From NCBI RefSeq assembly GCF_030813695.1, contig NZ_JAUSVA010000002.1, forward strand, positions 2,852,001-2,916,000: a stretch of 64,000 nt of DNA. Reading direction: 5' to 3'. The DNA is from Kitasatospora herbaricolor (GTDB lineage Bacteria; Actinomycetota; Actinomycetes; Streptomycetales; Streptomycetaceae). The notes under the pieces were generated by a model. The model had not been told where the DNA came from and searched no databases. It saw only the letters and a program-made list of their open reading frames with translations. Of this stretch, positions 1-64,000 are shown in pieces. Made by a program: the position numbers and the translations under genes. How positions within the stretch are numbered: the stretch's first letter is position 1; the number at the start of each line of letters is the position of its first letter.

Positions 1-2
1 GC

Positions 3-1220
3 CAGAACGGCGGACGGAGCGGCGGCCCGGGCGGCGACCAGGGCGGCGCGCCGGGGCCCGCCGCGGGCGGTCCGCAGGCGCCGCAGGCCGCGCCGGGGCA
101 GCCCGGTGCGCCGGCGCAGCCCGTCGGCCCGCCGGGCGGCCGGCCCCACCAGCCGCCGGCGCCGGGGCACGACGCCCCGACCCAGCTCGCCCCCGCCGTA
201 CCGTCGGCGGCGCCCGGCGGCTACGGGTTCCCGCCGCCGGCCCCGGGCCGGCAGCAGCCCTTCCCGCCGCAACCGCCCCAGCAGGCCCCGCCGTACCCGC
301 AGTCCGGCCCCGGCCAGGGCTTCCCCTCCCATGCCGGGGGCGGGCCGGGCGGCCCGCCCCCCGGCCCGTTCCAGCAGGACCAGTACCCGCCGGGCATGTT
401 CCGCCCGGACGCCTACCCGGACCAGTACCAGCAGGGCCCGTACCCCCCGGCCGGGCAGCCCGGCCCCGCGGGCTACGAGGCGATCGACCTGGACGACGAG
501 GAGCGGCCGGCCCGCAGCCGCACCCCGCTGCTGGTCGCGGTCGGCCTGCTGCTGGTCCTCGGCCTGGGCGGCGGCGTGGTGTGGGCGGTGCAGAACTCCA
601 GCGACGGCCCGGAGCGGAAGGCCGCGGCGCCGGCGAGCCCCGGTGCCGGCGGCGGCCAGCAGCCCGCGCCGCTGCTCAGCGGGGACGCCTCGGCGCCCGC
701 GAGCGGTCCTGCCCCCACCGCCACCGGTCCCGCCGCGAGCCCGACCGCCGACCAGGTGAAGGCGCAGACCCAGGCCAAGGCGCTGGACGAGCTGCTCGCC
801 CGCGCGGAGGGGGCCAAGGCCCCGATCGGCAGCGCGGTGGCCAAGGTCTCCAGCTGCCCGGCCAAGGCGGACATCGAGAGCGCGGCGCAGGTCTTCGACA
901 CCGGCGCCCAGCAGCGCGAGCAGCTGCTCGGCGAGCTGGCCAAGCTCGACTTCGCGGACGTGTCCGGCGGCGCGGAGGCCGTCCAGTCGCTGCGCACCGC
1001 CTGGCAGCAGTCCGCCGAGATCGACCGGGCCTACGCGGCCTGGGCCCGGGCGGTCTCCGCCCAGGGCTGCCCGGCCGGCGGCGCGCCGACCACCGCCGAG
1101 AAGAAGCGGGCGGACGAACTCAATCCGCAGGCGACTCTCGCCAAGAAGGACTTCGTCGCGAAATGGAAACCGGCCGTCGACACCTACGGGCTGACGCCGC
1201 GCACCTGGGACAGGATCTGA
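3..1220 (+). CDS. Pro/Gln-rich single-pass membrane protein, 5' truncated
   Basis: The frame is open from the left edge, so the true start lies outside the window. The visible N-terminal part is a Pro/Gly/Gln-rich, presumably cytoplasmic tail with many PYP/QQP motifs. One transmembrane helix follows (around TPLLVAVGLLLVLGLGG, near base 520-580), then a Ser/Ala/Pro linker and a helical extracellular domain of about 160 residues with two cysteines (SSCPAK and AQGCPAG) that could pair. I do not recognise the family. The amidase gene begins 7 bases after the stop, so the two may be co-transcribed and this protein may act at the cell envelope. Confidence 0.75.
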   Translation, partial: QNGGRSGGPGGDQGGAPGPAAGGPQAPQAAPGQPGAPAQPVGPPGGRPHQPPAPGHDAPTQLAPAVPSAAPGGYGFPPPAPGRQQPFPPQPPQQAPPYPQSGPGQGFPSHAGGGPGGPPPGPFQQDQYPPGMFRPDAYPDQYQQGPYPPAGQPGPAGYEAIDLDDEERPARSRTPLLVAVGLLLVLGLGGGVVWAVQNSSDGPERKAAAPASPGAGGGQQPAPLLSGDASAPASGPAPTATGPAASPTADQVKAQTQAKALDELLARAEGAKAPIGSAVAKVSSCPAKADIESAAQVFDTGAQQREQLLGELAKLDFADVSGGAEAVQSLRTAWQQSAEIDRAYAAWARAVSAQGCPAGGAPTTAEKKRADELNPQATLAKKDFVAKWKPAVDTYGLTPRTWDRI

Positions 1221-1227
1221 ACGACTC

Positions 1228-2262
1228 GTGACCGGCACCACCCCTCAGCACCCCGACCCCTCCCGCTCCCCCGACGGCCCGGCGGCCGAGGTCCGGCCCC
1301 GGCGTACCCGGCTGCACGTGGTGGCCGTCGTCTGCGCCGTGCTGCCGCTCTGCTTCGCGGGCTGGCTGGGCTGGCAGGCGGTGGCCGGCAAGACCTCGGA
1401 CGCCTCGTCGGCCGCCGCCGCGGACCCGGAGGCGGCGCTCGACCCCGGACTGTCGACGCCCCGGCCGGCCGGCGCGAGCCCGGCGGGCGCCGGCGCGGTG
1501 TCCGCACCGGGCGTCGCCCCGGCGGAGGGCAGCCCCTCGGTGGCTCCCCCGGCGGCGCCCGCCACCGGCGCGTCGCCGGTCGGCCGGGTGCTGGTGGGGC
1601 GGACGGTGCTGATCGACCCCGGGCACAACACCAAGAACTCCGCGCACACCGCCGAGATCAACCGACAGGTCGACATAGGCAACGCGCGCAAGGAGTGCGA
1701 CACCACCGGCACCTCCACCAACGCCGGCTACTCCGAGGCCGAGTACACCCTGGACGTCTCCCGGCGGGCCCGGACGATCCTGGAGGCCCGGGGCGCGACG
1801 GTCGTGTTCACCCAGGACGGTGACAAGCCGTGGGGGCCCTGCATCGACGAGCGGGCCAAGGCCGGCAACACCGCGCACGCGGACGCCGCGGTGTCCGTGC
1901 ACGCGGACGGCGGCCCCGCCTCCGGCAGCGGCTTCCACGTGATCATGCCGGCGAAGGTCGCCGCCGGGCGGGCCGCGAACGCCGCGATCGTCGCGCCCTC
2001 GCACCGCCTGGGCCTGCTGCTGCGCGACAGCTTCAAGGCCGCCACCGGCGAGCCGTTCGCCGACTACATCGCCTCGCAGGGCCTGGACACCCGGTCCGAT
2101 CTGGGCGGGCTGAACCTCTCCGCCGTCCCCAAGGTGTTCATCGAGTGCGGCAACATGCGCAACGCGGGCGACGCGCAGCGGATGACGGACCCTCAATGGC
2201 GCCAGCTGGCCGCGCAGGGCATCGCCGACGCGCTGACGACGTATCTGACCACACCGGGCTGA
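1228..2262 (+). CDS. N-acetylmuramoyl-L-alanine amidase (Amidase_3 family)
   Basis: This 344-residue protein starts at GTG. It has a short cytoplasmic tail, a signal anchor at about residues 29-48 and a Pro/Ala-rich linker to about 118. The catalytic domain of the zinc amidase type cleaves the bond between N-acetylmuramic acid and the peptide stem of peptidoglycan. Visible family motifs are IDPGHN (His133), a Glu in YSEAEY (about 170-172), SVHADGG (His225) and FIECGN (Glu306), so the expected zinc ligands and catalytic Glu are present. It lies 7 bases after the preceding membrane-protein gene with only a weak ribosome site, which suggests translational coupling. A role in cell-wall remodelling is inferred from family. 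Confidence 0.9.
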   Translation: MTGTTPQHPDPSRSPDGPAAEVRPRRTRLHVVAVVCAVLPLCFAGWLGWQAVAGKTSDASSAAAADPEAALDPGLSTPRPAGASPAGAGAVSAPGVAPAEGSPSVAPPAAPATGASPVGRVLVGRTVLIDPGHNTKNSAHTAEINRQVDIGNARKECDTTGTSTNAGYSEAEYTLDVSRRARTILEARGATVVFTQDGDKPWGPCIDERAKAGNTAHADAAVSVHADGGPASGSGFHVIMPAKVAAGRAANAAIVAPSHRLGLLLRDSFKAATGEPFADYIASQGLDTRSDLGGLNLSAVPKVFIECGNMRNAGDAQRMTDPQWRQLAAQGIADALTTYLTTPG

Positions 2263-2435
2263 CCAGCGGAGCTGGCTTTTGCAACGACTTCGCCCCATTA
2301 CGGAGCCCGCCGTGCACACGCCCGGGCGTTGGCCCTAGGCTCTTGGTCCGTTCGGGAGTTTTCCCGTCCGGTGACCGGTCCGGCAATCCGGACACGCAAA
2401 CTGCCGTCCACGACACACCAACGAGGGGAACGTTA

Positions 2436-3362
2436 GTGAATCTGCGCGCTCTCACCAGGGGAGACGCCGCCGTCGCAGGTGCGGCCGTCCTGCTGTTCAT
2501 CGCCTCCTTCCTGCCGTACAGCACCTTCGACGCCTGCTCCGGCGTCAAGAGTTCGTCCTGCTTCTCGGCCTCACAGAACGCCTGGAACACCGGGCTGTTC
2601 CCGATCCTGCCGTCGGTGTTCCTGCTCGGCCTGGCGGCCGCCGCCCTGATCCTGGTGCAGCGCTTCCAGGGCCCGGCCGCCGCCACCCGCCAGGTGCTCG
2701 GCCTGCGGCTCGACCAGTGGGGCATCGCCTTCGCGGTCGCCGCGCTGTGGACGGGCGTCTGGGCGCTCGGCGGTGGCGGTGACAGCTCCGCATACGGTCA
2801 CGGTTTCGGCGCCTGGCTGGCGGTCCTCGCGCTGATCGTGCTGGCCGGCGCGGCCGCCGCCGGTCCGCTGGTGCCCGCCCTGCAGGCCCCGCTGGTCACC
2901 GACAAGCCGGCCGTCCAGCCCGGCTACCCCGGCGCGGCCGGCTACCCGGCGCCCGGCGTGGCCCAGGGCCAGCCGCAGCCCGGCCAGTACGGCTACCCCG
3001 TCCCCGGCCAGGAGGCCGCGCAGCCGCCGGCCTACGGCCAGCCGCAGCAGGGCGGGTACGGCTACCCAGCCCCCGGCCAGCCGCAGGACGCCTCGCTCGG
3101 CGGCCAGCCGGCCCAGCCGCAGCCGGTCCAGGCCCAGCCGGCGCCGGCCGCCCCGGCCGCGGACTTCGCACCGTTCTGGTTCGCCGTCCCGGAGCAGCGC
3201 CAGCTGGCCCCCAAGGACAACCCGCACGGCGGCCCGGTGGGCGAGCTCGTCCCCGGCACCTGGTACCTCGCGGTCGAGCAGCGCGGCGCGGCCCTGGTCG
3301 CCCAGCTGCAGGACGGCAGCCAGGGTGTGCTGAACGACACCTCGGGCATCCAGCGCGGCTGA
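2436..3362 (+). CDS. four-helix membrane protein with YGYP-rich tail
   Basis: This 308-residue protein begins at a GTG preceded by GAGGGGAA. Four hydrophobic helices cover about residues 12-150. A low-complexity region rich in Tyr, Gly, Pro and Gln follows with repeats of the GYPxPGQ kind (about 155-230), then a short ordered C-terminal domain of about 70 residues containing a DNPHGG / PGTWY motif. An upstream in-frame extension in the same frame is only a shadow of the amidase gene. Proteins of this layout are common in actinomycetes and are usually annotated as hypothetical membrane proteins. I infer no function. A strong hairpin ends the transcript just downstream. Confidence 0.75.
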   Translation: MNLRALTRGDAAVAGAAVLLFIASFLPYSTFDACSGVKSSSCFSASQNAWNTGLFPILPSVFLLGLAAAALILVQRFQGPAAATRQVLGLRLDQWGIAFAVAALWTGVWALGGGGDSSAYGHGFGAWLAVLALIVLAGAAAAGPLVPALQAPLVTDKPAVQPGYPGAAGYPAPGVAQGQPQPGQYGYPVPGQEAAQPPAYGQPQQGGYGYPAPGQPQDASLGGQPAQPQPVQAQPAPAAPAADFAPFWFAVPEQRQLAPKDNPHGGPVGELVPGTWYLAVEQRGAALVAQLQDGSQGVLNDTSGIQRG

Positions 3363-3380
3363 CGCCGGCCGGAAGGAGTC

Positions 3381-3418
3381 GAGTGGGGCGGGACCGGATC
3401 TCCGGTCCCGCCCCACTC
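3381..3418. terminator. bidirectional hairpin terminator
   Basis: A perfect 18-bp inverted repeat with a 2-base centre lies between two convergent genes (stops at 3362 on + and 3450 on -). There is no clear T-run, as is usual for high-GC actinomycete terminators. Confidence 0.75.
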
Positions 3419-3449
3419 GTGTTCCCGCTACCGCCGCCCGGCGCCGGGA

Positions 3450-4508
3450 TCAGCAGCAGTCCTGCACCAGCAGCCCCGCGGGCAGCTGGTCGCCGCCGAA
3501 GACCGCGACGGTGGCCGGGTCGCCGCCGAGCGCGGCCACCGCGAGCAGCAGCGCCCCGGCCGTCCAGGTGGTGCGCTCCTCCGGCCAGACGGCGTCGTCC
3601 TCGAAGACGTACCCCGTCCAGTACGAGCCGTCGGTGTGCCGCAGCCGCTGGATCCAGCGCAGGATCTCCACCGCGCGGTCGGACTCGCCGACCGCCCACA
3701 GGGCGAGAGCGAGTTCGGCGCTCTCCCCGCCGGTCACCCAGGGGCGGTCGCTGACGCAGCGCACGCCGAGGCCGGGCACCACGAAGCGGTCCCAGTCGCG
3801 CGCTATCCGCTCCAGCGCGGCCGGGCCGCGCAGGGCGGTGCCGAGCACCGGGTAGTACCAGTCCATCGAGAAGCGGTCCTTGTCGAGGAACCGCTCGGGG
3901 TGGCGGGCCACCGCGTGCCGCAGCCGCCCGGCGGCCAGCTCCCAGTCGGGCTGGGGCTCCTCCAGGTAGTCGGCGACGGCCAGCCCGCAGCGCAGCGCGT
4001 GCAGGATGCTGGACGAGCCGGTGAGCAGCGCCTCGTCGGGCGCGGTGCCGTCCTCGTCGAGCCGCCAGGCGATCGGGCCGCCGGGCAGGCGCAGGCCGAC
4101 GGTGAAGTCCAGGGCCCGTCTGACCGTGGGCCAGATCCACTCCAGGAAGGCGTCGTCCCCGGTGCTGAGGTGGTGGTGCCAGACCCCGACCGCGATGTAC
4201 GCGCAGAAGTTGGTCTCCTTGGACGCGTTGGTGACCTCGCCGGCGGTGTAGCCCGCGTACCAGGAGCCGTCCGGGTTCTGCTGGTCGACCAGCCAGCGGT
4301 AGGCGGCCTCGGCGGCGGCGTGCTCGCCGGCCGTGTCGAGGGCCATCGCGGCCTCGGTGTGGTCCCAGGGGTCCAGGTGGTGGCCGGTGAACCAGGGGAT
4401 GGCACCGTCCGGCCGCTGCTCGGCGAGGATGCTGCGGACGGTCGCGGCGGCCTGTTCGGCGTCCAGCACACCGTCCAGCAGCAGCGCCTCCGGGACGGCG
4501 GCGGTCAC
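3450..4508 (-). CDS. alpha/alpha-toroid protein (prenyltransferase/glucoamylase-like)
   Basis: This 352-residue protein starts at a GTG that shares bases with the TGA of the methyltransferase gene (GTGA overlap), so the two are translationally coupled. It is built of helical repeats with DGxxPW, DPWDHTEAAMAL, QNPDGSW and TDGSYWTGY segments, typical of alpha/alpha-toroid enzymes that are often auto-annotated as prenyltransferases. I see no DxDD or DDxxD motif of terpene cyclases. The acid-rich and aromatic pattern could equally fit a six-hairpin glycosidase fold. It has no signal peptide and is likely cytosolic. With a glycosyltransferase and a methyltransferase upstream it probably helps make or trim a small glycoconjugate; the product is unknown. 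Confidence 0.75.
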   Translation of the reverse strand: MTAAVPEALLLDGVLDAEQAAATVRSILAEQRPDGAIPWFTGHHLDPWDHTEAAMALDTAGEHAAAEAAYRWLVDQQNPDGSWYAGYTAGEVTNASKETNFCAYIAVGVWHHHLSTGDDAFLEWIWPTVRRALDFTVGLRLPGGPIAWRLDEDGTAPDEALLTGSSSILHALRCGLAVADYLEEPQPDWELAAGRLRHAVARHPERFLDKDRFSMDWYYPVLGTALRGPAALERIARDWDRFVVPGLGVRCVSDRPWVTGGESAELALALWAVGESDRAVEILRWIQRLRHTDGSYWTGYVFEDDAVWPEERTTWTAGALLLAVAALGGDPATVAVFGGDQLPAGLLVQDCC

Positions 4509-5263
4509 GCGCCGGCCTCGTCGGCGGGCCGGTGCGAGGGCCGCTGCGGCTTGCTCGCGTAGGCGACGAAGCTCTTGCCGATGACCGGGTTGAGGGCCTT
4601 CTCGGCGGCCTTGGTGAGGGTGCTGATCACCGGCGTGCCGACGATGTCCCAGACCAGCAGCTGGTGGTAGGCCTTGACCGGCAGCGCCTTGTCGTTGTCG
4701 ACGCCGACCGCGCACTTGATCCACCAGTACGGCGAGTGCAGGGCGTGCGCGTGGTGGGTGCCGTAGGGCGTGAGGCCGGCGTCGGTCAGCTTCTCCAGCA
4801 GCTCGTCGCCGCGGTAGATCCGGATGTGGCCGCCCTCGTTGGCGTGGTACTCGTCGGAGAGCGCCCAGCAGATCTTCTCCGGCAGCCAGCGCGGGACGGT
4901 GACGGCGAGCAGGCCGCCGGGCTTGAGCACCCGGAACATCTCCTGCAGCACCCCCTTGTCGTCGGGGATGTGCTCCATCACCTCGGAGATGATGATCTTG
5001 TCGAAGGACTCGTCCTCGAACGGCAGCGCCAGCGCGTTGCCCTCCACCGCCACCGCGGACGCGCCGGCCGGGGCCTCGCCCGCCTCCGCCATGGCCGCGA
5101 ACCACTTCCGGACCTCGGCGATCTCCTCGGCGTTCTGGTCGAGGGCGACCACGTCGGCGCCGCGCCGGTAGCACTCGAAGGCGTGCCGGCCCCCGCCGCA
5201 GCCCAGGTCGAGCACCCGGTCGCCGGGGGCGAGCGGGAAGCGCGAGAAATCGACGGTCAGCAC
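4505..5263 (-). CDS. class I SAM-dependent methyltransferase
   Basis: This protein has 252 residues from the chosen GTG at 5263. That start follows GGGAG at a spacing of 7; an in-frame TTG at 5290 is possible but has no good ribosome site. The Rossmann motif VLDLGCGGGRH lies at about residues 17-27, then an acidic VALD for ribose binding, a LPFEDESFDKIIISEVMEH motif IV region and LKPGG. This is the UbiE/Methyltransf_11 pattern for transfer of a methyl group from S-adenosylmethionine to a small molecule. The C-terminal 90 residues carry the family-specific substrate part. It sits between the glycosyltransferase (upstream, 93-base gap) and the toroid gene (overlapping), which implies one pathway. 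The substrate is unknown. Confidence 0.88.
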   Translation of the reverse strand: MLTVDFSRFPLAPGDRVLDLGCGGGRHAFECYRRGADVVALDQNAEEIAEVRKWFAAMAEAGEAPAGASAVAVEGNALALPFEDESFDKIIISEVMEHIPDDKGVLQEMFRVLKPGGLLAVTVPRWLPEKICWALSDEYHANEGGHIRIYRGDELLEKLTDAGLTPYGTHHAHALHSPYWWIKCAVGVDNDKALPVKAYHQLLVWDIVGTPVISTLTKAAEKALNPVIGKSFVAYASKPQRPSHRPADEAGA

Positions 5264-5356
5264 TGCGGGGCTCCCATTCCTTGGTACCAAACGTTCTTGA
5301 CGTCACGTCACTCGGGTGACGCCACGGCCCGGCGGTCGCCGCACGCGACCCGGCCG

Positions 5357-6664
5357 TCAGGCGACGTAGCGCCAGCCCGCGCCCGCCCTGGCCCGCTGCC
5401 CGGCGCCGGTGGCGATCGCCGCCCGGTAGCGCTCCGCGGTCAGCTCGGCCGCCCGCTCCCAGGTGAACCGGGACAGCACCCGCTCACGGCCGGCCGCGCC
5501 GAGCGCCGCCCGCAGCTCCGGGTCGTCCAGCAGCCGGCCGAGCGCCGCCGCCAGCGCGCCGGCGTCGCCCGGCGGCACGGCCAGACAGGTCTCCCCGTCC
5601 GGGCCCGCCACCTCCGGGATCGCCCCGCCGGTGGTGGCCACCAGCGGCGTGCCGGTGGCCATGGCCTCGGCGGCGGGCAGCGAGAAGCCCTCGTACAGCG
5701 ACGGCACGCAGGCCACCTCGGCGGAGCGGTAGAGGTCCACCAGCTCCTGGTCGGTCAGCCCGCTGCGGAACTCGATGTACGGCTCCAGGCCGAAGCGCCG
5801 GACGGCCTCCGCCACCGGGCCTTCGCCGCGCTGCTTGCAGACCACCACCAGGTGCGCGTCGCGCTCGGTCCGGACCTTGGCCAGGGCCTCCACCAGGTGC
5901 ACCAGGCCCTTCAGCGGGACGTCCGCGCTGGAGGTGGTGACGATCCGGCCCGGCACGGCGGCGACCTCCGGCGAGGGCGACCAGAGCCGGGTGTCGGCAC
6001 CGATCGGCACCACCGAGACGGCGCCGGGGGCGGCGCCCAGGTGCTCGGCGATCTCGGTCTTCGAGGTGCCGGAGACGGTGATGATGTGGTCGAGGCGGGC
6101 GGCGACCCGGCGCTGCATCCGGGTGAAGGAGTACCAGCGGCGCAGCGAGAGCCGGCGCAGCCGGGTCGGCGCCGCGTCGAGCTCCAGCTGCCGGTCCACG
6201 GTGATCGGGTGGTGGATCGTGGTGACCAGCGGGAACCCGTGCCGCTCCAGGCCGAGCAGGCCGTAGCCGAGGGTCTGGTTGTCGTGCACGACGTCGTAGC
6301 GGCCCTTGTGCGCGGCCAGGTACTGCCGGGCGCGCAGCGAGAAGGTCAGCGGCTCGGGGAAGCCGCCGGTGCGCATGGTGGCGACCTCCAGCACGTCCAC
6401 CGGCCCGCGGTACTCCGCGAGCGCAGGGGTGCGGAACGGGTCGTCGGCGCGGTAGAGGTCCAGGCTCGGCAGCTCCACCAGGCGCACCGAACCGGGGCCG
6501 GGCACCTCGTCCAGCACCGGGTAGGGCTGCGAGCCGATCACGTCCACGTGGTGGCCCAGGCGCGCCAGCTCGCGGGACAGGTGCCGGACGTAGACGCCCT
6601 GACCGCCGCAGAACGGGTCGCCGCGGTAGGACAGCAGGGCAATCCGCAGCGGCTGCGCGGTCAT
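5357..6664 (-). CDS. GT4-type glycosyltransferase
   Basis: This 435-residue GT-B glycosyltransferase starts at an ATG preceded by AAGGGG and GAGG. The N-terminal acceptor domain opens with IALLSYRGDPFCGGQGVYV and HLSRELARLGH. The C-terminal nucleotide-sugar domain has SLYEGFSLPAAEAMATGTP, the EX7E region, and GGAIPEV. It is therefore a retaining family-4 type enzyme that moves a sugar from a nucleotide donor to an acceptor on the cytosolic side. It leads the three-gene operon with the methyltransferase and toroid protein. A divergent TetR gene 263 bases away may control it. Donor and acceptor cannot be read from the sequence. Confidence 0.9.
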   Translation of the reverse strand: MTAQPLRIALLSYRGDPFCGGQGVYVRHLSRELARLGHHVDVIGSQPYPVLDEVPGPGSVRLVELPSLDLYRADDPFRTPALAEYRGPVDVLEVATMRTGGFPEPLTFSLRARQYLAAHKGRYDVVHDNQTLGYGLLGLERHGFPLVTTIHHPITVDRQLELDAAPTRLRRLSLRRWYSFTRMQRRVAARLDHIITVSGTSKTEIAEHLGAAPGAVSVVPIGADTRLWSPSPEVAAVPGRIVTTSSADVPLKGLVHLVEALAKVRTERDAHLVVVCKQRGEGPVAEAVRRFGLEPYIEFRSGLTDQELVDLYRSAEVACVPSLYEGFSLPAAEAMATGTPLVATTGGAIPEVAGPDGETCLAVPPGDAGALAAALGRLLDDPELRAALGAAGRERVLSRFTWERAAELTAERYRAAIATGAGQRARAGAGWRYVA

Positions 6665-6768
6665 CCTCGGCCCCTTATCTCTGCTGCTCGGGTCTGATTC
6701 ACTGCTCCGGACCGGGGGCGGCCCACGGCGCTAAAGTAGATCAGGTTTCACTGTGGCGTGGAGTTCGT

Positions 6769-6788
6769 CATTGAGCATGTGAACAATG
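6769..6788. promoter_or_regulatory. imperfect palindrome, possible TetR operator
   Basis: CATTG and CAATG arms flank a partly symmetric centre (14 of 20 positions symmetric). It lies in the 263-base divergent gap between the glycosyltransferase and TetR genes, where such a regulator would be expected to bind. Symmetry is modest. Confidence 0.3.
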
Positions 6789-6927
6789 AGAGACCTTGAA
6801 GATACCGGCCCGTAGCTTGTGGTTCCGAGCCGGGGAAGGTGATTCACGCCACGCCCGCGAGCCGCCTCGCGACCCGTCCTTCGACCGACCTCGCGACCGA
6901 CCGTGACCTCGCGCCCTGGGGGCCCTC

Positions 6928-7542
6928 TTGCCGACCACCACGCCCGACCCGGCCACCACCCCGCCGGCCGGCCTGCCGCTCACCGCGCGGCAGGCCGAGC
7001 GCCGGCTGCGGATCCTGCGCGCCGCCACCGCGCTGGCCGGCCGGGGCGGGTACGAGGCGGTGCAGATGCGCGAGGTCGCGGACGGCGCACAGGTCGCGCT
7101 CGGCACGCTGTACCGCTACTTCCCCTCGAAGGTGCACCTGCTGGTCGCGGTGATGCAGGAGCAGCTCCAGCAGCTGCTGGAGCAGGTCAGGCGCCACCCG
7201 CCGGCCGGCGACGACCCCGCGCTGCGGGTCGCCGAGACGCTCACCCGGGCCTTCCACGCGCTGCAGCGCGAGCCGCTGCTGGCCGAGGCGATGGTGCGGG
7301 CGCTGTCCTTCGCCGACCGCTCGGTCAGCGCCGAGGTCGACCGGGTCAGCGGGCTGACCGCGCAGATCATCCTGGACGCGATCGGGCAGGCCGGCCCGCC
7401 CAGCGAGCAGCAGCGGGCGGCGGTCCGGGTGATCGAGCACACCTGGCACTCGGCGCTGGTCTCCTGGCTGTCCGGCCGGGCCTCGATCGCCGAGGTCCGG
7501 GCGGACCTGCGCACCGCCGCCCGGCTGCTCGCCCTGCCCTGA
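6928..7542 (+). CDS. TetR-family regulator, KstR-like HTH
   Basis: This protein has 204 residues. The only reasonable start is TTG at 6928, behind GGGGG with a spacing of about 5. The DNA-binding part (about residues 20-66) includes GGYEAVQMREVADGA and VALGTLYRYFPSKVHLLV, which closely resembles the helix-turn-helix of mycobacterial KstR-type regulators. The rest is the helical ligand pocket. It is divergent from the glycosyltransferase operon and upstream of the cobalamin-riboswitch operon. Control of the divergent operon is the simplest guess. The ligand is unknown; an acyl-CoA or lipid-like effector would fit KstR relatives, but that is inference. Confidence 0.85.
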   Translation: MPTTTPDPATTPPAGLPLTARQAERRLRILRAATALAGRGGYEAVQMREVADGAQVALGTLYRYFPSKVHLLVAVMQEQLQQLLEQVRRHPPAGDDPALRVAETLTRAFHALQREPLLAEAMVRALSFADRSVSAEVDRVSGLTAQIILDAIGQAGPPSEQQRAAVRVIEHTWHSALVSWLSGRASIAEVRADLRTAARLLALP

Positions 7543-7674
7543 CCCGGTCCCGGCCCGGCCTGCGCCCGACCACCCCGGGGCGATAACCGGTTCTCGTTCG
7601 ATCCGGCCCGGCGGCGCCGGTTGCGACCGAGCCCACACCACGTCGGCACATCGGCGCCGGAGGCTGCGGCTAGA

Positions 7675-7850
7675 GTCGACGGGCACCACCACAACTGCAT
7701 CCGCCGCCCTCCGGGGAAAGCCGGTGCGACACCGGCGCTGACCCCGCAACCGTGAGCCCGCGCCCAGGCGCCGGGCGAGCCGGACCGCCCGGGGAGCGGC
7801 GAGCGGCCCGGCCGGGCGTCCGCCCGGCACCGTCGAGGTCTACGGACGGC
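7675..7850 (+). ncRNA. cobalamin (AdoCbl) riboswitch
   Basis: The conserved core of the cobalamin riboswitch is visible at about 7713-7755: a GGGGAAAGCCGGTG block, then GACACCGGCGCTGACC and CCGCAACCGTGAG. The core pairs as expected (GCCGGTG with CACCGGC). A GC-rich variable arm follows, and a 3' segment near 7830-7850 may be the B12 box. The element ends about 45 bases before the ATG at 7895. It fills most of the 352-base gap 7543-7894 and should repress the whole downstream ECF operon when cobalamin is plentiful. Outer boundaries are approximate. Confidence 0.9.
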
Positions 7851-7894
7851 CCCTCCCGGGGCCACCCACCGCTCATCGAAAGGCTCCACCCACC

Positions 7895-9184
7895 ATGCTG
7901 ACCGCCGCCCGTACGGGCGCCGCCGTGCTGTCCGCCCTGCTGCTGGCCGGCACCGCCGCCGCGCCGGCCCTCGCCGACAGCCCCTCGCCCAGCGCCACCG
8001 TCGCCGTCCCCGCCGGGCTGTACGGGCAGGGCGACCCGACGTACGACGGCGTCTGGCGCCAGTCGCTGGCCCTGGCCGCGCTGGCCGCGGTCAAGGCCGT
8101 CCCCGCCGACAGCGCCGTCGGGTGGCTGACCGGCCAGCAGTGCGCGGACGGCGGCTGGCCGTCCTTCCGCGCCGACACCGCCGCCGCCTGCGACGCGGCC
8201 ACCGAGGACAGCAACGCCACCTCCGTCGCCGTCCAGGCGCTGGCCGCGCTCGGCGGGCACCAGGACGCCGTGGACAAGGGCGTCCAGTGGCTGAAGGCCA
8301 ACCAGAACGCGGACGGCAGCTGGGCCTACAACCCCGGCAACCCCGGTGACGCCAACTCCACCGGCCTGGCCGTCACCGCGCTGATCGCCGCCAAGGCCGA
8401 CCCGGCCACCGTCGCCAGGTCCGGCCGCAGCGGCTACGACGGCCTGGCGCTCTTCCAGCTCGGCTGCGCCGCGCCCGCCGACCAGCGCGGCGCCTTCGCC
8501 TACCAGCCCGACCCCGCCGGCGCGCCGGCCGCCAACGCGCTGGCCTCCGCCCAGGCCGCGCTGGGCGCCGCCGGCGGCCGGCTGCCGGTGACCAACACCA
8601 ATACGGTCGACGCCGCGCCGAAGGCCCTGGCCTGCCCGGCCGGCGCCGCCGCGCAGCCCGTGCCACGCGCCGACTCGGCCGAGGCCGCCGCCGCGTACCT
8701 GACCACCCAGCTGGCCGCCACCGGGCAGCACCTGATGCTCACCCTGCCGGGCGCGACCCCCACCCCCGACTGGACCGCGACCGCCTGGGCGGTGCTGAGC
8801 CTGGTCCAGTCCGGCCACGCCGAGCAGGCCACCGGCGCCGTCGACTGGCTGGCCGCGCAGGGCAGCACCTGGACCAAGGGCGGCACCGACGCCTCCGCCA
8901 CCGCCTCCCTGGTGCTGGTCGCCGAGGCCGCCCGGCGCGACCCCGCCGACTTCGGCGGCACCGACCTCGTCCAGCAGCTGACCGCGGCCGGACCGGCGCT
9001 CAAGTCGGGCCCGTCCTCCGCGACGGCGGCCGCCACCGCCACCGCGAAGAAGGACGACAAGGGCGGTGTCTCCACCCTCTGGGTGATCGGGGTCGGCCTG
9101 CTGATCGGCGTCGGCGGCGGCCTGCTGCTGAGCCTGCAGCGCCGGCGCGGCTCCCAGGGGTCCGCCCGGAAGCCCGGCAAGTGA
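7895..9184 (+). CDS. secreted membrane-anchored alpha-toroid protein, B12-regulated
   Basis: This 429-residue protein has a signal peptide (about 1-28, ending APALADS). Helical repeats follow with QW-like motifs QQCADGGW (81-88) and NQNADGSW (136-143) and repeated xTGLAVTAL-type helices. Then come a Ser/Ala/Lys linker and a C-terminal membrane helix (about 389-408) ending in RRR. This is a terpene-cyclase/prenyltransferase-like alpha6 toroid placed outside the cell, without a DxDD catalytic motif. Intrinsic factor and transcobalamin bind cobalamin with the same kind of toroid. As first gene after a cobalamin riboswitch and before an ECF importer, it is a good candidate cobalamin-binding surface protein. 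The binding role is inferred. Confidence 0.8.
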   Translation: MLTAARTGAAVLSALLLAGTAAAPALADSPSPSATVAVPAGLYGQGDPTYDGVWRQSLALAALAAVKAVPADSAVGWLTGQQCADGGWPSFRADTAAACDAATEDSNATSVAVQALAALGGHQDAVDKGVQWLKANQNADGSWAYNPGNPGDANSTGLAVTALIAAKADPATVARSGRSGYDGLALFQLGCAAPADQRGAFAYQPDPAGAPAANALASAQAALGAAGGRLPVTNTNTVDAAPKALACPAGAAAQPVPRADSAEAAAAYLTTQLAATGQHLMLTLPGATPTPDWTATAWAVLSLVQSGHAEQATGAVDWLAAQGSTWTKGGTDASATASLVLVAEAARRDPADFGGTDLVQQLTAAGPALKSGPSSATAAATATAKKDDKGGVSTLWVIGVGLLIGVGGGLLLSLQRRRGSQGSARKPGK

Positions 9185-9846
9185 CCGTCCAGGCACGCCC
9201 GCGGGCGGTGGCGGCCACGCTGGCCGCCACCGCCCTGCTGGGCCTTCTCGCCGTCCTCGCCGCCGCCCCCGCCCAGGCGACCGGCTACCGCTACTGGTCG
9301 TTCTGGAAGTGGTCCGGCGGCACCTGGGCGTACCAGCAGCAGGGCCCGGCCGTGTACGTCCCGCCGGACGGCTCGGTGGACGGCTGGCGCTTCGCGGTCA
9401 GCCCGGACGGCGGCCGGGACGCCGCCCGCCCGGGCGCGCCCGGCGACTTCGAGGCCGCCTGCGCCGCCACCCCCGCGCAGGCCGGCCGCAAGCGGATCGC
9501 CGTCGTGCTCGACTTCGGCACCGCCGCGGACGCCCCGCCCGGCGCCCTCGCGGCCGGGTCCGCGCCGCCCGCGGCGCGCACGGGCTGCGCCTCGGTGGCC
9601 ACCGGCGCCAGCTCCGCCGAGGTGCTCGCCGCCCTCGCGCCGCCGCTGCGCTACGACGGCGCCGGCATCCTGTGCGCCATCGCCGGGTACCCGGCGGCGG
9701 GCTGCGGCGAGGCCCTGGCCGGGACGCCGTCGGCCTCCGGCGACCGGGGCGGCTCCGGCGGCCCGGACCTCGGCCTGATCGCGGGCGGCGCCGCCGTCGC
9801 GGTGCTGGCCGCCGGGGCCGTCCGGCAGGCCCGCCGGCGCCGCTGA
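9181..9846 (+). CDS. SCO2322-family secreted protein
   Basis: This 221-residue protein starts at a GTG overlapping the previous stop (GTGA). It has a signal peptide (about 1-34, ending AQA), then a small beta-rich domain with YWSFWKWSGG, WAYQQQGP and DGSVDGWRFAVS, a Cys-containing domain of about 100 residues, and a C-terminal membrane helix ending in RQARRRR. The layout fits the SCO2322 family of actinobacteria, which is uncharacterised. The YW...DG..GW(R)F pattern recalls the end of DUF4430, the beta domain of transcobalamin-like proteins; I see this by eye only. It probably works with the toroid protein outside the membrane to present a ligand to the ECF transporter. Confidence 0.8.
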   Translation: MTVQARPRAVAATLAATALLGLLAVLAAAPAQATGYRYWSFWKWSGGTWAYQQQGPAVYVPPDGSVDGWRFAVSPDGGRDAARPGAPGDFEAACAATPAQAGRKRIAVVLDFGTAADAPPGALAAGSAPPAARTGCASVATGASSAEVLAALAPPLRYDGAGILCAIAGYPAAGCGEALAGTPSASGDRGGSGGPDLGLIAGGAAVAVLAAGAVRQARRRR

Positions 9847-9938
9847 CCACCGACCGGCCCTCGCGCCGCGTCCCGTCCGTCCCGTCCCTTCCGTCCCGTC
9901 CGAACCACCCGCCCGCGCCCGCCGACCAGGAACCCGCC

Positions 9939-11042
9939 GTGACCTCACCCCGCCGCACCCGCCCGGCCGCCGGACCACGCCACCTGCACCCCGGGGCGTG
10001 GTGGCTGTGGGCACTGGGCCTGGCGGCGGCCGCCTCCCGCACCACCGACCCGCTGCTGCTCCTGCTGATCGTCGCGGTCGCCGGGTACGTGGTCGCGGCC
10101 CGGCGCAGCGACGCCCCCTGGTCACGCTCGTACGGCACCTTCCTGCGGCTCGGCCTGCTGGTGCTCGGCATCCGGCTGCTGTTCGCCGTACTGCTGGGCT
10201 CCCCCGTGCCCGGCACCCACGTCCTGTTCACGCTGCCCGAGCTGCCCCTGCCCGCCTGGGCGCAGGGCGTCCGGGTGGGCGGCAGGGTCACCGTCGAGGG
10301 CCTGCTGTTCGCGCTGTACGACGGGCTGAAGCTGGCCACCCTGCTGGTCTGCGTCGGCGCCGCCAACGCCCTGGCCAGCCCGGCCCGGCTGCTGCGTGCC
10401 CTGCCCGGCGCGCTCTACGAGGCCGGGGTCGCCGTGGTGGTGGCGATGACCTTCGCCCCGAACCTGGTCGCGGACGTGCAGCGGCTGCGGGCCGCCCGCC
10501 GGCTGCGCGGCCGCTCCGACCGGGGCGCGAAGGCCCTGCTCAGCGTCGGACTCCCGGTGCTGGAGGGCGCGTTGGAGCGCTCGGTCGCACTGGCCGCGGC
10601 GATGGACACCAGGGGTTTCGGCCGCACCGCCGACGTCCCGCCCCGGATCGCCCGCACCACCGCCGCCCTGACCCTGGCCGGTCTGCTCGGGGTCTGCGCC
10701 GCCGCGTACGGACTGCTCGGCTCGGCCGGCACCGGCTGGGCGCTGCCGGTGCTGGCGATCGGCCTGGCCGCCGCCGGCGCCGGGCTGCTGCTCGGCAGCC
10801 GGCGCGCCGCCAGGACCCGCTACCGGCCCGACCCGTGGACCTGGCGCGAGTGGGCGGTGGCCGGCTCGGGCGTGCTGGTGGCCGTCCTGGTGATCAGGCT
10901 GGCGGCGCTGTACCCGGCCGCCTTCGCCCCCTCGTTCGTCCCGCTGACCGCGCCGACCCTGCCGCTGGCCGCCGCGCTGGCGGTGCTGGTCGGCCTGGTG
11001 CCCGCCGTCGCCGCCCCGATCCCGCCCCGGAGTGCCTCATGA
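9939..11042 (+). CDS. ecfT: ECF transporter transmembrane component T
   Basis: This 367-residue EcfT/CbiQ-family protein starts at GTG. It has several hydrophobic helices, and the cytoplasmic coupling region carries both family signatures, RAARRLRG (about residue 185) and AAMDTRGFG (about 225). These Ala-Arg-Gly helices contact the two ATPase domains. The family scaffolds a membrane substrate-binding S protein and the ATPases of energy-coupling-factor vitamin importers. The stop overlaps the ATPase start (ATGA). A gap of about 90 bases separates it from the SCO2322-type gene. The cobalamin riboswitch upstream points to cobalamin or a precursor as cargo. Confidence 0.9.
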   Translation: MTSPRRTRPAAGPRHLHPGAWWLWALGLAAAASRTTDPLLLLLIVAVAGYVVAARRSDAPWSRSYGTFLRLGLLVLGIRLLFAVLLGSPVPGTHVLFTLPELPLPAWAQGVRVGGRVTVEGLLFALYDGLKLATLLVCVGAANALASPARLLRALPGALYEAGVAVVVAMTFAPNLVADVQRLRAARRLRGRSDRGAKALLSVGLPVLEGALERSVALAAAMDTRGFGRTADVPPRIARTTAALTLAGLLGVCAAAYGLLGSAGTGWALPVLAIGLAAAGAGLLLGSRRAARTRYRPDPWTWREWAVAGSGVLVAVLVIRLAALYPAAFAPSFVPLTAPTLPLAAALAVLVGLVPAVAAPIPPRSAS

Positions 11043-12706
11043 TCACCTTCGAGCAGGTCTCGGTCAGCTACCCGGGCGCCGCCGCACCCGCCCTGCAGGG
11101 CCTGGACCTGACCGTCCCCGAGGGCGAACTCTGCCTGCTGGTGGGCCCGTCGGGCTCAGGCAAGTCGACCCTGCTGGGCACCGTCAGCGGCCTCGTGCCG
11201 CACTTCACCGGCGGCGTCCTGCACGGCCGGGTCACCGTCGGCGGCCGCGACACCCGCACCCACCGCCCGCGCGAACTCGCCGACCTGGTCGGCACCGTGG
11301 GCCAGGACCCGCTCGCGCACTTCGTCACCGACACGGTCGAGGACGAACTCGCCTACGGCATGGAGTCGCTGGGCCTGGCACCCGAGGTGATGCGCCGCCG
11401 GGTCGAGGAGACCCTCGACCTGCTCGGGCTCGCCGAACTGCGCGGCCGCGCGCTCACCTCGCTCTCCGGTGGGCAGCAGCAGCGGGTCGCGATCGGCTCG
11501 GTGCTGACCGTCCACCCCAAGGTCCTGGTGCTGGACGAACCGACCTCCGCGCTCGACCCGGGCGCCGCCGAGGAGGTGCTGGCGGTCCTGCAGCGGCTGG
11601 TCCACGACCTCGGCACCACCGTCCTGATGGCCGAGCACCGCCTGGAAAGGGTCGTCCAGTACGCCGACCAGGTGCTGCTGCTCCCCGGCGCCGGACGGGC
11701 CCCGGTGCTGGGCGACCCGGCCGAGGTGATGGCGCACTCCCCCGTCCGCCCGCCGGTGGTGGCCCTCGGCCGGCTGGCCGGCTGGTCCCCGCTGCCGCTG
11801 TCGGTGCGCGACGCCCGGCGCCGGGCCGCCCCGCTGCGGGCCCGGCTGGACGGCCTGCGGCCGCCCGACGCCGCCGACGCCGCCGACACCCGACCGGCCG
11901 ACACCCGACCGGCCGACGCCCGGCCGACCGGCGAGCCGGTCGCCACCGTACGGCGCCTGGTGGTCCGGCGTGGACCGGTGCCCGCCCTGCGCGGCGTCGA
12001 CCTGACCCTGCACGCCGGTGGGATCACTGCCCTGATGGGCCGCAACGGCGCCGGCAAGTCCACCCTGCTCGGCAGCCTGGTCGGCCTGCACGCCCCCGCC
12101 TCCGGCACCGTACGGGTCGGCGGCCTGACCCCGCACCAGGCCCGCCCGAAGGACCTGGTCCGCCGGGCCGGGCTCGTCCCGCAGGACCCGCGCGACCTGC
12201 TGTACGGCGAGAGCGTCCGCGCCGAGTGCGCGGCCGCCGACCAGGACGCCGGCGCCGGGCCGGGCAGCTGCCGCGCCCTGGTCGAGCGGCTGCTGCCCGG
12301 CATCTCCGACGACACCCACCCGCGGGACCTCTCCGAGGGCCAGCGGCTCAGCCTCGCCCTGGCCGTGGTGCTGACCTCCCGGCCGCCCCTGCTGCTGCTG
12401 GACGAGCCCACCCGCGGCCTGGACTACGCCGCCAAGGCCAGACTGGTGGAGATCCTGCGCGCGCTGGCCGCCGACGCGCACGCCGTGCTGCTCGCCACCC
12501 ACGACGTCGAACTCGCCGCCGCGCTCGCCCACCGCACGGTGATCCTGGCCGACGGCGAGATCGTCGCGGACGGCCCGACCCCGGAGATCGTGCTCTCCTC
12601 CCCCGCCTTCGCGCCCCAGGTCGCCAAGATCCTCAGTCCCTCGCCCTGGCTGACCGTCCACCAGGTCGAGCAGGCCCTGGCCGGCGCCGAAGGCGGCCCG
12701 GCATGA
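11039..12706 (+). CDS. fused ECF ATPase (A-A')
   Basis: This 555-residue protein contains two ABC ATPase domains. The first has Walker A GPSGSGKST (about 38-46), signature LSGGQQQR and Walker B VLVLDEPTSALD. The second, after a linker with a repeated DTRPA sequence, has GRNGAGKST, a degenerate signature LSEGQRLS and LLLLDEPTRGLD. It thus supplies both EcfA subunits of the importer in one chain and drives transport through EcfT. ATGA overlaps join it to the T gene before and the S gene after. The altered second signature suggests one of the two ATP sites may be weaker, which is seen in other heteromeric ABC systems. Confidence 0.92.
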   Translation: MITFEQVSVSYPGAAAPALQGLDLTVPEGELCLLVGPSGSGKSTLLGTVSGLVPHFTGGVLHGRVTVGGRDTRTHRPRELADLVGTVGQDPLAHFVTDTVEDELAYGMESLGLAPEVMRRRVEETLDLLGLAELRGRALTSLSGGQQQRVAIGSVLTVHPKVLVLDEPTSALDPGAAEEVLAVLQRLVHDLGTTVLMAEHRLERVVQYADQVLLLPGAGRAPVLGDPAEVMAHSPVRPPVVALGRLAGWSPLPLSVRDARRRAAPLRARLDGLRPPDAADAADTRPADTRPADARPTGEPVATVRRLVVRRGPVPALRGVDLTLHAGGITALMGRNGAGKSTLLGSLVGLHAPASGTVRVGGLTPHQARPKDLVRRAGLVPQDPRDLLYGESVRAECAAADQDAGAGPGSCRALVERLLPGISDDTHPRDLSEGQRLSLALAVVLTSRPPLLLLDEPTRGLDYAAKARLVEILRALAADAHAVLLATHDVELAAALAHRTVILADGEIVADGPTPEIVLSSPAFAPQVAKILSPSPWLTVHQVEQALAGAEGGPA

Positions 12707-13656
12707 GCGGCGGGACGAAGCCCGCCGGCGACGCCGCCGGCCCCCGGAGCGCGGACGCGGACAGGCTCCCGCTCGCCTCCGCCGCCGACCACGCCAGGCT
12801 GGCCCGGCCCGTCCCGCTCGGCCGGCGCTCGGTCGCCACCCTGCTGGTGATCTCGGCGATCGGCGTGGTGGCCTTCGGCTGGCCGCTGCTCGCCGCCACC
12901 GACTCCGCCCTGGTCGGGCACTCCGCCGACGCACCCTGGCTGTTCGCCCTGCTGCTGCCGCTGCTGCTCGCCGTGGTGGTGGCCCAGATCTCCGAGGGAC
13001 GCTCCGCCGACGGCGAGCCCGGCCTGGACGCCAAGTCGGTCGCCCTGCTGGGCATGCTGGCGGCCGCCGGCGCGGCCCTGCGGCCGCTCGGCGCCGGGAC
13101 GGCCGGCCTGGAACCGATGTTCTTCCTGATGGTGCTCTCCGGCCGGGTGCTCGGGCCCGGCTTCGGCTTCGTCCTCGGGTCGGTCTCGATGTTCGCCTCC
13201 GCGCTGCTGACCGGTGGGGTCGGCCCGTGGCTGCCGTTCCAGATGCTCTCGATGGGCTGGGTCTGCCTCGGCGCGGGCCTGCTGCCCGGCCCCGCCACCG
13301 TGCGCGGCCGCCGCGAACTCGCCCTGCTGGCGGCCTACGGCGCCGGCTCCGCCGTCGCGTACGGGACGGTCATGAACCTGCAGGGCTGGCCGTACATCGG
13401 CGGCCTCTCCAGCTCGGTCTCCTTCGTCGCCGGCGCGCCGCTCGGCGAGAACCTCCCCCGCTTCGTGGCCTACTGCCTCACCACCTCGCTCGGCTGGGAC
13501 CTCCCCCGCGCCGCGCTCACCGTGGTGCTCTGCCTGACCCTCGGCGGACCCGTGCTGCGTACCCTGCGCCGGGCCTCCCGGCGCGCCGCCTTCGGTGCCC
13601 CGGTCGTCTTCACCGGGGCACCGGACAACAGGGACGACGGCCCGGCGGCGGGCTGA
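12703..13656 (+). CDS. ECF transporter S component (predicted cobalamin-specific)
   Basis: This 317-residue protein starts at an ATG overlapping the ATPase stop (ATGA). A polar N-terminal tail of about 40 residues precedes about six or seven hydrophobic helices. The core has AAAGAALRPLG, EPMFFLMVLSGRVLGPGFGF and GGVGPWLPFQM, the Gly-rich helix pattern of ECF S proteins. S components bind the vitamin in the membrane and topple to deliver it. The cargo is not evident from the protein alone; the cobalamin riboswitch at the head of the operon makes cobalamin or a corrinoid most likely. The gene ends 12 bases before a convergent ketosynthase gene. Confidence 0.85.
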   Translation: MSGGTKPAGDAAGPRSADADRLPLASAADHARLARPVPLGRRSVATLLVISAIGVVAFGWPLLAATDSALVGHSADAPWLFALLLPLLLAVVVAQISEGRSADGEPGLDAKSVALLGMLAAAGAALRPLGAGTAGLEPMFFLMVLSGRVLGPGFGFVLGSVSMFASALLTGGVGPWLPFQMLSMGWVCLGAGLLPGPATVRGRRELALLAAYGAGSAVAYGTVMNLQGWPYIGGLSSSVSFVAGAPLGENLPRFVAYCLTTSLGWDLPRAALTVVLCLTLGGPVLRTLRRASRRAAFGAPVVFTGAPDNRDDGPAAG

Positions 13657-13663
13657 ACCCGCC
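13647..13663. terminator. short GC hairpin at the end of the ECF operon
   Basis: GGCGGG and CCCGCC arms with a 5-base loop span the stop codon of the S-component gene, in the 12-base gap to the convergent ketosynthase gene. The stem is only 6 bp and has no T-run. Confidence 0.35.
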
Positions 13664-13668
13664 CGGAC

Positions 13669-14892
13669 TCAGCGCGCCGCGGTGAACACCAGCGAGGCGT
13701 TGTGGCCGCCGAACCCGAAGGAGTTGACCAGCGCCGCGCCCGCCGGGCCCCGGCGGGGCGCGCCGACCACGACGTCCAGCTCCACCCGCGGGTCCTGCTC
13801 CCGCAGGTTCACGGTGGCGGGGACGACCCCCTCGCGCAGGGCCAGCACGGCGGCGACCGCCCCGAGCGCCCCCGCCGCGCCGAAGAGATGGCCGGTCATC
13901 GACTTGGTGGCGGTGACCACCGGGTGGGTGCCGACCGCCGCCACGATCGACCCGGCCTCGGTGAGGTCCCCCAGCTGCGTGGACGTCGCGTGCGCGTGCA
14001 CCTGCCCGATCCCGGCCGGGCCGAGACCGGCGGCAGCCAGGGCCAGCCGGATCGCCCGGACCTGCCCGTCCTGGTGCGCGGCGGTGATGTGGTGCGCGTC
14101 GGAGGTCACCCCGGCCCCGGCCAGCACGGCGTGCACCCGGGCCGCGCGCGCGGCGGCGAATCCGGCCCGCTCCAGCACCACCAGGGCGCAGCCCTCGCCG
14201 ATCACGAAGCCGTCCCGGCCGGTGTCGAAGGGCCTGGAAGCCTCCTGCGGCGCGTCGTTGCGGGTGGAGTGCGCCCTCGCCCGGGTGAAGCCGGCCATCG
14301 GCAGCGGGTGGATGCACGCCTCGGTGCCGCCGGCCACCACCACGTCCGCGCGGCCCAGCCGGATCAGGTCCAGTCCGGTCGCGATCGCCTCGGCGCCCGA
14401 GGCGCACGCGCTGACCGGGGTGCGGGCCCCGCCCTTGGCGCCCAGGTCGATGCTGACCCAGGCCGCCAGCCCGTTCGCCATCAGCATCGGCACGGTGTGC
14501 GGGGAGACCTTGCGCACCCCGGAGGCCTCCAGGACGTCGTCCTGGCCGAGCATGCTCAGCGCCCCGCCCGTACCGGTACCGATCACCACGGCCAGCCGCT
14601 CCGGCTCGACCTCGGGACGCCCCGCGTCGGCCCACGCCTGCCGGGCCGCGACCAGGGCGATCTGCTCGCACCGGTCGAGCCGCCGGGCCTGTACCCGGTC
14701 CAGCACCTCGGTGGGTTCGACCCGCAGCCGGCCCGCGATCCGGGCGGGCAGCGCGGCCGCCCAGTCCTCCGTGATCGGGCCGATCCCGGACTCCCCGGCC
14801 AGCATCGCGGCCCAGGTCGAGGCCACGTCCCCGCCGAGCGGGGTGGTGGCCCCCAGCCCGGTCACCACCACATCCTCCATGTTCAGCGTCAC
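13669..14892 (-). CDS. beta-ketoacyl-ACP synthase (FabF/KAS II type)
   Basis: This thiolase-fold condensing enzyme has about 407 residues. Two adjacent GTGs (14895 and 14892) follow AAGGGGG; the second has the better spacing. An internal ATG five codons on is also possible. The catalytic triad is intact: Cys in SACASGAEAI (about 163), His in HAHATSTQLGD (about 301) and His in SMTGHLFGAAG (about 335), with GFGFGGHN near the C-terminus. It should elongate an acyl-ACP with malonyl-ACP. There is no acyl carrier protein or malonyltransferase gene beside it, so this is a solitary KAS for fatty acid or small polyketide-like chains. A 217-base gap with a hairpin separates it from the ABM gene. Confidence 0.9.
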   Translation of the reverse strand: MTLNMEDVVVTGLGATTPLGGDVASTWAAMLAGESGIGPITEDWAAALPARIAGRLRVEPTEVLDRVQARRLDRCEQIALVAARQAWADAGRPEVEPERLAVVIGTGTGGALSMLGQDDVLEASGVRKVSPHTVPMLMANGLAAWVSIDLGAKGGARTPVSACASGAEAIATGLDLIRLGRADVVVAGGTEACIHPLPMAGFTRARAHSTRNDAPQEASRPFDTGRDGFVIGEGCALVVLERAGFAAARAARVHAVLAGAGVTSDAHHITAAHQDGQVRAIRLALAAAGLGPAGIGQVHAHATSTQLGDLTEAGSIVAAVGTHPVVTATKSMTGHLFGAAGALGAVAAVLALREGVVPATVNLREQDPRVELDVVVGAPRRGPAGAALVNSFGFGGHNASLVFTAAR

Positions 14893-15062
14893 CACTGAAC
14901 CCCCTTGTCAGAGTGATACACCTCACGCCCGGTCTCCGGGCGGACGGTGCTCAACGCATCCATCACTCTGCCAAGGGAATTGCCGACCCTCCGGCATCGA
15001 ACGGTACGGAGTCGCAGCAAGATCCTTTGTAGGGTTCCCATAAATCGGCCGGGCAGTCCGGC

Positions 15063-15093
15063 CTCGCCGGCCCCGGCCCCGGGGGCCGGCGAG
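15063..15093 (-). terminator. hairpin terminator after ABM gene
   Basis: Two perfect 12-base arms (CTCGCCGGCCCC and its complement) with a 7-base loop lie 20 bases past the stop of the leftward ABM gene. Confidence 0.55.
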
Positions 15094-15112
15094 CTGCCTG
15101 CGCGGCCGGTTC

Positions 15113-15448
15113 TCAGCCCTTCGGGCCCGCCGACTGGACGACCTCGAAGGACCACAGTGTGGACCCGGAGGCCGCCGGGCGCTGTGCGGCCCCGCCCTCG
15201 GCGGCCGGCGGGCCCTGACGGTGCGCCGCCTGCATCGGGCCCTCCATCCACGCCTTGAAGTGGTCCTCGGAGGCCCACCTGGTGTACACCAGGTACTGGT
15301 CGGTCCCCTCCACCGGACGCAGCAGCTCGAACCACTCGAACCCGTCCGAACTCTCCACCGCCCCGGCCCGCGACGCGAACCGCTTCTCCAGCACCTCGCG
15401 CTGCTCCGCCGGGACCGTCAGGACGTTGATCTTCACGACACTGGCCAT
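15113..15448 (-). CDS. antibiotic biosynthesis monooxygenase (ABM) domain protein
   Basis: This 111-residue protein starts at an ATG preceded by GAGG. A ferredoxin-like ABM domain fills the first 90 residues: VVKINVLTVP, RFASRAGAVESSDGFEWFELLRP, YLVYTRWASEDHFKAWM. Members are small dimeric proteins that act as cofactor-free oxygenases, haem-degrading enzymes or polyketide-modifying enzymes. The pattern VESSDGFEWFELLRP resembles the HmoB/IsdG-like branch more than the classical anthrone oxygenases, but I cannot decide by eye. It is transcribed in the same direction as the ketosynthase downstream, with a terminator hairpin between them. Confidence 0.75.
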   Translation of the reverse strand: MASVVKINVLTVPAEQREVLEKRFASRAGAVESSDGFEWFELLRPVEGTDQYLVYTRWASEDHFKAWMEGPMQAAHRQGPPAAEGGAAQRPAASGSTLWSFEVVQSAGPKG

Positions 15449-15682
15449 ACGACACCTCATCAGTTGGACGGTCGGCCGCCGCGGCGGCCGACCTCGACCG
15501 GGTGCCCGCGCTCCGGCGCGGACCGGGGCGCACGGCACCGGGCGGCTCGAAGACGCCGCCCGTCGCCCAGCGTACGAAGCCCGGAGCGCCGACGTGGCCG
15601 AGGGGCCGGGGCAACGCCGGCCCCTCCCTCACATCGGCTCGTCCGGCCGAGGCCCGGCCGGCCCGGGCGCCGGCGGGCGAGC

Positions 15683-15922
15683 CTACGGCCGCTTCCGCCG
15701 GACGGCCCGCGGCAGCGCCGGCTGCCGCTGCATGAGCCCCACCGCGACGCCGCCCGCCCCCGCCAGCAGCTGCAGCACGGTGGCGGTGGGCACCCCCGCC
15801 ACCGCGAGGACCGAGGCGAGGATCAGGACGGCGACGACCACGACCTGGTCGGCCGGCCGGAACCTGCGGCCGGGCGGGGTCGGGGCGGACGGCGGTGTCG
15901 GACGACGGCGTGAACGAGTCAT
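15683..15922 (-). CDS. small two-helix membrane protein
   Basis: This 79-residue protein starts at an ATG behind GAGAGGG. The N-terminus is Arg/Pro-rich, two hydrophobic stretches follow (about 28-44 and 46-63), and the C-terminus is very basic (RRKRP). The charge pattern predicts both ends inside. I do not recognise a family. It lies between the ABM gene and a minisatellite region that precedes it on its own strand. Confidence 0.6.
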   Translation of the reverse strand: MTRSRRRPTPPSAPTPPGRRFRPADQVVVVAVLILASVLAVAGVPTATVLQLLAGAGGVAVGLMQRQPALPRAVRRKRP

Positions 15923-15983
15923 GACGGCCCTCTCGGACGGACGATGCGGACGTGAGCGACGGACAACGGACAACGCACGACGG

Positions 15984-16145
15984 ACGGTGCACGGCGAACG
16001 GTGCACGGCGAACGACGGACGGCGAACGAGGGACGGTGCGTGCGGAACAGGGCAGCACTGAACAGGTCGGCACTGAACAGGTCGGCACTGAACGGGGCAG
16101 TGCGGAACAGGGCAGTACGGAACGGCGCAGTACGGACGACCGGAG
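15984..16145. repeat. minisatellite: 14-bp x3 then 15-bp x7 tandem repeats
   Basis: Three copies of a 14-base unit of the type ACGGTGCACGGCGA cover 15984-16025. Seven degenerate copies of a 15-base unit (for example CACTGAACAGGTCGG, twice in a row at 16056-16085; others begin TGCGGAACAGG or TACGGAACGG) cover 16041-16145. The tract fills the intergenic space between the decarboxylase gene and the small membrane-protein gene, both leftward. No palindrome-spacer structure is present, so it is not a CRISPR. Confidence 0.8.
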
Positions 16146-16158
16146 CGGCCGCCGCCGC

Positions 16159-17493
16159 TCAGCCCCCGGTCCGGGCCAGCAGCTCCTCGACGGTCTGCGC
16201 CCGGCGCAGCAGGCTGAACCGCACGGTGCCGTCGGCCGCCACCCGGGCCCCGTGCACCGCCGGTTCGAGCAGGCTGTTGTAGTTGAACGGGGTCGACGCG
16301 TAGTAGGCGCCGGTGTCCAGCAGAGCGACGATGTCCCCGGGCTCCAGCAGCGGCAGCGGGCGGGCCCGGGCGACCAGGTCGCCGGCGAAGCAGGCCGGGC
16401 CGGCGATGTCCTGCTCGACCGGCTCCCCGTGCTTCTCCGCCCCGGTGGCGTCGTGCGTGCTGATCCGCAGCGGCCAGGCCTCGGGGGCGAAGACCGTGCG
16501 GGTGGCCACCTGCACGCCGGCGGAGGTGATCGCGATCGCCCGGCCGCCGGAGTTCTTGGTGTACTCGACGTAGCCGGCGGTGAAGCCGCTCTTGGCCAGC
16601 ACCGAGCGGCCGAACTCGGTCACCAGCTGGAACTCGCCGGAGAACAGGGCCGGTGCGTGGATCCGCAGGCGCTCCACGTACTCCTCGTACCCCGGGCCGC
16701 CCAGGTCGCCGGAGAAGTCGACCGGCAGGCCGCCGCCGATGTCCAGGCCCACGACCTGACGGCGGCCGAGTTCCCGGTTGATCTCCTGGGCGAAGGCGAC
16801 GGCCGCCGCAACCCCCTTCGCCATCAGGTCCAGCGGGCAGCCTTGGGAGCCGACGTGGCAGTGCAGCCAGGTGAGCCAGGGACGCTCCCGGAAGGCCGCC
16901 ACCAGCCGCTCGGCGTTGCCCTCGTCGGCCAGGGTGATGCCGAACTTCGAGGTCGCGGTGGCGGTGCTCATCGCACCGATGGAGCCGCCGCCCACCTGCG
17001 GGTTGATCCGGACCCCGATCCTGGACCGGGGCTCCGGGGTCCCGTTCTCCGCCTTGTCGGCGAGGAGTTCGTCGACCCGGGCCAGCTCCTGCCAGTTGTC
17101 GATGTTGACCGCGGCCCCGAGGTCCAGCGCCTGCCGCAGCTCGCGGCGGGTCTTCGCCGGGGAGTCGAAGACGATCCGCGCCGGGTCGAACCCGGCCGCG
17201 AGGGCCTGGGCGAACTCGCCGGGGCTGGCCACCTCGCAGCCCATTCCGAGGCCGCGCAGCTCCTCCAGCACCGGGACCAGGCTGTTGGCCTTGGCCGCGA
17301 AGGCGTGCAGCACCTCGACCTGCTCCGGGAAGGCGCGGTGCAGCGCGGCGACGGTGGCCGCGACGGCGTCGAAGTCGATGAACCCCGCGAGCAGCGCGTC
17401 CTCGGGGTCGAGGAGCCCCTCGCGGACGGCGGCGCGCAGGATGAGCTCGCGCCGCTCGGCGCTCTGAAGGGCCGTCGGCCGGGGATCGGTCAT
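16159..17493 (-). CDS. fold-type III PLP-dependent decarboxylase (LysA/ODC-like)
   Basis: This 444-residue protein starts at an ATG (the upstream in-frame extension lacks a ribosome site). It has the alanine-racemase-type TIM barrel: the PLP lysine is in HAFAAKANS (Lys68), then GCEVASPGEF, HCHVGSQG, the phosphate-binding GLDIGGGLP, TEFGRS and, in the C-terminal beta domain, GPACFAGD and LLDTGAYYAST. These are features of diaminopimelate and ornithine/arginine decarboxylases. Some motifs (EFGRS for EPGR, FAGD for ESGD) differ from housekeeping LysA, so a secondary or specialised amino-acid decarboxylase is likely. It shares orientation with the upstream PucR gene, 286 bases away, which may regulate it. 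Confidence 0.85.
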   Translation of the reverse strand: MTDPRPTALQSAERRELILRAAVREGLLDPEDALLAGFIDFDAVAATVAALHRAFPEQVEVLHAFAAKANSLVPVLEELRGLGMGCEVASPGEFAQALAAGFDPARIVFDSPAKTRRELRQALDLGAAVNIDNWQELARVDELLADKAENGTPEPRSRIGVRINPQVGGGSIGAMSTATATSKFGITLADEGNAERLVAAFRERPWLTWLHCHVGSQGCPLDLMAKGVAAAVAFAQEINRELGRRQVVGLDIGGGLPVDFSGDLGGPGYEEYVERLRIHAPALFSGEFQLVTEFGRSVLAKSGFTAGYVEYTKNSGGRAIAITSAGVQVATRTVFAPEAWPLRISTHDATGAEKHGEPVEQDIAGPACFAGDLVARARPLPLLEPGDIVALLDTGAYYASTPFNYNSLLEPAVHGARVAADGTVRFSLLRRAQTVEELLARTGG

Positions 17494-17779
17494 GGTGCCA
17501 CGCTCCGCTGGTTCGTCTCGGATGCAGGGCCGCCGGAGCTCCCGGGGCCGTGCCACCAGACTGCCCGTCGGACGGTGGGCGCGTCTTCGTCCCACCCTCC
17601 GGATTCCCGGTGGCGGGGCCGTGCCGGCGGCCGGCGGCGAAGGCCGGCCGCGGCCCGGTGGTGCACGGGGACGACCTGCGGCCGACCGGGTCGTGCCGGG
17701 GGCCGACGTGCGGCGCCGGCCGTGCCCGGTGGTGCCGCGCGACGACGGCGGGGCGCCCTCTTCGTGCGGGGCGACGAAC

Positions 17780-19408
17780 TCAGTCCCGGTCGAGGGCCCG
17801 GCGGCTCAGCAGCCGCAGCTGGAGCTGGGCCAGCAGTCTGGCGTCGGGATCGTCCAGGTCGATGCCGCTGACCCGGACCACGGTCTGGTCCAGGCGGTGG
17901 GCGAAGGTGCTCCGGGCGACGCCGAGGGCGTCCGCGGCCCTGGCCTTCTCCCTGGAGTGGTCGAGATAGGCGCGCAGGGTCTCCACCAGCGACGTCTCAC
18001 CGTTCGCGACCAGGCGGTCCACCGGTGTCTCCACCGGCGGGTCCTGGTCGCGCAGCGCGTCCACGAAGTGCAGCAGGGCCACCGAGTCGGCCACCTCCGC
18101 GACCCGCGCGCAGTCCAGCGCGGAGCTGCCGAACAGCAGGCCGCCGAGCGCCAGATCGGCCGTCCGCCGGGACTCCGGCGCCTGGTCCAGCCGCTCCCGG
18201 ACCTCTCCGACGCCGATCCGCACGCGTAGCCCGAGCGGCCCGGCGAGGTCGCGGGCCAGCGCCCGCCCCAGCTGCGAGACGTGCGCCTCGGCCGCCGCCG
18301 CGTCCTTCGACAGGCCGCCGAGCAGCATCAGGACCCCGTGGCCCGTCGGCACCACGACCGGCAGCCGGCCGCGCTCGACGCAGTACCGGAACACCGACTT
18401 GGCCAGCCGGTCACGCACCTGCTCGCCGGCCCGGCCGGAGGCCGCGTGGACGGCGAGGACGGCGCAGCGCTCCGCCCTCGGCACCCCGGTCCGCTCGGCC
18501 AGCAGTTCGGCGGAGCCCCGGCCCTCCAGCAGCGCCCGGGCCGCTTCCAGCAGTTGCTGGTCCTGCCCGTCCCGGCGCGCGCGGTCGTGCAGCAGGTGGG
18601 CCACCGCCACCCGCGCGGCCGACCGCAGCGCGTCGGTGGCGTCGGCGACCACGAGGGGCTTCCCGTCCGCCGCCACCCAGATGGAGCCCAGCGGCAGGTC
18701 GCCGGCGCGGACGAGCACGATCAGACGCTCGGGGGCCTCCCCCTGCGCCTTGCGGTAGAGCACGTCGGTCGACTTCCAGAGCTGGCGGAAGAAGCCCGCC
18801 CGCTCCATGTCGACCAGGCGTCCCTCCGGCGGCTTGAGGGCCAGGATGGTCGCCTGCCGGACGGGGTCCGCCCCCTGGCCGGTGGGCGAGTAGGCGAGCA
18901 CGTTGGAGTCCAGGTCCTCGATCGTCACCGACCCGCCGACCTGGACGGCGATCGCCTTCGCCAGCCCTTCCAGATCGCCCAGCCGGACGCCGGCGATGCC
19001 CGGCTCCCGCGCCACGGACAGCCCCGCGTGCAGCATCCCGATCGCGGTCGGCCAGTCGGTCCACCAGCCCCGGAACAGCACCGCCGTCCCGGCTTGCGCG
19101 GCGGCCTCGCGCAGCGCCTCGTTGCGGGGGCCCGTCCCGGCCGGGCCGAAGACCACGCCGGCCGCCCCGGCGGCGCCCGCCCTGCGCACCAGGGCCACCG
19201 CCTCCTCGGAGTGCGGGTCGACGCCGACGGCGACGAGCAGGTCCCCCGGCAGTTCCTGCGGCTCCAGCGGGTCGAGCAGCACCACCCGGCTCACCGTGCC
19301 GCCCGTCTCCTGCGGCGTGCCGTCCAGCTCGACGAACCGTTCCCCCACCAGCGCCAGCAGCCCGGTCAGGGTCTGCTTCGGCCCGCCCCATGACTCCGTG
19401 CCCGACAT
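17780..19408 (-). CDS. PucR-family transcriptional regulator
   Basis: This 542-residue protein starts at an ATG preceded by GGGGAGGGG. The N-terminal 130 residues match the PucR purine-catabolism-like sensing domain (LLDPLEPQELPGDLLVAVG, GWWTDWPTAIGML). A GAF-like region follows (GGSVTIEDLDSNVLAYS), then a CdaR GGDEF-like segment (VRIGVGEV, RTADLALGGLLFG), and the C-terminal HTH_30 helix-turn-helix (TLRAYLDHSREKARAADALGV, HRLDQTV) at about 485-525. PucR regulators commonly control nearby nitrogen or fatty-acid genes; FasR of Streptomyces is a relative. The adjacent decarboxylase is the obvious target. A 9-base direct repeat upstream may be its own operator. Confidence 0.9.
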   Translation of the reverse strand: MSGTESWGGPKQTLTGLLALVGERFVELDGTPQETGGTVSRVVLLDPLEPQELPGDLLVAVGVDPHSEEAVALVRRAGAAGAAGVVFGPAGTGPRNEALREAAAQAGTAVLFRGWWTDWPTAIGMLHAGLSVAREPGIAGVRLGDLEGLAKAIAVQVGGSVTIEDLDSNVLAYSPTGQGADPVRQATILALKPPEGRLVDMERAGFFRQLWKSTDVLYRKAQGEAPERLIVLVRAGDLPLGSIWVAADGKPLVVADATDALRSAARVAVAHLLHDRARRDGQDQQLLEAARALLEGRGSAELLAERTGVPRAERCAVLAVHAASGRAGEQVRDRLAKSVFRYCVERGRLPVVVPTGHGVLMLLGGLSKDAAAAEAHVSQLGRALARDLAGPLGLRVRIGVGEVRERLDQAPESRRTADLALGGLLFGSSALDCARVAEVADSVALLHFVDALRDQDPPVETPVDRLVANGETSLVETLRAYLDHSREKARAADALGVARSTFAHRLDQTVVRVSGIDLDDPDARLLAQLQLRLLSRRALDRD

Positions 19409-19432
19409 GGCAGCCCCTCCCCTTGGCACCAC

Positions 19433-19458
19433 ACGTCACTTCTGACCCGACGTCACTT
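19433..19458. promoter_or_regulatory. direct repeat upstream of the PucR gene
   Basis: ACGTCACTT occurs twice with a 17-base period, 25-50 bases upstream of the PucR start. It may be a regulator-binding site. There is no independent support. Confidence 0.3.
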
Positions 19459-19645
19459 CACGTCCGGCCGCCCCCGTCCGGGCGTCAGCCTAGTGCCGCG
19501 GCCGGCGATGTTCACCGCTCTCGCACCGCCGGGTCACGGCCGCCCGCCGGCGGTGACGGGCGCACGGCGATGTGCGAGGACCCGGGCCATGGCGGCGACC
19601 GGGACGGACCTCGTGCCTGACGGGCGCCCGCCCGGCCCGCCACCG

Positions 19646-21724
19646 TCAGAGCGTGCGCCCCTCGTTGTGCGGGACATGTTCGGCCGGCGTCGGGTCGGGC
19701 CGGTCGCGGGTGTCGGCGCAGAGGCCGTCGCTGAGGCGGGTGAGGAGCCCGGCGAGGTCGGCGTACTGCTTCTCGTCCCAGTCGCCGAGCAGCTCGGCCA
19801 GCTGGCCGCGCCGGGCGGCGACCAGCCGCAGGGCGGTCTCGTCGCCGGCCTCGGTCAGCCGCAGCCGCCGCCCGCCGCCGGTCCGGACGGCCAGCCTGCG
19901 GCTCTCCACCTCCCGTGCGGCCGCCTCGACGACCGCGAACGGGACGACCCGGCGCTCCGCCAGTTCGGCGGGCTCGACGGTGTCCTGGTGGTGCATCTGC
20001 AGGATCAGCCAGCTGGCCGCCGGTTGGAGGTCCAGGCCGGCGGCGGCGGTGATCCGGCGGAAGAGGTCGCGGCGGGCCTCGCGGGTGCCGAGCGAGGAGA
20101 GCGCGCGGGCGATCTCGTCGAGGGAGCTGCGCTCCACCGGGTTGACGCCGATCGACTCGCCGAGGTCGGGGGCGGTCACCGTGGAGCGCAGCGGCTGTTC
20201 GCGCAGCAGGAAGGAGAGCGCGAAGGCGACCAGGACGACGGGGACGGCGAAGAGGAAGACCCGGGTGATGGACTCGGCGTACGCGTGGTGGATGTCGTTC
20301 TGGACGGCGGCCGGCAGCTCGGTGATGGCCTGCGGGTCGGAGCTGATCGAGCCGGCGCTGAAGCCGGGCGGCAGCGGCACCCCGGCCAGTGCGTCGGCCA
20401 GCCGGCGGTTGAGGCCGCTCGCGAACACGGCGCCGAAGACCGAGACGCCGAAGGAGGCCCCGATGGAGCGGAAGAAGGTCGCGCCGGCGGTGGCGACGCC
20501 CAGGTCCTGGTAGCCGACGGCGTTCTGCACGGCGAGCACCAGGACCTGCATGACCAGGCCGATCCCGAGGCCGAAGACCAGGAAGCAGAAGCTCATCCGG
20601 GTGGTGGAGCTGTTCTCGGTGAGCAGCGAGAGCAGCAGCAGGCCGACGGCGGTGAGCGCGGTGCCGATGATCGGGAAGATCCGGTAGTGCCCGGTGCGGG
20701 AGACGATCTGGCCGGAGCCGATGGAGGTGAGCAGCATCCCGAGGACCATCGGCAGCATGTGGATGCCGGACATGGTGGGTGAGACGCCCTGCACGACCTG
20801 GAGGAAGGTCGGCAGGTAGGTGAGCGCGCCGAACATGGCGAAGCCGACCACGAAGGAGATGACGGCGACCAGGCTGAAGGTGCGGATGCGGAACAGCCGC
20901 AGCGGCAGGACGGGTTCCTCGGCCCGGCGCTCGACGGCGATGAAGACGACGAGCAGGGCGGCGCCGAGCGCGCCCAGGCCGATGATCCGCCAGGAGCCCC
21001 ACGGCCAGGTGGTGCCGCCGAGCGAGGTCATCAGGACCAGACAGGTGGCGACCGCGGCGATCAGGAAGGTGCCGGGGTAGTCGATCCGGTGGCGGCGCTT
21101 CACCTCGGTGCTGTGCAGGACGGCGGCGATCACCACCAGGGCGACGGCCCCGATCGGGACGTTGATGTAGAACACCCAGCGCCAGCTGAGGTTGTCGACG
21201 AAGACCCCGCCGAGCAGCGGCCCGAGCACGCTGGTGACGCCGAAGACGGCGCCGAACAGGCCCTGGTACTTGCCGCGGTCCCGGGGCGGGACGAGGTCCC
21301 CGACGATGGCCTGGGTGAGCACCATCAGGCCGCCGCCGCCCAGGCCCTGCAGGGCGCGGAAGCCGATCAGCTGACCCATGTTCTGGGCCAGGCCGCAGAG
21401 CACCGAGCCGATCAGGAAGATCACGATGGACGACTGGAAGAAGCGCTTCCGGCCGTACATGTCGCCGAGCTTGCCCCAGAGCGGGGTGGCGGCGGTGGAG
21501 GCGAGCAGGTAGGCGGTGACGACCCAGGAGAGGTGTTCGAGACCGCCGAGGTCGCTGACGATGGTGGGCAGCGCGGTGGAGACGATGGTCTGGTCGAGGG
21601 CGGCGATCAGCAGGGCCAGCAGCAGGGCGCCGATCGGGAGCCAGAGGTTCTTCGCGGTGGTCCCGGGGGGCGCGGGTGCCGGGGTGGCCCGGGTCCGGCC
21701 GGGCTCGGCTTCCGGGTCGGCCAT
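19646..21724 (-). CDS. DHA2-type drug exporter fused to a MarR-like winged-helix domain
   Basis: This 692-residue protein starts at an ATG behind GAGGAG. Fourteen hydrophobic helices cover about 30-515, with DHA2 signatures: LDQTIVSTALPTI (motif D1), WGKLGDMYGRKR (motif A) and GLFGAVFGVTSVLGPLLGG (motif C). It should export drugs or metabolites using the proton gradient. The last 170 or so residues are cytosolic and look like a MarR-type winged helix: LDEIARALSSLGTREARRDLFRRI, AELAERRVVPFAVVEAA, GGGRRLRLTEAG, RGQLAELLGDW. Plain DHA2 proteins end near residue 500, so this is a fusion. An imperfect palindrome lies upstream. Whether the winged-helix domain binds DNA is unknown. Confidence 0.88.
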   Translation of the reverse strand: MADPEAEPGRTRATPAPAPPGTTAKNLWLPIGALLLALLIAALDQTIVSTALPTIVSDLGGLEHLSWVVTAYLLASTAATPLWGKLGDMYGRKRFFQSSIVIFLIGSVLCGLAQNMGQLIGFRALQGLGGGGLMVLTQAIVGDLVPPRDRGKYQGLFGAVFGVTSVLGPLLGGVFVDNLSWRWVFYINVPIGAVALVVIAAVLHSTEVKRRHRIDYPGTFLIAAVATCLVLMTSLGGTTWPWGSWRIIGLGALGAALLVVFIAVERRAEEPVLPLRLFRIRTFSLVAVISFVVGFAMFGALTYLPTFLQVVQGVSPTMSGIHMLPMVLGMLLTSIGSGQIVSRTGHYRIFPIIGTALTAVGLLLLSLLTENSSTTRMSFCFLVFGLGIGLVMQVLVLAVQNAVGYQDLGVATAGATFFRSIGASFGVSVFGAVFASGLNRRLADALAGVPLPPGFSAGSISSDPQAITELPAAVQNDIHHAYAESITRVFLFAVPVVLVAFALSFLLREQPLRSTVTAPDLGESIGVNPVERSSLDEIARALSSLGTREARRDLFRRITAAAGLDLQPAASWLILQMHHQDTVEPAELAERRVVPFAVVEAAAREVESRRLAVRTGGGRRLRLTEAGDETALRLVAARRGQLAELLGDWDEKQYADLAGLLTRLSDGLCADTRDRPDPTPAEHVPHNEGRTL

Positions 21725-22035
21725 GGCGCGACTCCTCGTGGCTGGGGCCCCCGGCCGGCCGGGCACCGCTGAATGGTCGTTCCAACTGACCACATTGTCA
21801 GATTTGCCTGGGTATGAGGCATCTGATTGCGCCATCCGTAACGACTCCGGTCGGCGGCCCGAGGCGTCGCCGCACTGATTGTTCATCGGGTCCAATCGGC
21901 ATCAACCGTCACAAGAGCCTCGTTGACGGCCGATCGCCCCTGTCCCCCCTTCGGGAACGTCATGCATAATCGGGCGCGTTCGCCTCCTGAACCGATCGGG
22001 CGCGCTCACCAACCCAGACCGAGGAGGACCGGCCG
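21725..22035. promoter_or_regulatory. divergent intergenic region with inverted repeat
   Basis: This 311-base gap separates the leftward exporter gene from the rightward peptidoglycan-binding gene. It is less GC-rich than its surroundings in the middle. An imperfect inverted repeat at 21798-21826 has arms TCAGATTTGCCT and AGGCATCTGA around a 7-base centre, 74-102 bases upstream of the exporter start, and is a good operator candidate. A CATAAT -10-like hexamer at 21965-21970 points toward the rightward gene. No gene is evident. Confidence 0.45.
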
Positions 22036-23067
22036 ATGCCGGACCAGCACTGCCCCGCGTGCGGCGCCGTACGGACCGCCGGCGGCTGCGGATGCTCCTC
22101 GGACCTCTCCGACACGGCGGTGCTGCCGCACATCGAGGGGCCGCCGCTGGTCCGCCCCTACGTGCCGCGGGCCGTCGGGCAGGTCGGTGCGGAGGCCGGG
22201 ACGGCCCCCGGGTACGACGCGTTCGGCCCCACCGGGGCCCCGCCGGCCACCGGCTACGACGACTTCGGCGGCCGGCCCGGCGCCGGCTACCGGACCACGC
22301 TGATGCCCCAGGCGCCGGCCTCGCCGCCGTACGGGCAGGTGCCCCCGCAGCCCGGACCCGCGCCGGACGAGTTGGGCCTCTTCGCGTTCGACAACACCCC
22401 CACCGTCCCGCAGGACGCTCCCGGCGGCGGCCGGGCCGGCCGACGGCGGGAGCAGCAGAGCCCGCTCGCCCGGCGCCGCGGGGCGATCCTGGCCGCGGGC
22501 GCCGGCGTGGTGGTCCTCGGCGTGGGGGCCGCCTTCCTGGCGTCGCCCTCGGGGAGCCCGGACCGGAAGGCGCTGCCCTCCCCTACCGCCGTCCTCACGC
22601 CGACCCTGACGGCGCCCACCGACCTGCCCAGCACCGGGCTCCCGAGCCCCAGCGCCGCGCCCGCCGAGTCCACCACGGCCGCGCCCTCCCCCAGCCGCCC
22701 CGCGAAGCCGAGCGGCAAGGCGTCCACCACGGCGGCCCCGACCACCGAGGCCGCGCCGCCGGCGCCGGCCGCACCGGCCCCGACGACGCCCGCCGGCACG
22801 CCCAGCCCGTCCCCGAGCCCGTCCCCGACCGTCCGGATCCTGGAGCGGGACATGAAGGGCGACGACGTCAAGGTGATGCAGCAGCTGCTGGTCACCGAGA
22901 GCTGCGGGACGGTCGACAAGTCGCTGATATCCGGCACCTTCGACTGGTGGACCGAGTTCGTCCTGAAGGCGTTCCAGGAGAACCACAAGCCCTCCCTCAA
23001 GAGCGAGTCGGGCAAGTACGGCCCGAGGACCAGGGCCGCCCTGGAGACCGCACCGCCCGACTGCTGA
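22036..23067 (+). CDS. zinc-ribbon/TM/peptidoglycan-binding domain protein
   Basis: This 343-residue protein starts at an ATG behind GAGGAGG. A short N-terminal Cys motif (CPACG ... CGC, residues 6-20) looks like a mini zinc ribbon. A Pro/Gly/Tyr-rich cytosolic stretch follows to about 135, then one membrane helix (about 150-172), a long Ser/Thr/Pro/Ala extracellular linker and a C-terminal peptidoglycan-binding domain of the PG_binding_1 type (about 275-343): MKGDDVKVMQQLL, GTFDWWTEFVLKAFQ, KYGPRTRAALE. It should bridge the membrane and the cell wall. No catalytic domain is present. The cytosolic Cys motif suggests a partner inside the cell. Confidence 0.8.
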   Translation: MPDQHCPACGAVRTAGGCGCSSDLSDTAVLPHIEGPPLVRPYVPRAVGQVGAEAGTAPGYDAFGPTGAPPATGYDDFGGRPGAGYRTTLMPQAPASPPYGQVPPQPGPAPDELGLFAFDNTPTVPQDAPGGGRAGRRREQQSPLARRRGAILAAGAGVVVLGVGAAFLASPSGSPDRKALPSPTAVLTPTLTAPTDLPSTGLPSPSAAPAESTTAAPSPSRPAKPSGKASTTAAPTTEAAPPAPAAPAPTTPAGTPSPSPSPSPTVRILERDMKGDDVKVMQQLLVTESCGTVDKSLISGTFDWWTEFVLKAFQENHKPSLKSESGKYGPRTRAALETAPPDC

Positions 23068-23124
23068 GCGGCTCCGGCCCACCGGCCGGACCCGCCCCGC
23101 CGGAGCCCGCCGGTGCCCCGATCA

Positions 23125-23146
23125 GCCCCTCACGGCCCTGAGGGGC
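23125..23146. terminator. hairpin between convergent genes
   Basis: GCCCCTCA and TGAGGGGC form a perfect 8-bp stem with a 6-base loop between the peptidoglycan-binding gene (stop 23067) and the GDT1-family gene (stop 23166). Confidence 0.55.
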
Positions 23147-23165
23147 AAGACCCGCACGGCCCTGA

Positions 23166-23750
23166 TCAGCCGGTCACGGCCTTGAACAGGCTGAACCCGC
23201 CCATCAGCAGCATCACGCCGGCCGCCACCCGGACGATCACCTTCATCGGCACGTACTGCAGCAGCTTCTGCCCGCCCGCGATGGCGATCCCGCCGACGGC
23301 GCAGAGCGCCAGCCAGGCGCCCAGGCCCACGGCCAGCGGGTCGTCGTACTTGGCGGCCAGGTTGGCGGTCATGATCTGGGTGAGGTCACCGAACTCGGCC
23401 ACCGCGACCACCGCGAAGCTGGCCCCGGCGACCTTCCAGAAACTGTTCGAGGACGGCTCCTTCGCGGCGTGGCCCTCCTCCTCCCCGCCGTGGTGGAAGA
23501 GCAGCATCGCGGCGCCGGCCAGGAACAGCAGGCCGGTGACGCCCTCCACCCAGCGCTGCGGCAGCAGGGCGAGCAGCTGGCCGGCGACCAGCGCCAGGCC
23601 CACCATGACGGCCATCGCGGCCGCGACGCCGGCGAAGACGTAACTCGCGCGGTAACGGGTGCCGAGCACAAGACTGGCCAGGGCCGTCTTGTCCGGCAGT
23701 TCGGCGAGGAAGACGATGCCGAAGGTGATGGCGAGAACGGTCAGACTCAC
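23166..23750 (-). CDS. GDT1/TMEM165 (UPF0016) family cation exporter
   Basis: This 194-residue protein starts at GTG. Six hydrophobic helices come as two repeats, each bearing the family E-x-x-D-[KL]-T signature: FLAELPDKTALASLV near residue 15 and VAVAEFGDLTQIMTAN near 115, both facing the membrane centre. The loop between the repeats is His/Glu-rich (HHGGEEEGH), as in metal transporters. The family exchanges Mn2+ or Ca2+ for protons; bacterial members export manganese. The yybP-ykoY riboswitch directly upstream supports manganese export in this case. Longer in-frame starts run into the riboswitch and are rejected. Confidence 0.9.
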   Translation of the reverse strand: MSLTVLAITFGIVFLAELPDKTALASLVLGTRYRASYVFAGVAAAMAVMVGLALVAGQLLALLPQRWVEGVTGLLFLAGAAMLLFHHGGEEEGHAAKEPSSNSFWKVAGASFAVVAVAEFGDLTQIMTANLAAKYDDPLAVGLGAWLALCAVGGIAIAGGQKLLQYVPMKVIVRVAAGVMLLMGGFSLFKAVTG

Positions 23751-23822
23751 GAGGTCAGGATTCCCTAGATCGGGCTGTCCGGCCTCAGCAGCTCCGTCAG
23801 GGGACGCCTCGGCCCGACAGCG

Positions 23823-23947
23823 CTGGTTGGTAGGCACAGCACTGCGGCCGAAGGTCTCGCCGGCACCCGGACCTGCCGGGTACCCCGGGCGCCGGGCCCC
23901 GTGAGGAGCCAGTATGTCGACGGTCCGGTGGAGGGCTACTCCCCTTC
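23823..23947 (-). ncRNA. yybP-ykoY (manganese) riboswitch
   Basis: Read on the minus strand, the gap upstream of the GDT1-family gene holds AAGGGGAGTAGCCC, then GTCGACATACTGGC, a GC-rich arm, and GGCGAGACCTTCGGCC. These are the conserved blocks of the yybP-ykoY riboswitch, which binds Mn2+ and turns on exporters. A possible expression platform follows (23773-23823), with GCTGTCGGGCC and GGCCGGACAGC able to pair. It begins about 14 bases downstream of the FetB-like stop, so the exporter can be expressed independently. Boundaries are approximate. Confidence 0.88.
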
Positions 23948-23960
23948 AACGTCACCGAGT

Positions 23961-24752
23961 CTACCCGACCGTCCCCGGGGGCCCGGCGGCCACCAGCCCC
24001 CGGCCGACCAGTTCCAGCACGGCCACGATCGCCACCGACTCCACCAGCAGCAGGGCGACCAGCACGAACAGCTGCACCGCGCCGGCCTGCACGGGAGAGG
24101 CACCGCCGAGCAGCATCCCGACCAAGGCGCCGGGCAGGGTGACCAGCCCGACCGTACGGGTCTGGTCCAGCACCGGGACGAGCGAGGTCGCGGCGGCGGT
24201 CCGGCAGATCTCCAGCCGGGCGTCCCGCTCCTCCAGCCCCAGCGCCAGCGCGGCCTCCACCTCGCCGTGCCGCTGGCGCAGCTCGTCCAGGGCGCGGCGG
24301 CCGGCCAGCGAGGTGGCGGTCAGCGCGCCGCCGATCAGGATGCCCGCCACCGGGATCACCGCCAGCCCCCGGGCCGGGAGCAGCCCGGTGGCCAGCAGCA
24401 GCGTCAGGACGGGCAGCACCGCGACGCCGACCGGCACGGCGGCCCAGACCCAGGCGGGCCCGTCGGTGATCCGCCGGCCCGCCGTCCGGACGGCGACGGC
24501 GAACATCAGCAGCACGAACAGCGCGGACGTCCAGAGCGAGCCGACCACCCAGGCGATGACCAGCGCGACGAGCGCGAGCTGCAGCACCGCCCGCCCGCCG
24601 GCCCGCAGCACCGCGTGCCCGTACCCGAGCAGCCCCCGGCCGGCCACCGCGACGGCGGCCGCGAGCAGCACGGCGATCCCCACCCCCAGCGCCGGGGTGA
24701 CGGGCAGCAGCTGACCGCCGGCGGCGAGGGCCCGGCCGGCCGGGGGCGTCAC
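23961..24752 (-). CDS. FetB-like (UPF0014) ABC permease
   Basis: This 263-residue protein starts at a GTG three bases after the mannosyltransferase stop. It has about seven hydrophobic helices. The UPF0014 signature is clear in the C-terminal half: TAAATSLVPVLDQTRTVGLVTLPGALVGMLLGG followed by SPVQAGAVQL. In E. coli FetB works with the ATPase FetA in iron export. No FetA-type ATPase gene is adjacent, so the partner must be elsewhere or this permease has another role. It lies between a mannosyltransferase and a Mn2+-riboswitch exporter, and a metal-export theme with the latter is plausible but unproven. Confidence 0.85.
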   Translation of the reverse strand: MTPPAGRALAAGGQLLPVTPALGVGIAVLLAAAVAVAGRGLLGYGHAVLRAGGRAVLQLALVALVIAWVVGSLWTSALFVLLMFAVAVRTAGRRITDGPAWVWAAVPVGVAVLPVLTLLLATGLLPARGLAVIPVAGILIGGALTATSLAGRRALDELRQRHGEVEAALALGLEERDARLEICRTAAATSLVPVLDQTRTVGLVTLPGALVGMLLGGASPVQAGAVQLFVLVALLLVESVAIVAVLELVGRGLVAAGPPGTVG

Positions 24753-24755
24753 CGG

Positions 24756-26369
24756 TCAGATCCAGCTGGTGAACCACATCCGGTCCTGCCAGTCCGTCAT
24801 CGGGAACACCTCCGCCGTGTACAGGGGGTAGAAGTACGCGAAGCAGGCCATCACGGCGAGCACGATCACCCCGGCCCCGGCGGCGCCGATCCGGCGGCGT
24901 TCGGGCGAGCAGCCGGGCGGGCCGAGCATCGCGCCGAGCATCTGGGCCACCGCCAGGCACAGGAAGGGCACCAGCACCACCATGTAGAACGAGAAGATCG
25001 TCCGCTCCTGGTAGCGGAACCACGGCAGATAGATGCCGGCGACGGCGCAGAGCACCGCGCCCGAGCGCCAGTCCCGGCGGAAGAACCAGCGCCAGAGCAG
25101 GTAGACCAGCGCGAAGCAGGCCGCCCACCAGAGCACGGGGGTACCGAGGCCGAGGATCTGGCTGGCGCAGCCGCCGGCCGCCGTGCAGCCCTTCTGGCCC
25201 TGCGGCAGTTGCTCCCAGTACATCGAGACCGGACGGCCCTGGACCAGCCAGCTCCACGGGTTGGACTGGTAGGTGTGCGGGGTGCTCAGGCCGGTGTTGA
25301 AGTCCCACATCTGCGAGTGGTAGTGCCACCAGCCGCGCAGCGCGGCAGGCACCCAGGTCATGTCCACCTGCGGCAGCGACACGCCGAACAGCTTCTCGGT
25401 GGAGAGCCCGGCCCGGCCGTCCGCCCAGTGCCGGTTGTAGCCGCCGTCGGTGGCGAACCAGCCGCTCCAGGACGCCAGGTAGACCACCGCGGCCGAGCCC
25501 ACCGTGGCGAGCAGGGCCGGGCCGGCGTCGCGGCGCAGCATCGAGCGGTACGGGTGGCGGGCGCCGGCCCAGCGGCGGCGGGAGGCGTCCCACAGGACGG
25601 TCAGCAGGCCGAAGGCGGCCAGGATCGTCAGGCCGTTCCACTTGGTGGCGCAGGCGGCGCCGAGCAGCACCCCGGCGGCGATCCGCCAGGGCCGCAGGCC
25701 CAGCCTGGCGCGGTCGCCGTCCGGCCGGCCGCCGTCCGGCCCCGGGGCGAGTCGGGCCCGGGCGTGGTCGCGGTCGACCAGCAGGCAGCCGAAGGCGCCG
25801 AGGACGAAGGCCATCTGGACGCCGTCGAGCAGGCTGACCCGGCTCATCACGAACTGCAGGCCGTCGACGGACATCAGCAGGGCGGCGGTGCAGCCGATCA
25901 GGGTGGAGCCGAACAGCCGGCGCCCGATCCGGGCCAGCATCAGCACGGTGAGGGTGCCGAGCAGCGCGGTCATGAAACGCCAGCCGAACGGGTGCAGGCC
26001 GAACAGCTGCTCGCCGAGCGCGATCACCCACTTGCCGAGCGGCGGATGGGCGATGAACTCCGGTGCGGGGGTCAGCGGGATGCGCTGCGGGACGCCGAGG
26101 ACGTCGGCGTTGGCGCTGTCCGGCCAGACGCCCTCGTACCCCTGCCGGAGCAGGGACCAGGCGTCCTTCGGGTAGTAGGTCTCGTCGAAGACGAAGGCGT
26201 TGGGGTAGCCCAGCCGCCAGAACCTGAGCAGTCCGGCGAACAGGGCCACCGCGATCGGCCCCAGCCAGCCGGACCGGGCGACGGCCCAGGACACCAGCCC
26301 CCGCCGGGCCGGTTCGGGGCCCGCGGGGGCTGCCGGTGCCGGGGTGTGCGTGACTACCGCTTGTGTCAT
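24756..26369 (-). CDS. pmt: protein O-mannosyltransferase (PMT/GT39)
   Basis: This 537-residue protein starts at an ATG behind GGCGAGGC. The first luminal loop has the catalytic acidic pair in FVFDETYYPKDAW (about residue 57), then EFIAHPPLGKW. Many membrane helices follow, with MSVDGLQFVMSRVSLLD and ACATKWNGL, and a C-terminal WFRYQERTIFSFY and FPLYTAEVFPM. It transfers mannose from polyprenyl-phosphate-mannose to Ser/Thr of exported proteins. The Ser/Thr-rich secreted proteins in this window are possible substrates. An overlong upstream reading frame comes from antisense open frames, not a fusion. The gene precedes the FetB-like gene with only three bases between. Confidence 0.92.
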   Translation of the reverse strand: MTQAVVTHTPAPAAPAGPEPARRGLVSWAVARSGWLGPIAVALFAGLLRFWRLGYPNAFVFDETYYPKDAWSLLRQGYEGVWPDSANADVLGVPQRIPLTPAPEFIAHPPLGKWVIALGEQLFGLHPFGWRFMTALLGTLTVLMLARIGRRLFGSTLIGCTAALLMSVDGLQFVMSRVSLLDGVQMAFVLGAFGCLLVDRDHARARLAPGPDGGRPDGDRARLGLRPWRIAAGVLLGAACATKWNGLTILAAFGLLTVLWDASRRRWAGARHPYRSMLRRDAGPALLATVGSAAVVYLASWSGWFATDGGYNRHWADGRAGLSTEKLFGVSLPQVDMTWVPAALRGWWHYHSQMWDFNTGLSTPHTYQSNPWSWLVQGRPVSMYWEQLPQGQKGCTAAGGCASQILGLGTPVLWWAACFALVYLLWRWFFRRDWRSGAVLCAVAGIYLPWFRYQERTIFSFYMVVLVPFLCLAVAQMLGAMLGPPGCSPERRRIGAAGAGVIVLAVMACFAYFYPLYTAEVFPMTDWQDRMWFTSWI

Positions 26370-26514
26370 TGCCTCGCCGATTCGCTCACTCGCCTGCTCG
26401 GCCCAGGGCACTCCCGGCCCCGTGCCAACAGCGACTGACACTATGTGGCTCCCGGCGCGAAACCAAGCGTGTCGGGCCTGCGGGCGGCGATCGTCCGCGA
26501 ACCCCGGGAACGCG

Positions 26515-26549
26515 CCGCGGTGCCCCGGGACGCGCCCGGGGCACCGCGG
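26515..26549 (-). terminator. strong hairpin terminator after MFS gene
   Basis: Two perfect 15-base GC-rich arms with a 5-base loop begin 15 bases past the stop of the leftward MFS gene and separate it from the mannosyltransferase gene. Confidence 0.75.
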
Positions 26550-26563
26550 GCCCGCCCCGGCGG

Positions 26564-27874
26564 TCAGGCCGCGGTCTGCAGCTCCCGGACGTCGGCGAAG
26601 TGCGGCGCCGCCTGACGGGCGTTGTCCTGAGCCGGGGTCAGGTGACCGCGCAGCCGCAGGGCCATGACGACGATCAGCAGGGTGCAGAGGGCCATCGCGG
26701 CCAGGTACAGCGGCCAGGTGCCGGAACCGACCAGCAGGACGCCGACGGCCGGACCGACCGCGACGGCGATCTGCTTCACCAGGGCGTAGCCGGCGTTGTA
26801 GGTGCCGAGCAGCCGCGCGGGTGCCAGATCGGCGACGATCGGGCCCAGGGTGGGCGCCAGCAGCGACTCCCCGACGCCGAACAGCGCGTAGATCGAGACG
26901 ATCGAGACCGTCGCGGCCAGAGCCTCGGCCCGGACCAGTCCGGCCACCAGGGCCATCGTCCAGGCGCCGAGCCAGACCAGGCCGGCGGCGGCCATCGCGG
27001 TGGTCCGCCGGCGGCGGGCGGTGATCCGTACGACGAACATCTGCAGCACCACGATGGTCAGCGCGTTGGCGCCGATGGCCAGGCCCAGGGTCGAGGGCGC
27101 CACGCCGACGGTGTCGGTGGCGAAGGCCGCGACGCCGGACTCGAACTGGCCGTAGCAGGTGAAGAAGATCAGCGCGGCGAGCACGCAGAGCCGCAGCATC
27201 GCCTTGTCGGCGACCAGCGCGCGCAGCCCGCTCGGGCCGGACCGCCCGCCCACCGGCGCGGGCTCGGCGGCCGGGATCCGGGCGCTGCCGGCGACCAGGC
27301 CCATCGCCAGCAGCGCGGCCGCCTCGATGGTGAACAGGGTGGTGAGGCTGCCCGGGACGGCGACGTCCACGATCTGCCCGCCGATCAGCGCGCCGATGCC
27401 CATGCCCAGGTTGACCAGGGTGAACTGGAGCGCGAAGGCGTGCGAGCGGGTGGCCCTGGTGGAGCTGCGCACGATCATGGTGGCGAGCGCGGGCTGGCAG
27501 GTGGTGAAGCCGGCCCCGAACAGGAACGAGAAGAGGATCAGCTCGGGGGTGCCGGTGGCCCGCCCGAAGGCGAAGGCGCCGATGGCCGCGACGGCGGCGC
27601 CGACCAGCAGCACCGGACGCGGGCCGTAGCGGTCGATGCCCCGCCCGGTGAGCGGCAGCACGGCGAGCGCGGCCAGCGCGAAGACGGTGAACACCATCCC
27701 GGCGGCGAGCGAGCCGAGGCCGCGCACCTGGTCCACGTAGACGAACATGTACGGCATCGTGAATCCGCTGCCGAACGCGCTGAGCGCGTTGCCGATCTGG
27801 ACGCGGCGCAGCGGGCCGCCCGCCCCTTGACGCCGCTGCCTCTGCTGCTTCACCGTGCCGGTCACCGTGCACAC
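26564..27874 (-). CDS. 12-helix MFS transporter
   Basis: This 436-residue protein starts at GTG at 27874, with another GTG nine bases on, both behind AAAGGG. The architecture is the standard twelve helices with a central loop near 205-220. RGIDRYGPRPVLL resembles motif A of the family after helix 2, and SALLSAFG-like N-terminal and GVGESLLAPTLGP segments are typical of drug or sugar-efflux type MFS proteins. The divergent MarR gene 151 bases away suggests that the regulator controls this exporter. The substrate is unknown. The N-terminus is basic and Gln-rich and is cytosolic. Confidence 0.88.
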   Translation of the reverse strand: MCTVTGTVKQQRQRRQGAGGPLRRVQIGNALSAFGSGFTMPYMFVYVDQVRGLGSLAAGMVFTVFALAALAVLPLTGRGIDRYGPRPVLLVGAAVAAIGAFAFGRATGTPELILFSFLFGAGFTTCQPALATMIVRSSTRATRSHAFALQFTLVNLGMGIGALIGGQIVDVAVPGSLTTLFTIEAAALLAMGLVAGSARIPAAEPAPVGGRSGPSGLRALVADKAMLRLCVLAALIFFTCYGQFESGVAAFATDTVGVAPSTLGLAIGANALTIVVLQMFVVRITARRRRTTAMAAAGLVWLGAWTMALVAGLVRAEALAATVSIVSIYALFGVGESLLAPTLGPIVADLAPARLLGTYNAGYALVKQIAVAVGPAVGVLLVGSGTWPLYLAAMALCTLLIVVMALRLRGHLTPAQDNARQAAPHFADVRELQTAA

Positions 27875-28025
27875 CCTTTCCCTGGAGCCCGCTCCGGACC
27901 TCTCCGGCTGGACTTTCGCTGGATACGCTTAACTGCGCAAGATTTCAGAGCTAAACTCTAAGGACCGGAAGTCTCTCGTGTCAAAGGCTTAAACAGTGCA
28001 CCCCGCACGTGCGACACTGGTCCCC

Positions 28026-28586
28026 ATGAGCGCACGCAAGCCCGAGCCGCCCGCCGCCGGCGAGCTGGGGATCTCCGAGCAGGTGGCCGTCTACCAGCGG
28101 GAGTTCCCGCTCGTGGACCCTCAGGTCGAGACCATCGTGCAGACCCTCTCCCGGGTCACCCGGCGGATGAACGTGGCCTACACCCGGCAGCTGACTGTGC
28201 TCGGAATCACCTCCGCCGACTGGGAGGTGCTCAAGGCCCTGGTGATCGCCGGCAGCCCGTACCGGCTCGGCCCCGGCGACCTGGCCAAGCGGCTCGGCCT
28301 CACCCCCGCCGCGATGACCCACCGGATCGACCGGATGGTCGCCGAGGACCTGGTCACCCGGGAGCGGGACGAGAGCAACCGGGTCCGGGTGATCATCGAG
28401 CTGACCGAGAACGGCCGCGACAAGTGGCTGGAGTCGATGCGGATGGCCGCCGTCTTCGAGGAGGAGCTCCTCCAGGACGTGGTCGGCGAGGAGCGCGCGG
28501 TGCTCTCCGGCATGCTCGGGCGGATGCTGCGCCGGATCGAGGAGAGCCAGCCGGACGCCCTCGGCCGCACGGACGACCTGGACTGA
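28026..28586 (+). CDS. MarR-family regulator
   Basis: This 186-residue protein starts at an ATG with no clear Shine-Dalgarno sequence. The winged helix lies at about 60-135: LTVLGITSADWEVLKALVIAG, LGPGDLAKRLGLTPAAMTHRIDRMVAEDLVTRERDESNRVRV, ELTENGRDKW. The last two helices form the dimer interface. It is divergent from the MFS exporter, the usual layout for a repressor released by the exported compound. The intergenic region has an AGAG/CTCT inverted repeat at 27947-27959 and two GCTTAA words; neither is strong enough to name as the operator. Confidence 0.9.
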   Translation: MSARKPEPPAAGELGISEQVAVYQREFPLVDPQVETIVQTLSRVTRRMNVAYTRQLTVLGITSADWEVLKALVIAGSPYRLGPGDLAKRLGLTPAAMTHRIDRMVAEDLVTRERDESNRVRVIIELTENGRDKWLESMRMAAVFEEELLQDVVGEERAVLSGMLGRMLRRIEESQPDALGRTDDLD

Positions 28587-28590
28587 CCTT

Positions 28591-28638
28591 CCGCACGTGA
28601 ACGGCCCGCCCCGGCCTGGGCGGGCCGTTCACGTGCGG
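28591..28638. terminator. bidirectional 21-bp hairpin terminator
   Basis: A perfect 21-bp stem with a 6-base loop lies just after the MarR stop. The stop codon of the convergent sigma-factor gene (28629-28631) lies inside its 3' arm, so the hairpin serves both transcripts. Confidence 0.85.
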
Positions 28639-29192
28639 CGGGCGGACGGACGGGTCAGGAGCGCCAGGCACAGGACGGCTGCCGATTCCTCGCCGAGCCG
28701 CGCCCGCATCCGCGCCGGTGCCCGGCTGCTGCGGGAGCGGACGGCGGTGGGGCTGAGGTGCAGCGCGGCGGCCGTCTCCTCCACGCTGCGGTCCTCCCGG
28801 AACCGCAGCACCAGCACCGCCCGGTCCACCGCGGCGAGTTCGCCCAGCGCCCGCAGCAGGGTCAGCCGCAGCGCCGGGTCCGGGTCGCTGACGCCGGCCT
28901 CGGGGATGCTGTCGGTCGCCCGCTCCGTGCTGCTGCGCCGCCGCCGGTACGACAGGAAGGTGTTGGCCAGGACGGTCTGCGCGTACCCGGCCGGGTTCTC
29001 CATGCGTGAGATCCTGCGCCACTTCCCGTACACCCGCCCGAGCGCCTCCTGCACGAGGTCCTCGGCGAGGTGCGCGTCACCGCCGGTCAGCAGGAACGCC
29101 GTCCTGAGCAGGTGCCGCCCCCGCGCCGCGACGAAGGCGGGGAACTCCAGTGGCTCCCGCGACGCCGTGCCCTTGCCCGTTGTCTGCTCCAT
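28629..29192 (-). CDS. SigE-family ECF RNA polymerase sigma factor
   Basis: This 187-residue protein starts at the ATG at 29192; a GGGG lies unusually close to it. An upstream ATG at 29222 lies in a hairpin and lacks a ribosome site. Region 2 is seen as HLLRTAFLLTGGDAHLAEDLVQEALGRVYGKWRRI and NPAGYAQTVLANTF (about 30-90). Region 4 is seen as LAAVDRAVLVLRFREDRSVEETAAALHLSPTAVRSRSSRA (about 125-170). This is the SigE-like ECF group common in Streptomyces, whose anti-sigma factor is often encoded next door. No anti-sigma gene is seen here, and the C-terminus ends soon after region 4. Confidence 0.88.
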   Translation of the reverse strand: MEQTTGKGTASREPLEFPAFVAARGRHLLRTAFLLTGGDAHLAEDLVQEALGRVYGKWRRISRMENPAGYAQTVLANTFLSYRRRRSSTERATDSIPEAGVSDPDPALRLTLLRALGELAAVDRAVLVLRFREDRSVEETAAALHLSPTAVRSRSSRAPARMRARLGEESAAVLCLALLTRPSARRT

Positions 29193-29204
29193 GCCCCTAT
29201 AACG

Positions 29205-29240
29205 CGACGGACGGCCTGTCATGTGGCAGGCCGTCCGTCG
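29205..29240. terminator. hairpin between chitinase and sigma-factor genes
   Basis: CGACGGACGGCCTG and its exact complement form a 14-bp stem with an 8-base loop. It lies 150 bases past the chitinase stop and 13 bases before the sigma-factor start. It could end the chitinase transcript or sequester the upstream part of the sigma-factor leader. Confidence 0.55.
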
Positions 29241-29391
29241 TGCATCACTGCCGGGCCGGGGCCGGACAGCCCTCCGGCCCGCCGGGAGAAGTCCCAGCGG
29301 GCCGGATTCGCGGACGTCCGGGGTGGCCCGTCCGAGGGGGATTCATCGTGGTGCGGGCTCCGTCAAGCGCCCTTCACTCAGCTACGTGTCG

Positions 29392-31209
<1,818 letters not shown>

Positions 31210-31404
31210 GGGTGCGTGACTCCAGGGTTGTGGGGGCTCCGCCACAGCCCTGGCACGGTTCGCACGGGGTGGGGCCGCGCGACCAGGGACATGACAGAAG
31301 GGAATCGAGCTGGGGCATGCCTTGACGGACGCCGGGGTGCGCCGAACCGGCGCCAGAGGTCTGGACCTCCGACGCCGGCTCAGGGGCTCCCTGCACCTGG
31401 GGAT

Positions 31405-31434
31405 TAAAATGGACTAGACCAACTCACGCGTCAA
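31405..31434 (-). promoter_or_regulatory. chitinase promoter with DasR-type (dre) operator
   Basis: On the minus strand TTGACG (31429-31434) and ATTTTA (31405-31410) are spaced by 18 bases as -35 and -10 elements. The spacer holds TGGTCTAGTCCA (31410-31421), one mismatch from the palindromic TGGTCTAGACCA core of DasR responsive elements. DasR binding here would block RNA polymerase. The rest of the 308-base gap 31210-31517 is a leader of about 195 bases with no evident gene. Confidence 0.75.
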
Positions 31435-31517
31435 GAGGCCCGGTTGGCCCTTGAGCCGCCCTTAAGGTTGCCCGATTCCCCTCACCACATCTGACCTGCG
31501 GGTAAACCCTGGGAACC

Positions 31518-32096
31518 TTAGAGACGATCGATCTCTGTCAGGTCGATGTCGACCGGGAACGGCACCCCGACCTTCAGCCGGTCGTGGTGGATCCCGTTGA
31601 CGGCGTACGTGTCCGTGGCCGGGTCAAGTTCGTAGACGTAGACCACCGGCCGGCGCCCCTCGGCCTTCTCCACCCGCCAGAAGTGCGGAATGCCGGCCTG
31701 CGCGTACTTGCGCGGCTTGGTGTCCCGGTCCCGCTCCACGGAGTCCGGCGACACCACCTCGACGGCGAGCACCACGGCGGACGCGGGGAACCCCGTCTCC
31801 TCCGCCTCCTCGGTCACGGCGTCGGCCCGCACGACCGAGAGGTCCGGCTCGGGCCGGTCCCGGCGGCCCAGCACCACGCTCATCTCCCGCACCACCCGCA
31901 ACTCGGGCGGGGCCGTCGCTCGGAGGCCCTGCTCCAGCAGATACATGGCCAGCGAATGAAAGTACTTCTGCGGGCTCATGAAGACGAGGCTCCCGTCGAT
32001 CAACTCCGTGTGCGGCGGGAGGCCGGGCATCCTGTCGAGGTCGTCGGCGGTGAACCCGCCCTCCGGCGGGATGAGCCAGTCAGGCACGGCAGTCAT
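31518..32096 (-). CDS. Uma2-family (DUF820) restriction-fold protein
   Basis: This 192-residue protein starts at an ATG behind GGGAG at spacing 6; longer starts lack this. The PD-(D/E)xK core is visible: RPEPDLSVV, then VLAVEVVSPDSVERDRDTKPRKYAQAGIPHFWRVE, which holds the Glu and Lys of the nuclease fold. The N-terminus has the usual FTADDLDRMPGLPPHTELIDG lead. Uma2 proteins are numerous in actinomycetes and cyanobacteria; their cellular role is not settled. Nothing nearby indicates a restriction or mobile system. It is likely a lone single-gene unit. Confidence 0.88.
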   Translation of the reverse strand: MTAVPDWLIPPEGGFTADDLDRMPGLPPHTELIDGSLVFMSPQKYFHSLAMYLLEQGLRATAPPELRVVREMSVVLGRRDRPEPDLSVVRADAVTEEAEETGFPASAVVLAVEVVSPDSVERDRDTKPRKYAQAGIPHFWRVEKAEGRRPVVYVYELDPATDTYAVNGIHHDRLKVGVPFPVDIDLTEIDRL

Positions 32097-32216
32097 GGTT
32101 GCTCCCATATGCGAGATCCTCGCCGTCACAGCCAGCCTACCCACGCCCGCCGGCACGACATCCACCTCTTGGGGCGACCCGCGATCCGCGCGTTGACGTC
32201 CGGACCCGTCCCCGGG

Positions 32217-32837
32217 TCAGTACCGCACCGCCCGGGCGACCACGGCCTTGACGTCGCCCGAGAGGTCCCGGTTGCTGACGGCGGTGGCCTGCGCGCTCTG
32301 GCCCGCCGCCACCTCGGGGACGCTGACGACCGTGGCGTCCAGCACGTTGCCGGACTGGTCGGTGAAGTTGACCTGGACGCTGTAGCGGTAGGACTGCGAC
32401 TGCCCGTTCTTCACCGTGAGCTGCACCTGGGCCCGCCCCTGCGAGTCGGTGGTGACGTCGCCGGCGGTCACATCACCCTGGGCCTCCAGACCGCCCTTCA
32501 CACCCGCGAGCGCCGAGGAGGCGGCGGCCTCCGCCGAGGCGGCCGCCGAGGCGAACTCGGAGGCTCCCGAGGCCAGCGCCGACTGCGCCGCCGAAGCGCC
32601 GGAGGCCAGCGCGGACTGGGCCGCCGAGGCGGCCGCGGAGAGCGCCGACTGCGCCGCCGAGGCCACCGCCGACGCCGCCCCGCTCGGTGTGCTGTCCGAG
32701 GAGCAGCCGGCGAGGGCGGCCGTGCCGAGCGCCATCGCGGCCAGGGCGGCCGCCGCACCGGCCAGCGCGGCGCGAGGGCGCCGGACGGTGGGAGCGGAGG
32801 TGTCCTGACGGGTCGGGCGGGGCTGCTGACGCTCCAT
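32217..32837 (-). CDS. Ala/Ser-repeat lipoprotein
   Basis: This 206-residue protein starts at an ATG. It has a signal peptide with lipobox LAGC (Cys45), so it is predicted to be anchored outside the membrane. Residues about 53-110 are a helical low-complexity region with repeats of ASAAQSAL and ASGAS. The C-terminal 90 residues form a beta-sandwich-like domain with alternating hydrophobic residues (VQLTVKNGQSQSYRYSV, NVLDATVVSVPEVAAGQSA), resembling FxLYD-type domains of cell-surface proteins. No function is evident. It neighbours a DoxX gene but is separated from it by 139 bases. Confidence 0.8.
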   Translation of the reverse strand: MERQQPRPTRQDTSAPTVRRPRAALAGAAAALAAMALGTAALAGCSSDSTPSGAASAVASAAQSALSAAASAAQSALASGASAAQSALASGASEFASAAASAEAAASSALAGVKGGLEAQGDVTAGDVTTDSQGRAQVQLTVKNGQSQSYRYSVQVNFTDQSGNVLDATVVSVPEVAAGQSAQATAVSNRDLSGDVKAVVARAVRY

Positions 32838-32976
32838 GATGTCCTCTTCTCTCCCGGGTCCTCCCGGGCCTGGTCCCCCGCGACCCGGGGCTCCCGGGCC
32901 GGTCGTTCGCGGTGCCACGGCGGTGCGCGGGTGTCCGCGGCGGTGCGCGGGCCGCCCCCGCCGGCCGCGGCCGGAC

Positions 32977-33537
32977 TCAGGAGAGCCCGGCGCCCTCCTC
33001 GCCCGCGTCCATCGCGGCCCGCTCCTCGCGCAGCCGCATCACGTGCCGGCGGCGGGACACCACCGAGCAGGCCCCGAGGGCGCTGGCCACGAAGGCGACG
33101 ACGCCGATCCAGGGGCGGTCCACCCGGTGCCCGAGCGCGTGGTCCAGCGAGTACCGGCCCGCCCCCGACAGCCCCAGCGACAGGCCGGCGGCGCCGAGCA
33201 GGGCGGGGTACTCGTAACCCCCGGCCGTGCTGAAGAACCCGGCCGGGGCGTGCACCGAGATCGCGCCCGCCATGGTGCCCGCCACGATCGCCCCGGCCGC
33301 CGGGGTGGCCAGCCCGGCCACCAGCATCGCCCCGCCGCCCGCCTCACCCAGGCCCGCGGCGATCGCGCTCCGCCGCCCGGGATGGAAGCCCATGTGCTCC
33401 ATGGCCTGCGTGGTGCCCTCCAGCCCCCCGCCGCCGAACCAGCCGAACAGCTTCTGCGTGCCGTGCGCGATGAGCACCCCGCCCACCGCGCCGCGCAGGG
33501 CGAGCAGACCGAGATCCTTGCGATTGAGACAGGTCAT
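32977..33537 (-). CDS. DoxX-family membrane protein
   Basis: This 186-residue protein starts at an ATG behind AGAGG. The DoxX pattern is clear in the first half: LLALRGAVGGVLIAHGTQKLFGWFGG, then four hydrophobic helices to about residue 165, and a charged C-terminal tail. DoxX proteins are small integral membrane proteins sometimes linked to quinone or thiol-redox complexes. No partner gene is seen, so the role remains open. Confidence 0.85.
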   Translation of the reverse strand: MTCLNRKDLGLLALRGAVGGVLIAHGTQKLFGWFGGGGLEGTTQAMEHMGFHPGRRSAIAAGLGEAGGGAMLVAGLATPAAGAIVAGTMAGAISVHAPAGFFSTAGGYEYPALLGAAGLSLGLSGAGRYSLDHALGHRVDRPWIGVVAFVASALGACSVVSRRRHVMRLREERAAMDAGEEGAGLS

Positions 33538-33679
33538 GTCGGGCCTCTGTTCGTACGGCTGATGATCCTGCTGCCCATCCCAGCCCAAAGGTCGGCCCGG
33601 TTCGACCCGGCGCCGCCATCCGGGCGAAGATCGTGGTGCGACCCGGACCCGCCGGGAGCGGCCGAGGACGGGGACCGGG

Positions 33680-34003
33680 ATGACAGGGAACGAGACGGCG
33701 CAACCACCGCCCGAGCACCACCTGGACGGCTCCCGGATCACCGACCGGGCGAGCTGCTACGCCGCCCTCGGCGAGGCCGTCAACGGCCCCGGCGGCTACT
33801 ACGGCAGCAACCTGGACGCGCTCGCCGACTGCCTGCGCGGGGGTTTCGGCGCGGAGCCGCCGTTCACCCTGGTCTGGCACGACGCGGCGGCGGCCCGCCG
33901 GCGGCTGACCGGTCCTGCGGTGATCGGCGGGCACGAGCTGAGCTACTTCGAGGCGGTGCTCGACACCCTGCGCGCGGGCGGCGTCACCGTGCTGCTCCGC
34001 TGA
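33680..34003 (+). CDS. barstar-family ribonuclease-inhibitor-like protein
   Basis: This 107-residue protein starts at an ATG. The barstar fold signature is visible: LDGSRITDRASCYAALGEAV, GYYGSNLDALADCLRGGF and FTLVWHD. Barstar relatives bind and block small secreted or intracellular ribonucleases of the barnase type. No ribonuclease gene lies within the window, so this is an orphan inhibitor or acts on a toxin from elsewhere or from a competitor. It starts 142 bases past the divergent DoxX start and ends 42 bases before the MarC gene. Confidence 0.85.
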   Translation: MTGNETAQPPPEHHLDGSRITDRASCYAALGEAVNGPGGYYGSNLDALADCLRGGFGAEPPFTLVWHDAAAARRRLTGPAVIGGHELSYFEAVLDTLRAGGVTVLLR

Positions 34004-34045
34004 GCCTCTGCTGCGCGGGAGCCCGGCTGCGGTAAGGCTGGGGCC

Positions 34046-34678
34046 ATGTACGTCTTCGATCTCAGCAGTGCCTTCATCGCGTTCTTCGCGGTGGTCGGGC
34101 CGCCCAAGGTCCTGCTGTCCTTCGCCCAGCTGGGGACCGGCCGCAGCACCGGCTACCTGCGCCGGCTGGCTCTGTGGAGCTCGCTGGTCGCCGCCGTCGT
34201 CGGCGGGGTGATGGCGTACATCGCGGACTTCGTCACCACGCTGTTCCACGTCAGCGACCAGTCGCTGCAGCTGGCCGGCGGGACGATCTTCTTCATCTAC
34301 GCGGTGGCGCTGGTCCTCGGCATCCACCTGGGCGGCGGCGACTCGGACGACGAGCACCTGGCGAACCCGATGGTGGACGGCATCCGCGCGTTGCTGCTGC
34401 CCTACATCGCCAGCCCGCTGGCCATGACGGGCGTCCTGATCGGGTCGCTCAGCAAGGACACCTGGGGCTGGCACACCACCGTGGCCGTGGCCTACCTCGC
34501 GGTGGTGGCGATCAACTGCGTCTGCGTACTGCTGCTGGCCCCGCTGCTGCAGCGAAGCCGGCGGACCTCGCTGGAACTGCTCTCCCGGCTGCTCGGACTG
34601 CTGCTCGCCGCGGTCGGCGTGGAGCTGTTCCTGAACGGGCTGGCCGAGCTGGGCGTGCACATGGCCGTGGGCCATTGA
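34046..34678 (+). CDS. MarC-family integral membrane protein
   Basis: This 210-residue protein has six hydrophobic helices. The family marks are FIAFFAVVGPPKVLLSFAQL in the first helices and LLLPYIASPLAMTGVLIGSLSKD after the central loop, which carries an acidic GGGDSDDEH segment. MarC (UPF0056) proteins are of uncertain function; despite the name they are not established antibiotic-resistance proteins. It lies 42 bases after the barstar-like gene and may share its transcript. Confidence 0.85.
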   Translation: MYVFDLSSAFIAFFAVVGPPKVLLSFAQLGTGRSTGYLRRLALWSSLVAAVVGGVMAYIADFVTTLFHVSDQSLQLAGGTIFFIYAVALVLGIHLGGGDSDDEHLANPMVDGIRALLLPYIASPLAMTGVLIGSLSKDTWGWHTTVAVAYLAVVAINCVCVLLLAPLLQRSRRTSLELLSRLLGLLLAAVGVELFLNGLAELGVHMAVGH

Positions 34679-34776
34679 GCGGGCGGGCGCCCGGGCGGGC
34701 CCGGTCCGCCGGGGCGCGGACACCCCGGCGGCCGGCGACGGGCGGAGCGCCGCTCCGGCGGCCGCCCGCGGGAGGA

Positions 34777-35310
34777 TCAGCCGGCCGTGAGCAGCGCCAG
34801 CACCCGGGCGATCTCCGCGCGGGCCCCGGGGTCGGTGATCACACCGTCCGGGCCGACCACCGCGCGGTCCACCGGTACGGCGGCGCAGGCCTCCTCCAGC
34901 ACGGCCGCGCCCGTGTAGCCCAGCACCAGGCGCAGGGTGGCCTCGGCGCCGAGGCCGCGGCCGGGGTTGGCCGCGTTGATCCAGGCCGTCGGCTTGTCGG
35001 AGATCTCGACGCCGCCGACGGTCCAGTCCAGCAGGTTCTTGAAGGATCCCGGCAGGGTGCCCGCGTACTCGGGGGTGCAGACCAGGATCGCGTCGGCGGC
35101 CGCGACGGCCGCGCGCAGCTCGGCGACCGGGGCCGGCAGCGGGTCGGCGTCGTCGTCCGGGTTGAAGTGCGGCAGCCCGGCCAGCCCTTCGTACAGCGTG
35201 GTGGTGACCCCCTCGGGGGCCAGGTCGGCGGCGGTGCGCAGCACGATCTCGTTGGAGGAGCCGGTGCGCAGACTCCCTGGCAGCAGCAGGACATGACGGT
35301 TCGTCGGCAT
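34777..35310 (-). CDS. NAD(P)H-dependent FMN reductase
   Basis: This 177-residue flavodoxin-like protein starts at an ATG. The phosphate-binding loop is PGSLRTGSSNEIVLRTAA. The isoalloxazine-binding segment is LVCTPEYAGTLPGSFKNLLDW, followed by KPTAWINAANPGRG. These features define the NADPH-dependent FMN reductase / quinone reductase family (PF03358). It likely reduces quinones, chromate or flavin in the cytosol. It is co-directional with the Lrp gene upstream, with 24 bases between, so the two may be co-transcribed. Confidence 0.9.
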   Translation of the reverse strand: MPTNRHVLLLPGSLRTGSSNEIVLRTAADLAPEGVTTTLYEGLAGLPHFNPDDDADPLPAPVAELRAAVAAADAILVCTPEYAGTLPGSFKNLLDWTVGGVEISDKPTAWINAANPGRGLGAEATLRLVLGYTGAAVLEEACAAVPVDRAVVGPDGVITDPGARAEIARVLALLTAG

Positions 35311-35334
35311 GCCGGTCAACCTACCCGGCGGCCC

Positions 35335-35769
35335 TCAGGGGGCAACCACGGGCCGCCAGGGGACGGGACTGGAGAGGATCATCGAGCTGGCGGGTTGCCC
35401 GTACCCCGCCAGCCGGTCGATCAGCGCCTCGAACTGCGCCATCGCGGGCACCGCGACCAGCAGGGCGCAGCAGGCGCCGCCGGTCACCCGGTGCAGTTGC
35501 AGCACCTCGGGCCAGTCGGCCACCTCGGGGTCGCGGAGCAGGCAGCGCGGCCCGTAGCACTGGATCTGGACCAGCGCGGTGACCGGCAGGCCGGCCTTCG
35601 CGAGGTCGACGTGGGCGTGGTACCCGCTGATCACGCCGTCGGCCTCCAGCCGGCGGACACGCTCGGCGACGGCCGGCGGGGAGAGGCTGACCCGGCGGGA
35701 CAGCTCGTTGTAGGAGAGCCGGGCGTCGGCCTGCAGTTCGGCGAGCAGCCGGCGGTCGACGGTGTCCAT
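35335..35769 (-). CDS. Lrp/AsnC-family regulator, likely of tryptophan catabolism
   Basis: This 144-residue protein starts at an ATG behind GGGAG. The N-terminal winged helix is DTVDRRLLAELQADARLSYNELSRRVSLSPPAVAERVRRLEADGVI. The RAM ligand domain follows from residue 60 with GGACCALLVAVPAMAQFEALIDRL. It is divergent from the tryptophan dioxygenase-kynureninase operon, 249 bases away. Regulators of this class next to kyn genes respond to tryptophan or kynurenine in other bacteria, so control of the operon is likely. The intergenic region has a perfect TGCGATCGCA palindrome. Confidence 0.9.
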   Translation of the reverse strand: MDTVDRRLLAELQADARLSYNELSRRVSLSPPAVAERVRRLEADGVISGYHAHVDLAKAGLPVTALVQIQCYGPRCLLRDPEVADWPEVLQLHRVTGGACCALLVAVPAMAQFEALIDRLAGYGQPASSMILSSPVPWRPVVAP

Positions 35770-35869
35770 GATGGCTCCCTGCTGGTCGTGGTGGCCGGGG
35801 TGCCACCGGTGTGTCGGACGGGACGGAAGGGACGGTTTGCGTTCCTGAAGCCGAAAGGTCGAAAGACCA

Positions 35870-35879
35870 TGCGATCGCA
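35870..35879. promoter_or_regulatory. perfect palindrome between lrp-like gene and kyn operon
   Basis: TGCGATCGCA lies roughly midway in the 249-base divergent region. A GGTC-GAAA-GACC mini-hairpin sits just before it (35857-35868). It may be an Lrp binding site. A 10-base palindrome can occur by chance in such GC-rich DNA. Confidence 0.3.
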
Positions 35880-36018
35880 AGGCCCGACCGCCGATCCGGT
35901 GTCCGGAGCCCATTCAAGAGCGGGCAGGGCCGGCCGCACAATAGGTCCGCCCGGCCGGGACGGACCGGAGGCGCGGAAAGACCCGGCGCAGGGCGGGCTG
36001 TCAGGAAGGACCGGAAAC

Positions 36019-36849
36019 ATGGGGCACGACGCGGTGAGCACACCCAACCTGTCGTTCGGACGGGAGGAGGAGCCCGGCAGCGGGACGCCGTACGCGCGGT
36101 ACGTCCGGCTGGAGGAGCTGCACAGCCTGCAGCACCCGCGCAGCAAGGTGCCGGCCGAGCTCTCCTTCATCATCACCACCCAGGTGATGGAACTGCTCTT
36201 CGACCTGCTCCGGCACGAGTGGACGCTGGCCCAGCAGGCCCTGCGCGAGGACGAGGTGCCGGCCGCCCTGGCGGCGCTGCGGCGCGGCACCCACGTGCAG
36301 GACGTGCTGGTGAACTCCTGGGACCTGCTCGCCACCATGACCCCGCGGGAGTTCGGCTCCTTCCGCGAGGTGCTCGGCGAGGCCTCGGGCTTCCAGTCCT
36401 CCGCCTTCCTGCGCCTGGAGTTCCTGCTCGGCAACAAGAGCGAGCACCTGCTGCGGATGTACGAGGAGGTGCCCGCCACGCACCAGGAGCTGGCCGGCGC
36501 GCTGCGGGCCCCGAGCCTGTACGACGACGTGCTGGCGTTGCTCGCGCGGCGCGGCCTGGCCGTCCCCCACGAGCCCTCGGCCCAGCGCTACCAGCCGCTG
36601 CCGCAGGTGCAGGAGGCCTGGCACCGGGTGTACACCGAGCCCGCGTACGCCGACCTGGCGGGCCTCGGCGAGGCACTGCTCGACGCGGCCGAGCGGGTCA
36701 CCCGCTGGCGGCAGAAGCACTACTCGGCGGTCAAGCGCTCGATGGGCGACAAGCCCGGCACCGGCGGGTCCAGCGGCCTGACCTGGCTGAAGCGCTCCGC
36801 CGAGCAGGACGTCTTCCCCGAACTGTGGACCGTGAGGAACGAACTGTGA
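36019..36849 (+). CDS. kynA: tryptophan 2,3-dioxygenase
   Basis: This 276-residue haem enzyme starts at an ATG behind GGAAGGA. It opens the indole ring of L-tryptophan to N-formylkynurenine. Family segments in order are YVRLEELHSLQHPRS, FIITTQVMELLFDLLRHEW, GFQSSAFLRLEFLLGNKS and, near the end, KRSMGDKPGTGGSSGLTWL, where the GTGGSSG loop binds the substrate. Length is typical for bacterial enzymes. Its stop overlaps the kynureninase GTG (GTGA), so the two are coupled. No arylformamidase gene is found beside them; that step must be supplied elsewhere. Confidence 0.95.
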   Translation: MGHDAVSTPNLSFGREEEPGSGTPYARYVRLEELHSLQHPRSKVPAELSFIITTQVMELLFDLLRHEWTLAQQALREDEVPAALAALRRGTHVQDVLVNSWDLLATMTPREFGSFREVLGEASGFQSSAFLRLEFLLGNKSEHLLRMYEEVPATHQELAGALRAPSLYDDVLALLARRGLAVPHEPSAQRYQPLPQVQEAWHRVYTEPAYADLAGLGEALLDAAERVTRWRQKHYSAVKRSMGDKPGTGGSSGLTWLKRSAEQDVFPELWTVRNEL

Positions 36850-38123
36850 GCATCGGACCCGACGACACCCGGCTCTCCGGCGGCCGGCCCGGCACCACCC
36901 GGGCGCAGTGCGAGGCCCTGGACGCGGCGGACCCGCTGGCGGGGTTCCGCGCCGACTTCACCCTGCCCGAGAAGGGCGTCTACCTGGACGGCAACTCGCT
37001 CGGCGCGCTGCCGGTGCGGACCGCGGAGCGGGTCCGCGAGGTGGTCGAGGAGGAGTGGGGCCGCGAGCTCATCCGCAGCTGGAACGACGCCGGCTGGTTC
37101 GAGCAGCCGTACCGCCTGGGCGGCCGGATCGCGCCGCTGGTCGGGGCGGCCGCCGGCCAGGTGGTGGTCTGCGACACCACCTCGGTGAACCTCTTCAAGG
37201 TGCTCGCGGCGGCCCTGCGGCTGCGGCCCGGCCGGCACACGGTGCTCGGCGACGGCGCGGCCTTCCCCACCGACCTCTACATCGCCGAGGGCGTGACCTC
37301 TCTGGCCGGGGGCGCTCGCAGCGTCCTGCTGCCCTCGACCGGCGCCGAGGAGCTGGAGCGGCACCTGGACGGCGACGTCGCGGCCGTCGTCCTCTCCCAT
37401 GTCGACTACCGCACCGGCGAGTTGCTGGACATGGCGGCCATCACGGCCCAGGTCCGGGCGGCCGGCGCCCTGATGATCTGGGACGTCTGCCACTCGGTGG
37501 GCGCGCTGCCGGTCGAACTGGACGCCTGCGGAGCCGACTTCGCGGTCGGCTGCACCTACAAGTACCTGAACGGCGGCCCGGGCTCCCCCGCCTTCCTGTA
37601 CGTCGCCGAGCGCCACCAGAGCGCCGCCGAGCAGCCGCTGAGCGGCTGGTTCGGACACGCCCGCCCGTTCGCCTTCGAGCCGGCGTACGCGCCGACCGGC
37701 GGCATCGGACGCTTCCTGACCAGCTCGCCCTCCCTGCTGGGGCAGGCCGCGCTGGGCGCCGGACTCGACGTCTGGGAGCGGGCCGACCTGCGGGCCGTCC
37801 GGGCCAAGAGCCTGGCCCTGACCGACCTGTTCATCTCGCTGGTCGAACCGCTGGACGGCATCGAGGTGGTGACGCCGCGCGAGCACGACCGCCGGGGCAG
37901 CCAGGTCGCGCTGCGGCACCGGGACGGGTACCCGGTGGTGCAGGCGCTGATCGAGCGCGGGGTGATCGGCGACTTCCGGGCCCCCGACCTGATGCGCTTC
38001 GGGTTCACGCCGCTGTACGTCTCGTACACGCAGGTCTGGGACGCGGCACAGCAGTTGGCCGAGGTGCTGGAGTCCGGCGAGTGGCGCGAGGAGCGCTTCA
38101 ACCGGCGCGGCGCGGTGACCTAG
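36846..38123 (+). CDS. kynU: kynureninase
   Basis: This 425-residue PLP enzyme of fold type I starts at the GTG that overlaps the dioxygenase stop. It cleaves kynurenine to anthranilate and alanine. Visible features are YLDGNSLGALP at 46-56, TTSVNLFKVL, SHVDYRTGELLD, WDVCHSVGALP and the PLP lysine in CTYKYLNGGPGSP (Lys239), followed by GWFGH and FEPAYAPTGGIGRFLTSSP. All key residues of the family are present. The product anthranilate can feed quinoline or other aromatic pathways, or be degraded. Expression is likely under the divergent Lrp-type regulator. Confidence 0.95.
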   Translation: MSIGPDDTRLSGGRPGTTRAQCEALDAADPLAGFRADFTLPEKGVYLDGNSLGALPVRTAERVREVVEEEWGRELIRSWNDAGWFEQPYRLGGRIAPLVGAAAGQVVVCDTTSVNLFKVLAAALRLRPGRHTVLGDGAAFPTDLYIAEGVTSLAGGARSVLLPSTGAEELERHLDGDVAAVVLSHVDYRTGELLDMAAITAQVRAAGALMIWDVCHSVGALPVELDACGADFAVGCTYKYLNGGPGSPAFLYVAERHQSAAEQPLSGWFGHARPFAFEPAYAPTGGIGRFLTSSPSLLGQAALGAGLDVWERADLRAVRAKSLALTDLFISLVEPLDGIEVVTPREHDRRGSQVALRHRDGYPVVQALIERGVIGDFRAPDLMRFGFTPLYVSYTQVWDAAQQLAEVLESGEWREERFNRRGAVT

Positions 38124-38182
38124 GCCACCGCCACCGACAGGGGCCCTTATATGACGGATCATCATTTCGTACGATGGTGCGC

Positions 38183-38668
38183 ATGGGACCTCTGGAGCCT
38201 GACCCCGCGCAACTCCTCGTCGGACTGCTCTGCTTCTTCCTGATCTTCGGCATACTCGGCCGGATCGTCCTGCCCGGCCTCGAACGCACCCTCGCCGCAC
38301 GGCGGGACGCCATCGAAGGCGGGGCCGAACGGGCCGCGGAGGCACAGGCCGAAGCCCTGCGCACGCTCGCCGCCTACCGGCAGGAACTCGCCGCGGCCCA
38401 CCACGAGGCCGCCCGGATCCGCCAGGCCGCGGCCGAGGAGGGCGCCGCCCTGGTCGCGGCCGCCCGCGAGGAGGGCCAGCGCGAACGCGAGGAGCTCGTC
38501 CGCGCCGCCCGCGCCCGCTTCACCGTGGACCAGGCGCTCGCCGCCGTGGCGCTCCGGGAGAACGTCGGCACCCTCGCCACCGATCTCGCCGGCCGGATCG
38601 TCGGCGAGCCGCTCGACTCCTTCACCGCCGGGCGTGGCTCGGTCGAGCGGTTCTTCGCCGAGCGCTGA
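38183..38668 (+). CDS. orphan ATP-synthase b-subunit-like protein
   Basis: This 161-residue protein has one membrane helix near the N-terminus (LLVGLLCFFLIFGILGRIVLPGL) and then a long charged coiled coil rich in Ala, Glu and Arg (ARRDAIEGGAERAAEAQAEALRTLAAYRQELAAAHHEAARIR). This is the plan of F-type ATPase subunit b. No other atp genes are nearby, so it is a stand-alone paralogue. A TACGAT -10-like hexamer at 38170-38175 sits 8-13 bases before the ATG at 38183 and no Shine-Dalgarno is present, so the mRNA may be leaderless. An ATG at 38174 is the alternative start. Confidence 0.8.
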   Translation: MGPLEPDPAQLLVGLLCFFLIFGILGRIVLPGLERTLAARRDAIEGGAERAAEAQAEALRTLAAYRQELAAAHHEAARIRQAAAEEGAALVAAAREEGQREREELVRAARARFTVDQALAAVALRENVGTLATDLAGRIVGEPLDSFTAGRGSVERFFAER

Positions 38669-38724
38669 TCGCACCCGGGCGGGCCGCCCCGCCGCCACGC
38701 CCCCGGGCGTGTCCGAGGCGACGA

Positions 38725-38766
38725 CGGTGCCCCGGTGTCCAAGGACACCGGGGCACCGGGCTTTTC
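38725..38766 (+). terminator. hairpin terminator with T-run
   Basis: A perfect 16-bp stem with a 2-base centre (effectively a longer loop) is followed by GGCTTTTC. It ends the rightward b-like gene and lies 25 bases before the stop of the convergent surface-protein gene. Confidence 0.8.
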
Positions 38767-38790
38767 AGCGAAGGCCCTGCCGGGGGCGGG

Positions 38791-40674
38791 TCAGCTGTGG
38801 CGTCCGCGACGACGGACCACCATCACGACCAGACCACCACCCGCCAGCAGCACCGCACTCGCGAACCCCATCAGGACGGGGCTGACGCTGCTGCCGGTGG
38901 ACGGCAGCGACGGACCGCTCGGGGATCCGCCACCGTGCCCGTGGGTCGGCGGGCCGCCGGGAGTACTCGGCGAAGGCACGACGCTCGGGCTGTGGGTCGG
39001 ACTCGCGCTCTGCGAGGGCGAAGGCTTGGGACTGTAGGAGTGGGTGGGGCTGGGCTTCGGGCTGTACGAGTGCGTCGGACTCGGCTTCGGGCTCGGCGAC
39101 GGACTCGGGCTCGGGCTCGGGCTCGGGCTCACCGACGGACTCGGACTGGGCGAAGGCTTCGGACTGTACGAGTGGGTGGGGCTGGGCTTCGGGCTGTACG
39201 AGTGCGTCGGACTCGGCTTCGGGCTCGGCGACGGACTCGGGCTCGGGCTCGGGCTCGGGCTCACCGACGGACTCGGACTGGGCGAAGGCTTCGGACTGTA
39301 CGAGTGGGTGGGGCTGGGCTTCGGGCTGTACGAGTGCGTCGGACTCGGCTTCGGGCTCGGCGACGGCGACGGGCTCGGACTCGGGCTCGGGGACGGTGAC
39401 GGGCTCGGACTCGGGCTCGGGCTGGGTGACGGGCTCGGCGACGGCGACGGGCTCGGACTCGGGCTCGGACTCGGCGACGGCGACGGGCTCGGGCTCGGAC
39501 TCGGCGACGGCGACGGGCTCGGGCTCGGGCTCGGACTCGGGCTCGGCGAAGGCGACGTGCACTCCGGAAGGTCCCCGTCGAACGGGTAGGCGTGCAGCTC
39601 GTACCCGCCCGAGCCGCGCTGCTCCAGGTTGCCGGCCAGGTAGACCCGGCCGTTGATGCCGGGCATCTCGATGGTGGTGGTGCCGGCCGGGTTGCCCGCC
39701 ATGATGCTGCCCTGGAACTGGGCCCCACCGGTGAGCAGCGCGGTGGTGGCGGTCGGGAAGTTGTACAGCAGCTTGGGCCGCAGTTCGGTGGTCTGGTCCC
39801 CGGGGAAGCCGGTACCCGTGTACGTGTTGATCACCGGATTGGCCGACAGCATGTTGACGATCACGGTGGCGCCGGCCGGGATGCCGGCGAACACCAGGCC
39901 GATCTGGCCGCCCGTCGGGCTCGCGAGGTCCCCGGCGACGTTGAAGACCTGCCGCGCGCTGGTTCCGTCGCCGGTGAAGGTGGCGCTGAAACTGGTGAGG
40001 GCGACCGTACCGGTCGCGGTCGCCTGACCGGTGCAGGCCGAGGCGTTCTCGATCTGGGTCAGCACGGACCGGTACTGGTCGACGGCGTGGGCGTCCTGGA
40101 CGGCCTGGCCGGGCGCGGTGAGGGTGACGGTCCCGGAGAGGGTGCCGGCGTACCTGAGGTTGCCGTAGGCGTCGGGCCCGCCGACCTGGGTCCCGCCGAG
40201 CAGGAGCGTGTTCGTGGTCCTGACGTCGACGTTGCCGCCCACCGTCACGTGGTCGGTCCCGTCCGGCGGGGGCACCCGCGAGCCGACGCCGACGACGCCC
40301 GCGTTGAAGCTGCCGCCGCCGTTCTTGTCGATGGTGAAGTTGCCGAGCGTGACGATCTTGCCCTCGGCCTCGGCCGCGCGCTCGGAGGCCCGGAAGTAGC
40401 CCCCGGTGAAGATGTTGATGGTGGCGTCCCGCCCGGGGAAACTGCCGTTGTTCGGCGGCGAGGGGAAGACGGCCGGGCAGTCCGGCCCGCTGCAGGGCCC
40501 GAGCGGAGGGGCCAGGGGGGCGGCACTGCCGATGCTCAGCAGCGCGGTCAGCGGAGCCAGCGTCAGCCCGGCGACGAGGGCCGCCCTGACCACCCGGCGG
40601 TTGCGGGCGGGCGGCGGACCGGTCGCCGGAGGGGGCGGCTCGACCGGCCCCGTGGTGCCGACACCAAGATTCAT
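38791..40674 (-). CDS. LPSTG-anchored choice-of-anchor-A (CAA) surface protein with SP repeats
   Basis: This 627-residue protein starts at an ATG behind AAGGGG. A signal peptide spans about residues 25-55. The globular part (about 60-370) resembles choice-of-anchor A domains: [44 protein letters not shown] and [34 protein letters not shown] very long Ser-Pro stalk follows with SPSP runs and the alternating unit [10 protein letters not shown], then the sorting signal LPSTGS, a hydrophobic helix and RRRGRHS, so sortase attaches it to the cell wall. The stalk is a likely target for O-mannosylation and should be extended. Its ligand is unknown. Confidence 0.88.
39016..39400. repeat. 132-bp tandem repeat, about 2.8 copies
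   Basis: Nearly identical units begin at 39016, 39148 and 39280 and encode 44 residues of the Ser-Pro/THSY stalk of the surface protein. The first copy has small changes; the third runs out near 39370-39400. Near-identity implies recent duplication or homogenisation. Confidence 0.9.
39400..39555. repeat. degenerate 6-bp (Ser-Pro) microsatellite
   Basis: Runs of GGCTCG and GGCGAC hexamers encode uninterrupted Ser-Pro dipeptides at the start of the stalk. The tract is prone to length change in steps of two residues. Confidence 0.8.
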
Positions 40675-40887
40675 TGACTGCCCCTTACGCACGTCGGAGC
40701 GGGTTGCCCCCCATCACCCGTCACTCATCTGATGATGTGTCCCATCCAAGCCCGCGAGCCGTCCGGTTCATGGTCACCACGCCGTCCCTTTTGCCCCGGG
40801 ATCATACGGTTGGTCTCCCGTCGGCGGGTTGTCCGATCAGGCTCCCGGCTCATAGGTTGGGCACGGCGATCGGAGAGGGCGACAACG

Positions 40888-41619
40888 ATGGACAACGCTT
40901 CGTACGAACCGGCGGGCCCCCTGGTGGCGGTCGCGGCGAGCACCGAGGTCATGCGGCACCCCGAGGCGGGCGAGCACCTGCTCGGCCCCGCCGAGCAGCA
41001 GCGCGCCGCCCGGTTCCACCAGGCCTCCGGACGGCTCGACTACGTCGCGGCGCACGTCCTCGTCCGGATCTGCGCCGCGCGGGTGCTCGGCGTGGACGCG
41101 AGCGGTCTGACGCTGGCCCAGAAGTGCCCCGACTGCGGCGATCCCACCCACGGGAAGCCCTACCTGCCCGGCCACCCGGACCTCCACGTCAGCCTCTCGC
41201 ACACCCGCGGCGTGGTCGCCGTGGCCGCCGGGTACCACCCCGTCGGCGTCGACGTGGAGCTGCCGACCAGGACGGGGACGCCGGTCGAGGTCTTCGAACG
41301 AGTGCTCACCGAGGCCGAGATGCGGCTCGTCCAGGCGCACCCGGAGCCGGGCCGGGCCTTCCTGCGGCAGTGGGTCCGCAAGGAGGCCATGGTCAAGATC
41401 GGCCGGACCACGCTGGACACCCTCGGCGGACTGGACCTCTCCGCCCTGCCGCTGGACACCCCCGGCGAGCTGCCCCTGCACAGCCGGTTCACGGACCTGT
41501 ACCTGCTGGACTGGCAGGACGGCGGGCAGGACGCCGACGGCCGCGGTACCGGCGCGACCGCCTGCGCCGTGAGCACCCGGGCGCCCCGGCTGGCGACCCT
41601 GGCCACCCTGGCCCCCTGA
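40888..41619 (+). CDS. 4'-phosphopantetheinyl transferase (Sfp type)
   Basis: This 243-residue protein starts at an ATG behind GGAGAGGG. It loads the phosphopantetheine arm of CoA onto carrier proteins. Motifs are HVSLSHTRG (100-108), the Mg2+-binding GVDVELP (Asp122, Glu124) and WVRKEAMVK (162-170). A CPDCGDPTHGKPYLP segment at 80-94 carries the two cysteines common in actinobacterial members. No carrier-protein, NRPS or PKS genes are next to it, so it is probably a general activator that serves clusters elsewhere. It has its own promoter region (213-base gap upstream) and terminator. Confidence 0.92.
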   Translation: MDNASYEPAGPLVAVAASTEVMRHPEAGEHLLGPAEQQRAARFHQASGRLDYVAAHVLVRICAARVLGVDASGLTLAQKCPDCGDPTHGKPYLPGHPDLHVSLSHTRGVVAVAAGYHPVGVDVELPTRTGTPVEVFERVLTEAEMRLVQAHPEPGRAFLRQWVRKEAMVKIGRTTLDTLGGLDLSALPLDTPGELPLHSRFTDLYLLDWQDGGQDADGRGTGATACAVSTRAPRLATLATLAP

Positions 41620-41647
41620 GGGCACCCGGCAGGCGGTGTCCGGACGT

Positions 41648-41695
41648 ACGACGACGGCCGCACCCGCCCGGCCGGGCAGACGCGGCCGTCGTCGT
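41648..41695. terminator. hairpin between convergent genes
   Basis: Arms ACGACGACGGCCGC and its exact complement (14 bp) enclose a 20-base loop that can itself pair (GCCCGGCCGGGC). It lies between the phosphopantetheinyl transferase and beta-helix genes. Confidence 0.7.
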
Positions 41696-41725
41696 CGGGG
41701 TGTCAGGGCACCCCGCCACCGCCCG

Positions 41726-43084
41726 TCAGGACACCTTGGCGTCGGCGAGCCTGCCGCTCTTGGTCAGGCAGTCGCGGAACTCGTACCAGGGTGCGGTGCC
41801 CGGCCAGCGGAGGAAGCCGGCGGCGCCGGTTCCCGCCGTCACGCTGCTGAAGCGGCAGCCGTCGTAGAGCAGCTTGCCCGCCGTGGTGGCGGTGGCGGCC
41901 GTCACCTGGTGGGAGCCCATGAGCGCGCAGTCCTGGTAGCGCACCATCGGACCGCGGGAGGGGTTGACGGCGTCGAAGCGGTACTGGTGGGTGACCGCGT
42001 TCGCCCCCCAGGCCTGGAAGGAGAGCGCGGTGTCGTCGCAGGAGACGAAGGTGATCGAGCCCTTGTACCAGCCCGAGTCGATGACCTTGTGGCCCGCGCC
42101 GCGCAGCTCGAAGCGGATGCCCTGCGCGTACAGGCGCATGGTCGAGTCGGCGCGGCCGCTCGCTGCCGAACCGAGCTGGAAGAACGTCCCGGTGGAGGCC
42201 GCGTCGGTGAGGATGTAGGAGCCCCCGACGAAGTTCATCGAGCCGCCGCGCTCGTTGCGCACGAAGGAGCCGGACTTGAACTCGACCTTGCAGTCCCGGA
42301 ACCAGTAGTTCAGGAACTGGTCCTGCTGCGGCTCCGCCGGCGTCATGCCGATCACCAGGAAGGCGTCCGTGTAGGAGCCGCCGATCTGGCAGTGGTCCCA
42401 GCCCATCTCGCTGTTGAGGTCCGAGGTGGAGGCGGGCCCGTCGAGGCCGATGCCGACCTTCCAGGAGCCGCGCCACTCGACGTCCGTGTACCAGGTGTCC
42501 TGCACGCCGCCGGCGTCCGAGGAGTACGCGTAGTTGAAGGTCGCGGTGGCGTCCTGGCTGTCGAAGGTCAGACCGCTGATCCGGATGTTCTTGTACCGCT
42601 GGCGGTTGGTCCACAGCGTGGTGTTCCGGGCCGTCGGCGCGTACGTGATGCGGGAGAGCCGCTTGCCGTAGCCGGTGATCGAGATGCCGTCGACGATGCC
42701 GCCGTGGCCGACGCCGTCCTCCCCCGGCAGCAGCGAGTCCGGCTGCGTGAGCAGGTAGTTGCCCGGCGGGACGAGCAGCACCTTCTTCGGGACGGCGCCC
42801 GAGATCGGGCCCTGCTGGAAGGAGCCGAGCAGCTCCGCCGCCGCGGCCCGGAACGCGGTGTCGCTGGGCGTCTGGCCCGTCGGGTCGGCCCCCTTGGCGA
42901 CGACGTCGACCACGTAGGTGTCCGCGCCCGTGGTCGCCGCCGAGGCGCTGGCGCCGCCGAGGACGACGCTGCCCGCGAGGGCGCCCGCCCCGGTGAGCCC
43001 CGCGAGCAGGGCGCGGCGTCCCGGCCTGCGCTCCGCGCCGCCGTCCGCCCGGCCGTCGCCCGGCCGTCGTGCGTCCGTGGTCAT
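41726..43084 (-). CDS. Tat-exported right-handed beta-helix (pectate-lyase-fold) protein
   Basis: This 452-residue protein starts at an ATG. A twin-arginine signal is visible (GRRALLAGLTGAGALAGSVVLGGASASA, Arg23-Arg24). The mature part begins VVDVVAKGADPTGQTPSDTAFRAAAAELL, the usual lead of pectate-lyase-3-type proteins, followed by PPGNYLLT and a long series of short beta rungs (IVDGISITGYGKRLSRITY, IRISGLTFDSQDA, DCKVEFKSGSF). It probably binds or cleaves an acidic polysaccharide outside the cell. I cannot point to catalytic residues with confidence, so lyase activity is not asserted. Confidence 0.82.
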   Translation of the reverse strand: MTTDARRPGDGRADGGAERRPGRRALLAGLTGAGALAGSVVLGGASASAATTGADTYVVDVVAKGADPTGQTPSDTAFRAAAAELLGSFQQGPISGAVPKKVLLVPPGNYLLTQPDSLLPGEDGVGHGGIVDGISITGYGKRLSRITYAPTARNTTLWTNRQRYKNIRISGLTFDSQDATATFNYAYSSDAGGVQDTWYTDVEWRGSWKVGIGLDGPASTSDLNSEMGWDHCQIGGSYTDAFLVIGMTPAEPQQDQFLNYWFRDCKVEFKSGSFVRNERGGSMNFVGGSYILTDAASTGTFFQLGSAASGRADSTMRLYAQGIRFELRGAGHKVIDSGWYKGSITFVSCDDTALSFQAWGANAVTHQYRFDAVNPSRGPMVRYQDCALMGSHQVTAATATTAGKLLYDGCRFSSVTAGTGAAGFLRWPGTAPWYEFRDCLTKSGRLADAKVS

Positions 43085-43499
43085 CTGTACCCCCGTGGTG
43101 TGCGTGCCGGTGAGGGACCGGCTCAGGATGGATCTTGATGGTGACCCGACACGATCTTCATACACATCCTCGCCCCGCGACAAGACTCGGCGGTCGGCCC
43201 GGTCACGCCGAAGGACCGTCACATCGGCGGCGCAGAAGGCCGGTTGCTGGTGGCCCGCCGGTCGCCGTACCGCCCCGGGCCTCCCGGCGCCCCGCGCCCC
43301 GATCGCCGCCGGAGCGCCGGCGTCCCGGCGGCGGCGGAGCGCGGCGCCCGCGGGCCCCGCGGCGGCCCGGAGCCCCCGGAGACGGTCCGGCGACCCCGGC
43401 CGGCGGAGCCCCCGAGGGCCGGTGTTAGCGTGCTCGGGGCTTCGCTCCGGTGGACGCCCCGCCGCACCGTCCCACCCGAGCGCGAAAGGGCCGCCCGCC
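43085..43499. other. intergenic region, no gene seen
   Basis: This 415-base gap separates the leftward beta-helix gene from the rightward small membrane-protein gene. The left 120 bases are less GC-rich and presumably hold the beta-helix promoter (a TATGAA/TTGTCG-like pair lies near 43155-43190 on the minus strand, with non-ideal spacing). The rest is very GC-rich and codes for nothing convincing; open frames there are compositional. GAAAGGG before 43500 is the ribosome site of the next gene. Confidence 0.5.
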
Positions 43500-43985
43500 A
43501 TGGCCAAGTTCCTCCTCAGCCTGCACGTCCTCGTGTCGGTGCTGTTCATCGGTCCGGTCGCGGTGGCGGTCAGCATGTTCCCCGCCCGGGCCCGGGCCGC
43601 GCTCGCCGGCGGCCCCGACCGGGCCCCGGAGACCGGCTCCGTGCGGCTGCTGCACCGGATCACCCAGGTCTACGCGGGGCTGGGCCTCGCGGTCCCCGTG
43701 CTGGGCATCGGCACCGCCCAGGTGATGGACGTGCTGGGCCAGTCCTGGCTGATCGTCTCGATGGTGCTGACCGCGCTGGCGGCGCTCTCGCTGCTGCTCT
43801 TCGTCCTGCCCGCCCAGCAGGCCGCCGTGGACGCGCTGGAACTCGCCGACCCGCAGGCCCCCGAGCACGCCAAGGCCGTCCAGGGCCTGCGGCTGCTGCC
43901 GATGACGGCCGGCGTCTTCAACCTGCTCTGGGCCGTGGTGGTCGTCCTGATGGTGATCCGCCCCGGCTCCACCACCGGCGCCTGA
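43500..43985 (+). CDS. four-helix membrane protein (DUF2269-like)
   Basis: This 161-residue protein starts at an ATG behind GAAAGGG. Four hydrophobic helices are seen: FLLSLHVLVSVLFIGPVAVAVS, YAGLGLAVPVLGIGTAQVM, WLIVSMVLTALAALSLLLFVLP and FNLLWAVVVVLMVI. The first helix with LHVLVSVLFIGP and the overall length recall DUF2269 / CopD-like small membrane proteins, but the match is by eye. No metal-binding residues stand out. It stands alone, with a 320-base gap to the next gene. Confidence 0.65.
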   Translation: MAKFLLSLHVLVSVLFIGPVAVAVSMFPARARAALAGGPDRAPETGSVRLLHRITQVYAGLGLAVPVLGIGTAQVMDVLGQSWLIVSMVLTALAALSLLLFVLPAQQAAVDALELADPQAPEHAKAVQGLRLLPMTAGVFNLLWAVVVVLMVIRPGSTTGA

Positions 43986-44305
43986 CGGCCGGATCCACGG
44001 ATCGGCCGGTCGGCGCGGCCGCCCGGCCCGGGCCACCCCGAGCGGAGCGTCGAGATCCTCGAACCGAGCCGCGAGATCCACGGACGGACGGGCGAGGTCC
44101 ACGAACGGACCGCGCGGCGACTGTTCCGTCCCCGCGTCGCCGGCGGAGCCGTCCGACACCCCCGTGGCCGGACCGCCCCGCGCAGGACGGGTCATCAGCC
44201 ACCGATCCTGCGGGGTCCCGCCAACGGACCACTAACATGTCACCAACAGGACCGACGGCGCAGAGTCGATGGGGGCGGCCAGGTCCATCACGGGAGACTT
44301 GTGAC
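43986..44305. promoter_or_regulatory. upstream region of the AfsR-like gene with 21-bp repeats
   Basis: This 320-base gap holds three direct repeats of about 21 bases at 44048-44110 with the core CGAGATCC / CGAGATCC / CGAGGTCC at 44051, 44072 and 44093. The period is about two helical turns. SARP-type regulators bind direct repeats on one face of DNA, so this may be an autoregulatory site, 200-250 bases upstream of the start. The remainder shows no gene. Confidence 0.4.
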
Positions 44306-47287
44306 ATGCGTTTTGGTCTGCTCGGTCCGCTGACCGTGCACAGCGATGCAGGTACCGGGCGCCCGGTCGGCGCCCTCAAGAGCAGGACGCTGCTGACCGC
44401 CCTGCTGCTGCGCCCCGGCCGGCAGGTCCCGATCGACACCCTCAAGGAAGCCCTCTGGGGCGAGCACCCGCCCGCCACCGCGACCGCCTCGCTGCACAAC
44501 CACGTGGCCCGGCTGCGCCGCGCGCTCGCCACCGACGGCGACTCGCGCCTGCGAGCCGTGCCCCAGGGCTTCCTGCTGCACGTCGAACCCGGCGAGCTGG
44601 ACACCGAGCTGTTCGCGGCCCGGCTGGCCGCCGCCCGCACCGCCCACCAGCGCCAGGACTGGAACGGCGTGGAGCGGGAGAGCGCCGCGGCCCTCGAACT
44701 CTGGCGCGGGCGGCCGCTCGCGGACGTACCGGCCTTCGCCGAGCACCCGCTGGTCGACCGGCTGACGGACCAGCACCTCCAGGTGCTGGAGTGGCGCTAC
44801 GACGCGGCCCTGCAGCTCGGACAGCACGAGTTCCTGACCGCCGAACTCGGCTCGCTGACCCGTGAGCACCCCTATCGGGAGGCCTTCCACCGGCAGTTGA
44901 TGCTCGCGCTGCACCGGACCAACCGGCAGGCCGACGCCATCGCCGCCTTCCACGCCCTGCGCCGGGCCCTGATCGACGAGCTGGGGGTCGAACCGGGCCG
45001 CGCCGTCCGCGAGGCCTACCAGGAGATCCTCACCACCCAGCCGGGCCCGGCGGAACAGCCGGCGCCGGCCGCCGCCCGCCCCCGGCCCGCCCAGCTCCCG
45101 GTACCGCCCGCGCACTTCGTCGGCCGCTCCGAGCAGATCCGGGCCGTGCACGCGGCCCTCACCGGCGAGGACGGACAGCCCGCGGTGGCGGTCGTCAGCG
45201 GCATGGCCGGGGTCGGCAAGACCGGGCTGGCCCTGCAGGTCTCCCGGGCCCTGCGCGAGCACTTCCCCGACGGGCAGCTCTTCCTCAACCTGCACGGCGC
45301 CACCCAGGGCGTGGCACCGCTCGAACCGGTGCAGGCCCTCGGCGTGCTGCTGCGCGGGCTGGGCGTCGAGCCCCGGCTGATCCCCGGCGACGCCGACACC
45401 GCGGCCGCCCTGCTGCGCTCGACCTTGGACGCCACCCGCACCCTGATCGTGCTCGACGACGCCGCCTCGGCCGCCCAGGTCCGCCCGCTGCTGCCGGCCG
45501 GCCCGGGCTGCGCCGTGCTGGTCACCAGCCGGCCCCCGCTGGCCGCCCTGGACGGCGCCACCCACATCCCGCTCGCCCCGCTGACCGCCGACGAGAGCAC
45601 CGCCCTGATCACCAGCGCCTCCGGGCGCGAGCCGTCGGACGACTGCCCGGCGGTCCGGCGGCTGGTCGAGCTCTGCGGCCAACTACCGCTCGCCCTCCGG
45701 GTCGTGGCGGCCCGCCTGGCCGTGCGGCGGGCGCTGACCGCCGAGGCGCTGGTGGAACTGCTCACCGACGAGGAGCGCCGGCTCGACCAGTTGGAGTACG
45801 ACGACCTCAGCGTGCGCCGCTCGCTCGCCGTGGCCCACGACGCACTGCTCACCTCGGAGCGCGAGGACGACCGCGACGCGGCCCTCGCACTGCGCCGGAT
45901 CGGCGCCCTGGACCTCGCCGAGTACGGCGCGCCGCTGCTCGCCCGGCTGATGGACGACGAGGAGCCGCGCGCGGCCGCCGCGCTGGAGCGGCTGGTGGAC
46001 GTCGCCCTGCTGGAGGAGACCGACTTCGGCAGCTACGCGCCGCACGACCTGGTCCGCGACTTCGCCCGCGAACTGGCCGGCCGCCTGGACCCGCTGCCGG
46101 CCCGCGAGGCCGCCGCCGCCCGTGCCCTGCGCTGGTACGCGGCGGCCGCCCGGGAGTCGGTGCTGGCGATCCTGCCGGCCGGCGCGGAGCGCGACCGCCG
46201 GCTGCCCGAGCCGGTCGGCACGGCGCAGCCGTTCGCCGACTCCGCCGCGGCCTTCGCCTGGTGCGACCGGGAGCTGACGAACATGGCCGCGCTGGCGATG
46301 AACTTCGCCGACGTGCCGGCCCACCGGGAGGTGGTGCTGGCGCTGGCCCGCTCGCTCTCGCCGTACCTGCAGCGCCGCGGCCGGGTCGAGGCCCTGCGGG
46401 TGCTCAGCGAGATCGCGCTGACCACCGCGCGGGCCGCCGCCGACCCCTCGGCGCAGGGGCAGGCCTTCAGCGACCTCGCCGCCGCGCACTACATGGCCGG
46501 CCAGTTCGAGGCCGCGCTGGCCCTGAACGACCAGGCGATCGAGGTCTGGCGGGCGCTCGGTGACGACGACCGGGTGCAGCCGGCGCTCGGCAACCGGGGG
46601 CTGCTGCTCCGGGACCTCGGCCGGGCGGCCGAGGCCACCGTCGTCCTGGAGGAGTGCCTGCTGATCGCCCGCCGCCGCGGCGTGGAGCGGGACGAGGCGA
46701 TCGTGCTGAGCACCCTGGGCAACCTCCGGGAGAAGGACGATCCCCGGCTGGCGATCCACTTCCACCGGCTGAGCCTGGAGTCGGGCGAGCGGATCGGCGA
46801 CTCCATCATCCGGCAGGCGGCGCGCACCAACATCGGCTACGCCCACCTGACCCTCGGCGAACCCGACCAGGCCCTGCCGCACTTCGAGACCTGCATGCGG
46901 CTGCTGACCGGCAACGACGACTGGCACCACGAGTCGCAGGCCCGGCTCGGACTGGTCCGCTCGCTGCACGGCCTGCGCCGGGACGAGGAGGCCGACCGGG
47001 AGTGCCAGGCGCTGCTGGGCCAGGCCGCCGAGCGCGGCGACACCTACGCACAGGGCCTCGCCCAGCACGTCCGGGGGTTGATCCTGGACGCCCGGGGGCG
47101 CCGGGCCGAGGCCGTCGCGCACTGGCAGGAGGCGCTGCGGGCACTGGCCGGCACCGACTCCCCGCTGGTCGCCGAGCTGGAGGAGCTGCTCGCGCCGGCG
47201 GTGCTGGCCGCGCCCGCCCCGGCGCCGCTGCTGGTGACCGTGCCCTCCCCGCGCTCAGGCGGGTCGGGGGCGGCCGCCCGGCGCTGA
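44306..47287 (+). CDS. AfsR-like SARP regulator (BTAD-NB-ARC-TPR)
   Basis: This 993-residue protein starts at an ATG behind GGGAGA. The OmpR-type DNA-binding domain (about 1-90) is MRFGLLGPLTV, LLTALLLRPGRQVPIDTLKEALWG and LHNHVARLRRAL. The BTAD domain (about 95-240) includes HPYREAFHRQLMLALHRTNRQADAIAAFHALRRAL. The NB-ARC ATPase starts near 265 with GMAGVGKTGLAL at about 300 and LIVLDDAA. TPR helices fill about 700-960. AfsR-type proteins activate antibiotic and morphogenetic genes after phosphorylation by AfsK-like kinases. No biosynthetic cluster adjoins it, so the targets are unknown. Its 3' end overlaps the convergent AsnC-type gene by 33 bases. Confidence 0.93.
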   Translation: MRFGLLGPLTVHSDAGTGRPVGALKSRTLLTALLLRPGRQVPIDTLKEALWGEHPPATATASLHNHVARLRRALATDGDSRLRAVPQGFLLHVEPGELDTELFAARLAAARTAHQRQDWNGVERESAAALELWRGRPLADVPAFAEHPLVDRLTDQHLQVLEWRYDAALQLGQHEFLTAELGSLTREHPYREAFHRQLMLALHRTNRQADAIAAFHALRRALIDELGVEPGRAVREAYQEILTTQPGPAEQPAPAAARPRPAQLPVPPAHFVGRSEQIRAVHAALTGEDGQPAVAVVSGMAGVGKTGLALQVSRALREHFPDGQLFLNLHGATQGVAPLEPVQALGVLLRGLGVEPRLIPGDADTAAALLRSTLDATRTLIVLDDAASAAQVRPLLPAGPGCAVLVTSRPPLAALDGATHIPLAPLTADESTALITSASGREPSDDCPAVRRLVELCGQLPLALRVVAARLAVRRALTAEALVELLTDEERRLDQLEYDDLSVRRSLAVAHDALLTSEREDDRDAALALRRIGALDLAEYGAPLLARLMDDEEPRAAAALERLVDVALLEETDFGSYAPHDLVRDFARELAGRLDPLPAREAAAARALRWYAAAARESVLAILPAGAERDRRLPEPVGTAQPFADSAAAFAWCDRELTNMAALAMNFADVPAHREVVLALARSLSPYLQRRGRVEALRVLSEIALTTARAAADPSAQGQAFSDLAAAHYMAGQFEAALALNDQAIEVWRALGDDDRVQPALGNRGLLLRDLGRAAEATVVLEECLLIARRRGVERDEAIVLSTLGNLREKDDPRLAIHFHRLSLESGERIGDSIIRQAARTNIGYAHLTLGEPDQALPHFETCMRLLTGNDDWHHESQARLGLVRSLHGLRRDEEADRECQALLGQAAERGDTYAQGLAQHVRGLILDARGRRAEAVAHWQEALRALAGTDSPLVAELEELLAPAVLAAPAPAPLLVTVPSPRSGGSGAAARR

Positions 47288-48250
47288 CAGCAGCACGCCG
47301 GCGCGCTTGACGGCCCGCCCGACGACGGCGGTCTCGGCGCGGGTGACGCCCAGCGGGCCCAGCGTGCCGGTGGTGAAGCGGTAGAGGCCGCCGTGGTCCG
47401 GGCAGAAGACGGTGGCCAGCAGGTTGCACGGGCCGCTGGTGGCGAACACCCCGTGCACCTGCGGGTGCGCGGCCAGCGCCTCGCCCACCTCGGCGAGCCG
47501 GCCGGGCGGCACGTCGATCCAGAGGTTGGCGTCCACCGCCATGCCCAGCAGGCGGGGGTCGACGGTGGCGTGGGTGCGCAGCAGGCCGCCGGCCGCGAGG
47601 CGGTGCAGCCGGCGCCGGACGGTGGACTCGGGGGCTCCGACGGCCGCCGCCAGGGCGGCGTGCGGGAGCCGGGCGTCCTCGCCCAGCCGGGCGAGCAGGC
47701 GCTGGTCCAGGGCGTCGGTGGCCGGCGGCGGGGTGCTGGGCGGCGGCGGCCTGAGGGCGGCGGCCTCGGCGGCGTCCAGGTAGCCGGCCTGCCACTGGCC
47801 GGCGTCGGCGAAGGCGTGCAGCACCACGTGCGCGGTGCTCTCCAGCACGGAGCCGGTGGCGGGCAGTTGGCCGTGCAGCAGCCGGTCGCGGGTGCCGTCG
47901 TCGGCCAGCACGACGGCACCGATCTCGCTGCCGCCGAGCATCACGTCGACGAACGGGACGTCCGGCCGGGCGGCCAGGGCGTGCGCGACGGTGTCGACCT
48001 TGCCGCGCAGCACCCGGACCCTCAGCAGCAGTGCGCCGACCGCCCCGAACTCGGCGTCGGGCATCCGGACGACCTTCAGCAGGCCGGCCTGCCGCATCCG
48101 GGCCAGCCTCCGGGTGACCGTCCGCGCCGAGACGCCGAGCACCTCGGCGAGCCGGCCGCTCTCGGCCCGGCCGTCGACCTGCAGGGCCGAGACCAGCCGG
48201 CGGTCCAGGGTGTCCAGCACGGTGGCCGGATCCGCTGTCGAGGTGTCCAT
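47255..48250 (-). CDS. double-headed Lrp/AsnC-family regulator
   Basis: This 331-residue protein starts from the ATG at 48250; another ATG at 48259 sits too close to the GGAG. It is twice the normal Lrp length and has two copies of the module: a first HTH at about 15-60 (LDTLDRRLVSALQVDGRAESGRLAEVLGVSARTVTRRLARM) and a second at about 185-230 (ALDQRLLARLGEDARLPHAALAAAVGAPESTVRRRLHRL), each followed by a RAM-like ligand domain. Tandem AsnC proteins are known in actinomycetes. It is divergent from the inositol-monophosphatase-like gene (108-base gap), a possible target. Confidence 0.88.
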   Translation of the reverse strand: MDTSTADPATVLDTLDRRLVSALQVDGRAESGRLAEVLGVSARTVTRRLARMRQAGLLKVVRMPDAEFGAVGALLLRVRVLRGKVDTVAHALAARPDVPFVDVMLGGSEIGAVVLADDGTRDRLLHGQLPATGSVLESTAHVVLHAFADAGQWQAGYLDAAEAAALRPPPPSTPPPATDALDQRLLARLGEDARLPHAALAAAVGAPESTVRRRLHRLAAGGLLRTHATVDPRLLGMAVDANLWIDVPPGRLAEVGEALAAHPQVHGVFATSGPCNLLATVFCPDHGGLYRFTTGTLGPLGVTRAETAVVGRAVKRAGVLLSAPGGRPRPA

Positions 48251-48358
48251 GCTGTCCATTCTCCGCCGGTTGCGCCGTCCTGAGGTCCGGTCCGGCTGCT
48301 CGAACGATACGACTTGTCCTGCGGCCGGGACGCTCCCGGCGCACGGACGGAGGCCGGC

Positions 48359-49159
48359 ATGAACGAGATCCAGCAGTTGCTCCCCGAGGTCGTGGACGCC
48401 GTCCGGGCGGTGGGCGCCCGGTTGGCGGCCGCCCGCCCGGCCGCACCCTCGCCGGCCCGGACGCTGCCGGAGGCGATGGCGCACTTCGCCGAACTGGACG
48501 GCCCGGCCGGCGAGGAACTGCGGCTGCGGCTCGGCCGGTTGCGCCCCGGGGCCGGCCGGCTGGACGACGCACCGGCGGCCGCCGTGCCGCCCGAGGGCGA
48601 GTGGTGGATGTGCGACCCGACGGACGGCGCCGTCCAGTACCTGCTGGGGCTGCCGCACTGGGCGGTGACGGCGACCCTGGTCCGGGACGGCCGGGCGGTG
48701 CTCGCGGTGGTGCACGCGCCGCAGCTGGGCGGCTCCACCTACGCGGCGGTGCTCGGCGCCGGGACGGTGCTGGACGGCCGGCGGGCCACGCCGGTCGACC
48801 GCGAACTCGCGGTGGCCGTCTCCGGGTTCGGACACCCGCCGCTGGCCGCACAGGACCCGGTGGCGCTGCGCCGGGCGGGCGCCGCGCTGCCGGCCGTGCT
48901 GGCCCGGGTGCTGGCCGTACGGAACCTCGGCCCGACCGCCCTGCAGGTGGCCCAGGTCGCCTCCGGCCACCTCGGGCTGTTCTGGGAGTACGGGCCGGAC
49001 GCCGGCAATCTGCTGCCGGGCGCGCTGATCGCGGCCGAGGCCGGCGCGGTGGTGACGGACGCCCTCGGCGCGCCCTGGACACCGGCCGCCGACGGTTTCC
49101 TGGCGGCCGCGCCGAGCCTGCACGGGGACGCCCTGAAGGTGCTCGCCCGGATCGACTGA
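48359..49159 (+). CDS. inositol monophosphatase family protein
   Basis: This 266-residue protein starts at an ATG behind GGAGG. The metal-binding signature of the family is present as WWMCDPTDGAVQYLLGLPHW (about 80-100), and the C-terminal WDxAAG motif appears in altered form as YGPDAGNLLPGALIAAEAGA. Substrates of the family include inositol phosphates, fructose-1,6-bisphosphate and histidinol phosphate. The upstream Glu-Glu metal site is not clearly conserved, so the activity may have shifted. It is divergent from the double AsnC regulator. Confidence 0.82.
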   Translation: MNEIQQLLPEVVDAVRAVGARLAAARPAAPSPARTLPEAMAHFAELDGPAGEELRLRLGRLRPGAGRLDDAPAAAVPPEGEWWMCDPTDGAVQYLLGLPHWAVTATLVRDGRAVLAVVHAPQLGGSTYAAVLGAGTVLDGRRATPVDRELAVAVSGFGHPPLAAQDPVALRRAGAALPAVLARVLAVRNLGPTALQVAQVASGHLGLFWEYGPDAGNLLPGALIAAEAGAVVTDALGAPWTPAADGFLAAAPSLHGDALKVLARID

Positions 49160-49162
49160 CCG

Positions 49163-50050
49163 TCAGATGTCCTTGCCGGCGTCGAGGTCGAAGAGTTCCG
49201 CCGCGTTGTCGTGGCAGACCGCCCGCAGCCACTCCTCCCCCAGCCCGAGCCCGGCCAGCGCGTCCAGCGCCTCGGCGTACGGGTACGGGATGTTGGGGAA
49301 GTCCGTACCGAGCAGGATCCGGCCCTGGAGGGCCCGCAGGCGCGGGAGTTCGGCGGGCGGGAAGGGACTGTCCCGCTCCGTGAAGGCGGTGAACGCCATC
49401 GTGGTGTCCAGCCGGACCTGCGGGTACCGCTCGGCGAGGTCGAGGAAGTCCCCGTACTCGGGCAGGCCCATGTGCGCCACCACCAGGGGCAGTCGGGGAT
49501 GCCGGGCGAGCACCGCCCCGATCGGCCCCGGGCCGGTGTGCTTGCCGGGGGCCGGGCCCGAGCCGCAGTGGGTGACCACCGGGGTGCCGTTCTCGGCGAG
49601 CAGCCCCCAGACCTCGTCCAGCAGCGGGTCGGCGGGGTCGTACCCGCCGACCTGGAGGTGCGCCTTGAAGACCCGGGCACCGTCCGCGAGCGCCCGCGCC
49701 ACGTACCCGGCCGCCCCGGGCTCGGGGTAGAAGGTGGCGGTGTGCAGGCAGTCCGGGGTGCGGGCGGCGAAGCCGGCCGCCCAGGCGTTCAGCCAGGCCG
49801 CCATGCCGGGCTTGTGCGGGTAGAGCATCGCGGTGAACGCCCGGACGCCGAACTCCCGCAACAGCTCGACCCGCCGGGCCTCCTCCTCGCGGTAGGTGAT
49901 CGGCCAGGGCCGGCCCAGCAGCGGGCCGGCCGCGTCGAAGTACGCCCACACCTTGTCCAGGACGTTCTTCGGCATGAAGTGGGTGTGCACGTCGACCAGC
50001 CCGGGCAGGCCGAGGCCCTGCCAGAAGGCCCGGACCTCGGCGGCGCTCAC
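49163..50050 (-). CDS. amidohydrolase-2 family metal-dependent hydrolase
   Basis: This 295-residue protein starts at a GTG that overlaps the acyl-CoA dehydrogenase stop (GTGA). The TIM-barrel metal ligands can be followed: LVDVHTHF near residue 20, FKAHLQVGGYDP, VVTHCGSG, VVAHMGLPEYG and LLGTDFPN near 255. This is the amidohydrolase-2 pattern shared by decarboxylases and lactonases of aromatic acids. It forms an operon with the AidB-like dehydrogenase and a TetR gene. The physiological substrate is not evident. Confidence 0.88.
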   Translation of the reverse strand: MSAAEVRAFWQGLGLPGLVDVHTHFMPKNVLDKVWAYFDAAGPLLGRPWPITYREEEARRVELLREFGVRAFTAMLYPHKPGMAAWLNAWAAGFAARTPDCLHTATFYPEPGAAGYVARALADGARVFKAHLQVGGYDPADPLLDEVWGLLAENGTPVVTHCGSGPAPGKHTGPGPIGAVLARHPRLPLVVAHMGLPEYGDFLDLAERYPQVRLDTTMAFTAFTERDSPFPPAELPRLRALQGRILLGTDFPNIPYPYAEALDALAGLGLGEEWLRAVCHDNAAELFDLDAGKDI

Positions 50051-51684
50051 GGGAGGACCGGGGTGGCCGCCCGGGCCAGGATCGCGGCGGTGTCCAGGCC
50101 CGCCGGCATGGTGCCGAAGGCGCCGCCGTGGTCGCCGGCGAGCCGGGAGGCGCAGAACGCGTCGGCGACCGCCGGGCTGCCGTACCGGACCAGCAGCGAG
50201 CCCTGGAAGGCCAGCGCCATCGACTCGACCAGCCGGCGGGTGCGGTACTCCAGGTCGGTCGGGTCGGCGAGCTGCTTGCGCAGGTCGGCGACGGCGGTGT
50301 CCAGGCGGCGGTCCGCCCCGGCGGCCAGGTCGAGTTCCCCGAGGAAGGCCTCGACGCTCTCGGGGCGCTTGGCCATCGCGCGCAGCGCGTCCAGCGCCGC
50401 GACGTTGCCCGAGCCCTCCCAGATCGAGACCAGCGGCGCCTCCCGGTAGAGCCGGGGCATCCCGGACTCCTCCACGTAGCCGTTGCCGCCCAGGCATTCG
50501 AGGGCCTCGGCGGCGTGCGCCGGACCGCGCTTGCAGACCCAGTACTTGGCGACGGCCAGGCCGAGCCGGCGGACCAGCACCTCGCTCTCGTTGCCGGCCA
50601 GCGCCGCGTCGGTCGCGGCGGCCAGCCGCATGGCGACGGCGGTGGCCGCCTCGGACTCCACCGCCAGGTCCGCGAGCACGTTGCGCATCAGCGGCTGGTC
50701 GACCAGCGCGGCGCCGAACGCCCGCCGGTGGGTGGCGTGGTGCAGGGCGCGGGTGGTGCCCAGGCGGATGCCGGCGGCGGCGCCGAGGGTGCAGTCCAGC
50801 CGGGTCATGTTGACCATCTCGATGATGGTCCGCACCCCGCGCCCCTCCTCGCCGACCAGCAGGCCGACCGCGCCGTCGTACTCGATCTCGGCGGAGGCGT
50901 TGGACTTGTTGCCCAGCTTGTCCTTGAGCCGCTGGAGCTGGATCCGGTTGCGCCCGCCGTCGGGCAGCACCCGGGGCAGCATGAAGCAGCTGAGCCCGCC
51001 GGGGGCCTGGGCGAGGGTCAGGAACAGGTCGGACATCGGCGCCGAGGTGAACCACTTGTGCCCGGTCAGCCGGTAGCTGCCGTCGGGCTGCGGGACGGCG
51101 GTGGTGGTGTTGGCGCGGACGTCGGAGCCGCCCTGCTTCTCGGTCATCGACATGCCGGCGATCAGGCCGCGCTTGGTGTGCGGCTCGCGCAGCCCGAAGT
51201 CGTACTCGGGGGCCGCGAGCAGCGGTTCGAGCCACTCGGCGAGCGCGGGGGTGGCCCGCAGGGCCGGGACGGCCGCGTAGGTCATGGAGATCGGGCAGGT
51301 GTGGCCCGCCTCGACCTGGCTCCAGACGTAGAACTTGGCGGCCCGGGCGGTGTGCGCGCCGGGGCGGTTGTCGCGCCAGGGCGCGGCGTGCAGGCCGTGA
51401 CCGACGGCGGTCCGCATCAGGTCGTGCCAGTGCGGGTGGAACTCGACCTCGTCGATCCGGTTGCCGAAGCGGTCGTGGGTGCGCAGTACCGGCGGGTGCT
51501 CGTTGGCCAGCCGGCCCCACTCGCCGGCCTGCTCGGAGCCGGCCAGCACGCCGAGCCGGTGCAGTTCTGGTTCGGCCCAGCCTGCGCCGGCCCGGCGCAG
51601 GGCCTCGATCAGGCCCGGGTCGTCGGCGGCGTCGTGGCCGTAGGGCAGCGGTACCTGGTTGGTGACGTCATGCGTCGGTGGCAT
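50047..51684 (-). CDS. aidB: AidB-like acyl-CoA dehydrogenase
   Basis: This 545-residue flavoprotein starts at an ATG behind GGGAGGACACG, inside the 3' end of the TetR gene. It has an N-terminal tail longer than in ordinary acyl-CoA dehydrogenases, then CPISMTYAAVPAL, GMSMTEKQGGSDVRANTT, GHKWFTSAPMSD and the C-terminal LECLGGNGYVEESGMPRLYREAPLVSIWEGSGNV. These segments match E. coli AidB, which takes part in protection against DNA alkylation. The catalytic role is unclear in that family as well. Overlap at both ends with the TetR and amidohydrolase genes shows tight coupling. Confidence 0.9.
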   Translation of the reverse strand: MPPTHDVTNQVPLPYGHDAADDPGLIEALRRAGAGWAEPELHRLGVLAGSEQAGEWGRLANEHPPVLRTHDRFGNRIDEVEFHPHWHDLMRTAVGHGLHAAPWRDNRPGAHTARAAKFYVWSQVEAGHTCPISMTYAAVPALRATPALAEWLEPLLAAPEYDFGLREPHTKRGLIAGMSMTEKQGGSDVRANTTTAVPQPDGSYRLTGHKWFTSAPMSDLFLTLAQAPGGLSCFMLPRVLPDGGRNRIQLQRLKDKLGNKSNASAEIEYDGAVGLLVGEEGRGVRTIIEMVNMTRLDCTLGAAAGIRLGTTRALHHATHRRAFGAALVDQPLMRNVLADLAVESEAATAVAMRLAAATDAALAGNESEVLVRRLGLAVAKYWVCKRGPAHAAEALECLGGNGYVEESGMPRLYREAPLVSIWEGSGNVAALDALRAMAKRPESVEAFLGELDLAAGADRRLDTAVADLRKQLADPTDLEYRTRRLVESMALAFQGSLLVRYGSPAVADAFCASRLAGDHGGAFGTMPAGLDTAAILARAATPVLP

Positions 51685-52279
51685 CGTGTCCTCCCAGGGC
51701 ACGCAGGGTGAAGGAGACCAGGCCGGGGATGACCTCGTCCGGGGCGGAGCCGGCGGCGAGCGGCCCGGCCAGCGCCTCGCCGACCGCGCCGACCAGCGCG
51801 GCGGCGGTGAGCTCCGGGTCCTGGGCGGGCAGCCGGCCGGCGGCGACGGCCGCCGCGATCTGGGCCGCTATCACGTCACGGAAGGCGCGCCGGAACACCA
51901 GCCGCTCGGTGTCGACCACGGCGTCGGCGGGTTCGACCAGCAGCGCGTAGGCGAGGCGCGGCGCCTTCAGCGCGCGGGCGGCGAAGGTCTCGACGACGGC
52001 GGCGACCTTGTCCGGCGGGGTGTCGTGGCGGGCGACGGCCTCGGTGACGGCGGCGATCTCCCGGCTGACCACCCGGCGGAACAGCTCCACCGACAGCTCG
52101 GCCTTGTTGGCGAAGTGCTGGTAGAGGCTGCCGGTGGCGATCCCGGCCCGGTCGGCGACGGCGGCCATCGAGCAGCCGCCGTAACCGCGCTCGGCGAGCA
52201 GGCCGACGGCGGCCTGCAGGACCGCCTCGCGCTGGGCGTCCAGGCGGGCCTGTACGGCGGGAGTGCGTCGGTAGGGCAT
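51668..52279 (-). CDS. TetR-family regulator of the aidB-like operon
   Basis: This protein has 203 residues from the ATG at 52279; ATGs at 52288 and 52300 are in frame but lie next to or in the operator. The HTH is RRTPAVQARLDAQREAVLQAAVGLLAERGYGGCSMAAVADRAGIATGSLYQHFANKAELSVELF compressed into residues 3-65, of which GIATGSLYQHFANK is the recognition part. The ligand domain follows. The gene heads an operon with the AidB-like dehydrogenase and amidohydrolase. A perfect 8-bp-arm inverted repeat just upstream is the likely autoregulatory operator. Confidence 0.9.
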   Translation of the reverse strand: MPYRRTPAVQARLDAQREAVLQAAVGLLAERGYGGCSMAAVADRAGIATGSLYQHFANKAELSVELFRRVVSREIAAVTEAVARHDTPPDKVAAVVETFAARALKAPRLAYALLVEPADAVVDTERLVFRRAFRDVIAAQIAAAVAAGRLPAQDPELTAAALVGAVGEALAGPLAAGSAPDEVIPGLVSFTLRALGGHDATDA

Positions 52280-52289
52280 GGGAAGCATT

Positions 52290-52310
52290 GAAGCACTCAT
52301 TCAGTGCTTC
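52290..52310. promoter_or_regulatory. TetR operator (perfect inverted repeat)
   Basis: GAAGCACT and AGTGCTTC are separated by 5 bases. The site lies 11-31 bases upstream of the TetR start at 52279, where binding would block its own transcription and that of the aidB-like operon. Confidence 0.65.
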
Positions 52311-52464
52311 GACCAGGGGGCGCGCGAAGCCTCCTCGGAGCACCGGGAGCGGCTCGTCCGGCCTTCGGCTCCCGGGCCCGCGGCCGGCCGGAACGGGTGA
52401 CCGCGCCGGTACTCCTCCAGCCCGTCGTCGAGGCACGCCGCGCAGGCCGGCGGCGGCGCCCTGC

Positions 52465-52504
52465 CCGCCCGGTCACCCGTGCCGGAGCACGGGTGACCGG
52501 GCGG
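52465..52504 (-). terminator. hairpin terminator after secreted peptidase gene
   Basis: Two perfect 18-base arms with a CGGA tetraloop lie 5 bases past the stop of the leftward peptidase gene. The remaining part of the gap toward 52311 shows no gene. Confidence 0.8.
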
Positions 52505-52508
52505 CCCG

Positions 52509-53951
52509 CTACAGCCGGTGGTGCTCCTCCAGCAGCCCGGCCCGGTCGAGGTCGGTGAAGGGCGCGCTCTGGGCGAGGGCCGCGGGGCGGCCGGCCTCGG
52601 CACTGCCCAGGCCCGCCCAGTCGAGCAGCTTGGCGGTGGCGGCGGCCGACTCGGCGGGCGTCAGCGCCGCGATCTTGGCACCGTGGTTGGCACCGGGGGC
52701 GGTGTAGACGTAGCTGTCCTCGCTGCCGCGGCCGAGGGTGAAGCGCTCGGCGCCCCACGGGTCGTTCTGGCCGTAGACGAAGATGATCCGCTCGGCGTCG
52801 TGCCGCACCCAGCGGTCGATGTCCCGCATGGCGGACGGGTCGAAGCGCATCGGGATCGAGCGCGGCACGTAGCTGCGCGGCGAGTAGAGCTCCTTGGTGT
52901 CGTAGTGCAGCAGGCCCTTGAGGTGCGACACGTCGAAGTTCGGGGAGCCCAGCTCGGTGCCGGCCTGGTAGTAGTACGCGGTGTACCCGGCGAGCGACTG
53001 GTCGCTGTTGGAGGTGACGCCGGAGTGGGTGTCGAGCCAGGCGTACAGCTGGTCGTCGGTGGCGCCGGCGGCCGGCACGTTCGCGCAGTCCGCCTCGGTG
53101 CTGTACTGCCAGAACGCCCAGACCACGTCGAGGACGCCGACCTCGTAGGCGCGGTCGGCGTCGCCGATGGTGCCGAAGGTGTTACCCACCGCCGCGTTGT
53201 CGGCGGCGTAGCGGGGCTCCAGCGTGGCCCGGCGGACGAGGAGTTCGCGCTGGGCGGCGTCCAGCGCGGCCCGGCAGGCGGGGGTGCCGACCTGGTCGAA
53301 GAAGGCGCTGTAGGCGGAGTCCTCGCGGTCGTCGACGTCGTTCGGGGCGACGTAGGCCACGGTGCCGTCCACGTCGTCCGGGTAGAACCGCCGGTGGTAG
53401 ACGGAGGACATGCCGCCCTTGCTGGCCCCGGTGGAGATCCACTCGTGGTCGTAGATCCGCTTGAGGGCGGTGATCAGCCGGTGGGCGTCGCCGGCGGCCT
53501 GCTCGATGCCGGCCTTGGACCAGTCGGCGGGCTGCGGCCGGGAGGGCGTGAAGTAGCGGTACTCGACGGAGACCTGGTTGCCGTCGAGCAGCCGGGTGGG
53601 TTCAGTGCGCGAGGGGGTGGTGCCCAGGGTGTAGCCGTTGGTGTAGAAGACGGTCGGGCGGTCCTCGCCCCGGTGGAGCACGCTGAACCGCTGCTGGAAG
53701 GTGCCCAGCCAGGGCCGGCGGTGGTCGACCGGCTGGGTGTACGTCAGCAGGAAGTACCGGTGCCCGGTGGTGGTGGGCTTCTCCTCGGTGACGGTCACCC
53801 CGGGGATCGCCGCCAGGCGGTCCTTGATGTCCGTGGCGGCCGCGACGGGGCCGGCGCCCTCGCCGCGGGCCAGCGCCGGCGCGGCGGACCCGAGGGCGAG
53901 CAGGGGGATCAGTACTGCCGCTACCAGCAGCCTCTTGAGCGTGGTGCGCAT
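52509..53951 (-). CDS. secreted S28/S37-type tripeptidyl/prolyl aminopeptidase
   Basis: This 480-residue protein starts at an ATG and has a signal peptide (about 1-29, ending ALARG). The alpha/beta-hydrolase catalytic serine is in WISTGASKGGMSS (Ser177). The Asp is likely in VYGQNDPWGAERF (about 410) and the His in PGANHGAKI (about 437). FYTNGYTLG and VEYRYFTPSRPQPADW are typical of the Streptomyces PS-10/S37 group of secreted tri- and tetrapeptidyl aminopeptidases. It releases N-terminal peptides outside the cell, for nutrition or processing of exported proteins such as transglutaminase zymogens in some species. A second secreted protease gene lies upstream on the same strand. Confidence 0.88.
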   Translation of the reverse strand: MRTTLKRLLVAAVLIPLLALGSAAPALARGEGAGPVAAATDIKDRLAAIPGVTVTEEKPTTTGHRYFLLTYTQPVDHRRPWLGTFQQRFSVLHRGEDRPTVFYTNGYTLGTTPSRTEPTRLLDGNQVSVEYRYFTPSRPQPADWSKAGIEQAAGDAHRLITALKRIYDHEWISTGASKGGMSSVYHRRFYPDDVDGTVAYVAPNDVDDREDSAYSAFFDQVGTPACRAALDAAQRELLVRRATLEPRYAADNAAVGNTFGTIGDADRAYEVGVLDVVWAFWQYSTEADCANVPAAGATDDQLYAWLDTHSGVTSNSDQSLAGYTAYYYQAGTELGSPNFDVSHLKGLLHYDTKELYSPRSYVPRSIPMRFDPSAMRDIDRWVRHDAERIIFVYGQNDPWGAERFTLGRGSEDSYVYTAPGANHGAKIAALTPAESAAATAKLLDWAGLGSAEAGRPAALAQSAPFTDLDRAGLLEEHHRL

Positions 53952-54085
53952 CGACTCTCCGTTGTGTCGGCGGGTGGCGGTGCGGTGCCGGCCGGACGGG
54001 GCCCGGTGGGCCGTCCGGCCGGTGGTGCTCACGGCCGAGTGGGCCACCCGCTGGCTGCGGGCGGCCCACCGGCTGTCGGTCGGTC

Positions 54086-54985
54086 TCAGGGGCGCGGCAG
54101 GGTGCAGCCGGCGCGGGTCAGGTCGAGGCGGTTCCCGGCGGCGAAGCAGGCCGGGATCCCGTACGTCTGCTGGGCGTAGTTGATGCCCTGACGAACCGTC
54201 ACCTTACCGTTCTGGTCGACCTCGCAGGGGTTGTTGACGGTGCACGACTCGCCGTCCTCGTTGCCGGTGTTGTTCACGGCGACCACCTCACCGGTGGCGG
54301 TGCTGACCACCGGCGAGCCGGAGGTGCCGCCGATGGTGTTGCAGCTGGAGGTGTAGCGGACGGAGTCCTTGAAGGTCCACTCCCCCTCCTTGAGGCGGTA
54401 GGCGAAGCCGTCGACCGAGCAGGAGTAGATCTTCTTCCAGTACCCGGAGACGACCTTGATCGACGCACCCTGGGCGGGGTGGGTCGCGGCGATGGTCAGC
54501 GGTGCGATGCCGTACCGCGACTGGATCGCGGCGTAGGTGGTGTTGAGCTGGTAGAGCGACACGTCGGTGTCGGTCATGGTGCCGTAGACGACCCTGCTGG
54601 CGCGCAGCGTGCCGAGCTTGCCGCCGGTGGAGTTCAGCAGCGAGAAGGTGCGGCTGGAGGCCTGGCCGACGACGACCTCGCCGGGGCCGGGCATCCCGTT
54701 CTCCAGGCAGTGCCCGTTGGAGAGGACCAGTGCCGGGTCGCCGGCGGCGGAGTTCGGCATCCGGACCAGGGAGCCGGAGCAGTTGCTGAGCGCGACCGTC
54801 CCGGCGAAGCTCACGGCGACGGCGGGCTGCGCCTGAGCCGGCGGACCGGCGAGGTCGACCCGGTCGGCGGAGATGGCCCGGCCCTGCGCACCGGAGGGGG
54901 CGGCGGCAGCGGCGGCGGGGGCGGCGAGGGCGGTGGCCCCGGCCAGCAGGAGCGCGGTGAGCACGCCTATGAGCGGCTTCTTCAT
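54086..54985 (-). CDS. secreted trypsin-fold serine protease
   Basis: This 299-residue protein starts at an ATG and has a signal peptide (about 1-29). Catalytic residues are visible in the chymotrypsin order: His92 in LSNGHC, Asp141 in MTDTDVSLYQL and Ser224 in IGGTSGSPVV. Paired cysteines (NCSGS...GHC, SCS...SSC, ESCTVNNPC) would form disulfides. A short Ala-rich segment after the signal could be a propeptide. It is a V8/trypsin-like exoenzyme co-directional with the S37-type aminopeptidase gene, with 134 bases between. Specificity cannot be read with confidence. Confidence 0.9.
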   Translation of the reverse strand: MKKPLIGVLTALLLAGATALAAPAAAAAAPSGAQGRAISADRVDLAGPPAQAQPAVAVSFAGTVALSNCSGSLVRMPNSAAGDPALVLSNGHCLENGMPGPGEVVVGQASSRTFSLLNSTGGKLGTLRASRVVYGTMTDTDVSLYQLNTTYAAIQSRYGIAPLTIAATHPAQGASIKVVSGYWKKIYSCSVDGFAYRLKEGEWTFKDSVRYTSSCNTIGGTSGSPVVSTATGEVVAVNNTGNEDGESCTVNNPCEVDQNGKVTVRQGINYAQQTYGIPACFAAGNRLDLTRAGCTLPRP

Positions 54986-55093
54986 GGGAGGGCCTCTCGT
55001 ATGTGGGGGTGCACCAAAATTGGCGCGTGCATGACGAGATGTCAAGACACCCTCACCTACGAGCGGAAGCCGCCGCGCGACACCGACGGATCG

Positions 55094-55723
55094 TCAGGAA
55101 TCCTTCCAGTGCCGGCGCCCGAGGCTGACCAGGCGCAACTGCATCCGGGCGGTGGCGGCCACCCGCCGGGCCGCTCCCGGGTCGTCGGCCGGGGCCTCCA
55201 GGAAGGCCGCCGCGGTCGACACCACATGGCCGACGTAGAGCTCCGCCAGCATCCGCAGCTCGACCTCCCCCCAGCCCGCGGAGGCCGACTGCAGCGCGAG
55301 CGCGGCGCCGACCTCCTCGGCGAAGCGGTCCAGTTCGGCCGCGATCGCCTCCCGGACCTGGCGCGCGCCCCCGTGCCGCTCGCGCGCCAGGAAGCGGACA
55401 TGGGCGGGGTGCTCCCGGACGTGCAGCTCGATGATCTCGACCGTACGGTCGATCAGCTCCTCGGCGCCGCCGCGTCCCTCCAGCACCGAGCGGACCAGTA
55501 CGTGCAGGCTGGCGAGCGACTCCTCCACCAGGGCCACGCCGAGGTCGGCCATGTCCCGGAAGTGCCGGTAGAAGCCGGCGGGTGACATGCCGGCGGCCCG
55601 GGTGACCTCGCGGACGCCGAGGCCGGTGAGGTTCTGGTCCTCCAGCAGGCGCAGGCCCGCGTCCATCAGCGCGCGGCGGCTCTGCTGCTTCTGGGCCTGT
55701 CTGACCCCCACGGTGTGACTCAC
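55094..55723 (-). CDS. TetR-family regulator (FabR/DesT-like N-terminus)
   Basis: This 209-residue protein starts at GTG. The DNA-binding part is RRALMDAGLRLLEDQNLTGLGVREVTRAAGMSPAGFYRHFRDMADLGVALVEES (about 16-68). This fits the branch of TetR proteins that includes the fatty-acid desaturation regulators FabR and DesT. It is divergent from two small membrane-protein genes. Two copies of ACAACTGTT in opposite orientation lie in the gap and are probable operators. A membrane-lipid function for the neighbours would fit but is unproven. Confidence 0.87.
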   Translation of the reverse strand: MSHTVGVRQAQKQQSRRALMDAGLRLLEDQNLTGLGVREVTRAAGMSPAGFYRHFRDMADLGVALVEESLASLHVLVRSVLEGRGGAEELIDRTVEIIELHVREHPAHVRFLARERHGGARQVREAIAAELDRFAEEVGAALALQSASAGWGEVELRMLAELYVGHVVSTAAAFLEAPADDPGAARRVAATARMQLRLVSLGRRHWKDS

Positions 55724-55735
55724 ATCATTCAGTAA

Positions 55736-55790
55736 ACAACTGTTTGCCGAGATTCGCCAGCGTAGAGTGATGATGTCAGCGAACAGTTGT
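55736..55790. promoter_or_regulatory. pair of inverted TetR-type operators
   Basis: ACAACTGTT (55736-55744) and its complement AACAGTTGT (55782-55790) lie 46 bases apart between the divergent TetR gene and the small membrane-protein gene. Each half is itself nearly palindromic (AAACA-AC-TGTTT). A TAGAGT -10-like hexamer lies between them, pointing right. Confidence 0.55.
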
Positions 55791-55850
55791 CATCCCAAGT
55801 GTTCGCCGACTTGCTCCCGTCCGCCGACCGACCCGAGAAAGGCCCACACC

Positions 55851-56006
55851 ATGTTCCTGCTCGCCCTCCTGGTCGCCATGGGACTGCTCGCCGGCGCCGC
55901 CGTGCACACCTCGATGCCCGTCTTCCTCGCCGCCTCGGCCGTCATCGCCCTCTGGCTGCTGGCCTTCGGCGCCCGCGAGGGCCTCGCCCGGCGCAGGGCC
56001 CGCTGA
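55851..56006 (+). CDS. 51-residue two-helix membrane protein
   Basis: It starts at an ATG behind GAGAAAGG. The sequence is two hydrophobic helices (FLLALLVAMGLLAGAAV and MPVFLAASAVIALWLLAF) followed by a basic tail (AREGLARRRAR). It sits right after the double operator of the divergent TetR gene and is probably its target. The family is not recognised. Confidence 0.65.
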   Translation: MFLLALLVAMGLLAGAAVHTSMPVFLAASAVIALWLLAFGAREGLARRRAR

Positions 56007-56039
56007 CCTGCCGACCCCGCGCATCCGGCCACCCGGCCA

Positions 56040-56093
56040 CGGCCCACCGGCCATCGACCATCGGCCCACCCCGCACCGGCCCACCGGCCATCG
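56040..56093. repeat. 17-bp direct repeat
   Basis: CGGCCCACCGGCCATCG occurs at 56040-56056 and 56077-56093, with a shorter related copy between. It lies in the short gap between two small membrane-protein genes. Confidence 0.6.
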
Positions 56094-56123
56094 GCCCGCC
56101 GGGCCGACCATCGGAGGAACCCC

Positions 56124-56441
56124 GTGAACAGCACCCTGACCGCCCGTCGCAGCACCGCCGACCGCAGCACCGCCGACCGCACCGACCGCACCGGCACCGA
56201 CCGCAGGGCCGCCGACGCCGACAACCTGGCCGTCGCCTCCTTCCTGCTCGGCCTGCCGGGCCTGCTGCTCTTCAACATCGCACTCGGCCCGCTCGCGATC
56301 GTGCTGGCCGTCCTCGCCCTGGTCCGCGGCACCACCCGGCGCGGCCGCGCCCTGCTCGGCCTCACCCTCGGGGTCGCCGACCTCGCGGTGCTGGCCGCAG
56401 CCACCCTGGCCGGCCACGGCCAGCTCTGGCACCTCGGCTGA
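56124..56441 (+). CDS. 105-residue DUF4190-like membrane protein
   Basis: It starts at a GTG behind GGAGG. The N-terminal 30 residues are polar with a repeated STADR and DRT pattern. Two membrane helices follow (AVASFLLGLPGLLLFNIALGPLAIVLAVLALV and ALLGLTLGVADLAVLAAATLA) joined by a basic loop, RGTTRRGRA. This hairpin layout is that of DUF4190 proteins, common in actinomycetes and of unknown role. It probably shares a transcript with the 51-residue gene under the divergent TetR regulator. Confidence 0.68.
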   Translation: MNSTLTARRSTADRSTADRTDRTGTDRRAADADNLAVASFLLGLPGLLLFNIALGPLAIVLAVLALVRGTTRRGRALLGLTLGVADLAVLAAATLAGHGQLWHLG

Positions 56442-56589
56442 CCGACCATCAGAACGACGGCGGCCCCGGGCGACGACGGCCCGCACCCGGCTCGGACGAC
56501 CGCCCCGGAAGCCGAAAGGGCCGCCGCCCGAACGCCGCCCGGCCCGCGCGACCGAGCGAGGCCCCTGCCCGACCGGCACGGGTGGCGAC

Positions 56590-56604
56590 TACGCTCCCCG
56601 CATG
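56590..56604 (+). promoter_or_regulatory. leaderless promoter -10 at the 591-residue gene
   Basis: TACGCT at 56590-56595 is placed at -12 to -7 relative to the A of the ATG at 56602, and no Shine-Dalgarno sequence is present. This is the usual arrangement of leaderless actinomycete mRNAs. A -35 box is not clear. Confidence 0.45.
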
Positions 56605-58377
56605 GAGCCAACCTTCGCCGACTTTGCTTCAACTCCCTTCATTTCCAACAACATCGGCATCCGATCCGGCCCCGGTCCGGCATCGGCCGAGGGCTACCAC
56701 GCGGTCCCGCCCGGCAGCACGCTGGAGCTCGGCTTCGGACTGCCCGAGCACCCGGCCGAACTGACCGTCACCCTGGCGTCCGACGGCGCCCCCGTACTCT
56801 CCGTCAACGGCGAGCCGGTGGAGACCCGCCCCGGCCGCACCCGGCCGCCCGGCCCGGAGCCGGCGGGCGCCGCCCCCTCGGGCCGGCGGCACGACGGCCC
56901 GCCGCCGTTCGGCGGGCGGACCGCCACCGCCGCGGTCCCGGCCGCCCTGCTCCGGCCCGGCCGCAACCTGCTCACCGTGGGCCCCGCCCCGGCCGCCGCC
57001 CGGGCCCTGCGGATCAGCCGGATCCTGATCGACCCGGCCACCCACCCCGGCCGCGCCGAGCGGGCCCGGCTGGCCGACCCGGACCGCGACAGGTTCGTCC
57101 CGGTCCGGACCCGCCTGCGCGTCTTCAGCACCCTGCGCACCCCGCTCGACGACACCGGCGAACCGCGGCCCGGCGCCCTGTGGCTCGCCCTGGACGACGG
57201 CACCGCACCGCAGTTGCGCACCCTGTCCTGGCTGGACGCCGAGGGCGGCCGCGCGGCCGTCGGCTTCGGCGCCCGGATGCACCGCTTCCAGGGCCACTGG
57301 GTGGCGGCCGACGGCCGGCGGTTCAGCTACGAGGGCGACGCCGCCTCCCCCACCGGTCTGCCGACCGGACCGACCCCGGGCTGTCACGCCGTCTTCCACC
57401 GCCTCGCCGACGGCCGGCCGGGGCTCGACCTCCGGCTGGACGCGGGCGTCGCACCGCTGCCGGTCGAGCTGGCATGGACCGACACCGAGGGCCGCGCGAC
57501 CGCCGTGCTGTTCGACGCCGGCTGGGACACCTTCGTCGGGCACACCCATCGCGACGGCGCGCCGCTCGGCGCGTACCGGGGGCGCCGGGCGCCCGTCGTC
57601 CCCGTCGCCGGCACGGGCGGCCCCGGGACCGGCCGGCCGGTCGGCGACGACGCCCGACTCCCGGGCACGGGAGCCGCCTTCGGCCGGGTGCGGGCCGAGC
57701 AGGTGGACTTCCCCGCGCTGTTCGCCTCCTACGCGCCGAGCCTCGCCCCCGGCCCGCGCCCCGGCACCCCCCATCAGATCCAGGAGATCGGCGACCTGGT
57801 GCTGCCCACCGGCGTCCTGGCCGTCACCGACCCCGGACCGGACGGGTGGGCCGGCGACACCGCGCTGCCGCCCGGGCGCTACCCCGTCGCCGTCGCCGTC
57901 GAGCCGCTGGCCGACGCCCCGCAGGCCGGGCAGCACGCCCGGGTCCGGATGCTGGCGGTGGCCCTGGCGACCACCCCACCGGTCAGCTGGGACAAGGAGA
58001 CCTGGAGCGGCCCGAACGGCAGCGGACTGCTCTGCTTCGGCGGCCGCCCCGCCACCCTGTCGGCCGGGACGGCGCAGGCGGTCGGGCGGCTGGTGGAGCA
58101 CGCCCGGCCGGTGCTGGCGGCCCGCCGGGCGGCACGCGACGCCACCGGCGCCGACGGGTCGGCGGGCGGCACCCGGCCCGAGGAGAACCCCTCGGGGCGC
58201 GACCCGGGCGCCTTCGCCCACGGCTGGCACGCGGTGGCGCACCCGGACGCCGGCGGCGTGGCCGTCGGCGTCCTGCTGGAGCGGACCGGCGTCGCGGCCG
58301 ACCCGGGGACCGGGCGGGTCGGCCGCGACGCCGCGGGCCGCCCGGTGGCGTACGTGCACCACTTCCCGCAGGGCTGA
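56602..58377 (+). CDS. 591-residue protein of unknown function with DUF4241-like C-terminus
   Basis: It starts at an ATG with no ribosome site, likely leaderless. It has no signal peptide or membrane helix. The N-terminal 130 residues look like a beta-sandwich, with TVTLASDGAPVLSVNGEPV and VPAALLRPGRNLLTVG typical of carbohydrate-binding-like folds. A second beta-rich domain follows to about 270. The C-terminal part (about 390-591) has DLVLPTGVLAVTDPG, LPPGRYPVAVAVE and RMLAVALATTPPVSWD, the layout of DUF4241 (GxxxxxDPG...PPGxYPV...RVA). I do not know its function. It is convergent with the ABC transporter operon and separated from it by a strong terminator. Confidence 0.7.
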   Translation: MEPTFADFASTPFISNNIGIRSGPGPASAEGYHAVPPGSTLELGFGLPEHPAELTVTLASDGAPVLSVNGEPVETRPGRTRPPGPEPAGAAPSGRRHDGPPPFGGRTATAAVPAALLRPGRNLLTVGPAPAAARALRISRILIDPATHPGRAERARLADPDRDRFVPVRTRLRVFSTLRTPLDDTGEPRPGALWLALDDGTAPQLRTLSWLDAEGGRAAVGFGARMHRFQGHWVAADGRRFSYEGDAASPTGLPTGPTPGCHAVFHRLADGRPGLDLRLDAGVAPLPVELAWTDTEGRATAVLFDAGWDTFVGHTHRDGAPLGAYRGRRAPVVPVAGTGGPGTGRPVGDDARLPGTGAAFGRVRAEQVDFPALFASYAPSLAPGPRPGTPHQIQEIGDLVLPTGVLAVTDPGPDGWAGDTALPPGRYPVAVAVEPLADAPQAGQHARVRMLAVALATTPPVSWDKETWSGPNGSGLLCFGGRPATLSAGTAQAVGRLVEHARPVLAARRAARDATGADGSAGGTRPEENPSGRDPGAFAHGWHAVAHPDAGGVAVGVLLERTGVAADPGTGRVGRDAAGRPVAYVHHFPQG

Positions 58378-58380
58378 CCG

Positions 58381-58422
58381 CGGCGGGGGCCACCAGGTCC
58401 GCGGACCTGGTGGCCCCCGCCG
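58381..58422. terminator. bidirectional 20-bp hairpin terminator
   Basis: A perfect 20-bp stem with a 2-base centre begins 4 bases after the rightward 591-residue gene and lies 43 bases before the stop of the convergent permease gene. Confidence 0.85.
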
Positions 58423-58464
58423 GGCATGGTCCCGGACGGTGCCGGACGGGGCGGCCCCGAACGG

Positions 58465-61044
58465 TCAGTCGGCGGCGACGGCCCGCAGCACGTCGAGCCG
58501 GGCCGCCCGCCCGGCCGGGCGCAGGCCGGCGACCGCGCCCGCCAGCAGACCGGCGACCAGCACCACGGCCAGCTGGAGCGGCGGGATCGCGAAGGAGCCC
58601 GTCCCGGCACCGTCCGAGGCCTTCACCAGCGCCCAGCCCAGGAAGGCGCCGAGCCCGAGACCGCCGACCGTGCCGAAGGCGGCGACCAGCACCGACTCCC
58701 AGCGGACCATGCCACGCAGCTGGCCGCGGGTCTGGCCGACCGCGCGCAGCAGGCCGAGCTCCCTGGTCCGCTCGTGGATCGCCAGGGTCAGCGTGTTGGC
58801 GATGCCCAGCAGGGCGATCAGCACGGCCAGGGCGAGCAGCGCGTAGACGACCGACAGCATCATGTCGACGCCGGACGCCGCCCCCGCCGCGTACTGGTCG
58901 CGGTCCTGCACCCGCGGGTTGCCGAACGGCGCGGCGGCCCGCTCCACGGCGGCCCGGCCCTGGGCGAGCGGGACGCCCGGGCGGAGGGCGACGGCGACCA
59001 TGGTGTCGCTGTCCTGCCCCCGGTGCGGCGCCCAGGCCTCGCGGGTGACCAGGTAGTCGCCGGCGAGCCCGGCGGAGTCGTACAGGGCCCGGACGGTGAA
59101 CGGGCCGCTCGTCCCGTCGGTGAAGCCGACCGCGACGCTGCCGCCGAGCCGCCAGCCCCGCCGGTCCGCCTCGGCCCGGGAGACCGCGAGGCCGTCGGTG
59201 CCGAGCGAGCCCAGCGAGCCCTCCACCCGGCCGAGGTCGACGATGCCGGCCAGCCGCGCCGGGTCGGTGACGTCCAGGGTGCGGCCGTGGCCCTCGACCC
59301 GGGCGACGCCCCGGCCGAGTCCGACGCTCTGCCGCACCTCGGGCAGACCGGCCAGGGCGTCCGCCAGTCCGGGGCTGAGGCCGCTGCCGCCGGCGCCGAA
59401 GGAGGGCGCGGTGACGGCGAGGTCCCCGGCGAAGGAGTCGGCGACCGTCCGGTCGAGGGTGGCCCTGATCGAGGCCCCGAAGACGGTGAAGAGGGTCACC
59501 ACCGCGACGCCGATCATCAGCGCGGTCGCCGTCGCGGCGGTCCGCCGGGGGTTGCGGGCGGCGTTGCGCCTGGCCAGCGTGCCCGGCACCCCGCGCAGCC
59601 GGGTCAGCGGGGCGCCCAGCGTCCGGACGGCGAAGGCGGCCGCGACCGGACCCAGCACCACCACCCCGGCCAGCACCGCCAGCGCCCCGGCGGTGGTCAG
59701 CGCGACGGACGGGCCGCCGGTGGCGCCGGTCACGGCCAGCGGGACCCCGGCCACCAGCAGCAGCCCGCCGAGCGCCGTCCGGGCCCGGCCGGCCCGGCCG
59801 TCGGCCGCCCGGTCCACGGCGGTCTCCCGCAGGGCGGCGAGCGGCGCCGTCCGCCCGGCCCGGACGGCGGGCAGCAGCGCGGAGCCGACCGCCACCACCG
59901 TGCCGACCAGCAACGGCAGCAGGACGGCGGCGGCGCCGATCACCATGCCGCCGGTCGGCAGCGAGAACCCGAGGGCGGCGAACAGCGCCTTCAGGCCGGT
60001 CGCCACCCCGATGCCGCCGAGCAGGCCGGCCAGCGAGGCCAGCAGGCCGACCGCCAGCGCCTCCGCCAGGGTCGCCCCCAGCACCTGGCCGCGGGCCGCC
60101 CCGAGCGCTCTGAGCAGGGCGTTCTCCCTGGTCCGCTGGGCGACCACGATGGCGAAGGTGTTGTGGATGGTGAAGGTGGCGACCAGCAGGGCGATGCCGG
60201 CGAAGACCAGCAGCAGGGTGGTGAACATGGTCAGGAACCGGCCGGAGACCTGCGCGGTGCTCTCCGCGGTGGCGGCCGCGCCGGTCACCGCCTGCACGCC
60301 CGCGGGCAGGTACGGGGTGATCGCCCGGACCAGTTCGGCCTGCGAGGTGCCGGCCGTGGCGCGGACCTGCACGGCCGAGGCCTGCCCGGCGCCCTTCGGG
60401 GTGAGCCGGGCCGTGGCCTGCGCCGTGGTCAGCGCGGTGAAGGTGCTGGGGCCCATCCCGTCGGCGCTGTCGCCGAAGGTGGCGATGCCGACGATGGTGA
60501 TCCGCAGCGGGTCGGGGGTGCGCAGCACCGTGGTGTCACCCAGGTGCAGGCCGCCGCTCCGTGCGGCCCCCCGGTTGACCACCGCCTCGCCGGGCGCGGC
60601 CGGTGCCCGGCCCTCGGCGAGCCGGTACGGGTTGAGCTCCGGGTCGGCCAGCCAGTTGCCGGCGAGTGTGGGCGGCCCCTGGCCACCGACCGGTTTGCCG
60701 TCGCTGCCGACCAGCTGCCCCGCGCCCTGGACGGACGCCTCGGCGGCGGCCACCCCCGGGACGGTGCGCAGCCGGGCCGCCAGCTCGGCCTCGACCGGGG
60801 CCCTGACCCCGCCGGGGGTGCCCGGGGAGTCCAGGACGTCGGCGCTGCGCACCACGGCGTCGGTCCCGGCGTTGGCGTCGGCGAACAGGGTGTCGAAGTT
60901 GGCCCGCAGGGTGTCGCCGAGCACCATCGTCCCGGCCAGGAAGCTGACGCCGAGCAGGATCGACAGGAAGGTCCCGGCGAGGCGCCGGCGGTGGGCGCGC
61001 AGCGAGCGCAGGCTGATCCGCAGGGCGGTGGCGGCCGGGCTCAT
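58465..61044 (-). CDS. FtsX/MacB-type ABC transporter permease (two FtsX domains)
   Basis: This 859-residue protein starts at an ATG overlapping the ATPase stop (ATGA). A first membrane helix (RLAGTFLSILLGVSFLAGTMVLGD) precedes a large extracellular domain, then a three-helix FtsX domain with FTIHNTFAIVVAQRTRENALLRALGAARGQV (about 295-420). A second copy follows: helix (LMIGVAVVTLFTVFGASI), extracellular domain and final FtsX domain with NTLTLAIHERTRELGLLRAVGQTRGQLRGMVRWE. Such permeases extract lipids or peptides from the membrane or act in antimicrobial-peptide defence. It works with the ATPase and SHOCT genes upstream. Confidence 0.92.
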   Translation of the reverse strand: MSPAATALRISLRSLRAHRRRLAGTFLSILLGVSFLAGTMVLGDTLRANFDTLFADANAGTDAVVRSADVLDSPGTPGGVRAPVEAELAARLRTVPGVAAAEASVQGAGQLVGSDGKPVGGQGPPTLAGNWLADPELNPYRLAEGRAPAAPGEAVVNRGAARSGGLHLGDTTVLRTPDPLRITIVGIATFGDSADGMGPSTFTALTTAQATARLTPKGAGQASAVQVRATAGTSQAELVRAITPYLPAGVQAVTGAAATAESTAQVSGRFLTMFTTLLLVFAGIALLVATFTIHNTFAIVVAQRTRENALLRALGAARGQVLGATLAEALAVGLLASLAGLLGGIGVATGLKALFAALGFSLPTGGMVIGAAAVLLPLLVGTVVAVGSALLPAVRAGRTAPLAALRETAVDRAADGRAGRARTALGGLLLVAGVPLAVTGATGGPSVALTTAGALAVLAGVVVLGPVAAAFAVRTLGAPLTRLRGVPGTLARRNAARNPRRTAATATALMIGVAVVTLFTVFGASIRATLDRTVADSFAGDLAVTAPSFGAGGSGLSPGLADALAGLPEVRQSVGLGRGVARVEGHGRTLDVTDPARLAGIVDLGRVEGSLGSLGTDGLAVSRAEADRRGWRLGGSVAVGFTDGTSGPFTVRALYDSAGLAGDYLVTREAWAPHRGQDSDTMVAVALRPGVPLAQGRAAVERAAAPFGNPRVQDRDQYAAGAASGVDMMLSVVYALLALAVLIALLGIANTLTLAIHERTRELGLLRAVGQTRGQLRGMVRWESVLVAAFGTVGGLGLGAFLGWALVKASDGAGTGSFAIPPLQLAVVLVAGLLAGAVAGLRPAGRAARLDVLRAVAAD

Positions 61045-61817
61045 GACTGTCCCTTCTCGAAGGCCTTCATCCGGTCGAGCACCCGGTCGGCGGTGGGCGC
61101 GTCCATCCGGTCGACCAGTCGGCCGTCGGCCAGGAACAGGGCCTGGTCGGCGTGGCCGGCGGCGGTCGGGTCGTGGGTGACCATGACGACGCACTGGCCC
61201 ATCTCGTCGACGGCCCGCCGGAGCAGGCCGAGCACCTCGCCGCCGGTGCGGGAGTCGAGGTTGCCGGTGGGCTCGTCCGCGAACACCACCTGGGGCCGCC
61301 CGGCCAGCGCCCGGGCGACCGCGACCCGTTGCTGCTGGCCGCCGGAGAGTTCGCTCGGGCGGTGATGCAGCCGGTCGCCGAGCCCGATCACGTCGATCAG
61401 GGAGTCCAGCCAGGCCTGGTCGGGGGCGGCGCCGGCCAGGTCCAGCGGGAGGGTGATGTTCTCCCGGACGGTCAGGGTCGGGACGAGGTTGAACGCCTGG
61501 AAGACGAAGCCGATCCGCTCGCGGCGCAGCAGGGTCAGCCGGCGGTCGTTCAGGGCGCCGAGTTCGGTGCCGCCGATCCAGGCGCTGCCGGCGCTGAGGG
61601 TGTCCAGGCCCGCGGCGCAGTGCATCAGGGTGGACTTGCCGGAGCCCGACGGCCCCATGACGGCGGTGAAGCGGGCGGCGGGGAAGTCGACGGTGACGTG
61701 GTCCAGGGCGCGGACCTCGGTGGCGCCGACGCCGTAGACCTTCACGGCGTCGGCGACCCGGGCGGCGACGTCCGGGACGAGGTCGAGGGTGGTCGCCCGG
61801 GGTTCGGTGGCACTCAT
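61041..61817 (-). CDS. ABC transporter ATPase (MacB/LolD type)
   Basis: This 258-residue protein starts at an ATG overlapping the SHOCT gene stop (ATGA). Walker A is GPSGSGKST (about 55-63), the Q-loop is FVFQAFNL, the signature is LSGGQQQR, Walker B is VVFADEPTGNLD and the switch is VTHD. The VRALDHVTVDF lead and EPTGNLDSRTG are typical of the MacB/LolD/BceA group that partners FtsX-type permeases. It energises the permease encoded next. Confidence 0.95.
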   Translation of the reverse strand: MSATEPRATTLDLVPDVAARVADAVKVYGVGATEVRALDHVTVDFPAARFTAVMGPSGSGKSTLMHCAAGLDTLSAGSAWIGGTELGALNDRRLTLLRRERIGFVFQAFNLVPTLTVRENITLPLDLAGAAPDQAWLDSLIDVIGLGDRLHHRPSELSGGQQQRVAVARALAGRPQVVFADEPTGNLDSRTGGEVLGLLRRAVDEMGQCVVMVTHDPTAAGHADQALFLADGRLVDRMDAPTADRVLDRMKAFEKGQS

Positions 61818-62110
61818 TCGGCACCGCCCCGGCGCTCGCGCGGGTCCTCGGTGAGGACGGCGCGGCGGGCCCGGTACTCCTCGGCGTCGATGGCGCCCTC
61901 GGCGTAGCGGCGGCCCAGCACGGCCAGCGGGGCGTCCGGCCGGCCGGCCCAGCCCCGGCCCCGGAAGGTGCGGCGCAGGACGAGGACGACGAGGAGCACC
62001 ACCGCGATCCAGAACAGCGGGAACAGCAGGATCCAGGGGCCCGGTCCGTCCCACCCGTGGTCGGCGAGGGCGGTGGCGGCCGGCGTCACGCCGGCCAGCA
62101 GGGTGTCCAT
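61814..62110 (-). CDS. SHOCT-domain membrane protein
   Basis: This 98-residue protein starts at an ATG behind GAGGAG. A hydrophobic helix (PWILLFPLFWIAVVLLVVLVLRRTF) is followed by the short SHOCT motif LAVLGRRYAEGAIDAEEYRARRAVL. SHOCT domains mediate oligomerisation or membrane attachment. It opens the ABC operon (ATGA overlap with the ATPase gene). A perfect CCCGGGAG/CTCCCGGG palindrome lies 30 bases upstream. Confidence 0.88.
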   Translation of the reverse strand: MDTLLAGVTPAATALADHGWDGPGPWILLFPLFWIAVVLLVVLVLRRTFRGRGWAGRPDAPLAVLGRRYAEGAIDAEEYRARRAVLTEDPRERRGGAE

Positions 62111-62139
62111 GACGGTTCATCTCCTCGGCGGTGGCTCGT

Positions 62140-62157
62140 CCCGGGAGTGCTCCCGGG
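62140..62157. promoter_or_regulatory. perfect palindrome upstream of SHOCT-ABC operon
   Basis: CCCGGGAG-TG-CTCCCGGG has 8-bp arms and lies 30-47 bases before the SHOCT start. It could be a binding site of the adjacent NarL-type response regulator or an RNA hairpin in the leader. The 211-base gap up to 62321 shows no gene; a GTACCCG/CGGGTAC hairpin at 62232-62254 may end the leftward two-component transcript. Confidence 0.45.
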
Positions 62158-62321
62158 GCACTTCGAGCATTCCGCCGAGGGGGGTCGCGGCGCGTCGTAC
62201 GGGCAGCGGCTTCGCCGGTACTGCGTGCGGAGTACCCGGCGGGCCGGCGGGTACCTCGGGGCGGCGTGTCGGTGGGTGGGGCCCGGCGGCCCCGGCGGCC
62301 CAGCCGGTCGGCCCCAGCGGG

Positions 62322-62990
62322 TCAGCCCAGCCAGCCGGGCCGGACCAGCCCGGACTCGTACGCCAGGACGACGAGTTGGGCCCGGTCGCGGGCGGCCAGC
62401 TTCACCATCGCCCGGCTGACGTGGGTCTTGGCGGTGAGCGGGCTGACCACCAGGCGCCGCGCGATGTCCTCGTTGGACAGGCCGAGGCCTACCAGGGCCA
62501 GCACCTCGCGCTCGCGGTCGGTGAGCACCGAGAGGTCCGGCCCGGAGCCGTCGGGCGCCTTGGAGCGGGCGGCGAACTCGCCGATCAGGCGACGGGTCAC
62601 ACCGGGCGAGAGCAGCGCGTCGCCGGCGGCCGCGACCCGGACGGCACGCAGCAGGTCGGCCGGCTCGGTGTCCTTGACCAGGAACCCGGCGGCGCCGGCA
62701 CGCAGCGCCTCGAAGACGTACTCGTCCAGTTCGAAGGTGGTCAGGACGACCACCCGGACGGCCGCCAGCTCCGGCTCGCCGGCGATCCGGCGGGTGGCCT
62801 GCAGGCCGTCCAGCCGCGGCATCCGGACGTCCATCAGGACGACGTCGGGGATGAGTTCGCGGGCGAGCCGGACGGCCTCCTCGCCGTCGCCGGCCTCCCC
62901 CACCACCTCCAGGTCCGACTGGGCCTCCAGCAGGGCCCGGAAACCCGCCCTGACCAGCACCTGGTCGTCGGCCAGCAGGACCCGGATCAC
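62322..62990 (-). CDS. NarL/LuxR-type response regulator
   Basis: This 222-residue protein starts at a GTG overlapping the kinase stop (GTGA). The receiver domain has IRVLLADDQ (acid pair 7-8), the phospho-acceptor in PDVVLMDVRMPRLDG (about Asp54), VLTTFELDEYV and FLVKDTEP (Lys about 104). The C-terminal LuxR HTH is LTDREREVLALVGLGLSNEDIARRLVVSPLTAKTHVSRAMVKL. It is activated by the kinase encoded upstream and probably controls the SHOCT-ABC operon, which lies next on the same strand. Confidence 0.95.
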   Translation of the reverse strand: MIRVLLADDQVLVRAGFRALLEAQSDLEVVGEAGDGEEAVRLARELIPDVVLMDVRMPRLDGLQATRRIAGEPELAAVRVVVLTTFELDEYVFEALRAGAAGFLVKDTEPADLLRAVRVAAAGDALLSPGVTRRLIGEFAARSKAPDGSGPDLSVLTDREREVLALVGLGLSNEDIARRLVVSPLTAKTHVSRAMVKLAARDRAQLVVLAYESGLVRPGWLG

Positions 62991-64000
62991 GTCGCCCCCT
63001 TCGTCGTCACCAGCACCGCCCGGACCCGGAAGCCGCCGCCCGGCCGCGGGCCCGCCTCCAGCGTGCCGCCGAACGCGGCCACCCGCTCGCGCATCCCGAC
63101 CAGTCCGCTGCCGGAGCCGCCCGGGTAGGCCTGTCCGGCCGGGCCCGGGTCCTCCACCTGGACGGCGAGGGCCTCGGCACTCTCCCAGTCCAGCAGGACG
63201 TCGGCGGCGCGCGCGGCCGAATGCCGGATCACGTTGGTCAGCGCCTCCTGGACGATCCGGAAGGCCGTCAGGTCGGCCCCGGCGGCCAGCGGCCGGGGCC
63301 GGCCGGCGACCCGCACCGTCACCGTCAGCCCGGCCCGGCCGGCCTGCTCGACCAGCTCGTCCAGCCTGGCCAGGCCGGGGGCCGGCCCGCGCGGGGCGGC
63401 GGTGTCCGGCGAGCGGAGCGTGCCGAGCACCTGGCGCACCTCGCCGAGCGCCTCCTTGCTGGCGCTCTTGATCGTGGTCAGCGCCGTCCGGGCCTGTTCG
63501 GGCCGGGTGTCCAGCAGCTCCAGGGCGACCCCGGCCTGCAGGTGGATCAGCGAGATGCTGTGCGCCAGGATGTCGTGCAGCTCGCGGGCCATCCGCAGCC
63601 GCTCCTCGTCCGCCCGGCGGCGCTCGGCCTGCGCCTCGAAGGCCCGCCGGGCGTCCATCCGCTCCCGCCGGAAGCGCAGGATCTCGGCGACCGCGACCAC
63701 CAGCAGCACCCAGGCCAGCGCGCCGGCCTCCTGCCACCACAGGATCCGCGGCGCCGGCGCGCGCGACCAGTCGGCGGGCAGGACGAAGGTGACCAGGGCG
63801 TGCGCCAGGTAGCAGACGCCCAGGCCGGTCCAGGCCGCCCGGCGGTGGCCCGTCTGCACGGCCACGCAGACGGCGACGACCAGGCTGACGAACACCGGCC
63901 CGTACGGGTAGCCGGCGACCAGGTACGCGACGGTCACCGCCGAGACGCCGGCCACCACCGCGACCGGCCGGCGGCGGCGCAGCACCAGCAGGGCCGGGCC
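62987..64000 (-). CDS. NarL-type sensor histidine kinase, 5' truncated by window edge
   Basis: At least 332 residues are visible and the frame remains open to the right edge. Several membrane helices come first (VAVVAGVSAVTVAYLVAGYPYGPVFVSLVVAVCV, ILWWQEAGALAWVLLVVAVAEIL). A coiled linker rich in Arg and Glu leads to the HisKA_3 box RMARELHDILAHSISLIHLQAGVAL, which has the phospho-acceptor His. The HATPase domain follows with FRIVQEALTNVIRHSAA (N box) and GSGLVGMRERVAAFGG. It lacks an extracellular sensor, as in intramembrane-sensing kinases linked to FtsX-type ABC transporters. Its stop overlaps the regulator start. Confidence 0.9.
   Translation of the reverse strand, partial: GPALLVLRRRRPVAVVAGVSAVTVAYLVAGYPYGPVFVSLVVAVCVAVQTGHRRAAWTGLGVCYLAHALVTFVLPADWSRAPAPRILWWQEAGALAWVLLVVAVAEILRFRRERMDARRAFEAQAERRRADEERLRMARELHDILAHSISLIHLQAGVALELLDTRPEQARTALTTIKSASKEALGEVRQVLGTLRSPDTAAPRGPAPGLARLDELVEQAGRAGLTVTVRVAGRPRPLAAGADLTAFRIVQEALTNVIRHSAARAADVLLDWESAEALAVQVEDPGPAGQAYPGGSGSGLVGMRERVAAFGGTLEAGPRPGGGFRVRAVLVTTKGAT

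Follow-up and report, generated by a model that had tools for sequence, protein, structure and literature searches.

An ECF importer operon with a predicted two-piece, transcobalamin-like corrinoid clamp in Kitasatospora herbaricolor

The window analysed in the current study, a stretch of 64,000 nucleotides from Kitasatospora herbaricolor, carries on its forward strand (positions 7720-13656) an operon in which a cobalamin riboswitch core is followed by genes for a toroid protein, a small SCO2322-type protein and an ECF importer. All of these elements had been listed in an earlier note on this DNA and all were recovered, as were the overlaps between neighbouring genes, which occur at three of the four junctions (9181-9184, 11039-11042, and 12703-12706); the sole non-overlapping junction is a gap of about 90 bases between the small gene and the EcfT start. 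The features are as follows:

7720..7784, forward strand: core of a cobalamin riboswitch (RF00174 positions 51-164; 24.1 bits, E 2.8e-4, gathering score 31.5)
7811..7828, forward strand: G+C-rich hairpin after the aptamer core, an inverted repeat that a CRISPR-repeat model matches far below its gathering score
7895..9184, forward strand: predicted exported toroid protein of 429 aa, SCO2321 family (NCBIfam); circularly permuted and proposed as the alpha half of a corrinoid clamp
9181..9846, forward strand: small protein of 221 aa, predicted to be exported, SCO2322 family (NCBIfam); proposed beta half, with a circularly permuted transcobalamin-type beta domain
9939..11042, forward strand: EcfT, CbiQ-type transmembrane energizing subunit (PF02361), start at GTG 9939
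11039..12706, forward strand: fused EcfA-EcfA' ATPase with two ABC_tran stretches
12703..13656, forward strand: ECF substrate-specific (S) component (PF12822), member of a conserved family

The set of parts of an ECF vitamin transporter is complete in the window, comprising EcfT, two ATPase domains and an S component. In Pfam, EcfT matched the CbiQ model PF02361 (28.6 bits, cut-off 25) and the S component matched PF12822 (31.4 bits, cut-off 30.7), and none of the five operon proteins matched the CbiM or CbiN models. The fused ATPase passed TIGR01166, a model of a cobalt ATP-binding protein, with 240.2 bits against a cut-off of 211.8, and its two best ECF_ATPase models stayed below their own cut-offs. 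A sequence profile search of the operon's S-component family against the PDB, which also covers a relation to CbrT, returned no S component at E <= 1.

The two proteins encoded ahead of the transporter were assigned to the NCBIfam families SCO2321_fam (E 6.8e-128, 427 bits, cut-off 300) and SCO2322_fam (E 7.7e-56, 188.5 bits, cut-off 85), respectively. Both carry hydrophobic stretches at the N-terminus and at the C-terminus, and on account of these stretches they are predicted to be exported and to remain membrane-bound through their C-terminal ends. Toroid-type Pfam models matched the window toroid, including SQHop_cyclase_C (6.2e-9), and an AF2 model of a related fusion protein, L128, contains a toroid, which together place the window protein among the alpha/alpha toroid domains. 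The small protein had no Pfam match at E <= 1, PF14478 included, probably because it is circularly permuted.

The permutation is apparent in both proteins. Near its C end the window toroid has the motif LVAExAxRDxxDFGG, which in the L070 protein is found about one third of the way along the chain, and swapping the toroid halves at the observed boundary improved the profile alignment, from a score of 301 over 199 columns to one of 432 over 304 columns. Repeat register was rejected as the source of this apparent permutation, since swaps at four other cuts gave scores of 240, 335, 407, and 351. Likewise, the small-protein subfamily of the window gave an alignment of 110 columns (E 8.8e-29) with the unpermuted beta family when its halves were swapped, versus one of 44 columns in native order; the alignment of the permuted relatives (A2) comprised 44 of the 46. 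Both proteins are circularly permuted in Streptomyces and in Nanopelagicales-like bins relative to relatives that have the transcobalamin order, and in Kribbella the small protein is permuted and no toroid was found beside its gene. Counted per locus, both halves were permuted in 38 loci, both were unpermuted in 43 and the state was mixed in one, although these loci are mutually related rather than independent cases and one of them (L163) was labelled permuted by hand. Circular permutation is seen here as a way for a protein family to escape domain models.

The clue to the identity of the small protein came from distant positional orthologues, direct searches with Pfam, Foldseek and VIA having given nothing convincing. 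The model of the window small domain reached a best E of 3.1 in Foldseek and a best Z of 2.2 in VIA against the PDB; both aligners keep chain order, and so poor a match would be expected of a permuted domain and equally of an unrelated one. Among the unpermuted relatives, HMMER matched PF14478 (DUF4430) to none of nine, but a profile-profile comparison of 53 of the 55 unpermuted beta domains (A4) with 29 DUF4430 members (A5, drawn from 30 loci) gave a similarity that spans the whole domain (E 4.4e-6, probability 86.7, 91 columns), with a score of 38.4 against at most 12.7 for five column shuffles and 8.9 for the reversal. The subfamily of the window itself matched DUF4430 weakly, both swapped (E 0.0012, probability 19.7) and in native order (E 0.0014, probability 17.5), and since the match is weak and swapping did not help, its link to DUF4430 runs through the relatives. 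The DUF4430 members in turn matched transcobalamin-1 (E 0.05) and transcobalamin-2 (E 0.18) weakly in the PDB, where the unpermuted beta profile found no transcobalamin by sequence and returned an antibody chain only (E 2.4). Through the swapped-halves alignment, the small protein of the window can be assigned a transcobalamin-type beta-grasp domain by descent, its unpermuted relatives being placed by Foldseek and by the DUF4430 profile.

Natural fusions in relatives connect both halves to the two domains of transcobalamin. Toroid and beta domain share one reading frame, toroid first, at five loci (L044, L048, L075, L125, and L128), of which the first three come from a single genus and have separate beta genes beside them; no separate beta was found at the other two, and L125 has hydrophobic stretches between its halves, which leaves L128 as the clean case. 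When the AF2 model of the L128 fusion (464 residues, pLDDT 89.5, pTM 0.77) was compared with the PDB by Foldseek, each of the 15 top-ranked matches out of 566 was a transcobalamin, an intrinsic factor or a haptocorrin (E between 2.4e-9 and 1.0e-7), and the alignments of 463-495 columns indicate that these matches cover both domains. The TM-scores of 0.34-0.38 and rmsd of 22-24 to transcobalamin indicate that its relative domain placement is not reproduced in the model. Among the best 50 matches listed by VIA-align, transcobalamin was absent and single toroids were present for the L128 fusion, and squalene-hopene cyclases were nearest by Z-score (Z 26) for the toroid alone. Strands 387-392 and 395-401 of the model follow a helix and align with the corresponding stretch of DUF4430; these two clear strands are what we read as a beta hairpin. 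The transcobalamin-like alpha/beta fold that the earlier note had proposed is therefore in agreement with the fold modelled for a fused relative, the comparison having been made on that protein rather than on the window pair. Two further alignments comprised 37 of the 38 toroids, 48 of the 55 unpermuted beta domains and the five fusions (A3), and 34 of the 38 toroids (A6), respectively. Surface domains were also seen in relatives, namely CWB2 in the L048 fusion and SLH in the L070 toroid.

Within the window, the riboswitch is the weakest element of the operon. Nothing in the whole 64-kb window reached an Rfam gathering score, the RF00174 core coming from a targeted search only, and the adjacent hairpin is a possible expression platform judging from its sequence. 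What makes the element convincing is that orthologous leaders carry one: a B12-class riboswitch was found upstream and on the operon strand in 33 of 37 homologous operon regions (16 of the 33 matches at gathering score) and in none of 20 control regions, which were drawn from 20 of the tested loci. These 37 regions come from 40 neighbourhoods, L042, L052, and L076 having no upstream DNA and the L072 region being set by hand; the neighbourhoods represent the window's own genome and 39 others from a 54-genome draw (G171 twice), 14 genomes having been left out. Moreover, five of six toroid genes located away from the transporter have a B12-class riboswitch of their own. The loss of the riboswitch from homologous operons, which would have counted against the earlier proposal, was not the pattern encountered.

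With the S component as bait, a beta domain was found upstream of EcfT in 56 of the 58 loci with room for it, and a toroid in 43 of 54 (80 loci were baited, of which 10 lacked EcfT and 12 had it too close to an edge for beta domains to be counted). Certain genomes have the toroid at another locus or yielded none, and a beta domain with no detected toroid occurred in G062 as well as in the genomes that contain L164, L174, and L166. Such uneven occurrence, like the separate beta genes beside three of the fusions, would suit a model with no single clamp, in which the beta protein by itself is the corrinoid receptor serving the S component, with the toroid as an independent binder (a store or cell-wall shuttle, for example). 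We consider this unlikely, given the existence of fusions, the overlap between toroid gene and beta gene in the window, and the halves being permuted or unpermuted together in all but one of the loci, related as these are.

Less likely still is that the importer carries cobalt, or some other nutrient related to B12 (a lower-ligand base, for example), and that toroid and small protein are accessory surface proteins binding no corrinoid. B12 riboswitches also control cobalt transporters, and the CbiQ match of EcfT and the TIGR01166 score of the ATPase point the same way; however, the S component fits a vitamin-type model, CbiM and CbiN matches are lacking in the five proteins, and the solved chains nearest to the fused form are corrinoid carriers. 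A toroid acting as a terpene or squalene cyclase-like enzyme with no trap role is very improbable, for although its Pfam match and its structural proximity to squalene-hopene cyclases fit an enzyme, DxDD, the conserved catalytic motif of class II terpene cyclases, occurs in just 12 of 85 toroid domains, with a varying second residue, and is absent from that of the window, and toroids in relatives are fused to beta domains or carry their own B12 riboswitch.

A two-piece extracellular corrinoid clamp encoded with its own importer is therefore our preferred explanation of the operon, with a probability of roughly 0.83. Toroid and beta protein would be exported, each anchored by its C-terminal hydrophobic segment, and would shut around cobalamin or another corrinoid in the manner of the two transcobalamin domains; this cargo would then be handed to the S component and pumped inward by EcfT/EcfAA', and the riboswitch would turn the operon off when B12 coenzyme is sufficient. 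In broader terms, it seems reasonably probable that an actinobacterial clade has a two-jaw, membrane-tethered transcobalamin with the beta half permuted, and with both halves permuted in Streptomyces and the Nanopelagicales-like bins. The shifted chain ends may allow two separately anchored proteins to enclose a corrinoid at the membrane, from where they would pass it to the S component of an ECF importer.

Transcobalamin, intrinsic factor and haptocorrin of animals also combine a toroid with a beta domain, in the domain order of the actinobacterial fusions, but they are single chains served by endocytic receptors, whereas the window has two chains, each predicted to be anchored and both permuted, beside an ECF importer. 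The window pair may thus work like transcobalamin without being filed as one, because its toroid and beta domain are separate chains. To our knowledge, no extracellular capture step is known for ECF transporters. Bacteroides has an outer-membrane, TonB-linked system, with proteins other than those of the window. Its surface lipoproteins are reported to capture B12 ahead of an importer, as the proposed clamp would (PMC6143338). ECF-CbrT of Lactobacillus delbrueckii imports B12 and cobinamide, and its accessible description has the S component itself as the binding protein, in contrast to the exported pair proposed here, which would add a capture step to this class of importers (eLife 2018, PMC5997447). 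Bacterial SLBB transcobalamin-type proteins with toroids, mostly at the surface and adjoining CbiO/CbiQ-type transporter genes as in the window, were predicted to scavenge B12 in 2007 (Burroughs et al., 2007; PMC1796856), so that the permutation of both proteins is what is new here. The available part of that paper names low-GC Gram-positives and archaea, with no mention of Streptomyces, permutation or riboswitches, and, unlike its SLBB systems, the small protein of the window and nine unpermuted relatives do not match PF14478.

No experimental paper on SCO2321 or SCO2322, or on any bacterial protein that resembles transcobalamin and goes with an ECF transporter, was found in a search with most subscription journals outside its reach; the sole match to SCO2321 concerned, in its accessible text, a transdermal peptide (PMC9237094). 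Our results suggest a likely function for these two families, named in NCBIfam by locus number alone. Besides, fusions, split pairs and permuted pairs form a natural series for studying how well a clamp of two domains withstands being split and re-cut, which also bears on the relation of animal B12 carriers to bacterial ones. The 54-genome draw included 12 genomes from the family to which the window belongs, and the SCO2322 family was present in every one. The corrin-ring gene cobJ was likewise found in all 12 genomes of this family that were screened for it, indicating that import is not the sole corrinoid source there; a link between the operon and missing corrin synthesis is no more than suggestive.

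The operon in the window most likely encodes two membrane-tethered jaws, a toroid (P0001) and a small beta protein (P0002), which would trap a corrinoid between them and feed it to the S component of the adjoining ECF transporter. It begins with the following features:

7720-7784, B12 riboswitch core (targeted search, E 2.8e-4; 24.1 bits, under the Rfam gathering score of 31.5)
7895-9184, P0001, the toroid, SCO2321_fam (427 bits; cut-off 300)
9181-9846, P0002, the beta protein, SCO2322_fam (188.5 bits; cut-off 85)

EcfT, a fused double ATPase and an S component that barely exceeds the PF12822 cut-off lie downstream of P0002, which bears out the gene set described in the earlier note, and genes overlap at three of the four junctions, in line with the mostly overlapping arrangement it described. 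P0001 and P0002, both predicted to be exported, carry hydrophobic stretches at their N-terminal and C-terminal ends, and P0002 has no Pfam match at E <= 1. Some 180 bases separate the riboswitch core from the end of an upstream regulator-like gene encoded on the same strand (6928-7542, judged TetR-type by eye), and a beta-ketoacyl-synthase-like gene, also recognized by eye (13669-14895, minus strand), converges on the operon end.

A B12-class riboswitch precedes most of these operons. The earlier note had proposed surveying homologous operons for a B12 riboswitch, and when the 1-kb regions before 37 operons were searched with Rfam (E <= 0.05), a B12-class aptamer on the operon strand was found in all 20 regions of one set and in 13 of the 17 in the other, compared with none of 20 control regions located 4 kb farther upstream. 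The gathering score was reached on the operon strand in 16 regions, and on the opposite strand too in L204 and L219, while L210, L211, L215 and L220 had no B12-class match among the 37 regions. Besides, five of six toroid genes sited away from the transporter (six genomes) have their own B12-class riboswitch, the sixth (L248) having no such match; this provides a separate line of evidence linking the toroid itself to B12 physiology. L212 showed a TPP riboswitch match, under its gathering score and antisense to the operon.

The SCO2322 model matched 54 of the 396 genomes of the phylum that were searched, 13 of them above the cut-off, and several weak matches had the two model halves in swapped order. 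Among 40 neighbourhoods taken from 39 of the matching genomes, EcfT and the ATPase adjoined the match in 39, the S component in 38 and a toroid was found in 35 (absent from L039, L041, L047, L052 and L055); contig ends cut off L052 and L062, and the transporter genes of L072 run divergently from those for toroid and beta. Their shared gene neighbourhood makes the proteins with swapped halves positional orthologues of SCO2322. Profiles from two unpermuted seeds (halves ordered as in transcobalamin-like relatives) matched all 40 neighbourhoods, as expected for loci selected through that same protein. Using as bait the S component (37 sequences), which contains neither toroid nor beta domain, the best 80 of 591 confirmed loci showed a beta domain upstream of EcfT in 56 of the 58 loci with EcfT >1.2 kb from the edge, and a toroid upstream in 43 of the 54 with EcfT >2.8 kb from it. 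Record titles among these 80 name Streptomyces, Kribbella, Knoellia, Janibacter, Lentzea, Crossiella, Amycolatopsis, Nitriliruptoraceae, Nanopelagicales and Acidimicrobiales. The entire system occurs a second time, in unpermuted form, in one genome of the window's family (L069, G171:C1:3644500-3660500), with B12 riboswitch matches upstream on both strands and a PF14478 match nearby. At L074 (2598-3161), an extra stand-alone beta-domain gene lies on the strand opposite to the operon, facing the 3' end of its S gene.

Toroid and beta domain are fused in a single reading frame, toroid first, in L044, L048 and L075, which represent three genomes of a single genus, as well as in L125 and L128, both among the best 80 of 591 S-baited loci, an order shared with transcobalamin. 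No separate beta gene was found at L125 or L128, and hydrophobic stretches separate the two halves in L125. In L144, and weakly in L109, an extra beta domain lies ahead of the toroid within one reading frame. CWB2 domains in the L048 fusion and SLH domains in the L070 toroid point to a cell-surface location. An extra beta domain beyond the usual one was observed in L109, L136, L144 and L158 (Knoellia, Lentzea, Crossiella, Amycolatopsis).

Both proteins occur in circularly permuted forms. When 53 unpermuted beta domains were compared with 45 of the permuted type, including the window's, the native order aligned over 44 columns (E 6.6e-17) and swapped halves over 110 (E 8.8e-29). Toroid profiles aligned over 199 columns in native order (score 301) and over 304 when swapped at the observed boundary (score 432, versus 240-407 for four alternative cuts). 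Where both proteins were readable, 43 loci had the two unpermuted, 38 had the two permuted and one, L118, was mixed, with S-baited loci drawn from the best 80 of 591 and L163 assigned by hand. In L118 (4323-6161), a Nitriliruptoraceae bin, the toroid is permuted as in Streptomyces and the beta domain is unpermuted, as are readable related loci; this toroid permutation is apparently independent. Permuted loci comprise Streptomyces, Kribbella (beta, with no adjoining toroid), Nanopelagicales-like bins, L055 and L183. On a quick S-component tree (119 rows), each trait can be explained by three changes, a provisional count because many forks are open. A bin titled Bifidobacterium breve (L135) fell among the Nanopelagicales-like bins and Streptomyces sp. 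SID13031 (L174) with Kribbella in this tree, so that both names look doubtful. Permutation of another beta-grasp domain, the UFD of E1 enzymes, has been reported in a companion survey to that of Burroughs et al. (PMC1949818), which provides a precedent for this fold.

The likeness of the halves to transcobalamin was established through relatives. As modelled by AlphaFold2 (90 rows; pLDDT 89.5, pTM 0.77), the L128 fusion has a helical toroid followed by strand-strand-helix-strand-strand-strand-strand, and transcobalamin, intrinsic factor and haptocorrin entries occupied ranks 1-15 of 566 in Foldseek against the PDB (E 2.4e-9 to 1.0e-7; 463-495 alignment columns for 464 model residues), with squalene-hopene cyclases from rank 16 onward. 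TM-scores of 0.34-0.38 and rmsd of 22-24 to the transcobalamin-type entries indicate that the relative domain placement is not reproduced. VIA-align placed single toroids on top (Z 26), and transcobalamin was not among its 50 rows. The model of the window's own small domain is of good quality (pLDDT 91.8, pTM 0.87) and had no convincing PDB match (best Foldseek E 3.1; best VIA Z 2.2). Additionally, the unpermuted beta profile matched 29 members of PF14478 (DUF4430), described in PMC4350170 as the C-terminal domain of transcobalamins, over 91 columns (E 4.4e-6, probability 86.7), scoring 38.4 versus at most 12.7 for five column shuffles and 8.9 for the reversal. The permuted subfamily alone matched them weakly, unaided by swapping (E 0.0012, 0.0014), and the HMMER PF14478 model matched none of nine unpermuted relatives. 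PF14478 members weakly matched PDB transcobalamin chains (E 0.05, 0.18, 2.5); the unpermuted beta profile matched none.

The SLBB superfamily was defined from transcobalamin by Burroughs et al. (2007; PMC1796856), and the accessible text of that work describes second SLBB genes, CbiO/CbiQ-containing operons and bacterial SLBB-toroid fusions with either domain leading, and already predicts B12 scavenging for such systems; the words Streptomyces, permut- and riboswitch are absent from that text. B12 import by an ECF transporter is possible, as seen for ECF-CbrT (PMC5997447). A literature search, with most subscription journals outside its reach, found no experimental account of these families. 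The prediction of a B12 trap is now sharp and cheaply testable, its predicted steps being export, corrinoid binding, joint closure and hand-off.

No toroid was found in genome G062 (L055) or in the source genomes of L164, L174 and L166, which is the main argument that the beta protein alone could serve the S component; either this holds, or the toroid has diverged in these genomes. Those behind L171 and L173 gave weak partial toroid matches only. The beta profile matched 66 of 392 genomes and CobJ, a corrin-ring enzyme, exceeded its cut-off in 105. Counted by hand, and given little weight since related genomes are not independent, CobJ occurred in 6 of 54 beta carriers outside the window's family and 87 of 326 beta-less genomes, which is consistent with scavenging, and in all 12 carriers within the family, consistent with salvage alongside synthesis.
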